Shown here piece by piece: positions 1 to 46,093 of a DNA stretch of 46,093 bases. Each line of letters starts with the position of its first letter. Positions within the stretch are counted from its first letter, which is position 1. The stretch comes from a virus. The notes beneath the pieces are model-generated. The model did not search any database. It was not told where the DNA came from and saw nothing but the letters and a program-made list of their open reading frames with translations. Made by a program: the position numbers and the translations under genes. The DNA lies in IMG/VR virus record IMGVR_UViG_3300031825_000366, positions 1-46,093 of that record. The stretch is one strand, 5' to 3'.

Positions 1-379
1 CTGATCCCAGACCTGATCCCAGACCTGATCCCCGACCTGAGCCCTGACCTGAGCCCCGACCTGAGCCCCGACCTGAGCCCCGACCTGAGCCCTGACCTGA
101 TCCCTGACCTGATCCCAGACCTGATCCCCGACCTGATCCCAGACCTGAGCCCTGACCTGATCCCAGACCTGATCCCAGACCTGAGCCCCGACCTGAGCCC
201 TGACCTGATCCCAGACCTGAGCCCTGACCTGATCCCAGACCTGATCCCAGACCTGATCCCCGACCTGAGCCCTGACCTGATCCCAGACCTGATCCCAGAC
301 CTGATCCCCGACCTGAGCCCTGACCTGAGCCCTGACCTGAGCCCCGACCTGAGCCCCGACCTGAGCCCCGACCTGAGCC
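1..379. repeat. 12-bp tandem repeat, 31 perfect-length units plus one partial
   Basis: Units begin at 1, 13, 25 and so on with no indels. The plus-strand unit is CTGAKCCCHGAC. Ten columns are invariant; only column 5 (T/G) and column 9 (A/C/T) vary. Read on the minus strand the units are VWDQ (11), VRAQ (8), VGAQ (7), VGDQ (4) and VRDQ (1); VWAQ never occurs. The array lies inside the minus-strand CDS, keeps its frame, and continues beyond the window start. Confidence 0.97.
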
Positions 380-606
380 GGTCCCTTTGCCGCCGCGATC
401 ATCGCCGCCGCGAGTGCTCCGGCTGCCGGAGAAAGAAGCCAAACGAAAATCTTCGGCGGCTCTCGGTTCGCAACTTTGTAGGCATCTCGGATTGCTTCTT
501 CAGCAATGAGGCGATCCGCTGGTTCCGTTGACAGTCCAGCGCGTAGAAAGCGCTCGCGATAAGCGGGAAACATGCCGATCTGTTCGGGCGTGAGACTATT
601 AAGCAT
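1..606 (-). CDS. QV tetrapeptide-repeat protein, 3'-truncated by the window (DUF6745-like)
   Basis: The gene starts at ATG 604-606 behind an AGGAGA Shine-Dalgarno and is open to base 1, so at least 202 residues are visible and the stop lies outside. The first ~70 residues form a non-repetitive head (begins [20 protein letters not shown]) containing the sequence GLSTEPADR, then a small Ala-rich hydrophobic stretch. The rest is 31 uninterrupted tetrapeptides of the form V-[W/G/R]-[D/A]-Q. From memory of the family, heads of this type (GLSTEPADR plus xV or QV repeats) belong to phage and actinobacterial proteins annotated DUF6745, whose function is unknown; I could not run a search. It is the third gene of the leftward early operon, 10 bp after the 617-1075 gene, so it should be repressed in the lysogen by the operators at 1407-1455. 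Confidence 0.8.
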
Positions 607-616
607 GCTCGTCTCC

Positions 617-1075
617 TCAGTCCGCGACACGGCGCTCTTCGGCGCCTGCGCTCTCGATCTGCTGGCCGATGTAGTAGGAGCCCGCGGGAAGCCGGATGCC
701 GTCGTGCTCCTCGTGGGTGACGGTCATCGGGCCGCCCTCGACCACGAGGAACGCGACGCAGAGGTCAGCACGGGTGAGGATGCCGGCACGCACCATGGCA
801 TCCGCGGACGCCCGGTCACGATAGAGATGTGCGGTGGGCACCGGCATCTCGGCGCGGGTCTCCAGCGCACGGGCGATACCGTCGTCGCGGAACATGGCCG
901 GCAGGCGGATCGCGTGGTGATGGCCGGTGACTTCACCTTCCTGGAGGATCAGCCGCCCATCGATCGGGGCAATTTCCTCTGCGCGGGAAATGGTGATGCC
1001 GGCGGGCACCGGGACAATGGCCACGTCGCCCTGGAAGGCGAAGCCGGCGGTGGGGTCGTAGTCTCGAATGGTCAT
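617..1075 (-). CDS. Small phage protein with GEVTGHHHAI motif
   Basis: 152 residues. I do not recognise a characterised function. Near residue 50 there is a GEVTGHHHAI motif, and the C-terminal half has HEEHDGIRLPAGSYYIGQQ; together these vaguely resemble cupin motifs (HxH, then PxG), but this is only a resemblance. Proteins with this HHHAI motif often precede DUF6745-type repeat proteins in alphaproteobacterial phages (recollection). It is the middle gene of the leftward operon, between the 80-residue protein (stop at 1135) and the repeat protein (start 606), whose Shine-Dalgarno overlaps the end of this gene, suggesting translational coupling. Confidence 0.75.
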   Translation of the reverse strand: MTIRDYDPTAGFAFQGDVAIVPVPAGITISRAEEIAPIDGRLILQEGEVTGHHHAIRLPAMFRDDGIARALETRAEMPVPTAHLYRDRASADAMVRAGILTRADLCVAFLVVEGGPMTVTHEEHDGIRLPAGSYYIGQQIESAGAEERRVAD

Positions 1076-1134
1076 GTGTGCTCCCTCTGGAATGTCGCTG
1101 GAGAAGAACGGCCCCGAGGCCGCCCTGTTGGGCC

Positions 1135-1377
1135 TCAGGCCGGGCGGCTCACGTCGTCCACGAGGTGGGCCAGCTTGCCGGTGATCTTGCGGCGGCGGGG
1201 GAACTCACGCATCGCGGCCTCTCGGGCGGCGCGGGCGGTCTTCCAGCAGTGCAGGGAGCGGTTCGGCTGGCCGGGGTGGAGCACGCTGTCGGCGACGAAC
1301 CGGAAGCGGGTTTCACCGAAGCCGTTCTTGAACTGCTCGATGGTGAATGTCTCGGTGCTGGTGGGCTGGGTGGTCAT
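1135..1377 (-). CDS. Hypothetical 80-residue early protein
   Basis: First gene of the leftward early operon, starting at ATG 1377 behind a GAGGGG Shine-Dalgarno, about 20 nt downstream of the predicted transcription start. It is rich in Arg, Phe and Thr (CWKTARAAREAAMREF near the middle) and has no recognised domain. Its position, directly under two repressor operators, corresponds to the first gene after pL in lambdoid phages. Function unknown. Confidence 0.65.
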   Translation of the reverse strand: MTTQPTSTETFTIEQFKNGFGETRFRFVADSVLHPGQPNRSLHCWKTARAAREAAMREFPRRRKITGKLAHLVDDVSRPA

Positions 1378-1403
1378 CTCGTGTCCCCTCGGTGTGTGAG
1401 GAG

Positions 1404-1433
1404 ACTATACGCATGCGCATATGCATGGCGCAA
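1404..1433 (-). promoter_or_regulatory. Predicted leftward early promoter (pL-like)
   Basis: On the minus strand TATAGT (1404-1409) and TTGCGC (1428-1433) are separated by 18 bp. The -10 hexamer abuts and partly overlaps operator 1407-1420. The rightward promoter has the same TATAGT next to an operator, which supports both. It would drive the 1377, 1075 and 606 genes. Confidence 0.6.
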
Positions 1434-1455
1434 GCGGGAAAATGCGTTTGCGTAT
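1407..1455. promoter_or_regulatory. Repressor operators OL1 (1407-1420) and OL2 (1442-1455)
   Basis: ATACGCATGCGCAT (1407-1420) and ATGCGTTTGCGTAT (1442-1455) match the 14-bp dyad ATRCGYNNRCGYAT found three more times at 2968-3040. Their centres are 35 bp apart. They flank and overlap the leftward promoter, so the repressor at 2299-2958 should silence this operon in the lysogen. Confidence 0.8.
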
Positions 1456-1508
1456 ATTTTTGTTCGAACGCCTGCTATCCTCCCTCACGCCCCGTGGTGG
1501 GGCGCACG

Positions 1509-1533
1509 AAAAAGCCCGCCGGTGAGGCGGGCT
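1509..1533 (-). terminator. Intrinsic terminator of the repressor operon
   Basis: Perfect 8-bp stem (1513-1520 with 1526-1533), 5-nt loop, followed on the minus strand by five T (1509-1513). It lies about 50 bp after the stop of the 1583-2260 gene and stops lysogenic transcription before it reaches the leftward operators. Confidence 0.85.
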
Positions 1534-1582
1534 GGGAGCTTGACAATGTCAGGTCAAGATGAACGCAAGCTGCCGAAGTGGA

Positions 1583-2260
1583 TCATCCCTTGGGGTGAGG
1601 GGCATCTACCCGGACTAGAAGAAATTGAGGTTCCTCCGGAAATGGCGGCTCTGGTGACGGATTATCTCTCCGAATTGTGTCATAGGCCGCTTCTAGAGCT
1701 AAACGCCGTTCATATCGCGAGGGTAATTGTGTGGTGCCACCAGACTGCTTTGCTTCAATCTCGGACCTGATGCCAGCGATGAATTTCAGCAGACCTTGCA
1801 AATCTTCACTCGTGCGCGCCATCATTTCGACGACATAGTCAGTCGCCGCCACGGTGAGTAAAACGTCGTGGACCTTGCCACCTCGACCAACTTGCCTGCC
1901 CATGGCGTGATTTGAATCCACCAGCTTCGTGTGGACGATCGTATCGCGTTGCTCTTTCAGGGATGGGAACGGGCGAAGCACACGCTTGATGTGAGCCATC
2001 TCGTCTTTATCGAGCTTCAGTCGTTCACATGCGGTGATTGCGATGGCAATCTTTTGGTCGGTTCCACAGACCCCGGCATGGAGCGCGTCATCAGGCAGCC
2101 CGATGAGCGCAACCGACATGATCTGATTGAGCAAATCCTCCATGTCGTTGTAGGCGAGACAAACGCGGCCGATCCCAGCGGCCTGCTCCGGGGTGACCGC
2201 CTTGCGCACGTCGCGCCATCTGCCGGTGGCGCCCCAAGGCACTGAAGGGCGTTTTACCAT
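1583..2260 (-). CDS. HEPN-like protein co-transcribed with the phage repressor
   Basis: 225 residues, mostly predicted helical. The segment KEQRDTIVHTKL, about residues 102-113, contains R-D-T-I-V-H, which fits the RX4-6H signature of HEPN ribonuclease and nucleic-acid-binding domains; the preceding helix CLAYNDMEDLLNQIM is also typical of HEPN helix bundles. The assignment rests on this motif alone. It lies 38 bp downstream of the repressor on the same strand and before a strong terminator, so it is probably the second cistron of the lysogenic transcript. That position, like lambda rexAB, suggests superinfection exclusion or another lysogen-benefit role (inference). No antitoxin partner is adjacent. 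A shorter plus-strand frame overlaps its 3' end but has no equivalent support. Confidence 0.75.
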   Translation of the reverse strand: MVKRPSVPWGATGRWRDVRKAVTPEQAAGIGRVCLAYNDMEDLLNQIMSVALIGLPDDALHAGVCGTDQKIAIAITACERLKLDKDEMAHIKRVLRPFPSLKEQRDTIVHTKLVDSNHAMGRQVGRGGKVHDVLLTVAATDYVVEMMARTSEDLQGLLKFIAGIRSEIEAKQSGGTTQLPSRYERRLALEAAYDTIRRDNPSPEPPFPEEPQFLLVRVDAPHPKG

Positions 2261-2298
2261 GCGTCCTCACATATTAATGATGGACCGCCGGAGGCGGG

Positions 2299-2958
2299 CT
2301 ACGATCCGTTCGTCAGCCGGCGCCATTCGTCGGCCGGAAGATGGAACCGGTAGCGGGCCGCCCACTCGACATCGACATCCTCGATATCGCGGGCGTTGGC
2401 GCTGACTAGCGTGTACAGCCCCGGCTCGGAACCGCGCTTCAGCCTCTTGATGTAGGTTGGGCCGTCCTGCACCTTCACGACGCAGATCTTGCCGATGAGT
2501 TGCTCCGGGCCGGCGGCGTCGCGTAGGTACCCGACAAGATCGCCATCTTCGAACATGGGAAGCATGGAGTCGCCGCGCACGATCACCCCGACCGTGCCGT
2601 GCCGTACCGGGAAGTCCACCTGCACCACGTCCAGGCCCGCCCCCTTCTCATGGTCGTCGATGGCGTGCACCTCGGCGCCGGCACCGACATAGCCGACGAC
2701 ACGGACCTCTTGGTCAGGCTTTCGAACCCGGCGGCGCCCGGCGATTTCGGCCACTTCCATGCTATCGATGTGCACATCCTCTTCCATGACGGATGCATAG
2801 AGGGTGCGGATCTTGTCGCGGGTCTCCCCGCGCGGATCTTGCCCATCGCGGAACCATCGCGTCACGGTCGGCTGAGAGACCTCAAGCGCGACCGCTAGCT
2901 CGGTCTTGTTCCAGCCTTTCGCGGCCATGATGGCGGAGAGCATCTGCGTGACGGTCAT
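2299..2958 (-). CDS. CI-like prophage repressor (XRE HTH + S24 peptidase)
   Basis: 219 residues. The N-terminal HTH (about 5-50; KTELAVALEVSQPTVTRWF) binds DNA, and a LexA/S24 domain fills about 85-210. The likely nucleophile is Ser131 in RGDSMLPMFEDGD and the general base Lys171 in TYIKRLKRG. A probable self-cleavage bond is Ala93-Gly94 in GYVGAGAEV. All parts of an SOS-cleavable repressor are present, so induction by RecA is expected. The start ATG (2958) lies 6 bp after the -10 of its promoter, so the mRNA is probably leaderless, as for lambda cI from pRM. Operator 2968-2981 between its -35 and -10 implies autorepression. Confidence 0.95.
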   Translation of the reverse strand: MTVTQMLSAIMAAKGWNKTELAVALEVSQPTVTRWFRDGQDPRGETRDKIRTLYASVMEEDVHIDSMEVAEIAGRRRVRKPDQEVRVVGYVGAGAEVHAIDDHEKGAGLDVVQVDFPVRHGTVGVIVRGDSMLPMFEDGDLVGYLRDAAGPEQLIGKICVVKVQDGPTYIKRLKRGSEPGLYTLVSANARDIEDVDVEWAARYRFHLPADEWRRLTNGS

Positions 2959-2964
2959 GGCGGC

Positions 2965-2993
2965 GTTATACGTCTGCGTATGACTAGAGCCAA
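2965..2993 (-). promoter_or_regulatory. Repressor maintenance promoter (pRM-like)
   Basis: On the minus strand TTGGCT (2988-2993) and TATAAC (2965-2970) are 17 bp apart. Transcription should start at or next to the repressor ATG at 2958. Operator 2968-2981 fills the spacer; operator 2994-3007 lies immediately upstream of the -35, where a bound repressor could activate. Confidence 0.75.
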
Positions 2994-3040
2994 ATACGTG
3001 AACGCATAAACCGCTTGCGGATGGAAATGCGTATGCGTAT
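2968..3040. promoter_or_regulatory. Three repressor operators (2968-2981, 2994-3007, 3027-3040)
   Basis: ATACGTCTGCGTAT, ATACGTGAACGCAT and ATGCGTATGCGTAT share the dyad ATRCGYNNRCGYAT; centres are 26 and 33 bp apart. The first sits in the repressor promoter spacer, the third overlaps the rightward promoter -10, and the second lies between. This matches the logic of lambda OR3, OR2 and OR1. Together with the pair at 1407-1455 they define the immunity specificity of the phage. Confidence 0.88.
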
Positions 3041-3043
3041 AGT
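3015..3043 (+). promoter_or_regulatory. Rightward early promoter (pR-like)
   Basis: TTGCGG (3015-3020) and TATAGT (3038-3043) with a 17-bp spacer. The operator at 3027-3040 covers spacer and -10. The start would be near 3050, giving the Cro-like gene a leader of 0-2 nt (ATG 3052) or about 11 nt (ATG 3061). Confidence 0.7.
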
Positions 3044-3051
3044 CATCGCCG

Positions 3052-3288
3052 ATGACACCGATGCAGCACATCCGCAAATCGCTCCTCCGCATTTCGCAAT
3101 CGGAGATGGCCGCCATTACGTCAACGACGCAGGCGACCGTCTCTCGCTGGGAGACGGGGGAGCTATCGCCCGACCTGACGCAGATGGCGCGCATCCGTGA
3201 AGAGGCGGTTTCCAGGGGTGTCGAGTGGGAAGACCGGTTCTTCTTTGAAGTCTTGGCCGCCCCCGAACAGGCAGGGAGCGCGGCATGA
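3052..3288 (+). CDS. Cro-like XRE-family regulator
   Basis: 78 residues with one helix-turn-helix (about 8-45; SEMAAITSTTQATVSRWETG) and no peptidase domain. Divergent from the repressor across the operator array, it is the first gene of the rightward early transcript, the Cro position. It should compete for the ATRCGYNNRCGYAT operators. No good Shine-Dalgarno precedes ATG 3052 or the in-frame ATG 3061, consistent with a leaderless or nearly leaderless mRNA. It overlaps the next gene by 4 nt. Confidence 0.88.
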   Translation: MTPMQHIRKSLLRISQSEMAAITSTTQATVSRWETGELSPDLTQMARIREEAVSRGVEWEDRFFFEVLAAPEQAGSAA

Positions 3289-3998
3289 GTAAGCCCCTCG
3301 GCCACAAAGCCTATGGCTCCATCGCTCATCTGCCGGACAGCCGCATGGGGCCGGCCGATCATCATTGCCATGCCGGGCAATCGGTCATCTGCACCGAGAA
3401 GCGCCGCGACAGACACGACACGATCATCGTGCTGGAGAAGGTGGACGGCGCGTGCTGCTCCATCGCGAACATTGACGGCCAGATCGTGCCGTTGATCCGC
3501 GCCGGATTTCGGGCAGAGGAGGCGTTCTACGAGCACCTGCGGATGTTCGGGATTTGGGTGAACGCCCAGCCGGATCGCTTCGACTTCATCGCGCCTGGCT
3601 CCCGCATCGTGGGCGAGTGGATGGCCCTCGCACACGGCACGGTCTATTCGTCCCTGCCCGAAGACCCCTTCATCATCTTCGACTATTTCGACGGCCGCGT
3701 ACGCCGTCCCTATGGGGATGTGCAGGGCGCCGCGTTCCTCGCCGATCTGAAGCATGCGCCTGTCCTCTCCGAAGGTGGCCCAGTTTCGATCTCGGACGCC
3801 CTTGGGCTGATGGGGCCGGAAGGCGAGTTCGGCGCGAGCGGCGGTCCCGAAGGCGTCGTCTACCGGGTGGAGCGGAAGGGCGAGGTGGACTTCCTCGCCA
3901 AGTACGTCCGCCCCGACAAGGTGGATGGCGCCTACCTGCCGGAGATCACTGGCGCGCCTGCCGTCTGGCATTGGCCTGAAGGGCGGAGGGCCGCATGA
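3285..3998 (+). CDS. RNA ligase family nucleotidyltransferase
   Basis: 237 residues with the covalent nucleotidyltransferase motifs in order: motif I EKVDGAC with the AMP-accepting Lys52, motif III-like GEWM (110-113) and IFDYFDG (131-137), motif IV EGVVYR (189-194) and motif V with FLAKYVR (Lys206). This is the fold of Rnl2/DRB0094-type RNA ligases, which seal nicked RNA through adenylated intermediates. In phages such enzymes repair tRNAs cut by host anticodon nucleases. This phage also carries two tRNA-Ser genes, which fits a tRNA-maintenance role (inference). It starts 4 nt inside the Cro-like gene, so it is expressed very early. Confidence 0.85.
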   Translation: MSKPLGHKAYGSIAHLPDSRMGPADHHCHAGQSVICTEKRRDRHDTIIVLEKVDGACCSIANIDGQIVPLIRAGFRAEEAFYEHLRMFGIWVNAQPDRFDFIAPGSRIVGEWMALAHGTVYSSLPEDPFIIFDYFDGRVRRPYGDVQGAAFLADLKHAPVLSEGGPVSISDALGLMGPEGEFGASGGPEGVVYRVERKGEVDFLAKYVRPDKVDGAYLPEITGAPAVWHWPEGRRAA

Positions 3999-4372
3999 GA
4001 AAGCGCACTCCGGAAGCCATCGCCCGCATCAGGGAGCTCGCCGCCGCCGGCGCGCTGGCGAACGCCATCGCACGTGATCTTGGCGTGAGTCCGTCGGCCA
4101 TCAGCGAATGGGCGAAGTGGGCCGGGATCCGCCTGCCGACACGCTCAGAGGTAGGAAGGCTGCGTGGCGCGGACCCCGCCTATCGTGCGCGCCAGGCCGA
4201 GTTCGGAAGGAAGGGGGCGCGTGTCGGGCGCCCGCCGCAATCCGACATAGTACCCCGCTGGGTGCCCCGCGATCTCAAGGGCGAATACATCGACGCGGCG
4301 ATCCTCTATGGCGAGGAACAGGCCGCATCGATCGTCCGCCGGATGAAGGCGGAGGCCTCGGCGCCATGCTGA
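3995..4372 (+). CDS. Small HTH protein
   Basis: 125 residues. The N-terminal half has a homeodomain-like or resolvase-type HTH: TPEAIARIRELAAAGAL, then IARDLGVSPSAISEWAKWAG. The C-terminal half is basic, then ends with a short helix (GEEQAASIVRRMKAEA). It overlaps the RNA ligase stop by 4 nt (ATGA). Probably a transcriptional or replication regulator; target unknown. Confidence 0.75.
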   Translation: MRKRTPEAIARIRELAAAGALANAIARDLGVSPSAISEWAKWAGIRLPTRSEVGRLRGADPAYRARQAEFGRKGARVGRPPQSDIVPRWVPRDLKGEYIDAAILYGEEQAASIVRRMKAEASAPC

Positions 4373-4374
4373 CC

Positions 4375-4863
4375 TCACTCGGCCGCGACGGCGCGCCCGC
4401 GCATCCTCCGCGCCTCATCGCAGGCGGTGCGCATCGCATCTGCGGTGCCGGGCATCCGCTCCCGCAGGCATCCGGCCTCGGCCTCGATGAACTGGATCAG
4501 CGGCTCGCCACGATCGGACCGCTCCCGAGCGAGGCCGGCGAGGATGGTCGCGAAGAAGTGCGTCGTCCCGATGGTCGGCAACTTGGCTTCCTTTCCGAAA
4601 TGGGGGCGCCGGCCGGCGCCGAGTGCGACTTCTCCGCTGGCCGGCGCTGCGGGCTCGCGGCGCGGGGCTGTGCGCGCGGCCCGATCCCTAAGCCTCTCCA
4701 CGATGGCGCCGGCAAGCGTTCCGATCGCGGCGAAGCCCTGAATTTCGTTCCCCTGGCCGAGTCCCTCCCGGCCCACCTTCCCCTGGCTTGCTTCGGCTGG
4801 CTGGGGGCCTTCTTCCACGCACGCCGCTGGCCATCCTGCAAGATCATCAGCCGCGCGCCACAT
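4375..4863 (-). CDS. Hypothetical protein, opposite to the early operon
   Basis: 162 residues if started at ATG 4863, which has a GGAG Shine-Dalgarno 8 nt upstream; a longer frame to 4938 has no better signal. It begins MWRAADDLAGW, has an Ala/Gly/Arg-rich middle, and ends in a helical region (HFFATILAGLARERSDRGEPLIQF). No family is recognised. It lies convergent to the 3995-4372 gene, with only 2 bp between the stops, and divergent from the 4923 gene. Its position resembles a cargo gene inserted in the early operon. Confidence 0.6.
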   Translation of the reverse strand: MWRAADDLAGWPAACVEEGPQPAEASQGKVGREGLGQGNEIQGFAAIGTLAGAIVERLRDRAARTAPRREPAAPASGEVALGAGRRPHFGKEAKLPTIGTTHFFATILAGLARERSDRGEPLIQFIEAEAGCLRERMPGTADAMRTACDEARRMRGRAVAAE

Positions 4864-4922
4864 CGGTCCGTCTCCGTAAGCAACTCTTCGATGTCGGCAA
4901 GATATCGGAGAGGTAATGTGGG

Positions 4923-5270
4923 ATGTCACATAATCCATGTGAGCGCGAAATGACCGCTTTGTCTGCCCCGACAGAGATGAGCTTGGGCCTGCGCCAGTTG
5001 GTCGAACCGGTGCGTGCTGGCGAGAGCATCAAAGGACTGATCGTCAAGGCGGCCCGACGCGCTGGGATGTCCTACAGCCGCGCCTATGAGTGCTGGTACG
5101 GCCGTGCCCGCGTCCGCCCCGAAGAATTGGACCGCGTCCGGCGGCTTCTCCAGGCAAAAGAACAAGAGGCCATCAATGTGGAAATCGCTGAGCTGCGGCA
5201 GCGCCTTGCGCGCCTTGAGGAACAGCTTGCCCTTGACGTGGAAGCAGTGGGGACAGCGCCGGGCGAGTAA
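4923..5270 (+). CDS. DNA-binding-like protein with C-terminal coiled coil
   Basis: 115 residues. Residues about 25-60 (IKGLIVKAARRAGMSYSRAYECWYGRARV) look like an HTH similar to those of small conserved proteins of alphaproteobacterial prophages. Residues 75-108 (EIAELRQRLARLEEQLA) form a heptad coiled coil, probably for dimerisation. GGAGAGG lies 9 nt before ATG 4923; an inner ATG at 4950 is possible. Function unknown, probably regulatory. Confidence 0.75.
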   Translation: MSHNPCEREMTALSAPTEMSLGLRQLVEPVRAGESIKGLIVKAARRAGMSYSRAYECWYGRARVRPEELDRVRRLLQAKEQEAINVEIAELRQRLARLEEQLALDVEAVGTAPGE

Positions 5271-5321
5271 GCGCGGCATGTGGTGGCTCAATCTCGCGGA
5301 ATGGCTGGGGAGGAAAGACCG

Positions 5322-6125
5322 ATGAACCAGAGCGTGCTTGCCGAACGCCTCCCGAGCGAGGCCGAGCGCAACCCCATCGTCCGCATCATGGACGGCGAGG
5401 CGATGGCCGATAGCCGCGACGTGGCGGCATACTTCGGCAAGGAGCACCGGCGCGTGCTCCAGTCGATCCGTGAGATCCATTGCTCGGACGAATTCCGCCG
5501 GCACCATTTCGTGCCGTTTAAAATCAATGACTTGAGCGGGGAGAGCACGTCGCACGTCCTGATGACACGGGATGGCTTCGTGTTCCTCTGCATGGGGTTC
5601 ACGGGCGAGAAGGCGGCGCGCTTCAAGGAAGCCTACATCGCGCAGTTCAACCTGATGGAAAGCGAGCTGCGCCGCCGCCCGACTGCGCCCCTCCTTCCGG
5701 ACTTCAATGATCCGGTTGCCGCTGCGCGGGCTTGGGCGGACGAAGCTGAGGCTAAGCGCATCGCCCAGTCGAAGACCGCTCAACTCGAAGCGGCGGCGGC
5801 CGAGATGGCGCCGAAGGTGGAAGCGCTCGCCCGCATTGCCGAAAGCGAAGGGTCGTTCTGCATCACCGATGCCGCGAAGACCCTGCAGGTGCCCCCGAAC
5901 GCCCTGTTCAAGTTCCTTCGGTCCCACGGATGGATCTACACCCGCGTCGGCTCCAGCCAGGAAGTGGCCTACCAGTCCAAGCTCGCCTCCGGCCTCCTCG
6001 AGCACAAGACCACCACCGTCACCCGCTCGGACGGATCGGAGAAGACCGTCACACAGGTGCGGGTGACGCCGAAGGGGCTGACCCGCCTTGCCCAGGAATT
6101 CCAGCCGGACGTGAAGCTGGCTTAA
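5322..6125 (+). CDS. Phage antirepressor: Rha N-domain + KilAC C-domain
   Basis: 267 residues from ATG 5322, which follows a strong GGGGAGGAAAG Shine-Dalgarno; a longer frame from 5280 is possible. The N-terminal ~110 residues are a phage regulatory Rha domain (DSRDVAAYFGKEHRRVLQSI, then TRDGFVFLCMGFTGEKA). A coiled linker with AWADEAEAKRIAQSKTAQLE follows, then a KilAC domain (EGSFCITDAAKTLQVPPNALFKFL to the end). Such proteins antagonise repressors or reprogram transcription after infection. A second, KilA-N antirepressor is at 29990-31138. Confidence 0.9.
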   Translation: MNQSVLAERLPSEAERNPIVRIMDGEAMADSRDVAAYFGKEHRRVLQSIREIHCSDEFRRHHFVPFKINDLSGESTSHVLMTRDGFVFLCMGFTGEKAARFKEAYIAQFNLMESELRRRPTAPLLPDFNDPVAAARAWADEAEAKRIAQSKTAQLEAAAAEMAPKVEALARIAESEGSFCITDAAKTLQVPPNALFKFLRSHGWIYTRVGSSQEVAYQSKLASGLLEHKTTTVTRSDGSEKTVTQVRVTPKGLTRLAQEFQPDVKLA

Positions 6126-6211
6126 TCCGCGGCACCCGCCGCATCCACCCTGTCCGCTGATCACCGGCATTTCGCCGGGCGCCTTCGTGCGCTCTGAAGG
6201 AGGAGACGACC

Positions 6212-6508
6212 ATGTTCGCCGACACGAATTCCGAAACCGCCAGCCACACCGACAAAGCGACCGATGCCCCAGCGGGCTTTGCCAAGGAACAGCTGAAGTC
6301 CTTCATCGAGCGCATCGAGCGGCTCGAGGAGGAGAAGAAGGCCATTGCCGACGACATCAAGGACGTGTTCGCGGAGGCCAAGGCAAACGGCTTCGATACC
6401 GCCGCCCTCCGGACCATCCTGAAGATCCGCAAGGAGGACGCCGACGAGCGCAAGGAGCACGAGGCCATCGTGGACCTCTACTGCCACGCGCTCGGCATCT
6501 TCGTCTGA
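6212..6508 (+). CDS. GapR-family (DUF2312) DNA-binding protein
   Basis: 98 residues, close to the ~90 of chromosomal GapR. The core ([19 protein letters not shown], then [20 protein letters not shown], then [18 protein letters not shown]) is a clear match to DUF2312. Chromosomal GapR in alphaproteobacteria binds overtwisted DNA ahead of replication and transcription. The phage copy precedes rusA and the replication genes and could aid phage DNA replication (inference). GGAGGAG lies before ATG 6212. Confidence 0.93.
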
Positions 6509-6519
6509 GGGTCGACGCC

Positions 6520-6864
6520 GTGGTCGTCCTCACTCTCCTCACCCCTCCGCCCAGCCTGAACGGTGCGTTCCGCAACTTGCGGGGGAAAGGTCGGGTGAAG
6601 ACCAAGGCCTACAAGAAGTGGCGCGAAGACGCTGTGCTTTGGCTACGCTTGCAGAAGGCGCCCGCGTTCACCGGCCCGGTCTCCGTGTCGATAACCCTTC
6701 CTCTCGCGACCCGGGGGGACGCGGACAATCGGCTGAAGGCCGCCCTTGATGCGCTTCAGGATGCCGGCGTCGTCGCCAATGACCGGCAATGCGATCCCGT
6801 CTCCATAGGCCGCGCAGGAATGACCCTCACCACCATAACCATAGAGCAGAGGGCTGCATCATGA
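6520..6864 (+). CDS. rusA: RusA-family Holliday junction resolvase
   Basis: 114 residues from GTG 6520. It shows TPPPSLNGAFRN at the N-terminus and the catalytic GDADNRLKAALDALQDAG block with acidic residues, followed by DRQ, as in RusA resolvases, which cut Holliday junctions during phage recombination or replication. It lies 11 bp after gapR and overlaps the next gene by 4 nt. GTG is chosen because it directly precedes the conserved start and no in-frame ATG is nearby. Confidence 0.9.
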   Translation: MVVLTLLTPPPSLNGAFRNLRGKGRVKTKAYKKWREDAVLWLRLQKAPAFTGPVSVSITLPLATRGDADNRLKAALDALQDAGVVANDRQCDPVSIGRAGMTLTTITIEQRAAS

Positions 6865-7187
6865 GCTTCGTATGGTCAACGTTCGATGAGGCGCTGTTGC
6901 GGGAAATGCATGCGGAGGGCAAGTCCGACATGGACATTGCCGCGAAGTTTCTCGAACTGGGCCGCCCTCGCACCGAGAAGTCGATTTCAGGGCGCCGTGC
7001 CAGACTTCGCCTGAAGGTCAAGAAGAGGTTGGTCGCGAAGCCGAGCCCGCGCCTTGGCATGAGGAAGGACATCCACGATCTGCCTCCGCTCAATGAGCCC
7101 TGCACCTTCAACTACAGGGCGATGGATGCAGCTTATCGCGCCGCCGTCCTGGCTGCGCATCCGCTGATCAAGGCGGGGGTGCTGTGA
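6861..7187 (+). CDS. Small HTH/SANT-like protein
   Basis: 108 residues starting at ATG 6861, overlapping the rusA stop by 4 nt. The N-terminus ([19 protein letters not shown], then [20 protein letters not shown]) resembles a Myb/SANT-like or GcrA-like helix-turn-helix. The C-terminal part is not recognised. Probably DNA-binding. Confidence 0.7.
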
Positions 7188-7672
7188 TGGAAATCAACAT
7201 CGCAGAACTACAGCGCCAACGCCTTGAGGCTAAGGCCATAAAGGCCCGGCTCTACGGGGTGTGGCCGCCCAAGAAAAGCTACCGTGTCGAGCCCAAGCCT
7301 GCGCAGACGCAGCCACCGTCACCCCACGCTGAACGGGACTGGCTGAATGTCAACTCCGACAAGGTGAGCCTGCCGTGGATCACCACATCGTCGGTGATCG
7401 AGGTGGTGAGTGAACACTTCGGCATGACCAGGGCCGAACTCCTGGCATGTCGCCGGAAGGCCTCCATCGTGAAGGCCCGCCAGATCGCCATGTACCTGGC
7501 CAAGACCCTGACGCTGCGCTCGCTGCCGGAGATCGGCCGGCGCTTCGGCGGCCGCGACCACACCACCGTGCTGCACGCGGTGCGCAAGATCACTCGGCTC
7601 ATTGCCGAGGATGCCGGGTTCGCAGCGGAGATCACCACGCTCTCGATGAAGATCACGGGAGGCGCGACGTGA
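7184..7672 (+). CDS. Stand-alone DnaA domain IV-like protein
   Basis: 162 residues from GTG 7184 (or ATG 7187). The C-terminal ~95 residues match the DNA-binding domain IV of the initiator DnaA, including [19 protein letters not shown], the signature helix that reads DnaA boxes. There is no AAA+ domain; the N-terminal ~65 residues are a proline-rich linker. A DnaA DNA-binding domain without ATPase could compete for DnaA boxes or mark a phage origin (inference). It is translationally coupled with its neighbours. Confidence 0.88.
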
Positions 7673-7854
7673 TCACCAAAGTCTCCGACATGATCGCAGA
7701 AGCCGACGCGATACGCCGGGTGCTGGAACTCGCCAAGGGCAACCGCACCCTCAAGGCAACCGCCGAATTCCACGAGAAGCGCGTCCTGAGTGGCGCTGCG
7801 CGCCTTGAAGACGGCGCCCGGATGCTCCGCGAGAAAGAGGGAGGCAGGAGATGA
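7669..7854 (+). CDS. Hypothetical 61-residue protein
   Basis: It starts at GTG 7669, overlapping the previous stop by 4 nt, and is almost entirely helical ([20 protein letters not shown], then [20 protein letters not shown]). No recognised family. Tight overlaps on both sides place it in the early operon. Confidence 0.65.
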
Positions 7855-8088
7855 TGAAGCCGGCCAAGGTCCCCGTGCGCGTCCAGCGCGTCATCGATGC
7901 TGTCAGGGGGGCAGACCCTTCACCTCTGTTACCGGTTCAAGGAAAGCGGCGAGACGGAGCACCTCTATCGGCTGGAGCCGAGCGGGAAGGGTGTAGGTCC
8001 GCGGAGCGCGGCGGAAGCCATCACGGCTGGCGAGCTGATCCCGCTTGGGGATGGCCTGTTCGGCATGTCCCAGTCGTGGAGGGCATGA
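7851..8088 (+). pseudogene. Small early gene split by a frameshift in a G6 tract
   Basis: Starting at ATG 7851 (4-nt overlap with the previous gene) the frame reads [20 protein letters not shown] and then becomes low-complexity and runs to 8096. The protein-like sequence continues in the neighbouring frame as QTLHLCYRFKESGETEHLYR to a stop at 8086-8088, 4 bp before the methyltransferase. Removing one G from the six at 7906-7911 joins both parts into a 78-residue protein. It could be a real null allele, a sequencing error in a homopolymer, or programmed slippage. A stand-alone gene from ATG 7897 is the alternative. Confidence 0.6.
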
Positions 8089-8092
8089 CGCC

Positions 8093-8713
8093 ATGACGGT
8101 CGTCGCCTCGAACTACGCCCGCAAGGAAAACGACCTATACCAGACGGAGCCTTGGGCGACGGAAGCGCTCTTGCGAGTGCTGCCGCCGCTGGGCGGCGAC
8201 GATCAGGTGTGGGAGCCAGCTGCCGGCAACCATCTCATCGCCGACGTAATCCGTGAACGGGGCGTTCCTGTCGTGACGAGCGATATCGTCACATACGACC
8301 GCGAGCACGACCACCATTTTGATTTTCTGCGGGATGATCGCATCTACTTCGTCCCGTTCGCTTATAGCCACATCATCACGAATCCTCCCTACGGTAAGGG
8401 CAACCGCGACGCGGTGAAGTTCGCCCGGCTGGCGCTGCAACGCTGCTCCGGCTGGGTTGCCCTGCTGCTGACCGCCAAGTTCGATTTCGGAAACACGCGT
8501 TGCGACCTGTTCCGCGATAACCGGCGGTTCTCCTGCAAGGTCGCCCTCATCGACCGCATCCAGTGGTTCCCGGGCGATACCACGGGCACCGAGGATCACG
8601 CCTGGTATGTCTGGGGGCCGGACCGGCCAAACCTGCCTTCGGCTGGGCGGTTCGCCCGGGTTTTCTACGAAGGAAAGTCGGCCCGCGCCGAGCCTCATGG
8701 GGCCGCCGAATGA
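8093..8713 (+). CDS. DNA N6-adenine-type methyltransferase (orphan)
   Basis: 206 residues, class I SAM fold. Motif I is EPAAGNHLI (about 41-49) and the catalytic motif IV is ITNPPYGKG (about 98-106); NPPY is typical of adenine-N6 (gamma-like) methylases. No restriction enzyme or specificity domain is adjacent, so it is probably an orphan that protects phage DNA or alters gene expression. The recognition site cannot be deduced. It is ATG-started after the frameshifted gene and overlaps the next gene by 4 nt. Confidence 0.82.
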   Translation: MTVVASNYARKENDLYQTEPWATEALLRVLPPLGGDDQVWEPAAGNHLIADVIRERGVPVVTSDIVTYDREHDHHFDFLRDDRIYFVPFAYSHIITNPPYGKGNRDAVKFARLALQRCSGWVALLLTAKFDFGNTRCDLFRDNRRFSCKVALIDRIQWFPGDTTGTEDHAWYVWGPDRPNLPSAGRFARVFYEGKSARAEPHGAAE

Positions 8714-8862
8714 TCCGCACCGGCCTCTTCAAATACGTCCGTCACCCCGATGTCTTCGCGCACATGGCGCGGGGCTGGGTGGTGGCCGCTGATCTTGGAC
8801 CGACCCATGGCCTTTGGTCGGTGCTGATGTGGCACTGCGAATGCGGCGAGGTGCGACCGTGA
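8710..8862 (+). CDS. Hypothetical 50-residue protein
   Basis: It starts at ATG 8710 within the methyltransferase stop and ends 4 nt inside the next gene. The sequence (FKYVRHPDVFAHMARGWVVA, ending WHCECGEV) is compact and well formed, with a C-terminal CxC. No function is known to me. Confidence 0.65.
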   Translation: MIRTGLFKYVRHPDVFAHMARGWVVAADLGPTHGLWSVLMWHCECGEVRP

Positions 8863-9068
8863 GGCGCCGCCCCGTCGCTCGCCATATCTGCCCCTCCTGC
8901 GGCAGCGTCGCGGTCCACCAGCGCGGCCGTGACTTCGTTTGTGGCGGCTGTGGTCACGCCGCTCGCAAGTTTCCCCTCTCCACCGACCCTGTCCCGTGCG
9001 CAGAAACATGGGACGGGCGCCCGCGCATTTCGGGGCAGGTGCTGCCGATTAGGAGCGATGACGAATGA
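8859..9068 (+). CDS. Zinc-ribbon-like small protein
   Basis: 69 residues from GTG 8859. Two CxxC pairs (ICPSCGS at about 10-16 and VCGGCGH at about 27-33) form a probable zinc ribbon. The tail is unstructured. Overlaps of 4 nt at both ends. Possibly nucleic-acid binding. Confidence 0.65.
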   Translation: MRRRPVARHICPSCGSVAVHQRGRDFVCGGCGHAARKFPLSTDPVPCAETWDGRPRISGQVLPIRSDDE

Positions 9069-9622
9069 GCAGGAATGGAGACGGCAAGTGGATTCGCGCT
9101 AGGAGGTTGCCGGCGCGCGTCGCGGCTGAATGCGCCGAACACATAGCAAAAATGTCGCTTCCGATTGTCGAAGAGAGCATCGACTACATGGGGACTGCTG
9201 CGGTGTCTATGGTGGAAAGCCCCATCGAGTACAAGCTTCTCATTGCGATGTTCATGTATCATCGACTGTTTCAGGGCGCATCCATCGAAGTGAAAAGCCA
9301 AGAGGATGCGGCTATGGGCATCCCTTATAAGGCAACGATTATCGTCCCTCAGTACGAAGTCACTGGCTCATCGGGTACAATGAGGTTCGATTTCGCGCTC
9401 ATGGCAAGCCCAGAGTTGGAGCCTGAAATTGCCGTCGAGTGTGACGGTCATGATTTCCATGAGCGCACCAAGGAGCAGGCAAAGGCCGATAGGTCGCGAG
9501 ACCGCGCTGTCCAGGCCGCGGGGCTCAAAATACTTCGCTTCACCGGGTCGGAAATCCACAACGATCCATTCGGATGTGCAGCAGAGGTGTTTCAATTTTT
9601 CTTTAAGGATCGGTTCGACTGA
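9065..9622 (+). CDS. PD-(D/E)XK-like nuclease (DUF559-like)
   Basis: 185 residues. A likely active site is formed by Glu55 (SPIEYK), Asp109 (MRFDFAL), Glu125 and Asp127 (AVECDGHDFHE). The following KADRSRDRAVQAAGLKILRF is the helix-strand pattern of DUF559/Vsr-type endonucleases. GC content is visibly lower than in the neighbours, suggesting recent acquisition. A function in attacking host or competitor DNA, or in DNA processing, is possible. It overlaps the next gene by one base. Confidence 0.7.
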   Translation: MSRNGDGKWIRARRLPARVAAECAEHIAKMSLPIVEESIDYMGTAAVSMVESPIEYKLLIAMFMYHRLFQGASIEVKSQEDAAMGIPYKATIIVPQYEVTGSSGTMRFDFALMASPELEPEIAVECDGHDFHERTKEQAKADRSRDRAVQAAGLKILRFTGSEIHNDPFGCAAEVFQFFFKDRFD

Positions 9623-10428
9623 TGGGTGTTATCGCAGAGGCGGTGCGCCACATGCTGGCGGCTGGCATGACACCAGACGATGTAGTTCGCGCGATCTCCG
9701 ACATGGAGAACGCGAGCGGCCCCCCCGTGGATGCTTCTGCCGAGCGACGCCGCGCGGCTGATCGCGACCGTAAGCGCGACGCACGTCTGCGGAATTCTGC
9801 GGAAGTCTGTGGAAGCGACTGCATGTCTGCGGACGCTGATGCCGCCTCTCCCGATAAAAGCTCCCCCACACCCCCTGAAAATTATCCCTCTCCCGAAGTA
9901 CCCCCTTCGCCCCCTAAAGGGGGCTCTTCCCCCGTGGCGGACTTCGCTGATTTGGCTATGGAGGCTTACAACGAAACCGCCCCCGATGCTGGATGGCCGT
10001 TGGCGCTAAGGCTCACGGCTGCGCGCCGGGCTGCGGCGAACCGCCGAGGGGCCGAGTATGGCGGGATCGAGGTGTTTCGCTCGGCCATGGCCCGCGCCAG
10101 GGCCTCGCCGTTCCTCTGCGGAGACAATGACCGCGGGTGGCGAGCTAGCTTCGATTTTTTCTTACAGGCCAAGTCTTTCACCAAGCTCATGGAGGGTGCC
10201 TATGACCGTCCCAGCCGCCCTGCAGTCGGGCAGCGCGAACCAGCGCGCGGCCCTTCTCGATCCGAACTCAACCGTGCCGCCATGGCTGAAGTCCTCCATG
10301 GACGCGATGACAGCCGACTATCCGCCGCGCCTCCCCGGCCGGGCTGGCCTGACGGAGGACCAGAGGACGCGGGTGGAAGCGAGGTTGTCTCGCTTGGTCC
10401 AATGCTTGGCACCGGCCACGTCCGATGA
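9622..10428 (+). CDS. Phage replication protein-like
   Basis: 268 residues. A short helical N-domain (MGVIAEAVRHMLAAGMTPDD) and a basic RRRAADRDRKRDARLR segment lead to a Pro/Ser-rich linker (about 75-105). The C-terminal domain (ADLAMEAYNETAPDAGWP, then FLCGDNDRGWRASFDFFLQA, then KLMEGAYD) resembles the C-terminus of phage replisome organisers or helicase loaders. The last ~75 residues are encoded in DNA that also encodes the start of the next gene (227 nt shared) and may be a read-on tail. Confidence 0.7.
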   Translation: MGVIAEAVRHMLAAGMTPDDVVRAISDMENASGPPVDASAERRRAADRDRKRDARLRNSAEVCGSDCMSADADAASPDKSSPTPPENYPSPEVPPSPPKGGSSPVADFADLAMEAYNETAPDAGWPLALRLTAARRAAANRRGAEYGGIEVFRSAMARARASPFLCGDNDRGWRASFDFFLQAKSFTKLMEGAYDRPSRPAVGQREPARGPSRSELNRAAMAEVLHGRDDSRLSAAPPRPGWPDGGPEDAGGSEVVSLGPMLGTGHVR

Positions 10429-10864
10429 ATCTGCGGCGTTCGTGGTGTCGTTGCAGGACCAGTTCGCATCAGGCGACATGGACTTGGACGCGCTGCGGCG
10501 GCGGCAGGAAGGGTTTCTGATCGCCCTGGAGGGTGTGCCGGCATTCGCCCTGGATGAGGCCTATCGGCAGATCCTTCAGAAGCGAGCGGGCTTCGATCCG
10601 AGGTTCATGCCCCGGCCCCCGGAGCTGCGGGGCCTGCTGGACAAGATCAGCGAGCCCGCGCGGGCGCATCGGGTGCAGCTTCACCGGCTGTTGCAAGCCA
10701 AGGTGGAGGCGGAGCCCCGCGCTGACGGCCCCCGCGCTTTGCCGCCCTCGGTCGCGGCGCTCCTCACCCCGGCCGAGGGCGAGCGCATCCGCCGCCGTCA
10801 CCCGCCCAATCCAGCCGGCGCCGACCATTCCGCGCCGTACCGCTACTCGGTGAAAGGCGAATGA
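10202..10864 (+). CDS. Hypothetical early protein, overlapping its upstream gene by 227 nt
   Basis: 220 residues from ATG 10202, which has GGAGGG 6 nt upstream. The middle (RRRQEGFLIALEGVPAFALD, then PRFMPRPPELRGLLDKISEP) is a well-formed helical domain similar to small proteins that follow replication genes in alphaproteobacterial prophages. Function unknown, presumably replication-associated. The overlap with 9622-10428 in another frame is unusually long. Confidence 0.75.
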   Translation: MTVPAALQSGSANQRAALLDPNSTVPPWLKSSMDAMTADYPPRLPGRAGLTEDQRTRVEARLSRLVQCLAPATSDESAAFVVSLQDQFASGDMDLDALRRRQEGFLIALEGVPAFALDEAYRQILQKRAGFDPRFMPRPPELRGLLDKISEPARAHRVQLHRLLQAKVEAEPRADGPRALPPSVAALLTPAEGERIRRRHPPNPAGADHSAPYRYSVKGE

Positions 10865-10867
10865 GCC

Positions 10868-11059
10868 ATGGGTGAGAAAGCATTTGTCGAGAGGTGCCCG
10901 ATCTGCGCCGAACCGTTCAAGCCAGGCGACATCTGCGCCATGGACATCACGGAGGGCGCTTGCCACGCGCGATGCTTGGAGGGGGCGCCCATCGTCTTCC
11001 TCGATACGGGCGAGCCGTCCGATGGCCCCGTGACGACGTTCCCGTGGGAGCCTGACTAG
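10868..11059 (+). CDS. Small Cys-rich, zinc-binding-like protein
   Basis: 63 residues, 3 bp after the previous gene. RCPICAEPFKPGDIC, followed by ACHARC, suggests one zinc site (C2HC-like). The acidic C-terminus ends at TAG 11057-11059. Function unknown. Confidence 0.68.
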   Translation: MGEKAFVERCPICAEPFKPGDICAMDITEGACHARCLEGAPIVFLDTGEPSDGPVTTFPWEPD

Positions 11060-11102
11060 GCCTCCGCCTAACCCGCCTCTACCGGGGACCAGCGACACCG
11101 AC

Positions 11103-11189
11103 ATGATGCAGGCGCTGCTGGTGCTGGCTTCCGAGGCCGCGAGCGCTCGCACAGCCCGCCATGCCGGGGCCAAGCCTATCAAAGGGTGA
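11103..11189 (+). CDS. Possible 28-residue ORF
   Basis: ATGATG start, a helical peptide (MMQALLVLASEAASARTARH), stop at 11187-11189. No Shine-Dalgarno is visible. It is the only plausible reading in the 192-bp gap between 11059 and 11252. Confidence 0.25.
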   Translation: MMQALLVLASEAASARTARHAGAKPIKG

Positions 11190-11251
11190 AGGGCCGGCAG
11201 ATCCACAGAGAACGTCACCAGCGGCAATTCTGATGCAAGGGGCTACCGAGC

Positions 11252-11827
11252 ATGGCGAGGAACAAGAAACGACGCGGGCGCCCGTCCAAGCTGGTCCAGC
11301 GATACCCGTCCGGCCAGCCGGTCCATTCCGCCCGCATCCAGCGCGGCGAAACCGAGGTGCAGATCATGTCCACCGTCGTCGAGTATCGCAGCCGCATGGT
11401 GGGGGAGAAAGACGCACGCTCGCCTTACGCCGGCTACGAGCTTGGCCGGCTGGCCCTTGCCGGCGTCGTCACCCCCCGGCGTCACCGGGCCGGGTACGAC
11501 TATGCACGGCTCGTGGACGACTACCAGAGGGCCATGGGCTACCCGTCGCCATTTCCGCAGGGGATGGACATCGGCGCGGCGCGCGGAGCCACTTTGACCA
11601 CCGAGCCCGATTCCGCCCGGCTGAAACGCGTGTCAAACCAGTACATGCGGGCTCTAACTGCCCTTTCCGAAGCAGGAAAGCAGGCAACTCGCGAGGTGCG
11701 GGAGGTCTGCGTCTTCGACCGGCCGCCGATGTCTGTGGACAACCTGCGCCTCGGGCTCGATGCGCTGGCGAAATTCTTCATGCTGCCTGTTGACGAACAG
11801 GAAGCGGCGGGCTACAGAAATACATAA
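11252..11827 (+). CDS. Hypothetical protein preceding the tRNA genes
   Basis: 191 residues. A basic N-terminus (ARNKKRRGRPSKLVQRYPSG) is followed by a helical domain with YAGYELGRLALAGVVTPRRH and DNLRLGLDALAKFF. I have no secure family; similar proteins occur just before terminase genes in alphaproteobacterial prophages and could be late regulators (recollection and inference). AAGGGG lies 9 nt upstream of the ATG. It is the last gene before the tRNA pair. Confidence 0.7.
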   Translation: MARNKKRRGRPSKLVQRYPSGQPVHSARIQRGETEVQIMSTVVEYRSRMVGEKDARSPYAGYELGRLALAGVVTPRRHRAGYDYARLVDDYQRAMGYPSPFPQGMDIGAARGATLTTEPDSARLKRVSNQYMRALTALSEAGKQATREVREVCVFDRPPMSVDNLRLGLDALAKFFMLPVDEQEAAGYRNT

Positions 11828-11946
11828 TGACGCCGCGGTGTGCCAATAACATGGCCCGCGGCGAACCGATTCGAAGCCGCCGTGGGCGATGACACGGACT
11901 AATAAGCAGGACCGCAGCCATGTCATCCAGTAGTCCGTCATCGATT

Positions 11947-12035
11947 GGAGGGGTGGCAGAGCGGTAATGCAGCGCCGTGCTAAGGCGCCGAGGCTTTAAC
12001 AGGCCGCGCCGGTTCGATTCCGGCCCCCTCCGCCA
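11947..12035 (+). tRNA. tRNA-Ser (GCU)
   Basis: Acceptor GGAGGGG (11947-11953) pairs with CCCCTCC (12025-12031), then discriminator G and an encoded CCA. The anticodon stem GCGCC/GGCGC holds the loop GTGCTAA with anticodon GCT. A long variable arm and a GGTTCGATTCC T-loop identify a class II serine tRNA. It would read AGC/AGU. Confidence 0.93.
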
Positions 12036-12040
12036 AATCA

Positions 12041-12126
12041 GGAGGGTGCCGCTGAGTGGCCGGCAACCGGTCCCGAAAACCGGGGTGACCGAAAGGTCAG
12101 GGGTTCGATCCCTCCACCCTCCGCCA
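12041..12126 (+). tRNA. tRNA-Ser (CGA)
   Basis: Acceptor GGAGGGT (12041-12047) pairs with ACCCTCC (12116-12122), then G and CCA. Anticodon stem CCGGT/ACCGG with loop CCCGAAA gives anticodon CGA, which reads UCG. A long variable arm and a GGTTCGATCCC T-loop are present. It lies only 5 nt after the first tRNA, so both are probably processed from one transcript. Confidence 0.92.
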
Positions 12127-12507
12127 GTTTCGCGCTCATGCGCACAGAGTTCGGCGCGGCCTAGAGAAAGCGGGCTAACCACCTGCCCTGGTCGTAGGGG
12201 ATATACCGTTGGCGCTGGCGCCCCATGTGGTGTGGAGCGGATTGGCGACCAAGGGGCGCGACCCGCGTCGAAGCAGTTTCGAGAGAGCGGCGTGCCCCGG
12301 TAGGAAACGGCCTCCGCTTGAAGGGGAAAGCCATCTGATGCCCAGCGGTGCGTAGGCGTTCGGCATGCCGGCGCTTTGGCATTCGCTCTAGGGACGACAC
12401 AATGCGGGGATCGCGCCCCGCCCGCCGCTTCTCTCGAAAGCATGTCGCTCCCCGTGAGCCTCAAGACCGTGGTCCGCCACGGCCGCCGGGCTGGTCTCCG
12501 GCGTCAG
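12127..12507. other. 381-bp gene-free, hairpin-rich segment
   Basis: No credible reading frame on either strand; the long minus-strand frame here is antisense to the tRNAs. Inverted repeats include GCGCCCC (12218-12224) with GGGGCGC (12253-12259), GCGGGG with CCCCGC near 12403-12421, and CCGTGG with CCACGG near 12468-12483. It could hold a structured RNA or tRNA processing sequences; no known RNA family is recognised. Confidence 0.4.
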
Positions 12508-12939
12508 TCATGCAGCTTCGACCGAGATCCCGACAACCTTGTTGAGTGCGCCCAAGGCTGCTTCGATCTGGTCTATTCGACTGGCGTGGTCAAGCCTGAA
12601 CAGCCGGTCCACTTGCTCGCGATGCCATTGGAGGCGCCGCGCCAGTTCCGCCCGAGAAACCTCGGCCTCCTTACAGGCGAGCATGAGATGGAGCTTTAGG
12701 TCTGCTTGGAGGGATAGCCGGGCCGTCGCATCCGCATTGTATGCCGATCCATCAGGGACGGGGACATCATCCCACCGGCTCATTCGCGCACCGATAGCCT
12801 CTTCGATTGCTTCCTTCCCTTGGCGTCTGGCGTCTGCCTCGTCATCCCCGAAGGTGGTCACCTCAGGCAGCAAGGGGCAGGTAACCAGAAAGGTGCCGTT
12901 GTCGTCTGGCGTGAGGGTCAGGGGATAGTCGAGCATCAT
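12508..12939 (-). CDS. hicB: HicB antitoxin
   Basis: 143 residues. The N-terminal HicB fold (YPLTLTPDDNGTFLVTCPLL, then PEVTTFGDDEADARRQGKEA) neutralises HicA. The C-terminal HTH (ACKEAEVSRAELARRLQW, then REQVDRLFRLDHASRIDQIE) binds the operon promoter. It is translated after hicA with a 4-nt overlap, the usual toxin-first order. Confidence 0.95.
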   Translation of the reverse strand: MMLDYPLTLTPDDNGTFLVTCPLLPEVTTFGDDEADARRQGKEAIEEAIGARMSRWDDVPVPDGSAYNADATARLSLQADLKLHLMLACKEAEVSRAELARRLQWHREQVDRLFRLDHASRIDQIEAALGALNKVVGISVEAA

Positions 12940-13124
12940 TTCAGTCCCAAATCCTTGAGGATCTTGTTCACCAACCCGGTGCCAAGTTCCTTCCGGCTTC
13001 CATGCACCGGCAGTTGCGAGGTGCGCTCGCCGCGCCGAACCGTGAGATGCCCTGAGCCACCCTTATGGTTCTCGAAGGTGCAGCCTTGGGAGGCGAGGAG
13101 CTTCTTGAGTTCTTGCGCGTTCAT
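12936..13124 (-). CDS. hicA: HicA toxin (mRNA interferase)
   Basis: 62 residues, full length for HicA. It has the dsRBD-like fold with the catalytic His in GGSGHLTVRRG and the typical start NAQELKKLLASQGCTF. HicA cleaves mRNA in the cytoplasm unless bound by HicB. The ATG (13124) coincides with the predicted transcription start and has no Shine-Dalgarno, so the toxin mRNA may be leaderless. The pair is opposite to the surrounding phage operon, an independently expressed cargo module that may stabilise the prophage. Confidence 0.95.
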   Translation of the reverse strand: MNAQELKKLLASQGCTFENHKGGSGHLTVRRGERTSQLPVHGSRKELGTGLVNKILKDLGLK

Positions 13125-13130
13125 AAATGT

Positions 13131-13171
13131 AGGTTAGTCCACACTTCTGTGGAAGTCAACAGATGTGTGGA
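13131..13171 (-). promoter_or_regulatory. hicAB promoter with paired operator half-sites
   Basis: On the minus strand TTGACT (13154-13159) and TAACCT (13131-13136) are 17 bp apart. CCACACTTCTGTGG (13139-13152) fills the spacer, and a second copy, CCACACATCTGTTG in opposite orientation, is at 13158-13171. These are probable HicB operators giving autoregulation. Confidence 0.7.
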
Positions 13172-13187
13172 AATATGAGAAACCTAG

Positions 13188-13262
13188 ATGCTCCTCCTAA
13201 TCGGCTTCATCGTGATCTGGTTCGGCTTCGGCTGGGCTACGGGCTATGCGAGCCGGGATTGA
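13188..13262 (+). CDS. Tiny single-pass membrane peptide
   Basis: 24 residues: one hydrophobic helix (LLLIGFIVIWFGFGWATGYA) and a short charged end. The stop TGA shares its A with the ATG of the HNH gene, indicating translational coupling. Function unknown; it may be only a leader for HNH translation. Confidence 0.5.
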   Translation: MLLLIGFIVIWFGFGWATGYASRD

Positions 13263-13639
13263 TGCCCTCCTGCCCGCCTCAGCACCACCTCGCCGCACAT
13301 CGCACGAAGGCGGATAGGGACAGGGACCACGACAGGCGCAGGGCAGAGGCTCACGATTGGTACAAGACGGCGAGGTGGCAGAGACTAAGGGCGACGCACC
13401 TTGCATCCGAACCTCTGTGCCGGATGTGTGCGAGCAAAGGCCGGGTCACCGTCGCAACGGTCTGCGACCACATCGAGCCGCATAGGGGCGATGTAACGAA
13501 GTTCTGGTCAGGCCCCTTCCAATCGCTTTGCAAAGCGCACCACGACAGCACGAAGCAGTCGGAGGAGGCGCGAGGACATGTGAAGGGGTGCGACGCTGCA
13601 GGGCGTCCATTGGACGCGAAGCACCCATGGAACCGGTAG
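13262..13639 (+). CDS. HNH homing-type/packaging endonuclease
   Basis: 125 residues from ATG 13262. WYKTARWQRLR leads to a zinc-binding LCRMC, the HNH core VCDHIEPHRGD, and a second zinc-binding part SLCKAHHDSTKQ. HNH proteins of this size next to terminase genes cooperate with the terminase in DNA cutting during packaging in several HK97-like phages. It lies 116 bp before the small terminase gene. Confidence 0.9.
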   Translation: MPSCPPQHHLAAHRTKADRDRDHDRRRAEAHDWYKTARWQRLRATHLASEPLCRMCASKGRVTVATVCDHIEPHRGDVTKFWSGPFQSLCKAHHDSTKQSEEARGHVKGCDAAGRPLDAKHPWNR

Positions 13640-13755
13640 GGGGGGGTGCAAAAAGTCGGTGAAGCTCGCTGCGCTAGACCGGTGGGGCTCCTCCGTTCGC
13701 ACCGAGAGCAGTCACAGGACAAAAAGTTGGAGCCACCCCAGAGGGGTGAAAGCGC

Positions 13756-14190
13756 ATGAACGTTGTCGAAGGCACGGGCCTCATCATCGCCGAGCCTCAT
13801 TGGCAGATGCTGCTGACGGACGAGATCGAGATCGAGGCTGCTGCCGAATATTGGCGGGCGGTGACGACCGAACTCCGCGAGCGCAGCTTGCTGGCGCCGG
13901 CCAACCGCCACGCGATCCAGCGCCTCGTGCTCGCCTACCTCATCTACGACCGGTCCTCGCGGATCGTCGCGGAGCAGGGCGCGGTGACGAAGCCGAAGCG
14001 GGGTAACACGAAGGCCATCGCCCGGCTTAACCCGCACTTTACGGCCATGCGCGAGGCGGGGTCCGACGCTGCGACCCTTGAGGCCGAGCTGGGACTGGCG
14101 CCGCGCCGCCGGGCGGCAGCGACGAAGGTGGAGAAGAAGGCGAGGGCGGCCCGTGCGTCGGACGAATTCCTCGGCAAAGCTGCCCGATGA
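13756..14190 (+). CDS. terS: Terminase small subunit (P27 family)
   Basis: 144 residues. It has the P27-family core (EYWRAVTTELRERSLLAPAN, then HAIQRLVLAYLIYDR, then GNTKAIARLNPHFTAMREA). It recognises phage DNA and recruits the large subunit. The basic C-terminal tail overlaps the large-subunit gene by 38 nt if GTG 14153 is used. AGGGGTGAAAG lies before the start. Confidence 0.9.
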   Translation: MNVVEGTGLIIAEPHWQMLLTDEIEIEAAAEYWRAVTTELRERSLLAPANRHAIQRLVLAYLIYDRSSRIVAEQGAVTKPKRGNTKAIARLNPHFTAMREAGSDAATLEAELGLAPRRRAAATKVEKKARAARASDEFLGKAAR

Positions 14191-15973
14191 TCCCCCGACC
14201 CGGTGGGCTCGTGACGCGGTAGAAGGGCGGATCGTCGTCGGGGAGATCGTCAGGGCCGCGGCTGAGCGGCACCTGAAGGACATTGTAGACCGGAGCGGCA
14301 AGGATCTGCACTGGCGACCGGAGAAGGCTGGTCACGTCTTGCGGTTCCTGCCGGCGGTGTTGCCGATCACGGCTGGTGCGAAGGCGGGGCATCCGTTTCA
14401 TCCGCTGCCGTGGCAGGTGTTCTGCGCCGGGTCGCTATTCGGTTGGCGGATGGACAGCGGGCGGATGCGGTTCCGCCGTGCCTGGCTGGAGACGGGGAAG
14501 GGGCAGGCCAAAAGCCCGTTCATGGCAGCCATCGGCCTCTACATGATGGGCTGGTACGGTATCGCCCGATCCGAGGTCTATTCCATCGGGCAGGATCGGC
14601 GCACCGCGAATGTGCTTTTCGGCGACGCGGTCGCGATGTGCCGGCATGCGATCCCTGGGCAGGAGGACGAGCCGGAGGAACTGCGGGAGACGCTGGAGAG
14701 CCGCGGCGATGTGCTGATCCGCGGCGAAGGCGATAACGCCTGGAAGATCGAGCACCCTGCTACAAGCTCCAAGTTCCAGGCGCTGGCGAACGGAGAGGCA
14801 ATTTCCGGCCCCCGGCCGACGCTGGTTGCGGCGGATGAGATCCACGAGTTCAAGTCGAGTGACGCGATCGAGACTTGGCAACGCGCCATTGCGAAGATGC
14901 CGGGCGATGCGCTGATGATGCTCGGTACCAATACCCCGGCGAGCACGCAGCCGGTGGGGACGGCGTTCAGCGAGTTTTACCAGAAGGTGGCGCGCGGCGA
15001 GGTGAAGGACGATCAGGCATTCGCCTTCATCGCCCGGGTGGACAAGGCCGACCGCGAGACAATCTTCGAGAACGAAAAGGCCTGGCCGAAAGCTTTGCCC
15101 GCGCTGGGTATCACCTTCCCGGTGGAAAACATCCGCGGTGAGGTAGCAACGGCGAAAGCGCTTCTCTCGACCGCCATGTCGGTCAAGCGCCTCTATTTCG
15201 GTATTCCGATTGGAAGCACAGACTTCTGGATTGCCGAAGAGCCTTGGGCCGCGGTCCAGGGCGAATTCGATATCGAAGACATGCGCGGGTGCCCGTGCTG
15301 GCTCTCCCTCGACCTTTCCCAAAAGAACGACCTCACGGCCCTGACGGCGGTGTGGCTGAAGGGTGGGCGGCTCTACGCGAAGACTTGGTATTGGACGACG
15401 CGTTCTGGCCTTGCTGACCGAGCCCGCGCTGATCAAGCTCCATATGAACAATGGGTTCAGGAGGGGTGGCTAGAGGCTGTTCCCGGCGCCACCATCGACA
15501 AGACCTTCGTCGCGGCTCAGGTGGCTGAGATCTGCGCCGCGCATGACGTGCAGTTTCTGGCCTTCGACCCTGCCGGCATGGGCGATTTCATATCATCGTG
15601 CGAGACGGTCGGCTTTCCGGTGTGGCGGTTCAAGGGGGCTGACGAGCCCGAAGGCGTCGGACTGAAGCTGATGGCGCATGCGCAGGGTACGCGGATCCTG
15701 TTTGAAGATCGACAGCTGTGCATGCCACGCTCAGTAGAGCGCCTGGAGGACCGCATCCTTCAGGGGACGATAACGGTGGAGAATTCTCCTGTTACATATT
15801 GGTGCGCTGGAAACGCTATTCTGATCTCAGATGGAATGAAAAATAGGGCATTCGATAAGAAAAGATCACGCGGCAGAATTGATGGACTTGTAACTTTGGC
15901 TATGGCGGCAGGGGCTGCGGATAACGTTCAATTGGAAGCCAAGAAACCATCATACCAGATGATCTTTGTCTAG
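14153..15973 (+). CDS. terL: Terminase large subunit
   Basis: 606 residues from GTG 14153, chosen because GAGGG is upstream and the conserved DPPTRWARDAVEGRIV region starts soon after. ATPase domain: Walker A-like TGKGQAKS (about 114-121) and Walker B TLVAADEI with catalytic Asp-Glu (228-229). Nuclease domain: SLDLSQKND (Asp387), FDPAG, and GRIDGLVTLAMA near the end. This is a Terminase_1-type enzyme that pairs with P27 small subunits. The last ~150 bp are noticeably AT-richer than the rest. Confidence 0.95.
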   Translation: MRRTNSSAKLPDDPPTRWARDAVEGRIVVGEIVRAAAERHLKDIVDRSGKDLHWRPEKAGHVLRFLPAVLPITAGAKAGHPFHPLPWQVFCAGSLFGWRMDSGRMRFRRAWLETGKGQAKSPFMAAIGLYMMGWYGIARSEVYSIGQDRRTANVLFGDAVAMCRHAIPGQEDEPEELRETLESRGDVLIRGEGDNAWKIEHPATSSKFQALANGEAISGPRPTLVAADEIHEFKSSDAIETWQRAIAKMPGDALMMLGTNTPASTQPVGTAFSEFYQKVARGEVKDDQAFAFIARVDKADRETIFENEKAWPKALPALGITFPVENIRGEVATAKALLSTAMSVKRLYFGIPIGSTDFWIAEEPWAAVQGEFDIEDMRGCPCWLSLDLSQKNDLTALTAVWLKGGRLYAKTWYWTTRSGLADRARADQAPYEQWVQEGWLEAVPGATIDKTFVAAQVAEICAAHDVQFLAFDPAGMGDFISSCETVGFPVWRFKGADEPEGVGLKLMAHAQGTRILFEDRQLCMPRSVERLEDRILQGTITVENSPVTYWCAGNAILISDGMKNRAFDKKRSRGRIDGLVTLAMAAGAADNVQLEAKKPSYQMIFV

Positions 15974-16000
15974 CCTTGGCATGGGCCGGAGAACAGCGAC

Positions 16001-17977
16001 ATGAACAGGGCTTATTCTATCCTCGCCATCAAGGCGGTGGACGATGACGAACGGGTCATCCGGGGGATCGCGACCACTCCCGATCCGGACCGCGTGGGAG
16101 ACATCGTCGAGCCGCTTGGCGTATCCTTCACCAATCCGATGCCCCTGCTGTGGCAGCACGACCATAAGTCGCCGGTGGGCACCGTCACGTTCGACAAGCC
16201 GACGAAGACCGGGATCACCTTTGAGGCCCGCCTGCCGAAGGTCATGGAAGCGGGCGCCTTGCGCGACCGGATCGATGAGGCGTGGCAATCCGTCAAGCTC
16301 GGGCTGGTTCGGGCCGTGTCTATCGGCTTTCGCGCCGTCGAATACGCGTTCATGGACGACGGCGGCGTCCGCTTCGTCAAGTCCGAAGTCTATGAGCTTT
16401 CACTGGTCACGATCCCGGCAAACGCCGACGCGACCATTACCGCAATCAAGTCGATTGATGCCCCTTTGCTCGCCGCGCTCGGCAAGGAGCCGAAGGCCGC
16501 TGATCGACCTGTCCATCCCGGCGCCTCGGGAAAACCCACCAAGACAGTGAACCTGAGGCCGAAGGAGGCCAAATCCATGTCCAAGACCATTCAGGAGCAG
16601 ATCTCTGCTCTGGAAGCCAAGCGCGCCGCGAACGCCGCCCGCATGGCCGAAATCATGCAGAAGGCGACCGAGGAAGGCCGCACCACCGACGAGGCAGAAC
16701 AGGAGGAGTTCGACGCGCTGGACGCCGAGAACGCCCCGATCGAAGCCGACCTGAAGCGCTTCCGCGCCTTGGAGAAAGCCAACATCGCTTCCGCAAAGCC
16801 TGTCAACGGCGGCAATGCCGACGACGCCAGCCGTTCGCGGGCCACTGGCCCGAGTGTGTCGGTGAAGAACATCGTCCTGCCCAAGGGCACCGTCTTCGCC
16901 CGATACGTCGGCGCGCTGGCGAACGCCCGCGGCAACCGCTTCGAGGCGGCCGAGTTCGCCAAACGCTGGCAGGATTCGACCCCTGAGGTTGGCGCCATGC
17001 TCCGCATGCCCACCGACGTGATCGAAAAGGCTGCGGTTGCGGCCGGCACGACCACTGATTCGACTTGGGCTGCGCCTCTGGTGCAGTACCAGAACATGGC
17101 CAGCGAGTTCATCGACTACCTCCGGCCCCTGACCATCATCGGGCGGATGAACGGCTTCCGCCGCGTCCCCTTTAAGGTGAAGGTGCCGCGGCAGACCGGC
17201 GGCGCATCCGTCAACTGGGTCGGTGAAGGCAAGGTGAAGCCGCTGTCCGCGCTGGCGTTCGACAGCCTTACGCTCGACTTCGCCAAGGTCGCTGGCATCG
17301 TCCCCCTGACCGAGGAGCTGGTGCGTTTTTCCAGCCCGGCGGCCGAGGAGCTGGTGCGCTCCGACCTCGCCAGCGCCATCGCGCAGTTTATCGACGCCGA
17401 GTTCATCGATCCGTCCAATGCGGCGACCGATGTGTCTCCTGCCTCGGTGACCTACGGCGTCTCGGCGGTGACCGCGACCGGCACCACGGCGGCGGCGTTC
17501 CGCGCCGACGTGAAGTCCATGTTCGCCGCGATGCTGGCGGCCAATCAGCAGGTGACCGCCGGATACTGGGTCATGACGCAGACGCAGGCGCTCGCCCTGT
17601 CGCTGATGCAGAACTCTCTCGGCCAGCCGGAATTTCCCGGCATCACCATGACCGGCGGCACGCTGCTGGGCTTCCCGGTGATCACCTCGGAAAACCTGCC
17701 GGCTTCCACCGGCTCGCCAGCCGATGGCTATCCCATCATCTTCGTCATGCCGGGTGAGATCCTGCTGGCGGACGATGGTGGTGTGTCCATCGACATGAGC
17801 CGCGAGGCCTCGCTGCAGATGGAGAGCACCCCGGATTCCCCGTGGACCGCCACCACCGTCACCGTGAACCTGTGGCAGCACAACATGGTGGCGATCAAGG
17901 CCGAGCGCTACATCAACTGGAAGCCGCGCCGCTCCACCGCGTCGGGCATCATCGCCGGTGCCAAGTACGCCGAGTGA
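16001..17977 (+). CDS. HK97-type prohead protease fused to major capsid protein
   Basis: 658 residues. Residues 1-170 are the serine prohead protease (His53 or His55 in WQHDHKSPVG, Ser107 in RAVSIGFRA). A linker and a coiled delta-like scaffold region (about 195-270, SMSKTIQEQISALEAKRAAN) precede the HK97-fold capsid protein (about 300-650, with WAAPLVQYQNMASEF and ITMTGGTLLGFPVITSENLP). Normally these are two genes; the fusion must be self-processed. It directly follows terL, whereas the portal gene is displaced 5.7 kb downstream. Confidence 0.95.
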   Translation: MNRAYSILAIKAVDDDERVIRGIATTPDPDRVGDIVEPLGVSFTNPMPLLWQHDHKSPVGTVTFDKPTKTGITFEARLPKVMEAGALRDRIDEAWQSVKLGLVRAVSIGFRAVEYAFMDDGGVRFVKSEVYELSLVTIPANADATITAIKSIDAPLLAALGKEPKAADRPVHPGASGKPTKTVNLRPKEAKSMSKTIQEQISALEAKRAANAARMAEIMQKATEEGRTTDEAEQEEFDALDAENAPIEADLKRFRALEKANIASAKPVNGGNADDASRSRATGPSVSVKNIVLPKGTVFARYVGALANARGNRFEAAEFAKRWQDSTPEVGAMLRMPTDVIEKAAVAAGTTTDSTWAAPLVQYQNMASEFIDYLRPLTIIGRMNGFRRVPFKVKVPRQTGGASVNWVGEGKVKPLSALAFDSLTLDFAKVAGIVPLTEELVRFSSPAAEELVRSDLASAIAQFIDAEFIDPSNAATDVSPASVTYGVSAVTATGTTAAAFRADVKSMFAAMLAANQQVTAGYWVMTQTQALALSLMQNSLGQPEFPGITMTGGTLLGFPVITSENLPASTGSPADGYPIIFVMPGEILLADDGGVSIDMSREASLQMESTPDSPWTATTVTVNLWQHNMVAIKAERYINWKPRRSTASGIIAGAKYAE

Positions 17978-17985
17978 GCCGAAAC

Positions 17986-18014
17986 ATAGGCCGGGGGCTC
18001 GTCTCCCGGCCTAT
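17986..18014 (+). terminator. 10-bp stem-loop after the capsid gene
   Basis: ATAGGCCGGG (17986-17995) pairs perfectly with CCCGGCCTAT (18005-18014) over a 9-nt loop. No T-run follows, so it is more likely an attenuator or mRNA 3'-end stabiliser for the abundant capsid message than a full terminator. Confidence 0.6.
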
Positions 18015-18030
18015 CTAGAAAGGGTATGAC

Positions 18031-18360
18031 ATGCCGAACCTGATCGCGGTGCGTGAGGTCCGATACGCCGGCCGGAACGTCTTCCCCGGAGAGGCTTTCG
18101 AGGCTTCCGATAAGGAGGCCAAACTGCTGGTGGCCATCGGAAAGGCGAAGCCGGCGGACATCTCGGAGCCCGAGGTGCCTGCCATCCCGAAGACGGCAGA
18201 GGACATCGTCGCCCTGCGCGGGGACTATGAGACCATGGTGGGGAAGCGCCCTTTCATGGGCTGGGACGCGGCCCAAATCCGCGAGAAGATGGCGGCCTAC
18301 AAGCGTCGCGATCTGAAAAGCCCCGAGTACAGCACCACGGCGCTCAAGGCCGAGGACTGA
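18031..18360 (+). CDS. Small structural-region protein
   Basis: 109 residues. VRYAGRNVFPGEAFEASDKE and AKLLVAIGKAK resemble the short beta-rich proteins that follow capsid genes in HK97-like phages; the rest is acidic and helical. Possibly a head decoration or completion protein (inference). The stop TGA is embedded in the presumed CTG start of the next gene. Confidence 0.7.
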   Translation: MPNLIAVREVRYAGRNVFPGEAFEASDKEAKLLVAIGKAKPADISEPEVPAIPKTAEDIVALRGDYETMVGKRPFMGWDAAQIREKMAAYKRRDLKSPEYSTTALKAED

Positions 18361-18992
18361 TCTGTCCAGACTGGCGCGGGCAACCCGTCGCGATCATCGC
18401 CTCCGGGCCAACCGCGAAGCGCGCGAAGATCGAGGCCCTGCGGGGTCGCGTCAAGGTCATTGCCATCAAGGAAAATGTGGACCTCTGCCCATGGGCGGAT
18501 CTGGTCTACGGGTGCGACGCCCCATGGTGGCGGCACCGCAGGGGCCTGCCTGAGTTCGATGGCCTTAAGGTCTGTTGGGCCGGCAACGGGCTGGACGGGT
18601 TCCCTGATGTGCACCGGGTGGAAATCGCCCGTGAGCGCGGCGGGTACCGCGAAGATCTGGTCATGCAGCCGCAGGGCACCATCGGCGGCGGCGGGAACAG
18701 CGGGTTTCAGGCGCTCAACCTCGCGCTGCAGTTCGGGGCGCGCGATATCCTCCTGATCGGCTTCGACATGAGCGATCAGGGCGGGGTTCACTGGTACGGC
18801 CGCAACCGGTGGCCGATGGCGAACAATCCGGACAGATCAAGTTTCCGCCGGTGGATCGCGGCCTATGGCCGGGCGCTCCCGACGCTCATGGCGCTTGGGG
18901 CGCGGGTCTTCAATGGCTCGCCGCATTCGGCGCTCGATTGCTTCCCGAGGGTGACGATTGATGGCTTCATGGAGCATCTGGATCGGGTTTGA
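18357..18992 (+). CDS. DUF115-like protein, first gene of the glycan cassette, non-canonical start
   Basis: Coding sequence is evident from 18360 on (ICPDWRGQPVAIIASGPTAK), but no ATG, GTG or TTG is in frame between a stop near 18230 and GTG 18477, which would cut off the conserved glycine-rich IIASGPTAKR segment. CTG 18357 overlaps the previous stop and is the best candidate start, giving 211 residues. GGNSGFQALNLALQFGARD and LLIGFDMSDQGGVHWYG are typical of DUF115-like phage proteins linked to sugar transfer. Exact activity unknown. Confidence 0.72.
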   Translation: MICPDWRGQPVAIIASGPTAKRAKIEALRGRVKVIAIKENVDLCPWADLVYGCDAPWWRHRRGLPEFDGLKVCWAGNGLDGFPDVHRVEIARERGGYREDLVMQPQGTIGGGGNSGFQALNLALQFGARDILLIGFDMSDQGGVHWYGRNRWPMANNPDRSSFRRWIAAYGRALPTLMALGARVFNGSPHSALDCFPRVTIDGFMEHLDRV

Positions 18993-19686
18993 TCCTCGCG
19001 AGGCGGCGGCGTTCGCCGTGGCACGCGAGAGCATCCGCCGCCGCCTGTCGCTGCGGGTCCCGATCCATGGCCTTGTCCTTTCCGACCTGCGCGCCCGCGG
19101 CCTGTACTCCCGGCCGACCGAAGCGAGGGCCACATCGGATGGGCATCGCCAGATGTGGGACTGCATCTCGGGCGCTCCCATGGCGACGGAATTTGCGGTT
19201 TCGAGGTTCCTCGTTCCGCATCTCGCGCAAACGGGTCTCGCGCTTTTCATGGACTGCGACATGCTGGTGCGGGCGAACCTCATGGAGTTGTTCCGGCGGG
19301 TCGACCCCGCGCACGCGGTGACCTGCGTAAAGCACGATCATCGTCCGGCCGAAGGGCTCAAGATGGATGGCCAGGCGCAGACATCCTATGGCCGGAAGAA
19401 CTGGTCATCGGTCATGATCTTCAACTGCGACCACACCTCGAACAAGAGGCTGACCGTCGATCTGGTGAACACGGTGCGTGGCCGCGACCTGCACCAGTTC
19501 TGCTGGCTCGACGACGAGGACATTGGCGAGATCGGGCCGGAATGGAACTGGCTCGCCGGGCACTCCTCGCCCGACATCGAGCCGAAGATTGTCCATCACA
19601 CCGAGGGTTCGCCCTGCATGCCCGGCTATGAGCAGGCGCCGTTCGCCGATGAATGGCGGGCCGAGCTGGCGCGGTGGGCGAAGTGA
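18961..19686 (+). CDS. Glycosyltransferase, GT8-like
   Basis: 241 residues from ATG 18961, overlapping the previous gene. The fold is GT-A: WIGFDPREAAAFAVARESI at the N-terminus and ALFMDCDMLVRANLMEL with the DxD metal/nucleotide-sugar site, then WLDDEDIGEIG and a C-terminal IVHHTEGSP similar to the HxxG ligand of GT8 enzymes. It probably transfers a hexose from a UDP-sugar. The acceptor is unknown; capsid, lipopolysaccharide or DNA are all possible. Confidence 0.82.
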   Translation: MASWSIWIGFDPREAAAFAVARESIRRRLSLRVPIHGLVLSDLRARGLYSRPTEARATSDGHRQMWDCISGAPMATEFAVSRFLVPHLAQTGLALFMDCDMLVRANLMELFRRVDPAHAVTCVKHDHRPAEGLKMDGQAQTSYGRKNWSSVMIFNCDHTSNKRLTVDLVNTVRGRDLHQFCWLDDEDIGEIGPEWNWLAGHSSPDIEPKIVHHTEGSPCMPGYEQAPFADEWRAELARWAK

Positions 19687-19698
19687 CGGGAGGCTGCC

Positions 19699-20478
19699 AT
19701 CGGTCTCGGTGACCAGCTGATCGCATCGGGCCTTGCCCGCGGCGCGAAGGCGCGGGGCAAGCGGATCGCGTTCGGCGATGGTCGGCGCATCCTGTGGGAC
19801 CACAATTCGGAGCAGATCTTCCGCGGCAACCCAAACGTCGCCTCCCCTGGATGCGAGGCTCATGGGGATGTGGAGTGGATCCACTTCTACAAAGGAAATC
19901 GGCTCTACAATCGTCACGACAGGGTCAGAAACAAATGGGTATGGAACCTGGAGTTCCGCCCAGTCCCCGGAGAGGTGTTCCTGACGCCATCCGAGACCAA
20001 GGCTGGAAAGCGTGCCGGCTCCAGCTTCGTCCTGATGGAGCCCAACGTCGAGGGATGGAAGTCGGTGGCGCCGAACAAGGATTGGGGCCGCGCCCGGTAT
20101 CAGGCCGTTGCTGACCGGCTCCGCGGCGATGGCTTTCGCATCATCCAGTTCGCCTATAACAAAGCCGGGCCGGCTGTGACCGGGGCAGAGGTTGTCCGCA
20201 CAACGTCGTTTCGGGATGCTCTGGCGGTCATGGCTCACGCCGCGCTCTACATCGGCCCCGAGGGAGGCCTGCACCACGGGGCTGCGGCCATGGGTGTGAA
20301 CGCCGTGGTGCTGTTTGGCGGGTTCATCCCGCCGGCTGTGACGGGCTACAGCGGCCACGCCAATCTCACGGGCGGCGCAGATGCCTGCGGCTCGATCCTG
20401 CCGTGTGCGCACTGCCGGAAGGCGCTGGACGCGATCTCTGTTGATGAAGTTTACGCCGCGGCGAGGGAGCGCCTGTGA
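19699..20478 (+). CDS. Glycosyltransferase, GT9/heptosyltransferase-like, apparent ATC start
   Basis: The protein reads IGLGDQLIASGLARGAKARG from 19699 onward without an upstream ATG, GTG or TTG: an in-frame TGA (19684-19686) precedes it and the first in-frame GTG is at 19870. A good Shine-Dalgarno GGGAGG (19688-19693) lies 5 nt before ATC 19699, so ATC seems to be used, or was ATG before mutation. The 259 residues end with a GT9-like nucleotide-binding part (MAHAALYIGPEGGLHHGAAA). GLGDQL resembles the glycine-rich N-terminal loop of ADP-heptose transferases. Confidence 0.75.
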   Translation: MGLGDQLIASGLARGAKARGKRIAFGDGRRILWDHNSEQIFRGNPNVASPGCEAHGDVEWIHFYKGNRLYNRHDRVRNKWVWNLEFRPVPGEVFLTPSETKAGKRAGSSFVLMEPNVEGWKSVAPNKDWGRARYQAVADRLRGDGFRIIQFAYNKAGPAVTGAEVVRTTSFRDALAVMAHAALYIGPEGGLHHGAAAMGVNAVVLFGGFIPPAVTGYSGHANLTGGADACGSILPCAHCRKALDAISVDEVYAAARERL

Positions 20479-21063
20479 ATGGACAAGCATAGGCCTTTCG
20501 GCGCCCGGTATCAGGTGCAGCGTCGCGTTGCTGGTTATCACGATGTGCGCATGGACGGCATGAGCGATCTGGTGCTTAGGGCCGCCGGGAAAACCGTCTT
20601 CGATATCGGGTGCAACCGCGGCCTCGTCGGCTTCGAGTTCGCCAATAACGGGGCCTCTTCCGTTGACGGCTGCGACATTTACGAAGACGGGATCAAGACG
20701 GCTCGCGAGCTGTTCGCCGATCTTCGGTCTGTCGAAAGCAGATTTGAGGTCGTGGACCTCGCCAAGGGGCCTGATGCGCTCCGTCCTTTCACTGGGCGGG
20801 CCTACGATATCACGCTCTGCCTCGCGACCTACCACAAGCTCAAGCGCGTGATGGCGCCGGAGGATCTGAGCGCTCTGGTGCTGCACTTCGGCCGGTGGAC
20901 GAAGGGCTATTTCGCGTGGCGTGCGACCTCGGACAAGCCGGATGAGAACGAGGCCGAGATGGTCGCACTGGATCGCGACCTTGAGAAGGCCGGGCTGTTC
21001 CGGATTCACACGTCCTACATTTCGACAGAATTGGGAGTAGCCGCCATATGGGCGCGAGCGTGA
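20479..21063 (+). CDS. Class I SAM-dependent methyltransferase
   Basis: 194 residues, starting directly after the previous stop. Motif I is VFDIGCNRGLVGFEFA (about 40-55), with acidic GCDIYEDG and VVDLAKG following. CLATYHKLKRVM occupies the motif IV position; there is no DNA-type NPPY or nucleotide-base signature. A sugar or small-molecule O-methyltransferase fits the neighbourhood. Confidence 0.82.
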   Translation: MDKHRPFGARYQVQRRVAGYHDVRMDGMSDLVLRAAGKTVFDIGCNRGLVGFEFANNGASSVDGCDIYEDGIKTARELFADLRSVESRFEVVDLAKGPDALRPFTGRAYDITLCLATYHKLKRVMAPEDLSALVLHFGRWTKGYFAWRATSDKPDENEAEMVALDRDLEKAGLFRIHTSYISTELGVAAIWARA

Positions 21064-21614
21064 CGGCACTTCAGGATGCGAGCGAGATTGCGGCGCTCGT
21101 TGACCTCGCCAAGTCAGAGGGCGTGTCGTCCTACCTGGAGATCGGGTCGAAGTTCGGCGGGTCGCTGAAGGCGGTTTCCGGCGCACTTCCGAAAGGGTCG
21201 CGCGTCGTCTCGGTCGATCTTCCGGCGGAAGGAAAAGTGGCGGCAAGCCGAACATCTCTTCTCGACGTGCTTGCCGGACTGAAGGCCGATGGCTATGACG
21301 CATACGGAATTTGGGGCGACAGCACTGCGCCGGAGATCGTGGACAAGGTCAGCGCGCTCGGCCCCTTCGATCTGCTGCTGATCGACGCGAACCATACCCT
21401 GCCCTTCGTGGTGCGGGACTGGATCAACTATTCGCCGATGGCCCGCATGGTGGCCTTCCACGACATCTCCTGGCGCCGAGCGCCGGAGTGGCAGGGGGAG
21501 CGGATCGACGTGCCGGAGTTCTGGCGGGCCATCAGCCCGGCCTATCGGCATGCGGAATTCCGCATGTGCCCCACGGGGAAGAACAACGGGATTGGTGTCC
21601 TGTGGCGCTCGTGA
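21048..21614 (+). CDS. Class I SAM-dependent methyltransferase (Methyltransf_24-like)
   Basis: 188 residues, overlapping its neighbour by 16 nt. SSYLEIGSKFGGSLKAVS is motif I, VVSVDLP motif II, GPFDLLLIDANHTLPFVVRD motif IV. The LLIDANH block and MVAFHDISW are typical of O-methyltransferases acting on sugars and of cephalosporin-hydroxylase-like families. Probable role: methylating a transferred sugar. Confidence 0.82.
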   Translation: MGASVTALQDASEIAALVDLAKSEGVSSYLEIGSKFGGSLKAVSGALPKGSRVVSVDLPAEGKVAASRTSLLDVLAGLKADGYDAYGIWGDSTAPEIVDKVSALGPFDLLLIDANHTLPFVVRDWINYSPMARMVAFHDISWRRAPEWQGERIDVPEFWRAISPAYRHAEFRMCPTGKNNGIGVLWRS

Positions 21615-22240
21615 TTTCAACATGGTGCTGGGGATCGAAGTATCCGCCCCACTACCTTTCGCGTCTTCGCGACGGGGTGGCGCGAAACATGAAGGGTGAA
21701 TACCGCTTTCTCGTGTGCCAGCCCGGCCTATGTGATGAACACCTGACGCGCATTCCGGGGTGCTTCGCCCGGCTTCGGACCTTCGATCCGGAGTGGCAGT
21801 CCGCCAACGGGATCAATCCCGGCGACCGCATCGTCACGCTGGATCTGGATCTGATCGTGACCGGCGCGCTGGATGCGCTGTTCGATCGGGACGAACCATT
21901 CTCGATCCTGCAGGGCGTGAACGCTTCCAACCCGTGCCCCTACAATGGATCGGTGTGGATGCTGCGGGCCGGCTACCGGCCGGACGTGTGGTCGGAGTTT
22001 ACGCTGGAGCGCGCCGCCAAGGTGCCGCATGATTCCTTTCCGGATGATCAGGCATGGTTCGCGCATCACCTGCCCAACGCGGGGAAGTTCGGGCCGGAGA
22101 ATGGTGTGTACGCCTTCATGAAGCCGGGTTGGCCGAAGGGCGCGGCGCTTCCTGAGAATGCTCGGCTTGTGGCCTTTCCGGGGCACCGCGACCCGTCGCA
22201 GTTTACCTCTGTCGAGTGGGTTCGGAGGCATTGGAGATGA
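21611..22240 (+). CDS. Glycosyltransferase-like (GT-A, DLDL motif)
   Basis: 209 residues from GTG 21611, which overlaps the previous stop by 4 nt; GTG 21602 is an alternative. VISTWCWGSKYPPHYLSRLR at the start and IVTLDLDLIVTGALDALFD with a DxD are typical of a GT-A enzyme. PYNGSVWMLRAGYRPDVW and QAWFAHHLPNAGKF follow the same pattern as phage and capsule transferases. Sugar specificity unknown. Confidence 0.75.
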   Translation: MISTWCWGSKYPPHYLSRLRDGVARNMKGEYRFLVCQPGLCDEHLTRIPGCFARLRTFDPEWQSANGINPGDRIVTLDLDLIVTGALDALFDRDEPFSILQGVNASNPCPYNGSVWMLRAGYRPDVWSEFTLERAAKVPHDSFPDDQAWFAHHLPNAGKFGPENGVYAFMKPGWPKGAALPENARLVAFPGHRDPSQFTSVEWVRRHWR

Positions 22241-22878
22241 AGGCGGTCGTAACCGGCTCCGCCGGCTTCATCGGCCGACATCTTGTGGCCGCGCTTCAGG
22301 CTCTTGGGCATGAGGTGGTCGGGCTTGACCTCACGGCTGGCGATGACGTGCTGTCATGTGCCCTGCCGGATGCGGACGCGGTCTTTCATCTCGCAGCGCA
22401 AACCGATGCGTGTTGTGAAGACGCCGAAGCCGATGCGCGGGCGAATATCATGGGAGCGATCCGGGTTCTCCGCAGGTACGGGCCGAAGGCAGTGTTTGCC
22501 TCCTCCTCCATGGTGAACTACCCCGCCACGCCATACGCGATTTCCAAGCGGGCCGGCGAGGATTATGCCCGGCTCTACGGGGCCACGGTTGTGCGGTTCT
22601 GTAACATCCACGGGCCGGGCGGTCACAGCGTATTCGAGCGGTTCGCCGCTGCGGATGTGATGACGATCTACGGCACCGGGGAACAGAAGCGGACCTACGC
22701 GCATGTCAGCGCGGCCGTGCAGGCATTGATTTGTCGGCAGGGGATGGGAGGGCTGTTCATCCTCCCCGGCTCTGACTTGTCCGTCAATGAGGTGGCGGAT
22801 CTGTTCCCCGGCAAGTCCCGCCGATATGTTTCGCCCCGGCTGGGCGACATGATGGACGCGAGGCAGGCCGCAGCATGA
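22237..22878 (+). CDS. NAD(P)-dependent nucleotide-sugar epimerase/dehydratase (short)
   Basis: 213 residues, shorter than the usual ~310 of extended SDR enzymes. VTGSAGFIGRHL is the cofactor-binding glycine motif, VFHLAAQTDA the second conserved strand, and TPYAISKRAGE carries the YxxxK catalytic pair; SSSM provides the serine. The sugar-binding part is reduced. It probably modifies the nucleotide sugar used by the nearby transferases. 4-nt overlaps on both sides. Confidence 0.85.
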   Translation: MKAVVTGSAGFIGRHLVAALQALGHEVVGLDLTAGDDVLSCALPDADAVFHLAAQTDACCEDAEADARANIMGAIRVLRRYGPKAVFASSSMVNYPATPYAISKRAGEDYARLYGATVVRFCNIHGPGGHSVFERFAAADVMTIYGTGEQKRTYAHVSAAVQALICRQGMGGLFILPGSDLSVNEVADLFPGKSRRYVSPRLGDMMDARQAAA

Positions 22879-23672
22879 TCGACCCCGCCAAGGTCGCGCT
22901 CTACATCCCGCCGGGGCTCAAGGATTTCAAGCTCAACCTGTTTAATCGCATCGGTGCCGCGATCGAGCAGAAGGGCGGCAGGATCGTCCGGCAGGAGTGG
23001 AAGCGGCTCCTTCACTTGCCGGAGGACGTTGTCCCGATCGTCGGGTGCCAACCGGAGACGCGCCCACTCATCGCGCAGTGGAAAGCGTCCAGCCGCCCGT
23101 ATATCTATTGGGATCGAGGCTATGCTCGGCGGGTGTTCGCGACGTGGCTCCCGCGGGGGCAGAATGGTGGGTACTATCGCTGGCAGACCAACGCTTTCCA
23201 GATGCGGGCCATTCGCGACCTTTCGGGAGACCGCTGGGCCGCGCTGAACACCGAGGTGCTGCCGTGGGCCAAAGGCGGCCGGCACATCGTCATCGCGGCG
23301 CCGACCAAAACCTATTCGGCCTTTCACGGGATCGAGAGTTGGACGGACGACACCATTGACGCACTGGCGCGGGTGACCAATCGACAGCTCGTGATCCGAG
23401 GCAAGGAATCGAAGCGCCCGCTTTCCGAAGACCTGAAAGGCGCTCATGCCATCGTCGCCCACGGCAGCAACGCCGCCGTGGAGGCGGTCATCATGGGATG
23501 CCCGGCCGTCGTCCATGAGAGCAGCGCCGCGGCTTTGGTCGGCTTGACCGACCTGAAGAAGATCGAGAGCCCCGTCTATCCCGACCGGACCAAGTGGCTT
23601 CACTCCCTCGCTTATGGACAGTTCGATGAGCGGGAGCTTGTGGACGGCACCCTTTGGCGCCTGATCGTTTAG
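22875..23672 (+). CDS. Putative glycan-cassette protein, GT-B/capsule-like
   Basis: 265 residues. The C-terminal half has GAHAIVAHGSNAAVEAVIMG and CPAVVHESSAAALVGLTDLK, patterns of the donor-binding half of capsule-type (Kps/Lps-like) transferases. The N-terminal half (VALYIPPGLKDFKLNLFNRI) is not recognised. It is the last gene of the cassette, 13 bp before the portal gene. Exact activity unknown. Confidence 0.68.
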   Translation: MIDPAKVALYIPPGLKDFKLNLFNRIGAAIEQKGGRIVRQEWKRLLHLPEDVVPIVGCQPETRPLIAQWKASSRPYIYWDRGYARRVFATWLPRGQNGGYYRWQTNAFQMRAIRDLSGDRWAALNTEVLPWAKGGRHIVIAAPTKTYSAFHGIESWTDDTIDALARVTNRQLVIRGKESKRPLSEDLKGAHAIVAHGSNAAVEAVIMGCPAVVHESSAAALVGLTDLKKIESPVYPDRTKWLHSLAYGQFDERELVDGTLWRLIV

Positions 23673-23685
23673 GAGTGCTGGTTTG

Positions 23686-25041
23686 ATGCGCATCTTCGGC
23701 CTCGAAATCACGCGTGCGCGGCGCGGGGTCGAAAAGGGGCTCGTCCCCGTATCGAGCGACCGTGGCTGGTGGCCGATCATCCGCGAGAGCTACACCGGCG
23801 CGTGGCAGCACAATATCGAAGTCAGCATGGACAGCGTGCTCGCAAACCATGCTGACTTTGCCTGCCGGACGCTGATCGCATCGGACATCTCGAAGCTCCG
23901 CATCAAGCTGGTCGCGAAAGATAGCAACGGCGTGTGGACGGAGACTAAGAACAGCGCCTATTCTCCGGTCCTGCGGAAGCCGAACCGGTACCAGAACCGG
24001 ATCCAGTTTATGGAAAGCTGGGTGCTGTCCAAACTCCAGCGCGGAAACACCTACGTCCTGAAGCGCCGCGATGCAGCCAATGTGGTCCGCGAGCTTTATG
24101 TGCTCGATCCGAACAGGGTCAAGGTCATGGTCGCGGACGACGGCAGCGTTTTCTACGACCTGAGCACGGACAATCTGACGACGGTGCCGCAGCAGGTCAT
24201 GGTTCCGGCGTCGGAGATCATCCACGATCGTTTCAACTGCTTCTTCCACCCTCTGGCCGGCCTGTCCCCCATCTTCGCGGGAGGCCTCGCAGCGACGCAG
24301 GGTCTTGCGATCCAGAACAATTCAACCAAGTTCTTTCAGAACAATTCGCAGCCCGGCGGCATCCTTACGGCGCCAGGGGCGATCCACGACGAAACGGCGT
24401 CTCGTCTGAAGGCTCATTGGGAAGAGAACTACACCGGCGCCAACTTCGGCAAGGTTGCTGTGCTCGGCGACGGTTTGAAGTATGAAGCCATGGCGACGAA
24501 GGCCGTGGATGCCCAGCTTATCGAACAGCTGAAATGGTCGGCCGAGGTGGTGTGCTCCACCTACCATGTCCCGCCCTACAAGATCGGGCTAGGGCAAATG
24601 CCCAGCTACACCAATATCCAGTCCCTGAACATCGAATATTATTCTCAGTGTCTTCAGTCGCTTATCGAGGCGATCGAGCTGTGTCTCGATGAAGGGTTGA
24701 ACACCGGTGAGGCGCTGGGCACCGAGTTCGATCTGGACGGGCTGTTGCGCATGGACTCCGTCACTCAAATGGATGTGCTGGACAAGGCCAAGGGCCTGCT
24801 CACGCTGAACGAGCGGCGCGCCAAGGTCGACCAGCCCCCACGGCCCTATGGTGACACGATCTACATGCAGGAACAGGACCATAGCGCCGAGGCGATCGCA
24901 GCGCGCGACAAGCTGATGATTGAGCAGTCGGAGAACCCGCCGGATCAGCAGCCCGCTCCCGCTGATCCCGCTCCGGCGAACGACAATCTTTCCGTCCAAG
25001 CCGATAAGGCGCTCCTCGCGATCATGAAGGGCCTGACCTGA
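23686..25041 (+). CDS. Portal protein (HK97 family)
   Basis: 451 residues from ATG 23686 behind AGGAG; TTG 23683 is possible. Recognisable portal blocks are LANHADFACRTLIASDISKL, MESWVLSKLQRGNTYVLKRR, HPLAGLSPIFAGGLAATQGL, and YHVPPYKIGLGQMPSYTNIQ. It forms the dodecameric DNA gate at the capsid vertex. The C-terminal ~40 residues are Pro/Ala-rich. Confidence 0.95.
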   Translation: MRIFGLEITRARRGVEKGLVPVSSDRGWWPIIRESYTGAWQHNIEVSMDSVLANHADFACRTLIASDISKLRIKLVAKDSNGVWTETKNSAYSPVLRKPNRYQNRIQFMESWVLSKLQRGNTYVLKRRDAANVVRELYVLDPNRVKVMVADDGSVFYDLSTDNLTTVPQQVMVPASEIIHDRFNCFFHPLAGLSPIFAGGLAATQGLAIQNNSTKFFQNNSQPGGILTAPGAIHDETASRLKAHWEENYTGANFGKVAVLGDGLKYEAMATKAVDAQLIEQLKWSAEVVCSTYHVPPYKIGLGQMPSYTNIQSLNIEYYSQCLQSLIEAIELCLDEGLNTGEALGTEFDLDGLLRMDSVTQMDVLDKAKGLLTLNERRAKVDQPPRPYGDTIYMQEQDHSAEAIAARDKLMIEQSENPPDQQPAPADPAPANDNLSVQADKALLAIMKGLT

Positions 25042-26033
25042 TGTTCGACGGAAAGGCCTTCGGCGACGCAATCGTTGACGTGGTCAAGGACTACGTTGCC
25101 CGTACCCTTGAACCCCTAACCCGCCGCTTGGATGCTGTGGAAGCCCGCCAACCTGAGAAGGGCGAGCAGGGCGAGAAAGGTGATCCCGGCGAGGGTGGCG
25201 TGGACGGGCGCGACGGCAAGGATGGAGTTTCGGGTGTGCCCGGTCCTGTCGGTGATCGTGGCGTGCCCGGTGAGCCCGGTCCTGCCGGCGAGCGGGGTGA
25301 AAAGGGAGAGCCTGGAGAACGTGGCGAAGCCGGCCCGCAGGGCGAACCCGGCCGCGACGGTGTGGATGGAGCCCCCGGCAAAGACGCTCCTCCGGTCACT
25401 CGCGAGATGATCCTGGACGCCATCAAGTCGGAGCCCGGCATTCTCCGCGAAGCCGTAGCACTCCATCTGAAGGAGAACCCGCCTGAACCCGGCCCCGCCG
25501 GAAAGGACGGCCGCGACGGTGTGGACGGTGCGCCGGGTCGTGACGGCATCAATGGCGAGAAGGGCGAGCCCGGCCGAGATGGTGTCGGCCTTGCTGGCGC
25601 GCTGATCAACCGCCACGGCCATCTGGTCGTGACGCTCACGGATGGTTCGACGAAGGAACTCGGCGCAGTCATCGGCCGCGACGGGGCAGACGGTGCCCCC
25701 GGCAAGGATGGCGTGGATGGGATGGGCTTCGATGATTTCACCGTCGAACACGACGGCGAGCGCGGCTTTGCCTTCTGCCTGACGCAAGGAGAGCGGGTGA
25801 AGCGGTTCCCGTTCACGGTTCCGGTCACCCTCGACCGCGGTCCGTATCGCGAAGGCGCGGACTATGTGCGGGGCGATGTTGTGAGCTTCGGCGGATCCAT
25901 GTGGATCGCGCAGCAGGACACGGGAGCCAAGCCCGGCACCGGCAGCGAATGGCGCCTCGCCGTGAAGCGGGGCCGGGATGGCCGCGAGGTTGTTTCCATT
26001 CCCCCCCAGCCCTCCAAGCCGGTGAAAGTCTGA
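25041..26033 (+). CDS. Collagen-like virion protein with CBM5/12-like C-terminus
   Basis: 330 residues. A short helix (DAIVDVVKDYVARTLEPLTR) is followed by Gly-X-Y repeats at about 39-113, 152-187 and 213-230, separated by a helical segment and a small beta domain. The end (YREGADYVRGDVVSFGGSMW, then IAQQDTGAKPG) resembles the aromatic-rich carbohydrate-binding modules of chitinases. It begins on the A of the portal stop and lies in the neck operon, so it is probably a trimeric capsid- or neck-anchored fibre that binds glycans (inference). Confidence 0.85.
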   Translation: MFDGKAFGDAIVDVVKDYVARTLEPLTRRLDAVEARQPEKGEQGEKGDPGEGGVDGRDGKDGVSGVPGPVGDRGVPGEPGPAGERGEKGEPGERGEAGPQGEPGRDGVDGAPGKDAPPVTREMILDAIKSEPGILREAVALHLKENPPEPGPAGKDGRDGVDGAPGRDGINGEKGEPGRDGVGLAGALINRHGHLVVTLTDGSTKELGAVIGRDGADGAPGKDGVDGMGFDDFTVEHDGERGFAFCLTQGERVKRFPFTVPVTLDRGPYREGADYVRGDVVSFGGSMWIAQQDTGAKPGTGSEWRLAVKRGRDGREVVSIPPQPSKPVKV

Positions 26034-26353
26034 TGTGCGGCGCATACATTTCCGAAGAGGATGCGGCGGCGCACCTCAATCTCGATCTCTCCATGGAGGG
26101 GATCGATGACCGGATCATGGAGCTGAAGGGGAAGATCGTGGGGGCAGAGGCCATCGTGATCGACTACCTCAAATATCAGGGGACGGCGTGGACCGCGGAG
26201 ACGGTCCCCGCTGTGGTCCGCGCCTCAACGCTTCTCGTGCTCGGCGCCCTTTGGGACGATCGGGAAGGCGCGGGGACTTTGGCAACGCTGATGGGGCCTG
26301 GGGGCACGGTGGCACTACTTTTGGCGCGCAGCCGTGACCCGGCCTTGGCCTGA
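26033..26353 (+). CDS. Head-tail connector (gp6-like)
   Basis: 106 residues from ATG 26033. All-helical: ISEEDAAAHLNLDLSMEGID, then RIMELKGKIVGAEAIVIDYL, then ASTLLVLGALWDDREG. This is the pattern of HK97 gp6/Phage_connect_1 adaptors that bind below the portal. Position directly after the portal region agrees. Confidence 0.85.
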   Translation: MCGAYISEEDAAAHLNLDLSMEGIDDRIMELKGKIVGAEAIVIDYLKYQGTAWTAETVPAVVRASTLLVLGALWDDREGAGTLATLMGPGGTVALLLARSRDPALA

Positions 26354-26535
26354 TGCCCGTCGCATCCGAGCGCCGGCTGCGCTTCACCGCTGATTTTCGT
26401 TGGAGCCCTCCCGAACGTAAGGGGCGTTCCACCATCCTGTTTCGTGCGGGGCGTGTCTATTTCGTCCGGTTGGTCTGTGCCAAGGCGGCCCTTGCGGCGA
26501 AGGTGGCAGTTCCAGTCAGGAAGGGCGAGGCATGA
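26353..26535 (+). CDS. Hypothetical 60-residue neck-region protein
   Basis: Basic, beta-rich: FTADFRWSPPERKGRSTILF and RAGRVYFVRLVCAKAA. It overlaps both neighbours (1 and 4 nt). No function known. Confidence 0.6.
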   Translation: MPVASERRLRFTADFRWSPPERKGRSTILFRAGRVYFVRLVCAKAALAAKVAVPVRKGEA

Positions 26536-26876
26536 TCAAGGCGGGGCAGCTTCGTGACCGGCTCACATTCCAGAGGCGGGCAACCACGGATGACGGCTAT
26601 GGGAACACCGAAGGCGCGTGGACCGATCAGTTCACCATTGCGGCCAATATTCTGCCGTTGAAGGGCGGAGAGGAGGTCCTGGCAGGTCGGCTCACGGGAA
26701 CGCAGCCCGTGGTCATCTCCGTCCGATCCGAGACGCGGACCAAGCGGATCAACGCCGGGTGGCGGGCGATCGACGCCCGTTCTGGCACCGTCTATGCGCT
26801 CACCTCGCCTTCGGCTGATATGGAAGGGCGTGGCCTGTTCCTAACCATCATGGCCACGTCCGGGATTGCTGCCTGA
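26532..26876 (+). CDS. Head closure/head-tail adaptor protein (gp16-like)
   Basis: 114 residues with the SPP1 gp16/HK97 gp7-like signature: AGQLRDRLTFQRRATTDDGY, GNTEGAW, and VISVRSETRTKRINAGWRAI. It plugs the connector and binds the tail. Confidence 0.9.
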   Translation: MIKAGQLRDRLTFQRRATTDDGYGNTEGAWTDQFTIAANILPLKGGEEVLAGRLTGTQPVVISVRSETRTKRINAGWRAIDARSGTVYALTSPSADMEGRGLFLTIMATSGIAA

Positions 26877-27373
26877 TGGCGACGAAGGTTCTCGGTCTGC
26901 TGTCCCTGCGAAAGAAAGTGAAGGCGCTTCCTGACATAGCGAGAGCTGAAATCGCCGCAGCAATGGAGGTGGGAGCCGCCGATGTCGTTTCCATGGCACG
27001 GGGTTTGGTCCGGGTAAAGGACGGTGACCTGCGCGACAGCATCGGATGGACGTGGGGAGACCCGCCGAAGGGGTCCATCGTCATTGCAAGGTCGCGCCCA
27101 ATGAAGAACGCCGACGACATGCGCATTACCATCTTTGCCGGGGATGACAAGGCCTTCTATGCCCGGTGGGCGGAGTTCGGCACCGCGCCGCACAGCCTTG
27201 CCAAGGGGGCAGACCGGTCCAGCCGCAGACGGAGAAATCTGCCGGGCCGGCAGCACCCTGGGGCAAGAGCGCATCCTTTCTTTTACCCGGCCTACAGGGC
27301 GAACCGGAAGAAGCTCAAGAGCCGCGTGTCGCGCGCGATTACCAAGGCGGCGAAGAAGGTGGCAGCGAAATGA
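26876..27373 (+). CDS. HK97 gp10-family tail completion protein
   Basis: 165 residues. ARAEIAAAMEVGAADVVSMA, GDLRDSIGW, and FYARWAEFGTAPH are characteristic of the HK97-gp10_like family. The basic C-terminus is RKKLKSRVSRAITKAAKKVA. It acts in joining head and tail. Confidence 0.9.
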   Translation: MATKVLGLLSLRKKVKALPDIARAEIAAAMEVGAADVVSMARGLVRVKDGDLRDSIGWTWGDPPKGSIVIARSRPMKNADDMRITIFAGDDKAFYARWAEFGTAPHSLAKGADRSSRRRRNLPGRQHPGARAHPFFYPAYRANRKKLKSRVSRAITKAAKKVAAK

Positions 27374-27786
27374 GCGACCCGAGCCTTGTCCTTCAGGGGG
27401 CCATCGTTGCTGCGCTGAAGGATGATGCAGGCGTGGCCGCAGTGGTTGGCGAGCGGGTGTATGACGACCCTCCGACCGCTTCACCCGTCGCCTTCCCTTA
27501 TATCGATCTTGGACAATTCCAGGTGCTCGACGATTGGGCCGGCTGCATCGAAGGCAGTGAGATCAATTTTGACGTGCATGTGTGGTCGCGATCCAAGGGT
27601 ACGCCTGAGGCGAAGGCGATCGTCGGAGCCGTCCGCGGCGCCCTGAATGATGTTGATCTGGATCTCTCCCCAGCGCATCGCCTGATCGAGATTACATTCC
27701 AGACGCACCGCATCTTTACGGATGCCGATGGGGCCACAACCCATGGCGTCGTCACCTTCCGCGCGCTCACCGAGACGGCGGTTTAA
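27370..27786 (+). CDS. Tail terminator (DUF3168)
   Basis: 138 residues from ATG 27370 (4-nt overlap). GAIVAALKDDAGVAAVVGER, VYDDPP, PYIDLGQFQVLDDWAGCIEG and DVHVWSRSKGTPEAKAIVGA are standard for DUF3168/lambda gpU-like proteins that cap the tail tube. Confidence 0.92.
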   Translation: MSDPSLVLQGAIVAALKDDAGVAAVVGERVYDDPPTASPVAFPYIDLGQFQVLDDWAGCIEGSEINFDVHVWSRSKGTPEAKAIVGAVRGALNDVDLDLSPAHRLIEITFQTHRIFTDADGATTHGVVTFRALTETAV

Positions 27787-27822
27787 GCGGGCCACGGCCC
27801 ATCTTCACCAAAGGACACGACC

Positions 27823-28263
27823 ATGGCGAAGCCCACCACGTTCCGGGGCACGTCGCTGCTGATCAAGCTCGGCGACGGCGCATCTCCGGAAACCTTCGAT
27901 TTCCCCTGTGGCCTGACTACGCAGGGGTTCAACCGCTCGGCAGAATCCAGCGATACTGTGGTTCCGGATTGTGATGACCCGGATGCCGCAGCATGGACCG
28001 AGCGCGAAATTTCAACCCTGTCTTGGGAGGCCACTGGATCTGGGGTCCTTGCCGATGAGGCTGTTACCATCTGGGATGCGTGGTTCACCTCCGGCATCGC
28101 GAAGAACGTCCAGATCGACGTGGGCACAGTGACGGCCGGTCGACGCTATACCGGACGGGGGATTCTCACCGCCTACAATGTCACGGGGGAGCGAGGCACG
28201 CGGGTGCAGGTGGAAGTCACCATTTCCGGTGACGGAGAACTTGTGGCAGCGGACCTGACCTGA
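27823..28263 (+). CDS. Major tail tube protein
   Basis: 146 residues, beta-rich: TTFRGTSLLIKLGDGASPET, DFPCGLTTQGFNRSAESSDT, then a central sandwich ending VQVEVTISGDGELVAADL. Fits the phage tail tube (TP901-1/GTA) family. Position between terminator and chaperone genes agrees. Confidence 0.9.
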   Translation: MAKPTTFRGTSLLIKLGDGASPETFDFPCGLTTQGFNRSAESSDTVVPDCDDPDAAAWTEREISTLSWEATGSGVLADEAVTIWDAWFTSGIAKNVQIDVGTVTAGRRYTGRGILTAYNVTGERGTRVQVEVTISGDGELVAADLT

Positions 28264-28688
28264 TGCCCAGCTTCGACGCTCGCGTGACCATCGATTGGGG
28301 CGACGGCGAGCACGTCTTCCGTCTGGCCTTCGCCCAACTCCTGGAGCTGCAGGAGAAGACCGACGCCGGGCCGCTGGAGCTATTCCAGCGCATAGGCGGC
28401 GGACGCTGGCGTGTGATGGACCTTCGGGAGACCATCCGCCTCGGCCTTATCGGCGGCGGCATGGACCCCGCCAAGGCAATCGTTCTGGTGCGGCGCTATG
28501 TGGAGCAGCGCCCGCTTTCGGAAAGCGTGCCCGTGGCATTGGAGATTCTGACCGCCGCAATCGCCATCCCGGAGAATGAATCGCCGGGAAAAGCTCCGGC
28601 GGGGGAGGAGACGGGCGCCTCTCCGCTTCCGCCGTCTATGGATGCGGCGCCATCCTTGGGCTCGGACCAGATGCCGTCGACCGAATGA
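28263..28688 (+). CDS. Tail assembly chaperone (GTA gp10-like)
   Basis: 141 residues. The N-terminus VTIDWGDGEHVFRLAFAQLL and ELQEKTDAGPLELFQRIGGG match the gene-transfer-agent gp10/DUF3356 family. The C-terminal ~35 residues are Pro/Ser-rich. With the next small gene it forms the usual two-gene chaperone pair upstream of the tape measure, here separated from it by an insertion. Confidence 0.85.
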   Translation: MPSFDARVTIDWGDGEHVFRLAFAQLLELQEKTDAGPLELFQRIGGGRWRVMDLRETIRLGLIGGGMDPAKAIVLVRRYVEQRPLSESVPVALEILTAAIAIPENESPGKAPAGEETGASPLPPSMDAAPSLGSDQMPSTE

Positions 28689-28825
28689 GCCTGTTTCAGC
28701 TATCGGCGTATGTCACCGGGTGGAACAAGTCCCATGGTGACGGCAAACCGGAGCCCCCCACGGATGATGAGTTTGATGCGATGCTGGTCGCGAGCGCTGA
28801 GAGGGATTTGAAAGCGAGCGGCTAG
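28685..28825 (+). CDS. Second tail assembly chaperone, short
   Basis: 46 residues: SLFQLSAYVTGWNKSHGDGK and TDDEFDAMLVASAERDLKA. It begins in the stop of 28263-28688 (ATGA). Small proteins of this type follow the GTA gp10-like chaperone. The stop TAG 28823-28825 overlaps the end of the minus-strand cargo gene. Confidence 0.75.
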   Translation: MSLFQLSAYVTGWNKSHGDGKPEPPTDDEFDAMLVASAERDLKASG

Positions 28826-29244
28826 CCCCACTTTGCGCTAATGATTGAGCATGACAGGCTGCTGGCCTGTTTATCGATAAACCCAAGATTAAAGTCTTTT
28901 ACGGTTTTTGAACTTTTTCCCATAACAGCCTCATATACAGTGTCAGTCTTTATATCTATCAGTGTACCACTATTTGCATAGAGCTGGCATTTTATGTCTA
29001 TGTCTCTTATGGTCCGCGAATTGTCATTTATTATTTTAATAGTGACAATCGCAACAGAATTGAACCCTCCGCGCTTCCATGAAACTGTCTTCAACCCCAT
29101 TGCCGCTTCTGGCGCGGGTGGAAGATTCGGCGTTTCTTGGGGCTGCACATAGGCGGCAGGAGGTGGGCGCTTCTCCATTTCCATCATAACGCCTACCACA
29201 ACGAGAATGATTAAAACCATGATCGCTATGGCCCGTTGGGACAT
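28822..29244 (-). CDS. Membrane-anchored cargo protein, AT-rich
   Basis: 140 residues. One N-terminal transmembrane helix (AIAIMVLIILVVVGVMMEME) without lipobox, a Pro-rich spacer, and a beta-rich periplasmic-type domain with two Cys near the end (KCQLYANSG, SLSCSI). GC content is clearly lower than in neighbouring genes, and it is on the opposite strand inside the tail operon: a typical moron expressed from the prophage. Possible roles are envelope modification or superinfection exclusion (inference). Confidence 0.72.
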   Translation of the reverse strand: MSQRAIAIMVLIILVVVGVMMEMEKRPPPAAYVQPQETPNLPPAPEAAMGLKTVSWKRGGFNSVAIVTIKIINDNSRTIRDIDIKCQLYANSGTLIDIKTDTVYEAVMGKSSKTVKDFNLGFIDKQASSLSCSIISAKWG

Positions 29245-29288
29245 GGCCGTTTCTCCCCCAGAATTAAGGGCTGCACGCTAGCACCGCT

Positions 29289-29660
29289 TCAATCTGAGGT
29301 GGAGTCACCCTTCAACGCCGCGCTTCGTCGTCGCAGCCGTTCACGCGTCGCCTCGTTCTGGCTGATGATTTCCCGCTTCTTCAGCACGTCGGTGACAACG
29401 CGCTCAAAAATGGCTTCGATCTCGGTTTCGAAGGCCCATTCTTTTGCCTGCTCTTCTAGTCGGTCCAGTCTGGCGCGCAGATTTCTCTGCTCATGCTCCA
29501 AGTCCACGGCTTCGATCTCGTGGCCGCTCATAAAAGAGCGTTCGAGCCTGTGAATGATTTCCGCGGTCATGGACCGCTTGTTGCCACGAGCTGCGGCCTC
29601 GACCTTTTCTCTGAGATCGTTCGGGAACCTGAGCCTGAAATGAGGGTCTTCGCGCGACAT
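29289..29660 (-). CDS. Arc/Mnt-type ribbon-helix-helix repressor with long coiled coil
   Basis: 123 residues. Residues 1-45 (PHFRLRFPNDLREKVEAAAR, then KRSMTAEIIHRLERSF) are an Arc-family RHH. The rest is a heptad helix (EHEQRNLRARLDRLEEQAKE and beyond) like the Mnt tetramerisation tail. It is divergent from an Arc-like gene and a KilA-N antirepressor across a 13-bp inverted repeat, matching the mnt position in P22 immI. Confidence 0.88.
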   Translation of the reverse strand: MSREDPHFRLRFPNDLREKVEAAARGNKRSMTAEIIHRLERSFMSGHEIEAVDLEHEQRNLRARLDRLEEQAKEWAFETEIEAIFERVVTDVLKKREIISQNEATRERLRRRSAALKGDSTSD

Positions 29661-29685
29661 GCCTCACGCATGGCCAAAATTGCGC

Positions 29686-29736
29686 TTGACGGCAATGCCA
29701 CACGGTTAGATAACGATGATGTATAACCGTGTGGCA
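29686..29736. promoter_or_regulatory. immI-like promoter and 13-bp inverted-repeat operator
   Basis: TGCCACACGGTTA (29696-29708) and TAACCGTGTGGCA (29724-29736) are perfect inverted repeats with a 15-bp spacer. A plus-strand promoter TTGACG (29686-29691), 17 bp, GATAAC (29709-29714) has the left arm in its spacer and the right arm just past -10, so binding by the RHH proteins should shut off the antirepressor. Confidence 0.85.
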
Positions 29737-29747
29737 AAGGAGGGCTA

Positions 29748-29987
29748 ATGTCTCGTGCAGACAGCCATTTCCGTCTCAGGCTCCCGGAGCCGGAGCGCGC
29801 ATTCGTTAAGCAGGAAGCGCAGAGAAATTCCCGTTCTATGACGGGCGAGATCATCCAGGCCATTCGCGCCCGGATGCAGGCAGCGACGGGGGTCGTGTCG
29901 GCAAACTCTACCCCCGCCGCTGCTCATTCCCACTCCGACGCCGTGCAAGGCGCCGGGCAGTTCCACCCCCAGCATCAGGAGTGCTGA
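29748..29987 (+). CDS. Arc-type ribbon-helix-helix regulator
   Basis: 79 residues. SHFRLRLPEPERAFVKQEAQ and SRSMTGEIIQAIRARMQ are the RHH. The C-terminal tail is Ala/His-rich. It follows a strong AAGGAGG Shine-Dalgarno and immediately precedes the antirepressor, like P22 arc before ant. Confidence 0.9.
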   Translation: MSRADSHFRLRLPEPERAFVKQEAQRNSRSMTGEIIQAIRARMQAATGVVSANSTPAAAHSHSDAVQGAGQFHPQHQEC

Positions 29988-29989
29988 AC

Positions 29990-31138
29990 GTGACGAGCAA
30001 TCATATCGCAGTCCCCGCCCTCGTTTTCAACGGCGTCGAGATCCACGACCGGAGCGAAAAGCTGAGCCTCACCGACATGTGGCGGGCCGCCGGTTCGGAC
30101 CACGCTCGGGAGCCGGCGAAGTGGCTGTCGTCCGCCGACGCCGCCCGCTTCATTGAGGCCGTCGCTGTCATCCTCGGAAATTCTGAGGATGAGATGGTGA
30201 AGACGGTTCGCGGCGGTCGGACCCCCGGCACTTGGGCTCACTGGCAGATCGCGCTGGCTTACGCCAAGTACCTGTCCCCCGAGTTCCACATGCAGTGCAA
30301 CGTGGTGATCCGCGAGCGGATGGAGGGCAAGCCGTCCGGTGGGCTCCCTCCCGAGGTGCTGGAGATGATCCGCCGGGACGGCGGCATCTCCCGCATGCTC
30401 GCCCACAAGGTGACGGAGCAGGGCAAGGTGCAGGAAGAGCAGAGCCGGGCGCTCGCCGTCATCGGCGAAGCGGTCAACGCTCTGGTCGCCATCGTGCAGC
30501 CTTCGGTCCCCGGCGTCGTCATCCGCCACGGCCGCACGGCCGGCGCCATCCTCAAGGCCAACGGCTTCACCAAGTGCCCGATGAGCCTCGGGAAGTGGTT
30601 CGGGAATCGTCTCGAAGCGGCTGGATGCCGTGTCGAAGGCCGCGTGGATACCGGCGTCTGCCGTGCCCGCCTGTTCGACCCGGACAAGGCGGAGGCGTGG
30701 CTCAAGAACGGCGGCCGTGCGTCGGTGGAGATGAAGCTGGCGGAGCGGAGGGGGCAGGGCGCGCTTGCCCTCACCGGCCCGCGCAACGTCCCGGCGCCGC
30801 GCGGCGAGCCGGCCTTTCCGATCATCCCTTCCGACATCTACCGCGACGGCGTTGGCGCCATCTTCATGGACGGCGTGCCGGTCTTCTTCGACATCAAGGA
30901 TACGAAGATCGGCGAGGGCGACCGTGCCGTGGTGGTGACTGCGGCCGGCGACGTGAAGGTGGATACACCGCGGCGCCATTATGACCCTGCCCATCAGCCG
31001 ATGGGGCCGCGTAGCGCAATGGCCTCTCCGCAGATGGAGGCGGTGCCCGGGCGGCGTGACCCGATCCCCGTGGAGTGGGCCTGCGTCATCCTCGGCAAGG
31101 TGCTTGAGCGCAACAACGTGGTCCGCCTACCGGCCTGA
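29990..31138 (+). CDS. KilA-N domain antirepressor
   Basis: 382 residues from GTG 29990 (AGGAG 8 nt upstream); GTG 29981 is an alternative. The KilA-N domain (about 20-110) shows SEKLSLTDMWRAAGSD, and WAHWQIALAYAKYLSPEFHM. A helical middle is followed by HGRTAGAILKANGFTKCP, which resembles a phage antirepressor C-domain, and a beta-rich end. It is controlled by the Arc/Mnt operator and ends just before an intrinsic terminator. Confidence 0.88.
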   Translation: MTSNHIAVPALVFNGVEIHDRSEKLSLTDMWRAAGSDHAREPAKWLSSADAARFIEAVAVILGNSEDEMVKTVRGGRTPGTWAHWQIALAYAKYLSPEFHMQCNVVIRERMEGKPSGGLPPEVLEMIRRDGGISRMLAHKVTEQGKVQEEQSRALAVIGEAVNALVAIVQPSVPGVVIRHGRTAGAILKANGFTKCPMSLGKWFGNRLEAAGCRVEGRVDTGVCRARLFDPDKAEAWLKNGGRASVEMKLAERRGQGALALTGPRNVPAPRGEPAFPIIPSDIYRDGVGAIFMDGVPVFFDIKDTKIGEGDRAVVVTAAGDVKVDTPRRHYDPAHQPMGPRSAMASPQMEAVPGRRDPIPVEWACVILGKVLERNNVVRLPA

Positions 31139-31160
31139 CGCTTCACATCCCGAACCGACC

Positions 31161-31187
31161 AAGCCGCCCCTCACCGGGCGGCTTTTT
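31161..31187 (+). terminator. Intrinsic terminator between antirepressor and tape measure
   Basis: Perfect 9-bp stem AAGCCGCCC (31161-31169) with GGGCGGCTT (31176-31184), 6-nt loop, run of T. It ends 13 bp before the tape-measure ATG, so late transcription must read through it or restart after it. Confidence 0.92.
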
Positions 31188-31200
31188 CATGAGGCTATAG

Positions 31201-33258
31201 ATGGCCGCGACCGACATTGAACGCCTCGTTGTCCAGATCGAGGGACAAACCGCCAAGTTTGAAAAGGCGCTCGCCCGCATGGAAGGTCGTTCGGCGGCCT
31301 CGGCGAAGAAGGTCGAGAAGACCTTCGCCAGCATGCAGCAGCGGATGGACAGTTCGTTCGCCGCGGTGGGGTCCTCTCTTAAGGGCGCCCTTGCCATCGC
31401 GGGCATTGGCCTTGGCGCGTCCAACATCCTGCAATACGTCGACGCATGGACCAAAGCGACCAATGCGCTCAAGGTGGCTGGCCTGTCCGGTACCGAGTTG
31501 ACCGGCACGCTTGACGCCCTTTATGCCGCGGCGCAGCGGCAGGGCGCGCCACTTGAGGCGATCACTACCCTCTATGGCCGCGCCGCGGCGGCGCAGAAAG
31601 AGCTGAAGGCCACCAGTGGCGAGCTGATCCAATTCACCGAAGACGTTGCTGTGGCACTGCGCGTGGCTGGGACGGCGCCGGAGGAGGCGAGCGGCGCACT
31701 GCTGCAGCTGGGGCAACTCCTCGGCTCCGCACGCGTCCAGGCCGAGGAGTTCAATTCGGTCAATGAAGGTGCGCGGCCCATCCTCCAGGCTGTCGCCAAC
31801 GGCATTCAGGAAGCAGGTGGGAGCGTCTCGAAGCTGAAGCAGCTGGTCACTGAGGGAAGCATTTCCAACGTGGCTTTCTTCAAGGGCTTTCAGGCCGGGG
31901 CGCAGTCCATCCGGGATCAAGCCGCATCGGCCGAGCCGACCGTATCGCAGGCGTTCACGCGCATGCAGAACGCCATCATCAAGCTGGTCGGGGAGGTGAA
32001 CAGTGCGACGGGGTTTTCCAGAAGCTTTGTAAACGACCTTGATGCCATCGCCGCTGGTGCAAAACGGGCAGAGGGGCCGATCCAGTTCCTTATAGACGTC
32101 CTCAGAAAGCTGAATGAACTTCAGGATTATGCCAACAAGAACGGGTTACAGCTTGGCGTAAAGCTGAACGATGCTCTGTATGGGAACGGGAACGGCAGCG
32201 TATCTGATCTTCGCGGCGCGATGAAAGGATATGACTACAAAGACACCGTCAAGACATCCAATGAGTTTGACAAAGCGCTCGGATTTTCCAACCCGTACCC
32301 GCCGACCAAGTCAATAAGGGCGGCTGATTATCCTGTCGTCGGAGCTAAGCCGAAGGGAGGGGGCAACTCCGAAACCCAATACGCCAGCGAAACGCGGCAG
32401 CTCCACGAACGCACGCAGGCCCTAGAGCTTGAGGCGGAGACGCTGGGCAAATCCACCTATGAGGTGGAGCGCGCCAAGACGGCTATGGACCTGCTCAATG
32501 CTGCCAAGTCGGACGGCACCAAGATCACGCCGGATGTGTTGGCAGGGATCAACGCCGAGGCAGAAGCCTACGCTCGCGCGGCCGAGAAGGTGGAGAAGGC
32601 CAAGGAGGCCTACAAATTAGTGGGGGAGGTGCAGGACGGTTTGGCGTCTGCTTTCTCTGGTTCCATCTCGGCAATCGCCAAGGGCGAGAGCGCGATCGAT
32701 GCGCTCACCAATTCACTTGGGCGCCTCATGGACCAGCTTCTCGACATGATTGCGAAGCAGATTTTCAAGCAGTTGTTCCAATCCATTGGCGCATCCGGCT
32801 TTGGGTTCTCTTCGGGCGGCACGGTGGGAGGCACGTCTGGCGCCAGCTATGTGAAGGCCGCAGACGGCGGTGCCATTCGCGGCCCTGGCTCGGCTCGATC
32901 GGACAGCATCCCGGCCATGCTCTCCAACGGCGAGTTCGTGGTCAACGCCGCCATGGCGAAGCGTTACGGCGCGCTATTGGAGGCCATCAACTCCGGCAAG
33001 TTCCGCCTGCCGCGCTTCGCGACGGGGGGCAGCGTCGGCGGGCCGGTCTCTCGCAGTTCCGGCGTCGGCGGCGACATGATCGTCAACATCCAGAATAACG
33101 GCGCGCAGGTGGAGACCCGCGAAAGCCGGCGCGGCAACAGTCGAGTGCTGGATGTGATCGTGGAGCAGAAGCTCAATTCGGCGATCTCCTCCGGCAAGAC
33201 CGACAAATCCAATTTTGGGCGCTTCGGGCTTCGCCCCAGCCCCACGCGGAGGGGCTGA
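31201..33258 (+). CDS. Tape measure protein
   Basis: 685 residues, of short type. N-terminal coiled coil (FEKALARMEGRSAASAKKVE) and the conserved tape-measure domain (LQYVDAWTKATNALKVAGLS, QEEFN-like QAEEFNSVNEGARPILQAVA). A helical middle, hydrophobic stretches, and a C-terminal domain with IPAMLSNGEFVVNAAMAKRY as in lambda-like tape measures. It fixes tail length and passes into the host envelope. GAGG in the terminator tail serves as Shine-Dalgarno. Confidence 0.93.
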   Translation: MAATDIERLVVQIEGQTAKFEKALARMEGRSAASAKKVEKTFASMQQRMDSSFAAVGSSLKGALAIAGIGLGASNILQYVDAWTKATNALKVAGLSGTELTGTLDALYAAAQRQGAPLEAITTLYGRAAAAQKELKATSGELIQFTEDVAVALRVAGTAPEEASGALLQLGQLLGSARVQAEEFNSVNEGARPILQAVANGIQEAGGSVSKLKQLVTEGSISNVAFFKGFQAGAQSIRDQAASAEPTVSQAFTRMQNAIIKLVGEVNSATGFSRSFVNDLDAIAAGAKRAEGPIQFLIDVLRKLNELQDYANKNGLQLGVKLNDALYGNGNGSVSDLRGAMKGYDYKDTVKTSNEFDKALGFSNPYPPTKSIRAADYPVVGAKPKGGGNSETQYASETRQLHERTQALELEAETLGKSTYEVERAKTAMDLLNAAKSDGTKITPDVLAGINAEAEAYARAAEKVEKAKEAYKLVGEVQDGLASAFSGSISAIAKGESAIDALTNSLGRLMDQLLDMIAKQIFKQLFQSIGASGFGFSSGGTVGGTSGASYVKAADGGAIRGPGSARSDSIPAMLSNGEFVVNAAMAKRYGALLEAINSGKFRLPRFATGGSVGGPVSRSSGVGGDMIVNIQNNGAQVETRESRRGNSRVLDVIVEQKLNSAISSGKTDKSNFGRFGLRPSPTRRG

Positions 33259-33260
33259 CC

Positions 33261-33623
33261 ATGGCCGTCTCACCCTGGCCTGTCTCCTTGCCCTGCCAGC
33301 CCGAACAGGGGTCGTGGCAGGAGACGCCGCAGCCGGACGTGGTTTCATTCACGCCAGAGGCCGGGCCGACGATCGACCGGCGCCGTGGCACCGTTCAATC
33401 CATGGGGGCGACCTGCACCTTCGTTTTCACGAAGGCCCAATACATCGCGTTCCGGGACTGGTTCCGGAACGATCTGAAAGGCGGCGCCCTCCGCTTTTCC
33501 TTCGACCATCCAGTGACTGGAGAAACGGAGGAATGGAAGTTTGACCCGAAGCCGGGGTGGCAGATGAGCGCGACCACGAACCGCAAGGTGCGGGTGCAGA
33601 TCCAGATCCGGAAAATGCCCTGA
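33261..33623 (+). CDS. Distal tail protein-like
   Basis: 120 residues, beta-rich: PQPDVVSFTPEAGPTIDRRR and GTVQSMGATCTFVFTKAQYI, then WFRNDLKGGALRFSFDHP. The sequence and position after the tape measure match lambda gpM-like or DUF-type minor tail proteins at the tail tip. Confidence 0.75.
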   Translation: MAVSPWPVSLPCQPEQGSWQETPQPDVVSFTPEAGPTIDRRRGTVQSMGATCTFVFTKAQYIAFRDWFRNDLKGGALRFSFDHPVTGETEEWKFDPKPGWQMSATTNRKVRVQIQIRKMP

Positions 33624-34618
33624 TGGCCCGCTCCATTTCCAGCGCCCTCAAGCGCACGCTCCTGTTGCAGGAAAGCGGGGAGGCGATCATCGCCTTCCTT
33701 ACCATCGACCACGACGACCTGGCTGAACCCATCCGGGTAGCGAGCGACGGGGTGGACTATTCGTGGCAGGGCGTGACGTGGACCGGCTTCCCCTTCCGCA
33801 TGCAGCTCGTTTCGGATGACGAGGGCGCTCCGAAATGCCAGATCGAGGTGCAGAACGTTGACCGGCGGATCGGCGATGCGCTGAAGGCCATCTCATCCAC
33901 GGCGCGGCTTCGGCTCGATCTGGTGGCGGCTTCCGAGTTCGACCAGACGGCGGACCCGCGCACCGCGATCACCGCCACGAACATGCTGCTGCGGTCGGAG
34001 GAAATGGGCACATCGCCCTGGATCTCCTCGCTCACCATAGACGCGGACCAGATCGCGGCGCCGGATGGCGCGGTGACGGCAGATAGGCTCACGGCCAGCG
34101 GCGCCCCGGCGCCGGCCCATTACCAGATCGTCACCGTCACGCCCTCGACGGTCTGCACCTTCAGCACCTATGTCCGGCTGGGCACCCTGTCCGCCGCCGA
34201 TTTCAAGATGGCGTTCCGCGACGACACGGCGGGGACGTTCATCGCCTCCGACGTTGTGCCGGCGGCGACGCCCATGTCGGGCGACTGGACGCGGATCACC
34301 TACACCCTCATCACCCCGGCCGGGTGCACGGCGCTCCGGGTCTATCCCTTCCGCAACAGCGGCTCGCCGAGCGGGACGTTCTATTTGTGGGGCACGCAAC
34401 TGGTCGCGGGCTCCTCTGCGCTTGTCTACGTGCCGACCACGGACGCGGCGGCGCAGTCGGAGCCGATCGTCGAGTACAGCGCCAACCACCTGCGGCTTGC
34501 GAACGTGTCCGTGGATGCCATGACGATCACCGGCGACGTGATCAGCCGGGACTACTCGCAGGATTCCTTCCCCGCCCGGCTCGCGACGCAGGACCGGTAT
34601 CCGGGGCTTTACAGGTAG
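33623..34618 (+). CDS. DUF1833-like tail tip protein with an inserted carbohydrate-binding-like domain
   Basis: 331 residues, about twice the normal length. The two halves of a DUF1833/lambda gpL-like protein (1-112, with SDGVDYSWQGVTWTGFPFRM; and 279-331, with EPIVEYSANHLRLANVSVDA and a SRDYSQDSFPA end) are separated by about 165 residues (116-278). The insert starts NMLLRSEEMGTSPWISSLTI and contains APDGAVTADRLTASG and FYLWGTQLVAG, typical of phage CBM_4_9-type jelly-roll modules. It probably displays sugar binding at the tail tip. Confidence 0.82.
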   Translation: MARSISSALKRTLLLQESGEAIIAFLTIDHDDLAEPIRVASDGVDYSWQGVTWTGFPFRMQLVSDDEGAPKCQIEVQNVDRRIGDALKAISSTARLRLDLVAASEFDQTADPRTAITATNMLLRSEEMGTSPWISSLTIDADQIAAPDGAVTADRLTASGAPAPAHYQIVTVTPSTVCTFSTYVRLGTLSAADFKMAFRDDTAGTFIASDVVPAATPMSGDWTRITYTLITPAGCTALRVYPFRNSGSPSGTFYLWGTQLVAGSSALVYVPTTDAAAQSEPIVEYSANHLRLANVSVDAMTITGDVISRDYSQDSFPARLATQDRYPGLYR

Positions 34619-34623
34619 CCACC

Positions 34624-35055
34624 ATGACATCGCAGGCCTTGCGCCTCCCGGCTCCCGCCGGGTGGTCGATCCCCTATGTCGGTATCCCCTTCGTGGACGG
34701 CGGGCGTGATCGCGCCGGGCTCGATTGCTGGGGGCTCGTGCATCTCGTCTACCGCGAGGTGCTGGGCATCGATCTCCCGACCTATGGCGAGATCAGCGCC
34801 CACGACGTGGCGCGCGTGACAGAGCGCATCCGTGAGGACAGCGCCGGGGCGCCGTGGATTCCGGTTACGGGCGCCGCCAATCCGTTCGACGTGCTCGTGA
34901 TGCGTGGCAAGCCTCTGCACGTCGGCGTCATGGTGGATCGCAGCCACGTCCTGCATGTGGAGGTCGCCACCTCTTCCGTGATCGTCCCTGTTTCCCGCTC
35001 GCCGCAGGTGCGCTGGCGGCGGATCTCCCTCTTTCGGCATGAGGCCATGGCGTGA
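34624..35055 (+). CDS. NlpC/P60 peptidoglycan hydrolase, tail tip assembly (gpK-like)
   Basis: 143 residues. The catalytic Cys35 is in AGLDCWGLVHLVYREVLG, with His99 in PLHVGVMV and a possible third residue His111. This is the NlpC/P60 fold of lambda gpK-type tail proteins, which cut peptide stems in the cell wall during DNA injection or tail assembly. Confidence 0.92.
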   Translation: MTSQALRLPAPAGWSIPYVGIPFVDGGRDRAGLDCWGLVHLVYREVLGIDLPTYGEISAHDVARVTERIREDSAGAPWIPVTGAANPFDVLVMRGKPLHVGVMVDRSHVLHVEVATSSVIVPVSRSPQVRWRRISLFRHEAMA

Positions 35056-38000
35056 GGCACGAGCGGCCCCCTGAGGGCGTCCCTGTCTATCCGGTCGCCT
35101 ATGGCGGCCCGTTCATCGGGGCCTATGGGCAGCGCTATAGCGAGTTCGGCCCGACCATCGGCGAACTGGTGGCGACCACGCGCGGTCTGCCGAAGAGCTT
35201 CGCGCGGTATGGCGAGGTGCAGATCAGCGGAAACGTCATTCCGCGCGAGATCTGGCACCGTGTGCGTCCGCGCCCGTCGCTCGATCCCGAGCATCCAACC
35301 TATGTCACGTTTCACCTTCGCCCGCGCGGCGGCGGGGAGGAGGGCGGGGGCGCAAAAAGCATCATCGGCGTTGTCGCGGCTCTGGCGCTTGTGGTGGCGA
35401 CGGCTGGCGTTGCCTCCGGTGTGCTTGCGCCGCTGCTGGGGGCGGGGTTCGCGGCTGGGACTCTTGGCGCACAGGTTGCGGCCGGCGCCATCGGCCTCGC
35501 CGGATCCCTCGCGCTCGGCGCGCTTACGGCTCCGCCCACCGAGACGGACACGAACCGCAAGAACAAGAACAAGGGTACCGCTTCCGCTTCCGGGAACCTG
35601 ATCGACCCTGGTGAGCCCCTGCCGCGCGTGCTGGGCACCTTCCGCGTCTTCCCGGCGCTGATCACGGACCCGTTTTATCAGGTGGTCGACCAGGACGAGT
35701 ATGTCTCGATCGTCGGCGCCCTCGCCGGCCCACACCTTCTGGAGTCCATTCGCATCGGGGATGCCGATATCGAGGATGCGGAGGATCTGGAATACGAGAC
35801 GCGCGAGGGCTGGGACGACGATACTCCCCTGACGCTTGTGGACCGACAAGTCCGCATTACTGGTGCCTCGGGGGAAGTGAGCGGACACGCACTCAACTCC
35901 GACAACGTGACCAAGCTGGAAGACCAGACGACACCGGCCAACAGCATCCCGAAGTGGCAGACGGTCGCGTCCCGAAAAGCCCCGGATCGGATCAGGCTCC
36001 GGCTCGATTTCCCGCAGGGCCTCGGCATCTCCGACCCTGACAGCGAAAACGTCTATGTGCTGGTCCCCCTGCGGTTCCGCATCCGCCCCCGTGGCGCGGA
36101 AGCTTGGACCAATCTTCCGGAGGTTATGTTCTCCTCGCGCCGGACGGCCGCGAAGAAGGGGGAAGTCATCTTCGATTGGGGCACCGAGCCTGCTGTCCCC
36201 GACCCGCCGCAGAACAAGGGGTTTATCTACGGCTATCGCACGGTCCCCACGCAGTCTGTCGCCCCGATCGGTTCTGGCGGGTGGCAGGCCCATACCTATT
36301 TCAGCGACCCGACCAAATCGCAGGATTATATCTCCATAGGGACGACGGCAACGAGCGGAGTGCTGCATACTCATCTGACGGGCGACAGCGTGACATTCTT
36401 CCTCGACCAGGATCTTTTCCCGCCATCAACATATGAAATCCAGTACAAGCGTGGATACCTTGTTTCAAAGGCGGCGCATCAGCTAACGTCATATTCAATC
36501 ACTCTACTTGGGACGTATGATTATTTCGGATATTATACGCAGACTGGGGTGCATCGCATCCTGAATGACGACGATTATTTCGGAACATGTTACTTCATCC
36601 GGTGCCAGTCGGAATGGGATCAGCATCCGGTGCAGCAGCCCGGAGATGCGCTGATCGCCATCCGCGCGAAGAACCGGGCGATCGAGAATGTTTCGGTCAT
36701 CGCCTCCGGTTGGGTGCCGGACCTCGACGACCTTGAAGGGCCGTGGATCACCACCAGCAACCCCGCCTATCACTACCGCTTCACGTTGGCCGGGGCGCTC
36801 AACGCCGACCCGATCGAGTCCGACCTGATCGACGAAGACGCTCTCCTCGACTGGCGCGATAGCTGCGCGGCCGAGGGCTACACCTGCGATGCCATCGTGC
36901 AGGGCGAGAGCGTGCAGGACGTGCTCTCCCTGATCGCATCGTGTGGCTATGCGCGGCCGACGCAGTCGGAGGTGTGGGGCGTCTATGAGGACCGGGATCG
37001 ATCGGCGGACGCCCCGGTGCAGGTGTTTTCGCCGCGCAACAGCGCCAACTTCAAGTGGGAGAAGGCATTCCCCCGTCTTCCTGACGGATTCCGCGTAACC
37101 TATGCCGACAAGTTCGCGGACTATGAGCAACAGCAGATCGTCGTCATGCGGTCCGGCGCGACCGGGGCCAATCTGGAGAACGTCACCTATTCCGGCATCG
37201 TCACCGAGCCGCAGGCCGTGGCGCGGGCGCAGTTCGACCTTGCCCAGGCCGTTGCCCGTGGCACCTACTACTATTTCGACGCACCGGCCGAAGCCATCGT
37301 GTGCCGCCGCGGGGACCTGATCGGCCTCACGCACGACGTGCTGACCACGCAAGCAGGCTCGGCGCGGATCAAGAGCAAGATCCTGTCCGGCGGCAACATC
37401 ACGGGGCTGGTGCTGGACAGCGCGGTGGAGATCGCCGCCGATAGCCCGCTCGTTTCCATGGGCATCATCATCCGCCGACAGGACGGCACGTTCTCCACTC
37501 ACCCGATTTCCAACGGGGCGGGTGAGCACACGACCGTGACCCTGACGACACCGGTGCCCAATGCCACGATGACCATCGTGTCCGGGTTCGACACCGAGGA
37601 TGTTCCCGCGGTTGGCGAGGGGGAAGACGGCTCGCTTGTCGTGTGGGGGCCGTCCACGCAGGAAACGACGCGGATGCTCGTGTTCGGCATCACGCCCAAC
37701 GATGACCTCACCTTCTCGATCATGGCCGTGGACGAGGCGCCCGAACTGGTGCGCACCGCTTCCGGCTCTTTCGACGACCCGGGGTCGCAGACCTATGACC
37801 ACGACGGGCCATTCTATTTCGTGGTGCCGAACTATGAAACCGAGCTGGTGGTGACGTTGGTGGGGGCGTCGGCCGGCGCGCACGGCATCACCAACGCCAG
37901 CACCTTCCCAGCCGGCACGGCGGGGGGCGACACCACGTTTGACGGGATGGTGGCGGGAGGGAGCCCGGTGCCGGCCGACCGGACCACCGGCGGCCTCGCC

Positions 38001-38378
38001 GGCAGCGCCAGTGGCGGCGACGGCAATTACACCGGCTCCGCAGGCGCGGCTCCCAGCGTCTCGGCCTCCGGCGCCGGAGGTGATACGCCCGGCATCCCCG
38101 GTTCTGGCGGAGCCAGCGTCGGAGCGGATGGCGACGGCCTTTCGGGCACTGCGGCCGGTGCTGGCGCCTCCGGTGCGCGGCGCACCATTTCCGGCACGGT
38201 CTACTCGACATCGGGCACCGGCCCCGGCGGGGTGGTCATCAAGACCTATGCGCCGGGCGACCTCGTGCCCGGCACGGTGATGATGGTGGAGGTCGGCGCT
38301 GCCGGTTTGCCAGGTGACGGCAATAGCTACGACGGCGGTGCCGGCCGGACGGGGCAAGCCAGATTTGAGTGGAGCTGA
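35052..38378 (+). CDS. Host specificity protein J-like tail tip with Gly-rich C-terminal adhesin
   Basis: 1108 residues from GTG 35052 (4-nt overlap). Residues about 100-165 are hydrophobic Gly/Ala-rich (IIGVVAALALVVATAGVASG), as in lambda gpI/J fusions. The middle holds J-type hub domains (RIGDADIEDAEDLEYETREG). An AT-richer, Tyr-rich patch lies at 36320-36620. From about residue 940 the chain is glycine-rich (GGLAGSASGGDGNYTGSAG, ASGARRTISGTVYSTSG), ending in a beta cap; this resembles polyglycine-type receptor-binding domains. It determines host attachment. Confidence 0.92.
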   Translation: MRHERPPEGVPVYPVAYGGPFIGAYGQRYSEFGPTIGELVATTRGLPKSFARYGEVQISGNVIPREIWHRVRPRPSLDPEHPTYVTFHLRPRGGGEEGGGAKSIIGVVAALALVVATAGVASGVLAPLLGAGFAAGTLGAQVAAGAIGLAGSLALGALTAPPTETDTNRKNKNKGTASASGNLIDPGEPLPRVLGTFRVFPALITDPFYQVVDQDEYVSIVGALAGPHLLESIRIGDADIEDAEDLEYETREGWDDDTPLTLVDRQVRITGASGEVSGHALNSDNVTKLEDQTTPANSIPKWQTVASRKAPDRIRLRLDFPQGLGISDPDSENVYVLVPLRFRIRPRGAEAWTNLPEVMFSSRRTAAKKGEVIFDWGTEPAVPDPPQNKGFIYGYRTVPTQSVAPIGSGGWQAHTYFSDPTKSQDYISIGTTATSGVLHTHLTGDSVTFFLDQDLFPPSTYEIQYKRGYLVSKAAHQLTSYSITLLGTYDYFGYYTQTGVHRILNDDDYFGTCYFIRCQSEWDQHPVQQPGDALIAIRAKNRAIENVSVIASGWVPDLDDLEGPWITTSNPAYHYRFTLAGALNADPIESDLIDEDALLDWRDSCAAEGYTCDAIVQGESVQDVLSLIASCGYARPTQSEVWGVYEDRDRSADAPVQVFSPRNSANFKWEKAFPRLPDGFRVTYADKFADYEQQQIVVMRSGATGANLENVTYSGIVTEPQAVARAQFDLAQAVARGTYYYFDAPAEAIVCRRGDLIGLTHDVLTTQAGSARIKSKILSGGNITGLVLDSAVEIAADSPLVSMGIIIRRQDGTFSTHPISNGAGEHTTVTLTTPVPNATMTIVSGFDTEDVPAVGEGEDGSLVVWGPSTQETTRMLVFGITPNDDLTFSIMAVDEAPELVRTASGSFDDPGSQTYDHDGPFYFVVPNYETELVVTLVGASAGAHGITNASTFPAGTAGGDTTFDGMVAGGSPVPADRTTGGLAGSASGGDGNYTGSAGAAPSVSASGAGGDTPGIPGSGGASVGADGDGLSGTAAGAGASGARRTISGTVYSTSGTGPGGVVIKTYAPGDLVPGTVMMVEVGAAGLPGDGNSYDGGAGRTGQARFEWS

Positions 38379-38381
38379 CCG

Positions 38382-38726
38382 ATGCCATCCCGCACTGACG
38401 ACCTGACCATCTGGCAGGGCGACACGACCGACTTTAAATTCCAGCTCATGCGGGACGAAGACAACCCGCTCATCCTCACTGGGTCGGTGATCGTCTTCAC
38501 GCTCCAGTGGGCCGGGGGCGAGATCGAGCGCACGTCGGCGGATGGTGGTGTTGTCCTCGAAGAGGCAGAGGGAACAGCGACCATCACCCTCACCGCTGAG
38601 GAAACCGCAGCGCTCAGCCCATGCGTGCGGTACCGCGCAGTTCTTCGTCGCATCATCGACGGCACGGAAACGACGCTGGTCTACGCCTCCGTCCCCGTCG
38701 AACAGTGGATCAAGCAAGATGCCTGA
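38382..38726 (+). CDS. BppU-like baseplate/fibre anchor
   Basis: 114 residues, beta-sandwich-like: DLTIWQGDTTDFKFQLMRDE, NPLILTGSVIVFTLQWAGGE, TATITLTAEETAAL, and YRAVLRRIIDGTETTLVYAS. This is the domain that links fibres to the tail tip in BppU-type proteins. The next fibre gene begins inside its stop region (8-nt overlap). Confidence 0.78.
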   Translation: MPSRTDDLTIWQGDTTDFKFQLMRDEDNPLILTGSVIVFTLQWAGGEIERTSADGGVVLEEAEGTATITLTAEETAALSPCVRYRAVLRRIIDGTETTLVYASVPVEQWIKQDA

Positions 38727-40422
38727 CCCCCAGATCATCAAGATCATCGTTCCGGCATCTCCCGCCATCGTGCGGGTAGTTGAGCTTGGGCCGCAAGGGC
38801 CGAAGGGCGACACCGGGGATGTAACGCCGGAGTTGCAGCAAGCTCGGGATGATGCGGTCGCCGCCGCTGCGGTAGCGGTCCCGGCCGCCGCGACTGCGAC
38901 GGCCCAGGCCGGCATTGCCGCCACGCAGCGGGCCGCTGCAGAGACGGCGCGCCAGGGTTCCGAGGACGCGGCCAATGTATCGACCACGCAGGCGGGCCTT
39001 TCGGCCGACGCCAGAGTGGGGGCGGAAGCCGCGCGTGATATCGCTATCACCAAGGCAGATGAAGCCTCAACATCAGCCGCCAATGCGGCTTTGTCCGGTG
39101 CCATCTCTCGCGAGAGCTGGGCAGCGCTTGCCCTTGTCGTGCCGGGGTTTGTCGGCCAGCGGGCAACGGTGTCAACAGACGATGCCGGGACCCATACCGG
39201 GCGCACCGCTGCATCTCCTGGGGCGGACGTAGGGAGTGTCCCCAACTCTGGCATCTATGGGGGATACGCGCTCACGGTGGGGGCTTGGCGGCGGGATGGG
39301 GCGGTATCGCCCATCGGTGCGGCAACGACGCCCGACACCATCGCTGGCATTGGGGACGGCACCTTTGTCAGCCCGGAAAAGGACAAGGCCGCGCTCGACG
39401 AACGCATGACCGGCGTTACATTTGCGGCCTCGACCAATCCAGACGCGCCCGGACTCGTCGACATCCTCGCGGGCACCGAGCATGTCGGCTCGATCCTCAA
39501 AGATGGTCGGTTTAAACTGGCCCTCTCCAACGAAGGCACTGCGCCACTGAGCTATCCGGTGGCGCAAGGATGGATCGCCGACAGGACCCTGGTGTGCTGG
39601 GGCGACAGCATGACCTCCGGCCTCATGGGCGTCACCGGAGCGAACTCGCTGGCCTCTAAACTCGGGTGGACTGTCATCCACAAGGGGAGGGGCTCCCAGC
39701 CGAGCGGGGCCATCTCGGCTCGCGGCGGTGGTAAGCCGCTTGTCGTGTCTGTAGCCGGGGATGAGGTCCCCACCTCCGGGTCTGTCGCGCTGACCGCAAT
39801 CAGCGATGATGTCTACAACAACAGTGGCATCTGGTCGGCCAACTCAGGCAGTCTTGGGACTTGTTTTATCAAGGGGTATCCCGACGACAAGCTGTATCTG
39901 ACCTCAACCGGGCCGGCGGCAAATCAATACATCCTCACGCGCCTCCAGTCCGGAACCACCATCCCGTGTCCTCCGGGGTCGATCATCCAGTTCGACGAGG
40001 CATTCGCTTACCGTGGAGCCTGCGCGCTCCTGTGGCCTGGGCACAACAACATCGGGTCCGGGCAGCAGGTGCTCGATGATACATGCGGGATGATCGATTT
40101 CCTCTCCCCATGGATCAAGGAGTTCATGGTGCTGACGCTCGTCAATGATAATTACAATGACGCTGGTGCCAACCTTATGTTCAAAAAGTATATCGCTCCG
40201 GATATGCTGTTGGACATCCGCCAGCATATTCTTGACTTCGGTCTTTCGGATTGTGGTCTCCCGGAGCTGCCAGCGGACACAGACGCACTTGCGCTCAACA
40301 ATGTCCCCCCGAGCCTCAAGGCTGACACAATTCACTTGACCGCGCAGTGCCAGGAATTCTGCGTGATCCCAAAGGTCTACTACACCATGCGCTCGCGCGG
40401 CTGGCTGAGGAGCCCCGAATGA
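38719..40422 (+). CDS. Tail fibre with SGNH/GDSL-type esterase domain
   Basis: 567 residues from ATG 38719. A short collagen motif (ELGPQGPKGDTGDV) and an Ala-rich coiled stalk (about 36-128) lead to a beta domain, then an SGNH hydrolase: block I VCWGDSMTSG (Ser297), block II near GRGSQPSG (325-330), block III GHNN (441-444), block V DTIH (536-539). The blocks suggest de-esterification (often deacetylation) of a surface polysaccharide. A likely depolymerase-type receptor-binding fibre. Confidence 0.85.
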   Translation: MPDPQIIKIIVPASPAIVRVVELGPQGPKGDTGDVTPELQQARDDAVAAAAVAVPAAATATAQAGIAATQRAAAETARQGSEDAANVSTTQAGLSADARVGAEAARDIAITKADEASTSAANAALSGAISRESWAALALVVPGFVGQRATVSTDDAGTHTGRTAASPGADVGSVPNSGIYGGYALTVGAWRRDGAVSPIGAATTPDTIAGIGDGTFVSPEKDKAALDERMTGVTFAASTNPDAPGLVDILAGTEHVGSILKDGRFKLALSNEGTAPLSYPVAQGWIADRTLVCWGDSMTSGLMGVTGANSLASKLGWTVIHKGRGSQPSGAISARGGGKPLVVSVAGDEVPTSGSVALTAISDDVYNNSGIWSANSGSLGTCFIKGYPDDKLYLTSTGPAANQYILTRLQSGTTIPCPPGSIIQFDEAFAYRGACALLWPGHNNIGSGQQVLDDTCGMIDFLSPWIKEFMVLTLVNDNYNDAGANLMFKKYIAPDMLLDIRQHILDFGLSDCGLPELPADTDALALNNVPPSLKADTIHLTAQCQEFCVIPKVYYTMRSRGWLRSPE

Positions 40423-41300
40423 CCAAGATGCTCCTCCCCAATGCACCTACATCGCGGGTCTTCGGTCCCTACGAGGAGACCCCCGGCCTCGGGGCCGGCA
40501 CCGTCCTGCTTTTCGATCCGGCGTTGCAAGCCGGATCATTCTCGGGAGTTCCAGGGGACAACGTGTCGATCCCCAATATCGCGGCGGCCAATGCGGCGGC
40601 GATCGTCGGGCAGTCGGCCAGCGTGCTTAATTTCACGCACAACATCGTGCGTGAAAATAGCAATACACTCATGATCGAGCGCACGGCCAAGGGTGGCCTG
40701 CACGGTATCGCATCGCAGGTCGCGCAGACCACATCGAGCAATTACGCCAGACTGCAAGTCCCTTTTTACATCCGCCAATACTTGGCGGGTCTCGTCCCTG
40801 GTAACGTCGGGTGGCCGTACTTCTGCGCGGCCATCAAGATCACCCGCGCTCAGATCGGCTCTCCACCTCTTGGTATGATTTTCGTCGGCTCGAATACCTC
40901 GGTTAATGCCTACCTGATGCGGTCGGTCAACGGCGCGATCCAGGGGGCGGAGACGACCGGGCAGAATTCGGTGACGAAATCTGGCGTGATCCTCTCGTCT
41001 ACCGCTCCGACCGCGTGGACGGGCTCCAAGTCTGCAAGCTTTATCGCTGAGCTGCGGTACGCCGGGGCTGATGCATACCAGTCATCTGCCTTCATCAACA
41101 AAGGTGCATCAAGCATCCTCTACTACTTCAAGGCCGAAAACCTGATGCTGTCGCATCGAGCGCATTTTGGCGCGGGCGGCACTGCCCGCGAGGAGTACGC
41201 CGCGGCCTGGGCGCTGGACAAAACCCGTCTCATCAACCGCTTTGCAGAGGGCGGCGTCTGGTACGGCGACACATACACCGCCCCATCGGCGCTGCCGTAG
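40419..41300 (+). CDS. Second putative fibre or receptor-binding protein
   Basis: 293 residues, beta-rich, with LGAGTVLLFDPALQAGSFSG, SASVLNFTHNIVREN, and YAGADAYQSSAFINKGASSI. It starts in the stop of the SGNH fibre (ATGA). No enzymatic motif is seen. Its position implies a role as accessory receptor-binding protein. Confidence 0.65.
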   Translation: MTKMLLPNAPTSRVFGPYEETPGLGAGTVLLFDPALQAGSFSGVPGDNVSIPNIAAANAAAIVGQSASVLNFTHNIVRENSNTLMIERTAKGGLHGIASQVAQTTSSNYARLQVPFYIRQYLAGLVPGNVGWPYFCAAIKITRAQIGSPPLGMIFVGSNTSVNAYLMRSVNGAIQGAETTGQNSVTKSGVILSSTAPTAWTGSKSASFIAELRYAGADAYQSSAFINKGASSILYYFKAENLMLSHRAHFGAGGTAREEYAAAWALDKTRLINRFAEGGVWYGDTYTAPSALP

Positions 41301-41400
41301 CGGTGACCGCCGCTCTCTAGCCCAACCACCCCCTGACCCGCTCTCGCCGTCCCTGCACCAGCCGGGGCGCGCCGACGTGCGTCAAAACGAAGGACATCCC

Positions 41401-42669
41401 ATGGCCCGGATCATCGACTTTGTCCGTGCGGTCGCGCCGAAGGCGAAGGCACCATACCTCGATGCGTTCGACAAGTTCGGCGACGACTTGTTCGCTCAGT
41501 TCGAGCTGAGCGCTCCGAACCGGGTGGCGCACTTCCTAGCCCGTTGCTTGTCGGAGACGGGCGACTTCACCACGCTGGTGGAGAGCGCGGCCTACACCCG
41601 CAAGAACCTATCCGACCAGTGGGATAAGGGGAACTGGCACAAGCCATTCGGCGGGAACAAGGCCGCGCTGCTGGCGCTCGCCGGCAAGGGCGAGCAGCTC
41701 TTCAACATCGTCTACGGCAACCGGATGGGCAACGGGCCGCCCGAGAGCGGCGATGGCTTTCGCTACCGCGGCCGCGGCCCGCTCCAGACCACCGGCAAGT
41801 CCGCCTATCGCAAGTATGGGAAACGGATGGGCGTCGACCTGGTCGCGAGCCCGGACCTGATCCTCGATCCCCGCTACATCCTGCTGCCCTCGCTCTACGA
41901 GTGGCAGGACGGCAACCTGAACGCCTATGCCGACAAGGACGATGCGCTCTCCATCGCCCGCGTCATCAACGTCGGCAACGCCAACACCAGCCAGATCCCG
42001 AACGGCTATGAGGACCAGAAGGCGGCGCTGCGCCGGGTGAAGGCGGCCATCGCGCGGCTCGGGTGGGCGCCGGGGGCAGGGTCCGAACCGATGCCCGCTG
42101 CTGTTTCCACTCCGGACGCCCCGGCCCCTGCCGGCGACATCGATCCGGACGACGGACTCTCCAAGGGCGAGGTGCTCGCCCTGCAACAGCGCCTGCGCGA
42201 CCTGGGCTATGCCGAGGTCGGCCGGCCGGACGGCCTGCTGGGGCCGCGCACCGCGGCGGCGCTCTCGGCATTCCAGAGCACCGTGGGCCTCCCCATCACG
42301 GGCGAACTCGACAAGACCACTGCCGCGGCGCTGGCCACGTCCGGGCCTCGCCCTATCTCTGATAAGCGCGCCGGCACCACCGCCAGCGATCTGCGCAAGG
42401 CCGGAGATGGCGTCGCCAAGGCGTCCTGGTGGTCCAAGGTGTGGGCGTGGATCGTCGGGGCTCCGGCGTTGGCCGTGGGCGTGGTGCAGCAGACAGGGGA
42501 TGCGGCGGACAAGCTCGGGCCGGTCAAGATGTTCCTTGGCGACGTGCCAGGATGGGCGTGGTGCGCGGCCGTGGTGGGCGTCGCGGGCGCCCTCTACGTG
42601 CTCGCCCAGCGGGCGGAGAGCGCGGCTGTCGCCGACGTGCGCAGCGGGCGCGACGCGGGGCCGGCATAG
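41401..42669 (+). CDS. GH19 endolysin with PG-binding domain and C-terminal membrane helix
   Basis: 422 residues. GH19 chitinase-like muramidase domain (1-220): catalytic Glu52 (CLSETGDF) and Glu61, and YRGRGPLQTTGKSAYRKYG. A PG_binding_1 domain (about 252-318; EVLALQQRLRDLGYAEVG, LSAFQSTVGLPITGELDKTT) follows. The C-terminus has hydrophobic segments (WAWIVGAPALAVGVV and WCAAVVGVAGALYVLAQRAE). The terminal membrane anchor is unusual for GH19 endolysins and may hold the enzyme at the inner membrane until release. Confidence 0.93.
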   Translation: MARIIDFVRAVAPKAKAPYLDAFDKFGDDLFAQFELSAPNRVAHFLARCLSETGDFTTLVESAAYTRKNLSDQWDKGNWHKPFGGNKAALLALAGKGEQLFNIVYGNRMGNGPPESGDGFRYRGRGPLQTTGKSAYRKYGKRMGVDLVASPDLILDPRYILLPSLYEWQDGNLNAYADKDDALSIARVINVGNANTSQIPNGYEDQKAALRRVKAAIARLGWAPGAGSEPMPAAVSTPDAPAPAGDIDPDDGLSKGEVLALQQRLRDLGYAEVGRPDGLLGPRTAAALSAFQSTVGLPITGELDKTTAAALATSGPRPISDKRAGTTASDLRKAGDGVAKASWWSKVWAWIVGAPALAVGVVQQTGDAADKLGPVKMFLGDVPGWAWCAAVVGVAGALYVLAQRAESAAVADVRSGRDAGPA

Positions 42670-42718
42670 GCAATCCGTGCCGGCGGTCCCCCGGCAAATT
42701 CCACATCGGAGAAATGCA

Positions 42719-42913
42719 ATGACCACAAACATCGTCGTGAAGGCCAACCACGGCTGGCCCGTGAAGGTCACTCGGCTCGATCCCAAGACCGGCAAGGTGT
42801 TGGAGGTCTACCCGCCCGAGGTGGTGGAGGCAAACACCGAGCGCACGATCTGCTGCCACAGTGGCGCGGACCTCCTCGTTCACGAGGTGCAGCCGGACGA
42901 GGCGAAGGAGTGA
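42719..42913 (+). CDS. Hypothetical 64-residue protein
   Basis: ATG 42719 follows ATCGGAGAA. Beta-rich: IVVKANHGWPVKVTRLDPKT and GKVLEVYPPEVVEANTERTI, ending acidic. Similar small proteins occur next to phage lysis genes; function unknown. 4-nt overlap with the next gene. Confidence 0.65.
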   Translation: MTTNIVVKANHGWPVKVTRLDPKTGKVLEVYPPEVVEANTERTICCHSGADLLVHEVQPDEAKE

Positions 42914-43302
42914 CCGCGCTCCTTACTCTCCTCTCCGGGGGCTGGGCTTCGGCCCTCGCCCTCGGCTGGCTCATGCCGGTCGGCGCGGCGGCGATCTCTT
43001 TCATCGCCACCAAGCTCTGCGGCGGCGACTGGTGGCTGGCCCTCGTGCTCGCCGCCGGCGCCGCCGGGTTCGTCTTCATCTGGGCTCGGTTCGGCCTGCG
43101 GGTCGCGCTCGCCGAGGCCGCCGCGGTCGCTGCCTATGTCCTCTTCTATCTCGGGCAGCGCCGGGGCGCCGCCACCCAAGCTGCCAAGGAGAAAGCCGAT
43201 GCCGACCGCCGTGCGACCGCGCGTGAGCGCATCCAAGAGGATGTGCGCAGCGCTCCTGATGCTGAGCTTCGTCGCCGTGCCTCTCGCTGGGTGCGTGACT
43301 GA
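42910..43302 (+). CDS. Holin/i-spanin-like membrane protein
   Basis: 130 residues from GTG 42910. Three hydrophobic helices (about 4-35, 42-58, 64-82) are followed by a charged helix (AATQAAKEKADADRRATARE). This topology combines holin-like membrane segments with an i-spanin-like helical domain. A lipoprotein gene is nested out of frame in its 3' half, as Rz1 is in Rz. Confidence 0.68.
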   Translation: MTALLTLLSGGWASALALGWLMPVGAAAISFIATKLCGGDWWLALVLAAGAAGFVFIWARFGLRVALAEAAAVAAYVLFYLGQRRGAATQAAKEKADADRRATARERIQEDVRSAPDAELRRRASRWVRD

Positions 43303-43486
43303 CGGCAAGGGCACGGCGCCGGCCTCCGAATGCCGTGGGCGGGCTCCGATCCTCCTGACAGCCGATCAGGTGGCGACGCTGCCGGCGGCGCAGCTCCGGC
43401 CCATCGTCGCCCACAACGAGACGATCGAGCGCGAGTGTGGCGTCAAGGCGCCGAACCCATTTAGCAAGGCGAAGGGAAAACGCTGA
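43241..43486 (+). CDS. Putative o-spanin lipoprotein nested in the previous gene
   Basis: 81 residues from ATG 43241 (AAGAGG upstream), or a longer product from ATG 43199. A signal peptide with lipobox (CAALLMLSFVAVPLAGC) would anchor it to the outer membrane. The mature part contains ILLTADQVATLPAAQLRPIV and two further Cys. It starts inside the 42910-43302 gene in another frame. One base is shared with the next gene. Confidence 0.72.
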   Translation: MCAALLMLSFVAVPLAGCVTDGKGTAPASECRGRAPILLTADQVATLPAAQLRPIVAHNETIERECGVKAPNPFSKAKGKR

Positions 43487-44127
43487 TGGCCGGCGCGCCG
43501 CGTGAGCCAAACATCGGGACCGTCGAACAGCGGGTCTACACGCTTGAGCAGGGGTTCCGCGATGTGCGCGCGGATATCGCCGCCCAGAAGGCCGAATTCT
43601 CCCAGCAGATCATCGGCGTCAAGGCCGAATTTTCTCACCAGTTGGCGGGCATGGCGCAGTCGCTCCAGGCTTCCCTTGGGAGCTTATCGGCGAAGCTGGA
43701 TGAGCGCTCGCGGCCTCAGTGGCAACTCTATGTCACGTTCGCCGGCTTCCTGCTGACCTTCACCACGGTCGTCGGGACACTGGCCTATTGGCCGATCCGA
43801 GACGACACAAACGAGCTGAAGGTTGCAGTTCGGCGTTTCGAGGACCGGGCCGTGACGCGGTCGGAATTGACCGACAGGCGTGCTGTCCTGGAGGACCGCA
43901 TCAAGCGCATAGAGGCCGACATCCAGGCTGTGGAAGCCGGCATCGTGCCGCGAGGCGAGCACCAGGAGAAGTGGCGCGGCATCGATCAGGGCATCAGCAA
44001 TCTCCAGCGCCAGATTGACGACCTGAAGAAGCAGTTCGGCGAGACGTTCAGCTTGCGGGACGCGCTGTTGCAGATGCAGCGCCGAATCGATGCTCTCGAG
44101 GCCGAGAGAAGGATGGGCGCACGATGA
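43486..44127 (+). CDS. Membrane-spanning coiled-coil protein
   Basis: 213 residues: a coiled coil (10-75), one transmembrane helix (about 80-102; LYVTFAGFLLTFTTVVGTLA), and a second coiled coil (about 115-210; RIKRIEADIQAVEAGIV, LQRQIDDLKKQFGE). Topology like i-spanins or superinfection-exclusion proteins; exact role unknown. Overlaps the next gene by 4 nt. Confidence 0.7.
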   Translation: MAGAPREPNIGTVEQRVYTLEQGFRDVRADIAAQKAEFSQQIIGVKAEFSHQLAGMAQSLQASLGSLSAKLDERSRPQWQLYVTFAGFLLTFTTVVGTLAYWPIRDDTNELKVAVRRFEDRAVTRSELTDRRAVLEDRIKRIEADIQAVEAGIVPRGEHQEKWRGIDQGISNLQRQIDDLKKQFGETFSLRDALLQMQRRIDALEAERRMGAR

Positions 44128-44357
44128 CCCGCCTCTCGATCGATTGGGACGATGACGGCGCCTATGCCGTCATCAACCGGCCGGGGCAGGAAGCGGAGCG
44201 GGTCCCGCTCACGCATCGCGATGCCGTCCGGCTCATGAGCGAGGCGGCCGAGGTGGTGCTGGTGGAGGAGGGGAGGCGGGCCGCAAGGTATAATCCATCC
44301 GGATCAGATTATACCGAAGGCGAAGCGCCGCACTTCATCGGGGCGCTGGGGGAGTGA
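44124..44357 (+). CDS. Hypothetical 77-residue protein
   Basis: MTRLSIDWDDDGAYAVINRP, then HRDAVRLMSEAAEVVLVEEG. Acidic and soluble, last gene of the rightward late operon. Its end overlaps the convergent minus-strand gene by 23 bp. Confidence 0.62.
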   Translation: MTRLSIDWDDDGAYAVINRPGQEAERVPLTHRDAVRLMSEAAEVVLVEEGRRAARYNPSGSDYTEGEAPHFIGALGE

Positions 44358-44619
44358 TCCCCTCCCATGGCGTCGGCTTCGGCCCGTCACCCCTGAGGCT
44401 CGTTTCGCCCTGCCACGTCCATCTGGCGCCGGCCTCTTCAGCCGACAGGCCCGCCCCGCAGCGCTTGCAGCGGAACCGCATCGCCCGCAGCGGACGCGCA
44501 GGCAGGAACCGGAACGGGAATTCCGTGGTGCCGCCGCAGTGTGTCGCCCGAACCCGCACATAGCCGGAGGCCTGGGCAATCGAGGGGGTGGCGTCGAGAG
44601 GGTCCATGGGGGCGAGCAT
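44335..44619 (-). CDS. Zinc-ribbon-like small protein
   Basis: 94 residues. YVRVRATHCGGTTEFPFRFL and RAMRFRCKRCGAGLSAEEAG suggest one zinc site with two cysteine pairs or His-Cys. It is the last gene of the five-gene leftward operon. Function unknown. Confidence 0.65.
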   Translation of the reverse strand: MLAPMDPLDATPSIAQASGYVRVRATHCGGTTEFPFRFLPARPLRAMRFRCKRCGAGLSAEEAGARWTWQGETSLRGDGPKPTPWEGITPPAPR

Positions 44620-44647
44620 ATAGAGGAACGGATCGGGAACAAGGTTC

Positions 44648-44860
44648 CTATTCGTCGATGTCCGGAGCGTTCCTCTCCCGAGGCTCCTGCGTCCAGTCCC
44701 CTTGTGCGAACACCACCACGTCGTCAGGGTGCATGTCCCGCCGGGCGCGGTGATCGAGCCAGCGGTGGATGAAGCCCGGGCGGCCCCATACCCTCACGGC
44801 GGACCAATACTCGTCGCCACGGAAGCCGACGAAGTGGACGGCGTCATTCGTCGGCTGCAT
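44648..44860 (-). CDS. Hypothetical 70-residue protein
   Basis: FVGFRGDEYWSAVRVWGRPG and FIHRWLDHRARRDMHPDDVV show a compact basic protein rich in Trp. It overlaps the upstream gene by 17 nt. No family recognised. Confidence 0.65.
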   Translation of the reverse strand: MQPTNDAVHFVGFRGDEYWSAVRVWGRPGFIHRWLDHRARRDMHPDDVVVFAQGDWTQEPRERNAPDIDE

Positions 44861-45158
44861 CTTTCGGTCGCTCGTGGCAGTATATGCGGATCACGTCCGC
44901 GAACGGCAGGTCGCTCTCGCCCGGACCGGCCCGGTTGACCGCAATCAGGTCTTCGGCGCTCGTCGGGTTGATAGAACTGGTGCCGTGATGCAAGGCGCGC
45001 CCTAGGCGCTCGGGAAGATCCTCCGCCCCCTCAGTGCCGTACCGCTCCCGGTAATAGGCTTCGAACTCCTCGCGCCGCATCCCGTAGGTGGTGGGAGCGT
45101 CAACGACGGTGGACCACTCGAAGAAATAGCCGTCATGGTGCACGATGAACTTCGGCAT
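44844..45158 (-). CDS. Hypothetical 104-residue protein
   Basis: FIVHHDGYFFEWSTVVDAPT, TYGMRREEFEAYYRERYGTE. ATG 45158, with GTG 45161 as alternative; the start overlaps the previous stop. No function recognised. Confidence 0.68.
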   Translation of the reverse strand: MPKFIVHHDGYFFEWSTVVDAPTTYGMRREEFEAYYRERYGTEGAEDLPERLGRALHHGTSSINPTSAEDLIAVNRAGPGESDLPFADVIRIYCHERPKDAADE

Positions 45159-45367
45159 CACCCCTCTCCCTCATGCTCAGCAAGAGCGCGGCGGCCGGCG
45201 TCGGTAAGATGCGCGATGCCGGGAAACCGCTCTTCCACGAAGTTCTGCCGCTGGAGCACGGCCCAAGTGCCCTTGTGGAACCATCGGGGTTTTGGCTCTC
45301 CGCCCGGCCAATCGCGCCTACGGATCATCTTGAGAGCCGACACCTGCGCCTTCGTCAGCTTCCCCAT
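45158..45367 (-). CDS. Winged-helix-like small protein
   Basis: 69 residues from ATG 45367 behind AGGAGG. GKLTKAQVSALKMIRRRDWP, and FPGIAHLTDAGRRALAEHE end like the wing of MarR-type or phage HTH proteins (AHLTDAGRRAL). Probably DNA-binding. Confidence 0.7.
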   Translation of the reverse strand: MGKLTKAQVSALKMIRRRDWPGGEPKPRWFHKGTWAVLQRQNFVEERFPGIAHLTDAGRRALAEHEGEG

Positions 45368-45377
45368 CACGTCCTCC

Positions 45378-45632
45378 TCAGTCCTTGGCCTTCAACATCA
45401 TCCGCTCCATCGGCGACAGGACGAGCCCGCGCTTGCGGTAGCCAAACCTGCCGAGATATTCTCTTCGCGCCTGTAGCCACATCTTGTAGGGGAGGTGGCT
45501 GCGCGGCCCGAACGGGTAGGCGGCATCAATCGCCTTGGTCCGCTCCTCTAAGCTCACTTCCGGTGGCAGCGTTGCGTCCACCTCGGAGATGGCGCGTTTG
45601 GCAGCTATGGCCCAGTGGCTGACCTCTCCCAT
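45378..45632 (-). CDS. Hypothetical 84-residue protein, first of the leftward end operon
   Basis: ATG 45632 follows GAGGAGG. Helical: SHWAIAAKRAISEVDATLPP, VSLEERTKAIDAAYPFGPRS, then LPYKMWLQARREYLGRFGYR. Proteins with this YPFG...YKMW pattern are common small phage proteins of unknown role. Confidence 0.7.
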   Translation of the reverse strand: MGEVSHWAIAAKRAISEVDATLPPEVSLEERTKAIDAAYPFGPRSHLPYKMWLQARREYLGRFGYRKRGLVLSPMERMMLKAKD

Positions 45633-45676
45633 CCTCACCTCCTCACGCTTCCAGCTTCTTGCCGGAGCTGCGAGAT

Positions 45677-45735
45677 CGTTTTACAAAACGCTCGCAACTC
45701 ATTGATTCGACATCGGCCAAAATCATACGTTTTAC
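45677..45735. repeat. CGTTTTAC repeats beside the attachment site
   Basis: CGTTTTAC occurs at 45677-45684 and 45728-45735; the first copy is part of the palindrome CGTTTTACAAAACG (45677-45690) flanked by GCGAG/CTCGC. They lie 30-90 bp from the tRNA-Gln fragment, where arm-type integrase or excisionase sites would be. The region is AT-rich and noncoding. Confidence 0.5.
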
Positions 45736-45765
45736 TTGTAAGTGTTTGAAATTTCGTCAGGCTGA

Positions 45766-45814
45766 TCGGACTCTGACTCCGTTAATCCTGGTTCGAATCC
45801 AGGTCCCCCAGCCA
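45766..45814 (+). other. 3' half of tRNA-Gln (CUG): phage attachment site (attR-like)
   Basis: The sequence from TCGGACTCTGACTCCG (anticodon arm, anticodon CTG) through CCTGGTTCGAATCCAGG (T arm) to the 3' acceptor strand and CCA is a perfect 3' tRNA half. No D arm or 5' acceptor lies upstream; that sequence is AT-rich phage DNA. Such a half tRNA is what remains at the distal end of a prophage integrated into a tRNA gene. The intact tRNA would be beyond the left window edge. Confidence 0.85.
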
Positions 45815-46093
45815 TTCAATGCCTCGCTCGGCGATGGTGGCTGGCTGTTCCTGCTGGTGAATCCGGATGGCCGTCGCTATTGGCGGATGTCCTACCGTTT
45901 TGCGGAAAAGCAGAAAACGCTCTCGCTTGGCGTGTACCCCGCTGTCACGCTTGCTGAGGCGCGGAAGCGACGCGATGAAATCAAGGAGCAACTCGCGAAC
46001 GGCGTGGATCCAAGCGTGGAGCGCCGAGCGAGCAAGGCCGCCGCTGCTCTGGGCACAGATCCGACGTTCGAGGTGATCGCCAGGGAGTGGCAT
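45815..46093 (+). pseudogene. Integrase fragment (DUF4102 arm-binding domain), N-terminus missing
   Basis: From 45818 the frame reads NASLGDGGWLFLLVNPDGRR, then LSLGVYPAVTLAEARKRRDE and DPSVERR, DPTFEVIAREWH, and leaves the window. This is the arm-type DNA-binding domain of P4-like tyrosine integrases, but the usual first ~20-25 residues are replaced by the tRNA fragment and no ATG precedes it in frame. It is probably the remnant of an older element at the same tRNA, not this phage's own integrase. Confidence 0.8.

Follow-up and report, generated by a model that had tools for sequence, protein, structure and literature searches.

An immI-like module with a KilA-N gene and a candidate sar-like RNA in the tail operon of a phage genome

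Our analysis revealed that positions 28822-31187 of a 46,093-nt viral sequence (the whole stretch of DNA analysed, hereafter the window) form a regulatory block between the genes for the tail chaperone and the tape measure. The reading of this block as an immI-like module is well supported; it is best read as an “ant moron” of the immI type, whose putative antirepressor is a non-homologous KilA-N protein and which includes a candidate sar-like RNA. We consider it probable that the block acts as an independently regulated second immunity module in the tail operon, by the mechanism proposed here. The immI region of P22 is the textbook case of such a locus and is known chiefly from enterobacterial phages of the P22 type.

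In the prophage, the Mnt-like and Arc-like repressors would bind an inverted repeat at the candidate promoter Pant and keep the arc-KilA-N operon off. Upon infection or induction, Pant would be briefly active and KilA-N protein would be made. This protein would then inactivate a lysogeny repressor, which could be the CI-like S24 repressor of the phage itself or one encoded by another prophage, until the operon was turned off by Arc. A sar-like antisense RNA, starting at TTGAAA-N19-TATGAT in the KilA-N gene and ending at a hairpin in the Arc-like gene, would limit translation of KilA-N, as sar does for P22 ant.

Gene order, repressors and operator

The order of elements in the window is chaperone gene, leftward cargo gene, leftward mnt-like gene, operator, arc-like gene, hairpin, KilA-N gene, terminator and tape-measure gene. 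The position between tail chaperone and tape measure, described in the initial annotation of this DNA, was confirmed by domain matches on both flanks: a TAC_11 tail chaperone (28263-28688) on the left, whose gene is overlapped by a 46-aa ORF (28685-28825), and a TMP_3 tape measure (31201-33258) on the right. The KilA-N gene is followed, as had also been described, by a plus-strand Rho-independent terminator at about 31161-31187, which closes the module with a 9-bp stem and a run of Us; its hairpin has a folding energy of -19.1 kcal/mol and a z score of -4.8.

Two genes of the block encode ribbon-helix-helix (RHH) repressors that match the Arc family of Pfam (PF03869). The leftward repressor (29289-29660, minus strand; 123 aa; E 2.5e-13) showed 34% identity to P22 Mnt over 70 aa (E 4e-12), and its top PDB match was 1mnt, the Mnt repressor (E 3.6e-6). 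By sequence comparison, it is a Mnt homologue. The second repressor (29748-29987, plus strand; 79 aa; E 1.2e-7) is Arc-like by Pfam and gave no BLASTP alignment with P22 Arc; its gene is the first in the candidate antirepressor operon. The initial annotation had described two Arc-family regulators facing each other. The family assignment holds; the genes do not face each other and are divergent, so that the 13-bp inverted repeat sits between their starts.

This repeat is perfect, as had been reported, and constitutes a candidate operator at 29696-29736, with the arms TGCCACACGGTTA (29696-29708) and TAACCGTGTGGCA (29724-29736), 15 bp apart. None of 100 shuffles of the intergenic region matched the 13-bp repeat, and its core CCACACGGTT has no other exact copy anywhere in the window. 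The top-scoring intergenic promoter site, TTGACG-N17-GATAAC (29686-29714, plus strand; shuffle p 0.06), is a candidate Pant, assigned by promoter consensus only. The left arm of the operator lies in the spacer between the -35 and -10 elements of this candidate, and the right arm lies over the expected start. The operator overlaps the divergent promoter region, placed by consensus, as in P22 immI, where Oarc is inside Pant and Omnt just downstream. Most of the related modules combine a palindrome between the divergent genes with a TTGAC-type -35 element. The palindrome sequence varies from module to module, which would fit differing repressor specificities.

The initial annotation had missed two parts of the block, a palindrome at the 3' end of the Arc-like gene and a third leftward gene, at 28822-29244 (minus strand). 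This gene lies in low-GC DNA and encodes a 140-aa protein with one N-terminal TM segment that matches phrog_14275, a family of unknown function (E 5.9e-9). The phages and viral contigs searched held no relatives of this protein, and the only relatives were three plasmid-collection records. The gene has the place and direction of sieA/orf59a of P22, and superinfection exclusion by its product is a guess based on this position. The genes beside the Mnt-like gene vary among the modules: they encode a TIR-domain protein (L144 3121-3978, minus strand), a HicB antitoxin (L091 3212-3610, minus strand), a Rap1a immunity protein (L089 4047-4394, minus strand) or a DUF4236-SH3-Excalibur protein (L098 3344-4165, minus strand). 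The modules may have a variable slot here that takes up defence or exclusion genes, similar to the one occupied by sieA/orf59a in P22.

The KilA-N protein and its possible target

The candidate antirepressor is encoded at 29990-31138 on the plus strand (PF04383, E 1.9e-14), with an alternative GTG start at 29981. The protein consists of an N-terminal KilA-N domain, a helical middle part and a predicted compact domain at residues of about 180-257, followed by a low-confidence C-terminal extension that is absent from the relatives aligned. The structure model has low overall confidence (pLDDT 57), and a fold comparison with this low-confidence model gave no significant PDB match. P22 Ant is made up of P22_AR_N and P22_AR_C domains. 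By Pfam, the window protein is not a P22-type Ant, as it matches KilA-N alone.

KilA-N proteins are not all antirepressors. The annotation of a distant relative, P1 KilA, describes a non-essential protein that kills the host, and P1 records name the KilA-type relative either KilA or anti-repressor. The phage also already has a Rha-ANT protein. Both points favor the explanation that the KilA-N protein is a host-directed or toxic DNA-binding protein silenced by the two RHH repressors, and not an antirepressor. We regard this explanation as improbable, in view of a control architecture that is that of an antirepressor locus and of a CI-like repressor that is present as a possible target. We favor antirepressor activity as the putative function of the KilA-N protein.

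The possible target is a CI-like HTH+S24 repressor encoded at 2299-2958 (minus strand). A lambda-like switch had been proposed for this phage; the CI-like repressor is indeed present, and a Cro partner is weakly indicated. The early Rha/KilAC protein noted at the same time is also present (5280-6125, plus strand; Rha+ANT/KilAC). Three further features of the genome were observed. An ORF with an RNA ligase domain (3285-3998, plus strand; PF09414, E 1.8e-13) adjoins the CI-like repressor gene, a small protein (7184-7672, plus strand) carries a DnaA C-terminal DNA-binding domain (PF08299, E 7.8e-29), and prohead protease and major capsid domains lie in a single 658-aa frame (16001-17977, plus strand).

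A conserved hairpin within the Arc-like gene

The second palindrome forms a conserved hairpin at 29880-29923, with 14-bp arms containing one mismatch and a 16-nt loop. Nearly all modules have a hairpin at the same place, with a stem of 9-14 bp and a loop of 14-20 nt, mostly about 18. Hairpins with exact arms of at least 9 bp were found in 14 of 21 modules, versus 3 of 57 control windows. Among 12 aligned cases, 93.2% of the stem cells pair and 14 cells are changed on both sides; none of 500 shuffles was as good on both measures. For the arm-exchange test, 19 of the 21 module hairpins were kept, and in 20 cases including P22, 96.5% of the cells pair, versus a mean of 55% (maximum 70.5%) after arms were exchanged between sequences. 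The cases in both analyses have common ancestry and are not independent, and the hairpins had been chosen for their pairing, so that the shuffles somewhat overstate significance.

Differing codon frames and an external covariance-model match are stronger arguments than the shuffles. We rejected the possibility that the hairpin is a by-product of protein conservation because it falls in all three codon frames across the modules and its stem covaries. At the reported threshold, the only site in the window recovered by the covariance model was that of the module hairpin. When four genomes were scanned with this model, one further site turned up in Pseudogemmobacter bohemicus, where a small RHH-like ORF carries the hairpin at its 3' end. 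This locus (L214 1461-1649, minus strand) is possibly a prophage remnant. Its RHH assignment was made by eye, the Arc HMM built here did not report the ORF, and no KilA-N gene was found in the 3 kb of this locus that were covered.

A lone RHH gene with a hairpin in one bacterial genome, together with the frequent decay of ant morons in P22-like phages (PMC2629481), could indicate that the window module is a decayed or non-functional moron carried by chance. This is highly improbable for a module with all frames open, a perfect operator and a nearly perfect hairpin.

The hairpin was also compared with known RNAs. Even with E values up to 5 allowed, the Rfam sar model (RF00262) matched nothing in 28600-31300, whereas P22 matched it with E 7.6e-22, and we rejected identity with a known Rfam RNA, as no match was plausible. 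The module hairpin and the RF00262 sar RNA are alike in place and in the combination of a stem with an approximately 18-nt loop, but the covariance model detects no sequence similarity between them. The sar terminator of P22 is situated at the same place as the module hairpin, with an 18-nt loop between 7-bp arms.

On the minus strand, a candidate Psar-like promoter, TTGAAA-N19-TATGAT (30000-30030), lies just inside the KilA-N gene, the same relative place as that of P22 Psar. No control window of the KilA-N gene scores as high as this candidate, and 1 of 200 shuffles does. When all modules were analyzed, the antisense promoter signal was only mildly above controls and weak in many of them; we use this result as weak evidence. 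A minus-strand T-tract after the hairpin was not found in the window or in other GC-rich modules, and the window has none on either strand. The weak promoter signal and the missing T-tract are what would be expected if the same module used its hairpin only in the sense mRNA, coupling or blocking KilA-N translation or protecting the message, with no antisense RNA made. In contrast, the Acetobacteraceae-type modules have a clear T-rich tract (6-8 T in 10) after the hairpin on the antisense strand and none on the sense strand, which fits an antisense terminator. The P22 sar terminator occupies the same place, and both orientations of the loop are tolerated, a finding more readily explained by a sense/antisense pair. 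We consider the sense-only explanation rather unlikely, and we give a sar-like antisense RNA in the module about an even chance.

The tolerance of both loop orientations was seen in a comparison of the hairpin loops of the window (hairpin at 29880-29923) and of Pkon1 (L083, 19900-19939) with those of L088, L089, L090, L094, L097, L098, L107 and L173. The loops of the window and of Paracoccus phage Pkon1 match those of other GC-rich modules only as the reverse complement (0 of 2000 shuffles were as good), with p of about 0.22-0.24 for the forward orientation. An exchange between the stem arms flips the loop because the arms are inverted repeats. Such a flip would be harmless for a sense/antisense pair, since both loops change together.

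Insertion site, distribution and comparison with P22

An alignment-based search found many KilA-N relatives. Using HMMs built here, we found the order of leftward Mnt-like gene, intergenic operators, rightward Arc-like gene and rightward KilA-N gene at 26 loci, about 20 of them distinct and mostly alphaproteobacterial. This distribution and the existence of relatives whose junctions are without the module support the modular capture suggested in the initial annotation; cross-talk with other prophages, suggested together with it, is possible. In 46 relatives of the tail cassette, the gap between chaperone and tape measure does not exceed 220 nt in 18; the rest have larger gaps, with inserts. 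Among these 46 junctions, the module occurs only in the window and in a metagenomic relative (L091), at the same junction. In several relatives, a small ORF after the chaperone gene abuts the tape-measure gene, and the comparison with relatives lacking the insertion thus revealed an empty junction. The module is rare in host genomes: in two surveys of 385 genomes each, the hairpin search with strict filters gave one match, the centre genome itself, and the KilA-N search gave two, one of which was the centre genome.

The full order was found in two annotated phages, Pkon1 and Acetobacter phage phiAX1, both of which are isolated phages. Paracoccus phage vB_PkoS_Pkon1 (MK291442, p51-p53) has a leftward Arc-like gene, operators, a rightward Arc-like gene, a hairpin with the inverted loop and a KilA-N gene, in a module separated from the downstream tape-measure gene by a few genes. 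Its KilA-N protein is 44% identical to that of the window and has no C-terminal extension, and its operator sequence differs from that of the window. A text search of the Pkon1 paper (PMC6536676) found no mention of KilA-N or an antirepressor. Acetobacter phage phiAX1 (LC644973, 540-570) has a leftward Arc-like gene, palindromic operators, a rightward Arc-like gene, a hairpin and a KilA-N gene. It differs from the window in having one extra gene before KilA-N, an antisense T-tract at the hairpin and a location of the module after the morphogenesis genes. In the same phage, BCZ75921.1 (L084 9916-11700) is annotated as KilA-N DNA-binding, and Pfam gave only GDSL lipase domains at the threshold used.

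It is quite conceivable, at somewhat less than an even chance, that there is a second class of immI among the phages of Alphaproteobacteria, with control by Mnt, Arc and a sar-like RNA retained and a non-homologous KilA-N protein as the antirepressor. The loop would flip without loss of function in this class because the sense and antisense loops stay complementary. If this is true, the repressor-repressor-antisense control layer is a transferable unit, present at about twenty alphaproteobacterial phage loci, and the module hairpins make up a candidate family of phage antisense RNAs that is open to direct testing. What is new here is the candidate family of sar-like RNAs and the occurrence of a putative, non-homologous antirepressor in a known immI layout; our literature search found no paper combining immI with KilA-N.

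The Gifsy phages offer a functional analogy only, as their trans-acting antirepressors can coordinate the induction of several prophages (PMC3121763).

The closest comparison is with P22, where the order (BK000583) is 16, sieA (leftward), orf59a (leftward), mnt (leftward), operators, arc, sar (leftward), ant, terminator and 9. This region, comprising mnt, arc, sar, ant and sieA, has been described as an “ant moron” that varies among P22-like phages in their late operon (PMC2629481). An antirepressor locus among tail genes had been called unusual in the initial annotation. We rejected this view, as P22 immI itself lies between the late genes 16 and 9 and many other junctions hold inserts. The analogy with P22 mnt-arc-ant drawn there proved right, given the Mnt homology, the operator over the candidate Pant and the hairpin at the place of the sar terminator. 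Both modules lie inside the late operon and comprise leftward variable cargo, a leftward mnt gene encoding homologous Mnt proteins, operators over Pant (a candidate promoter in the window), a rightward arc gene, a hairpin at the sar position, a rightward antirepressor gene (a candidate in the window) and their own terminator. Unlike that of P22, the module of the window is GC-rich, encodes a KilA-N protein in place of P22_AR_N/P22_AR_C, has a hairpin that the Rfam sar model does not recognise and lies before the tape measure rather than the tailspike.
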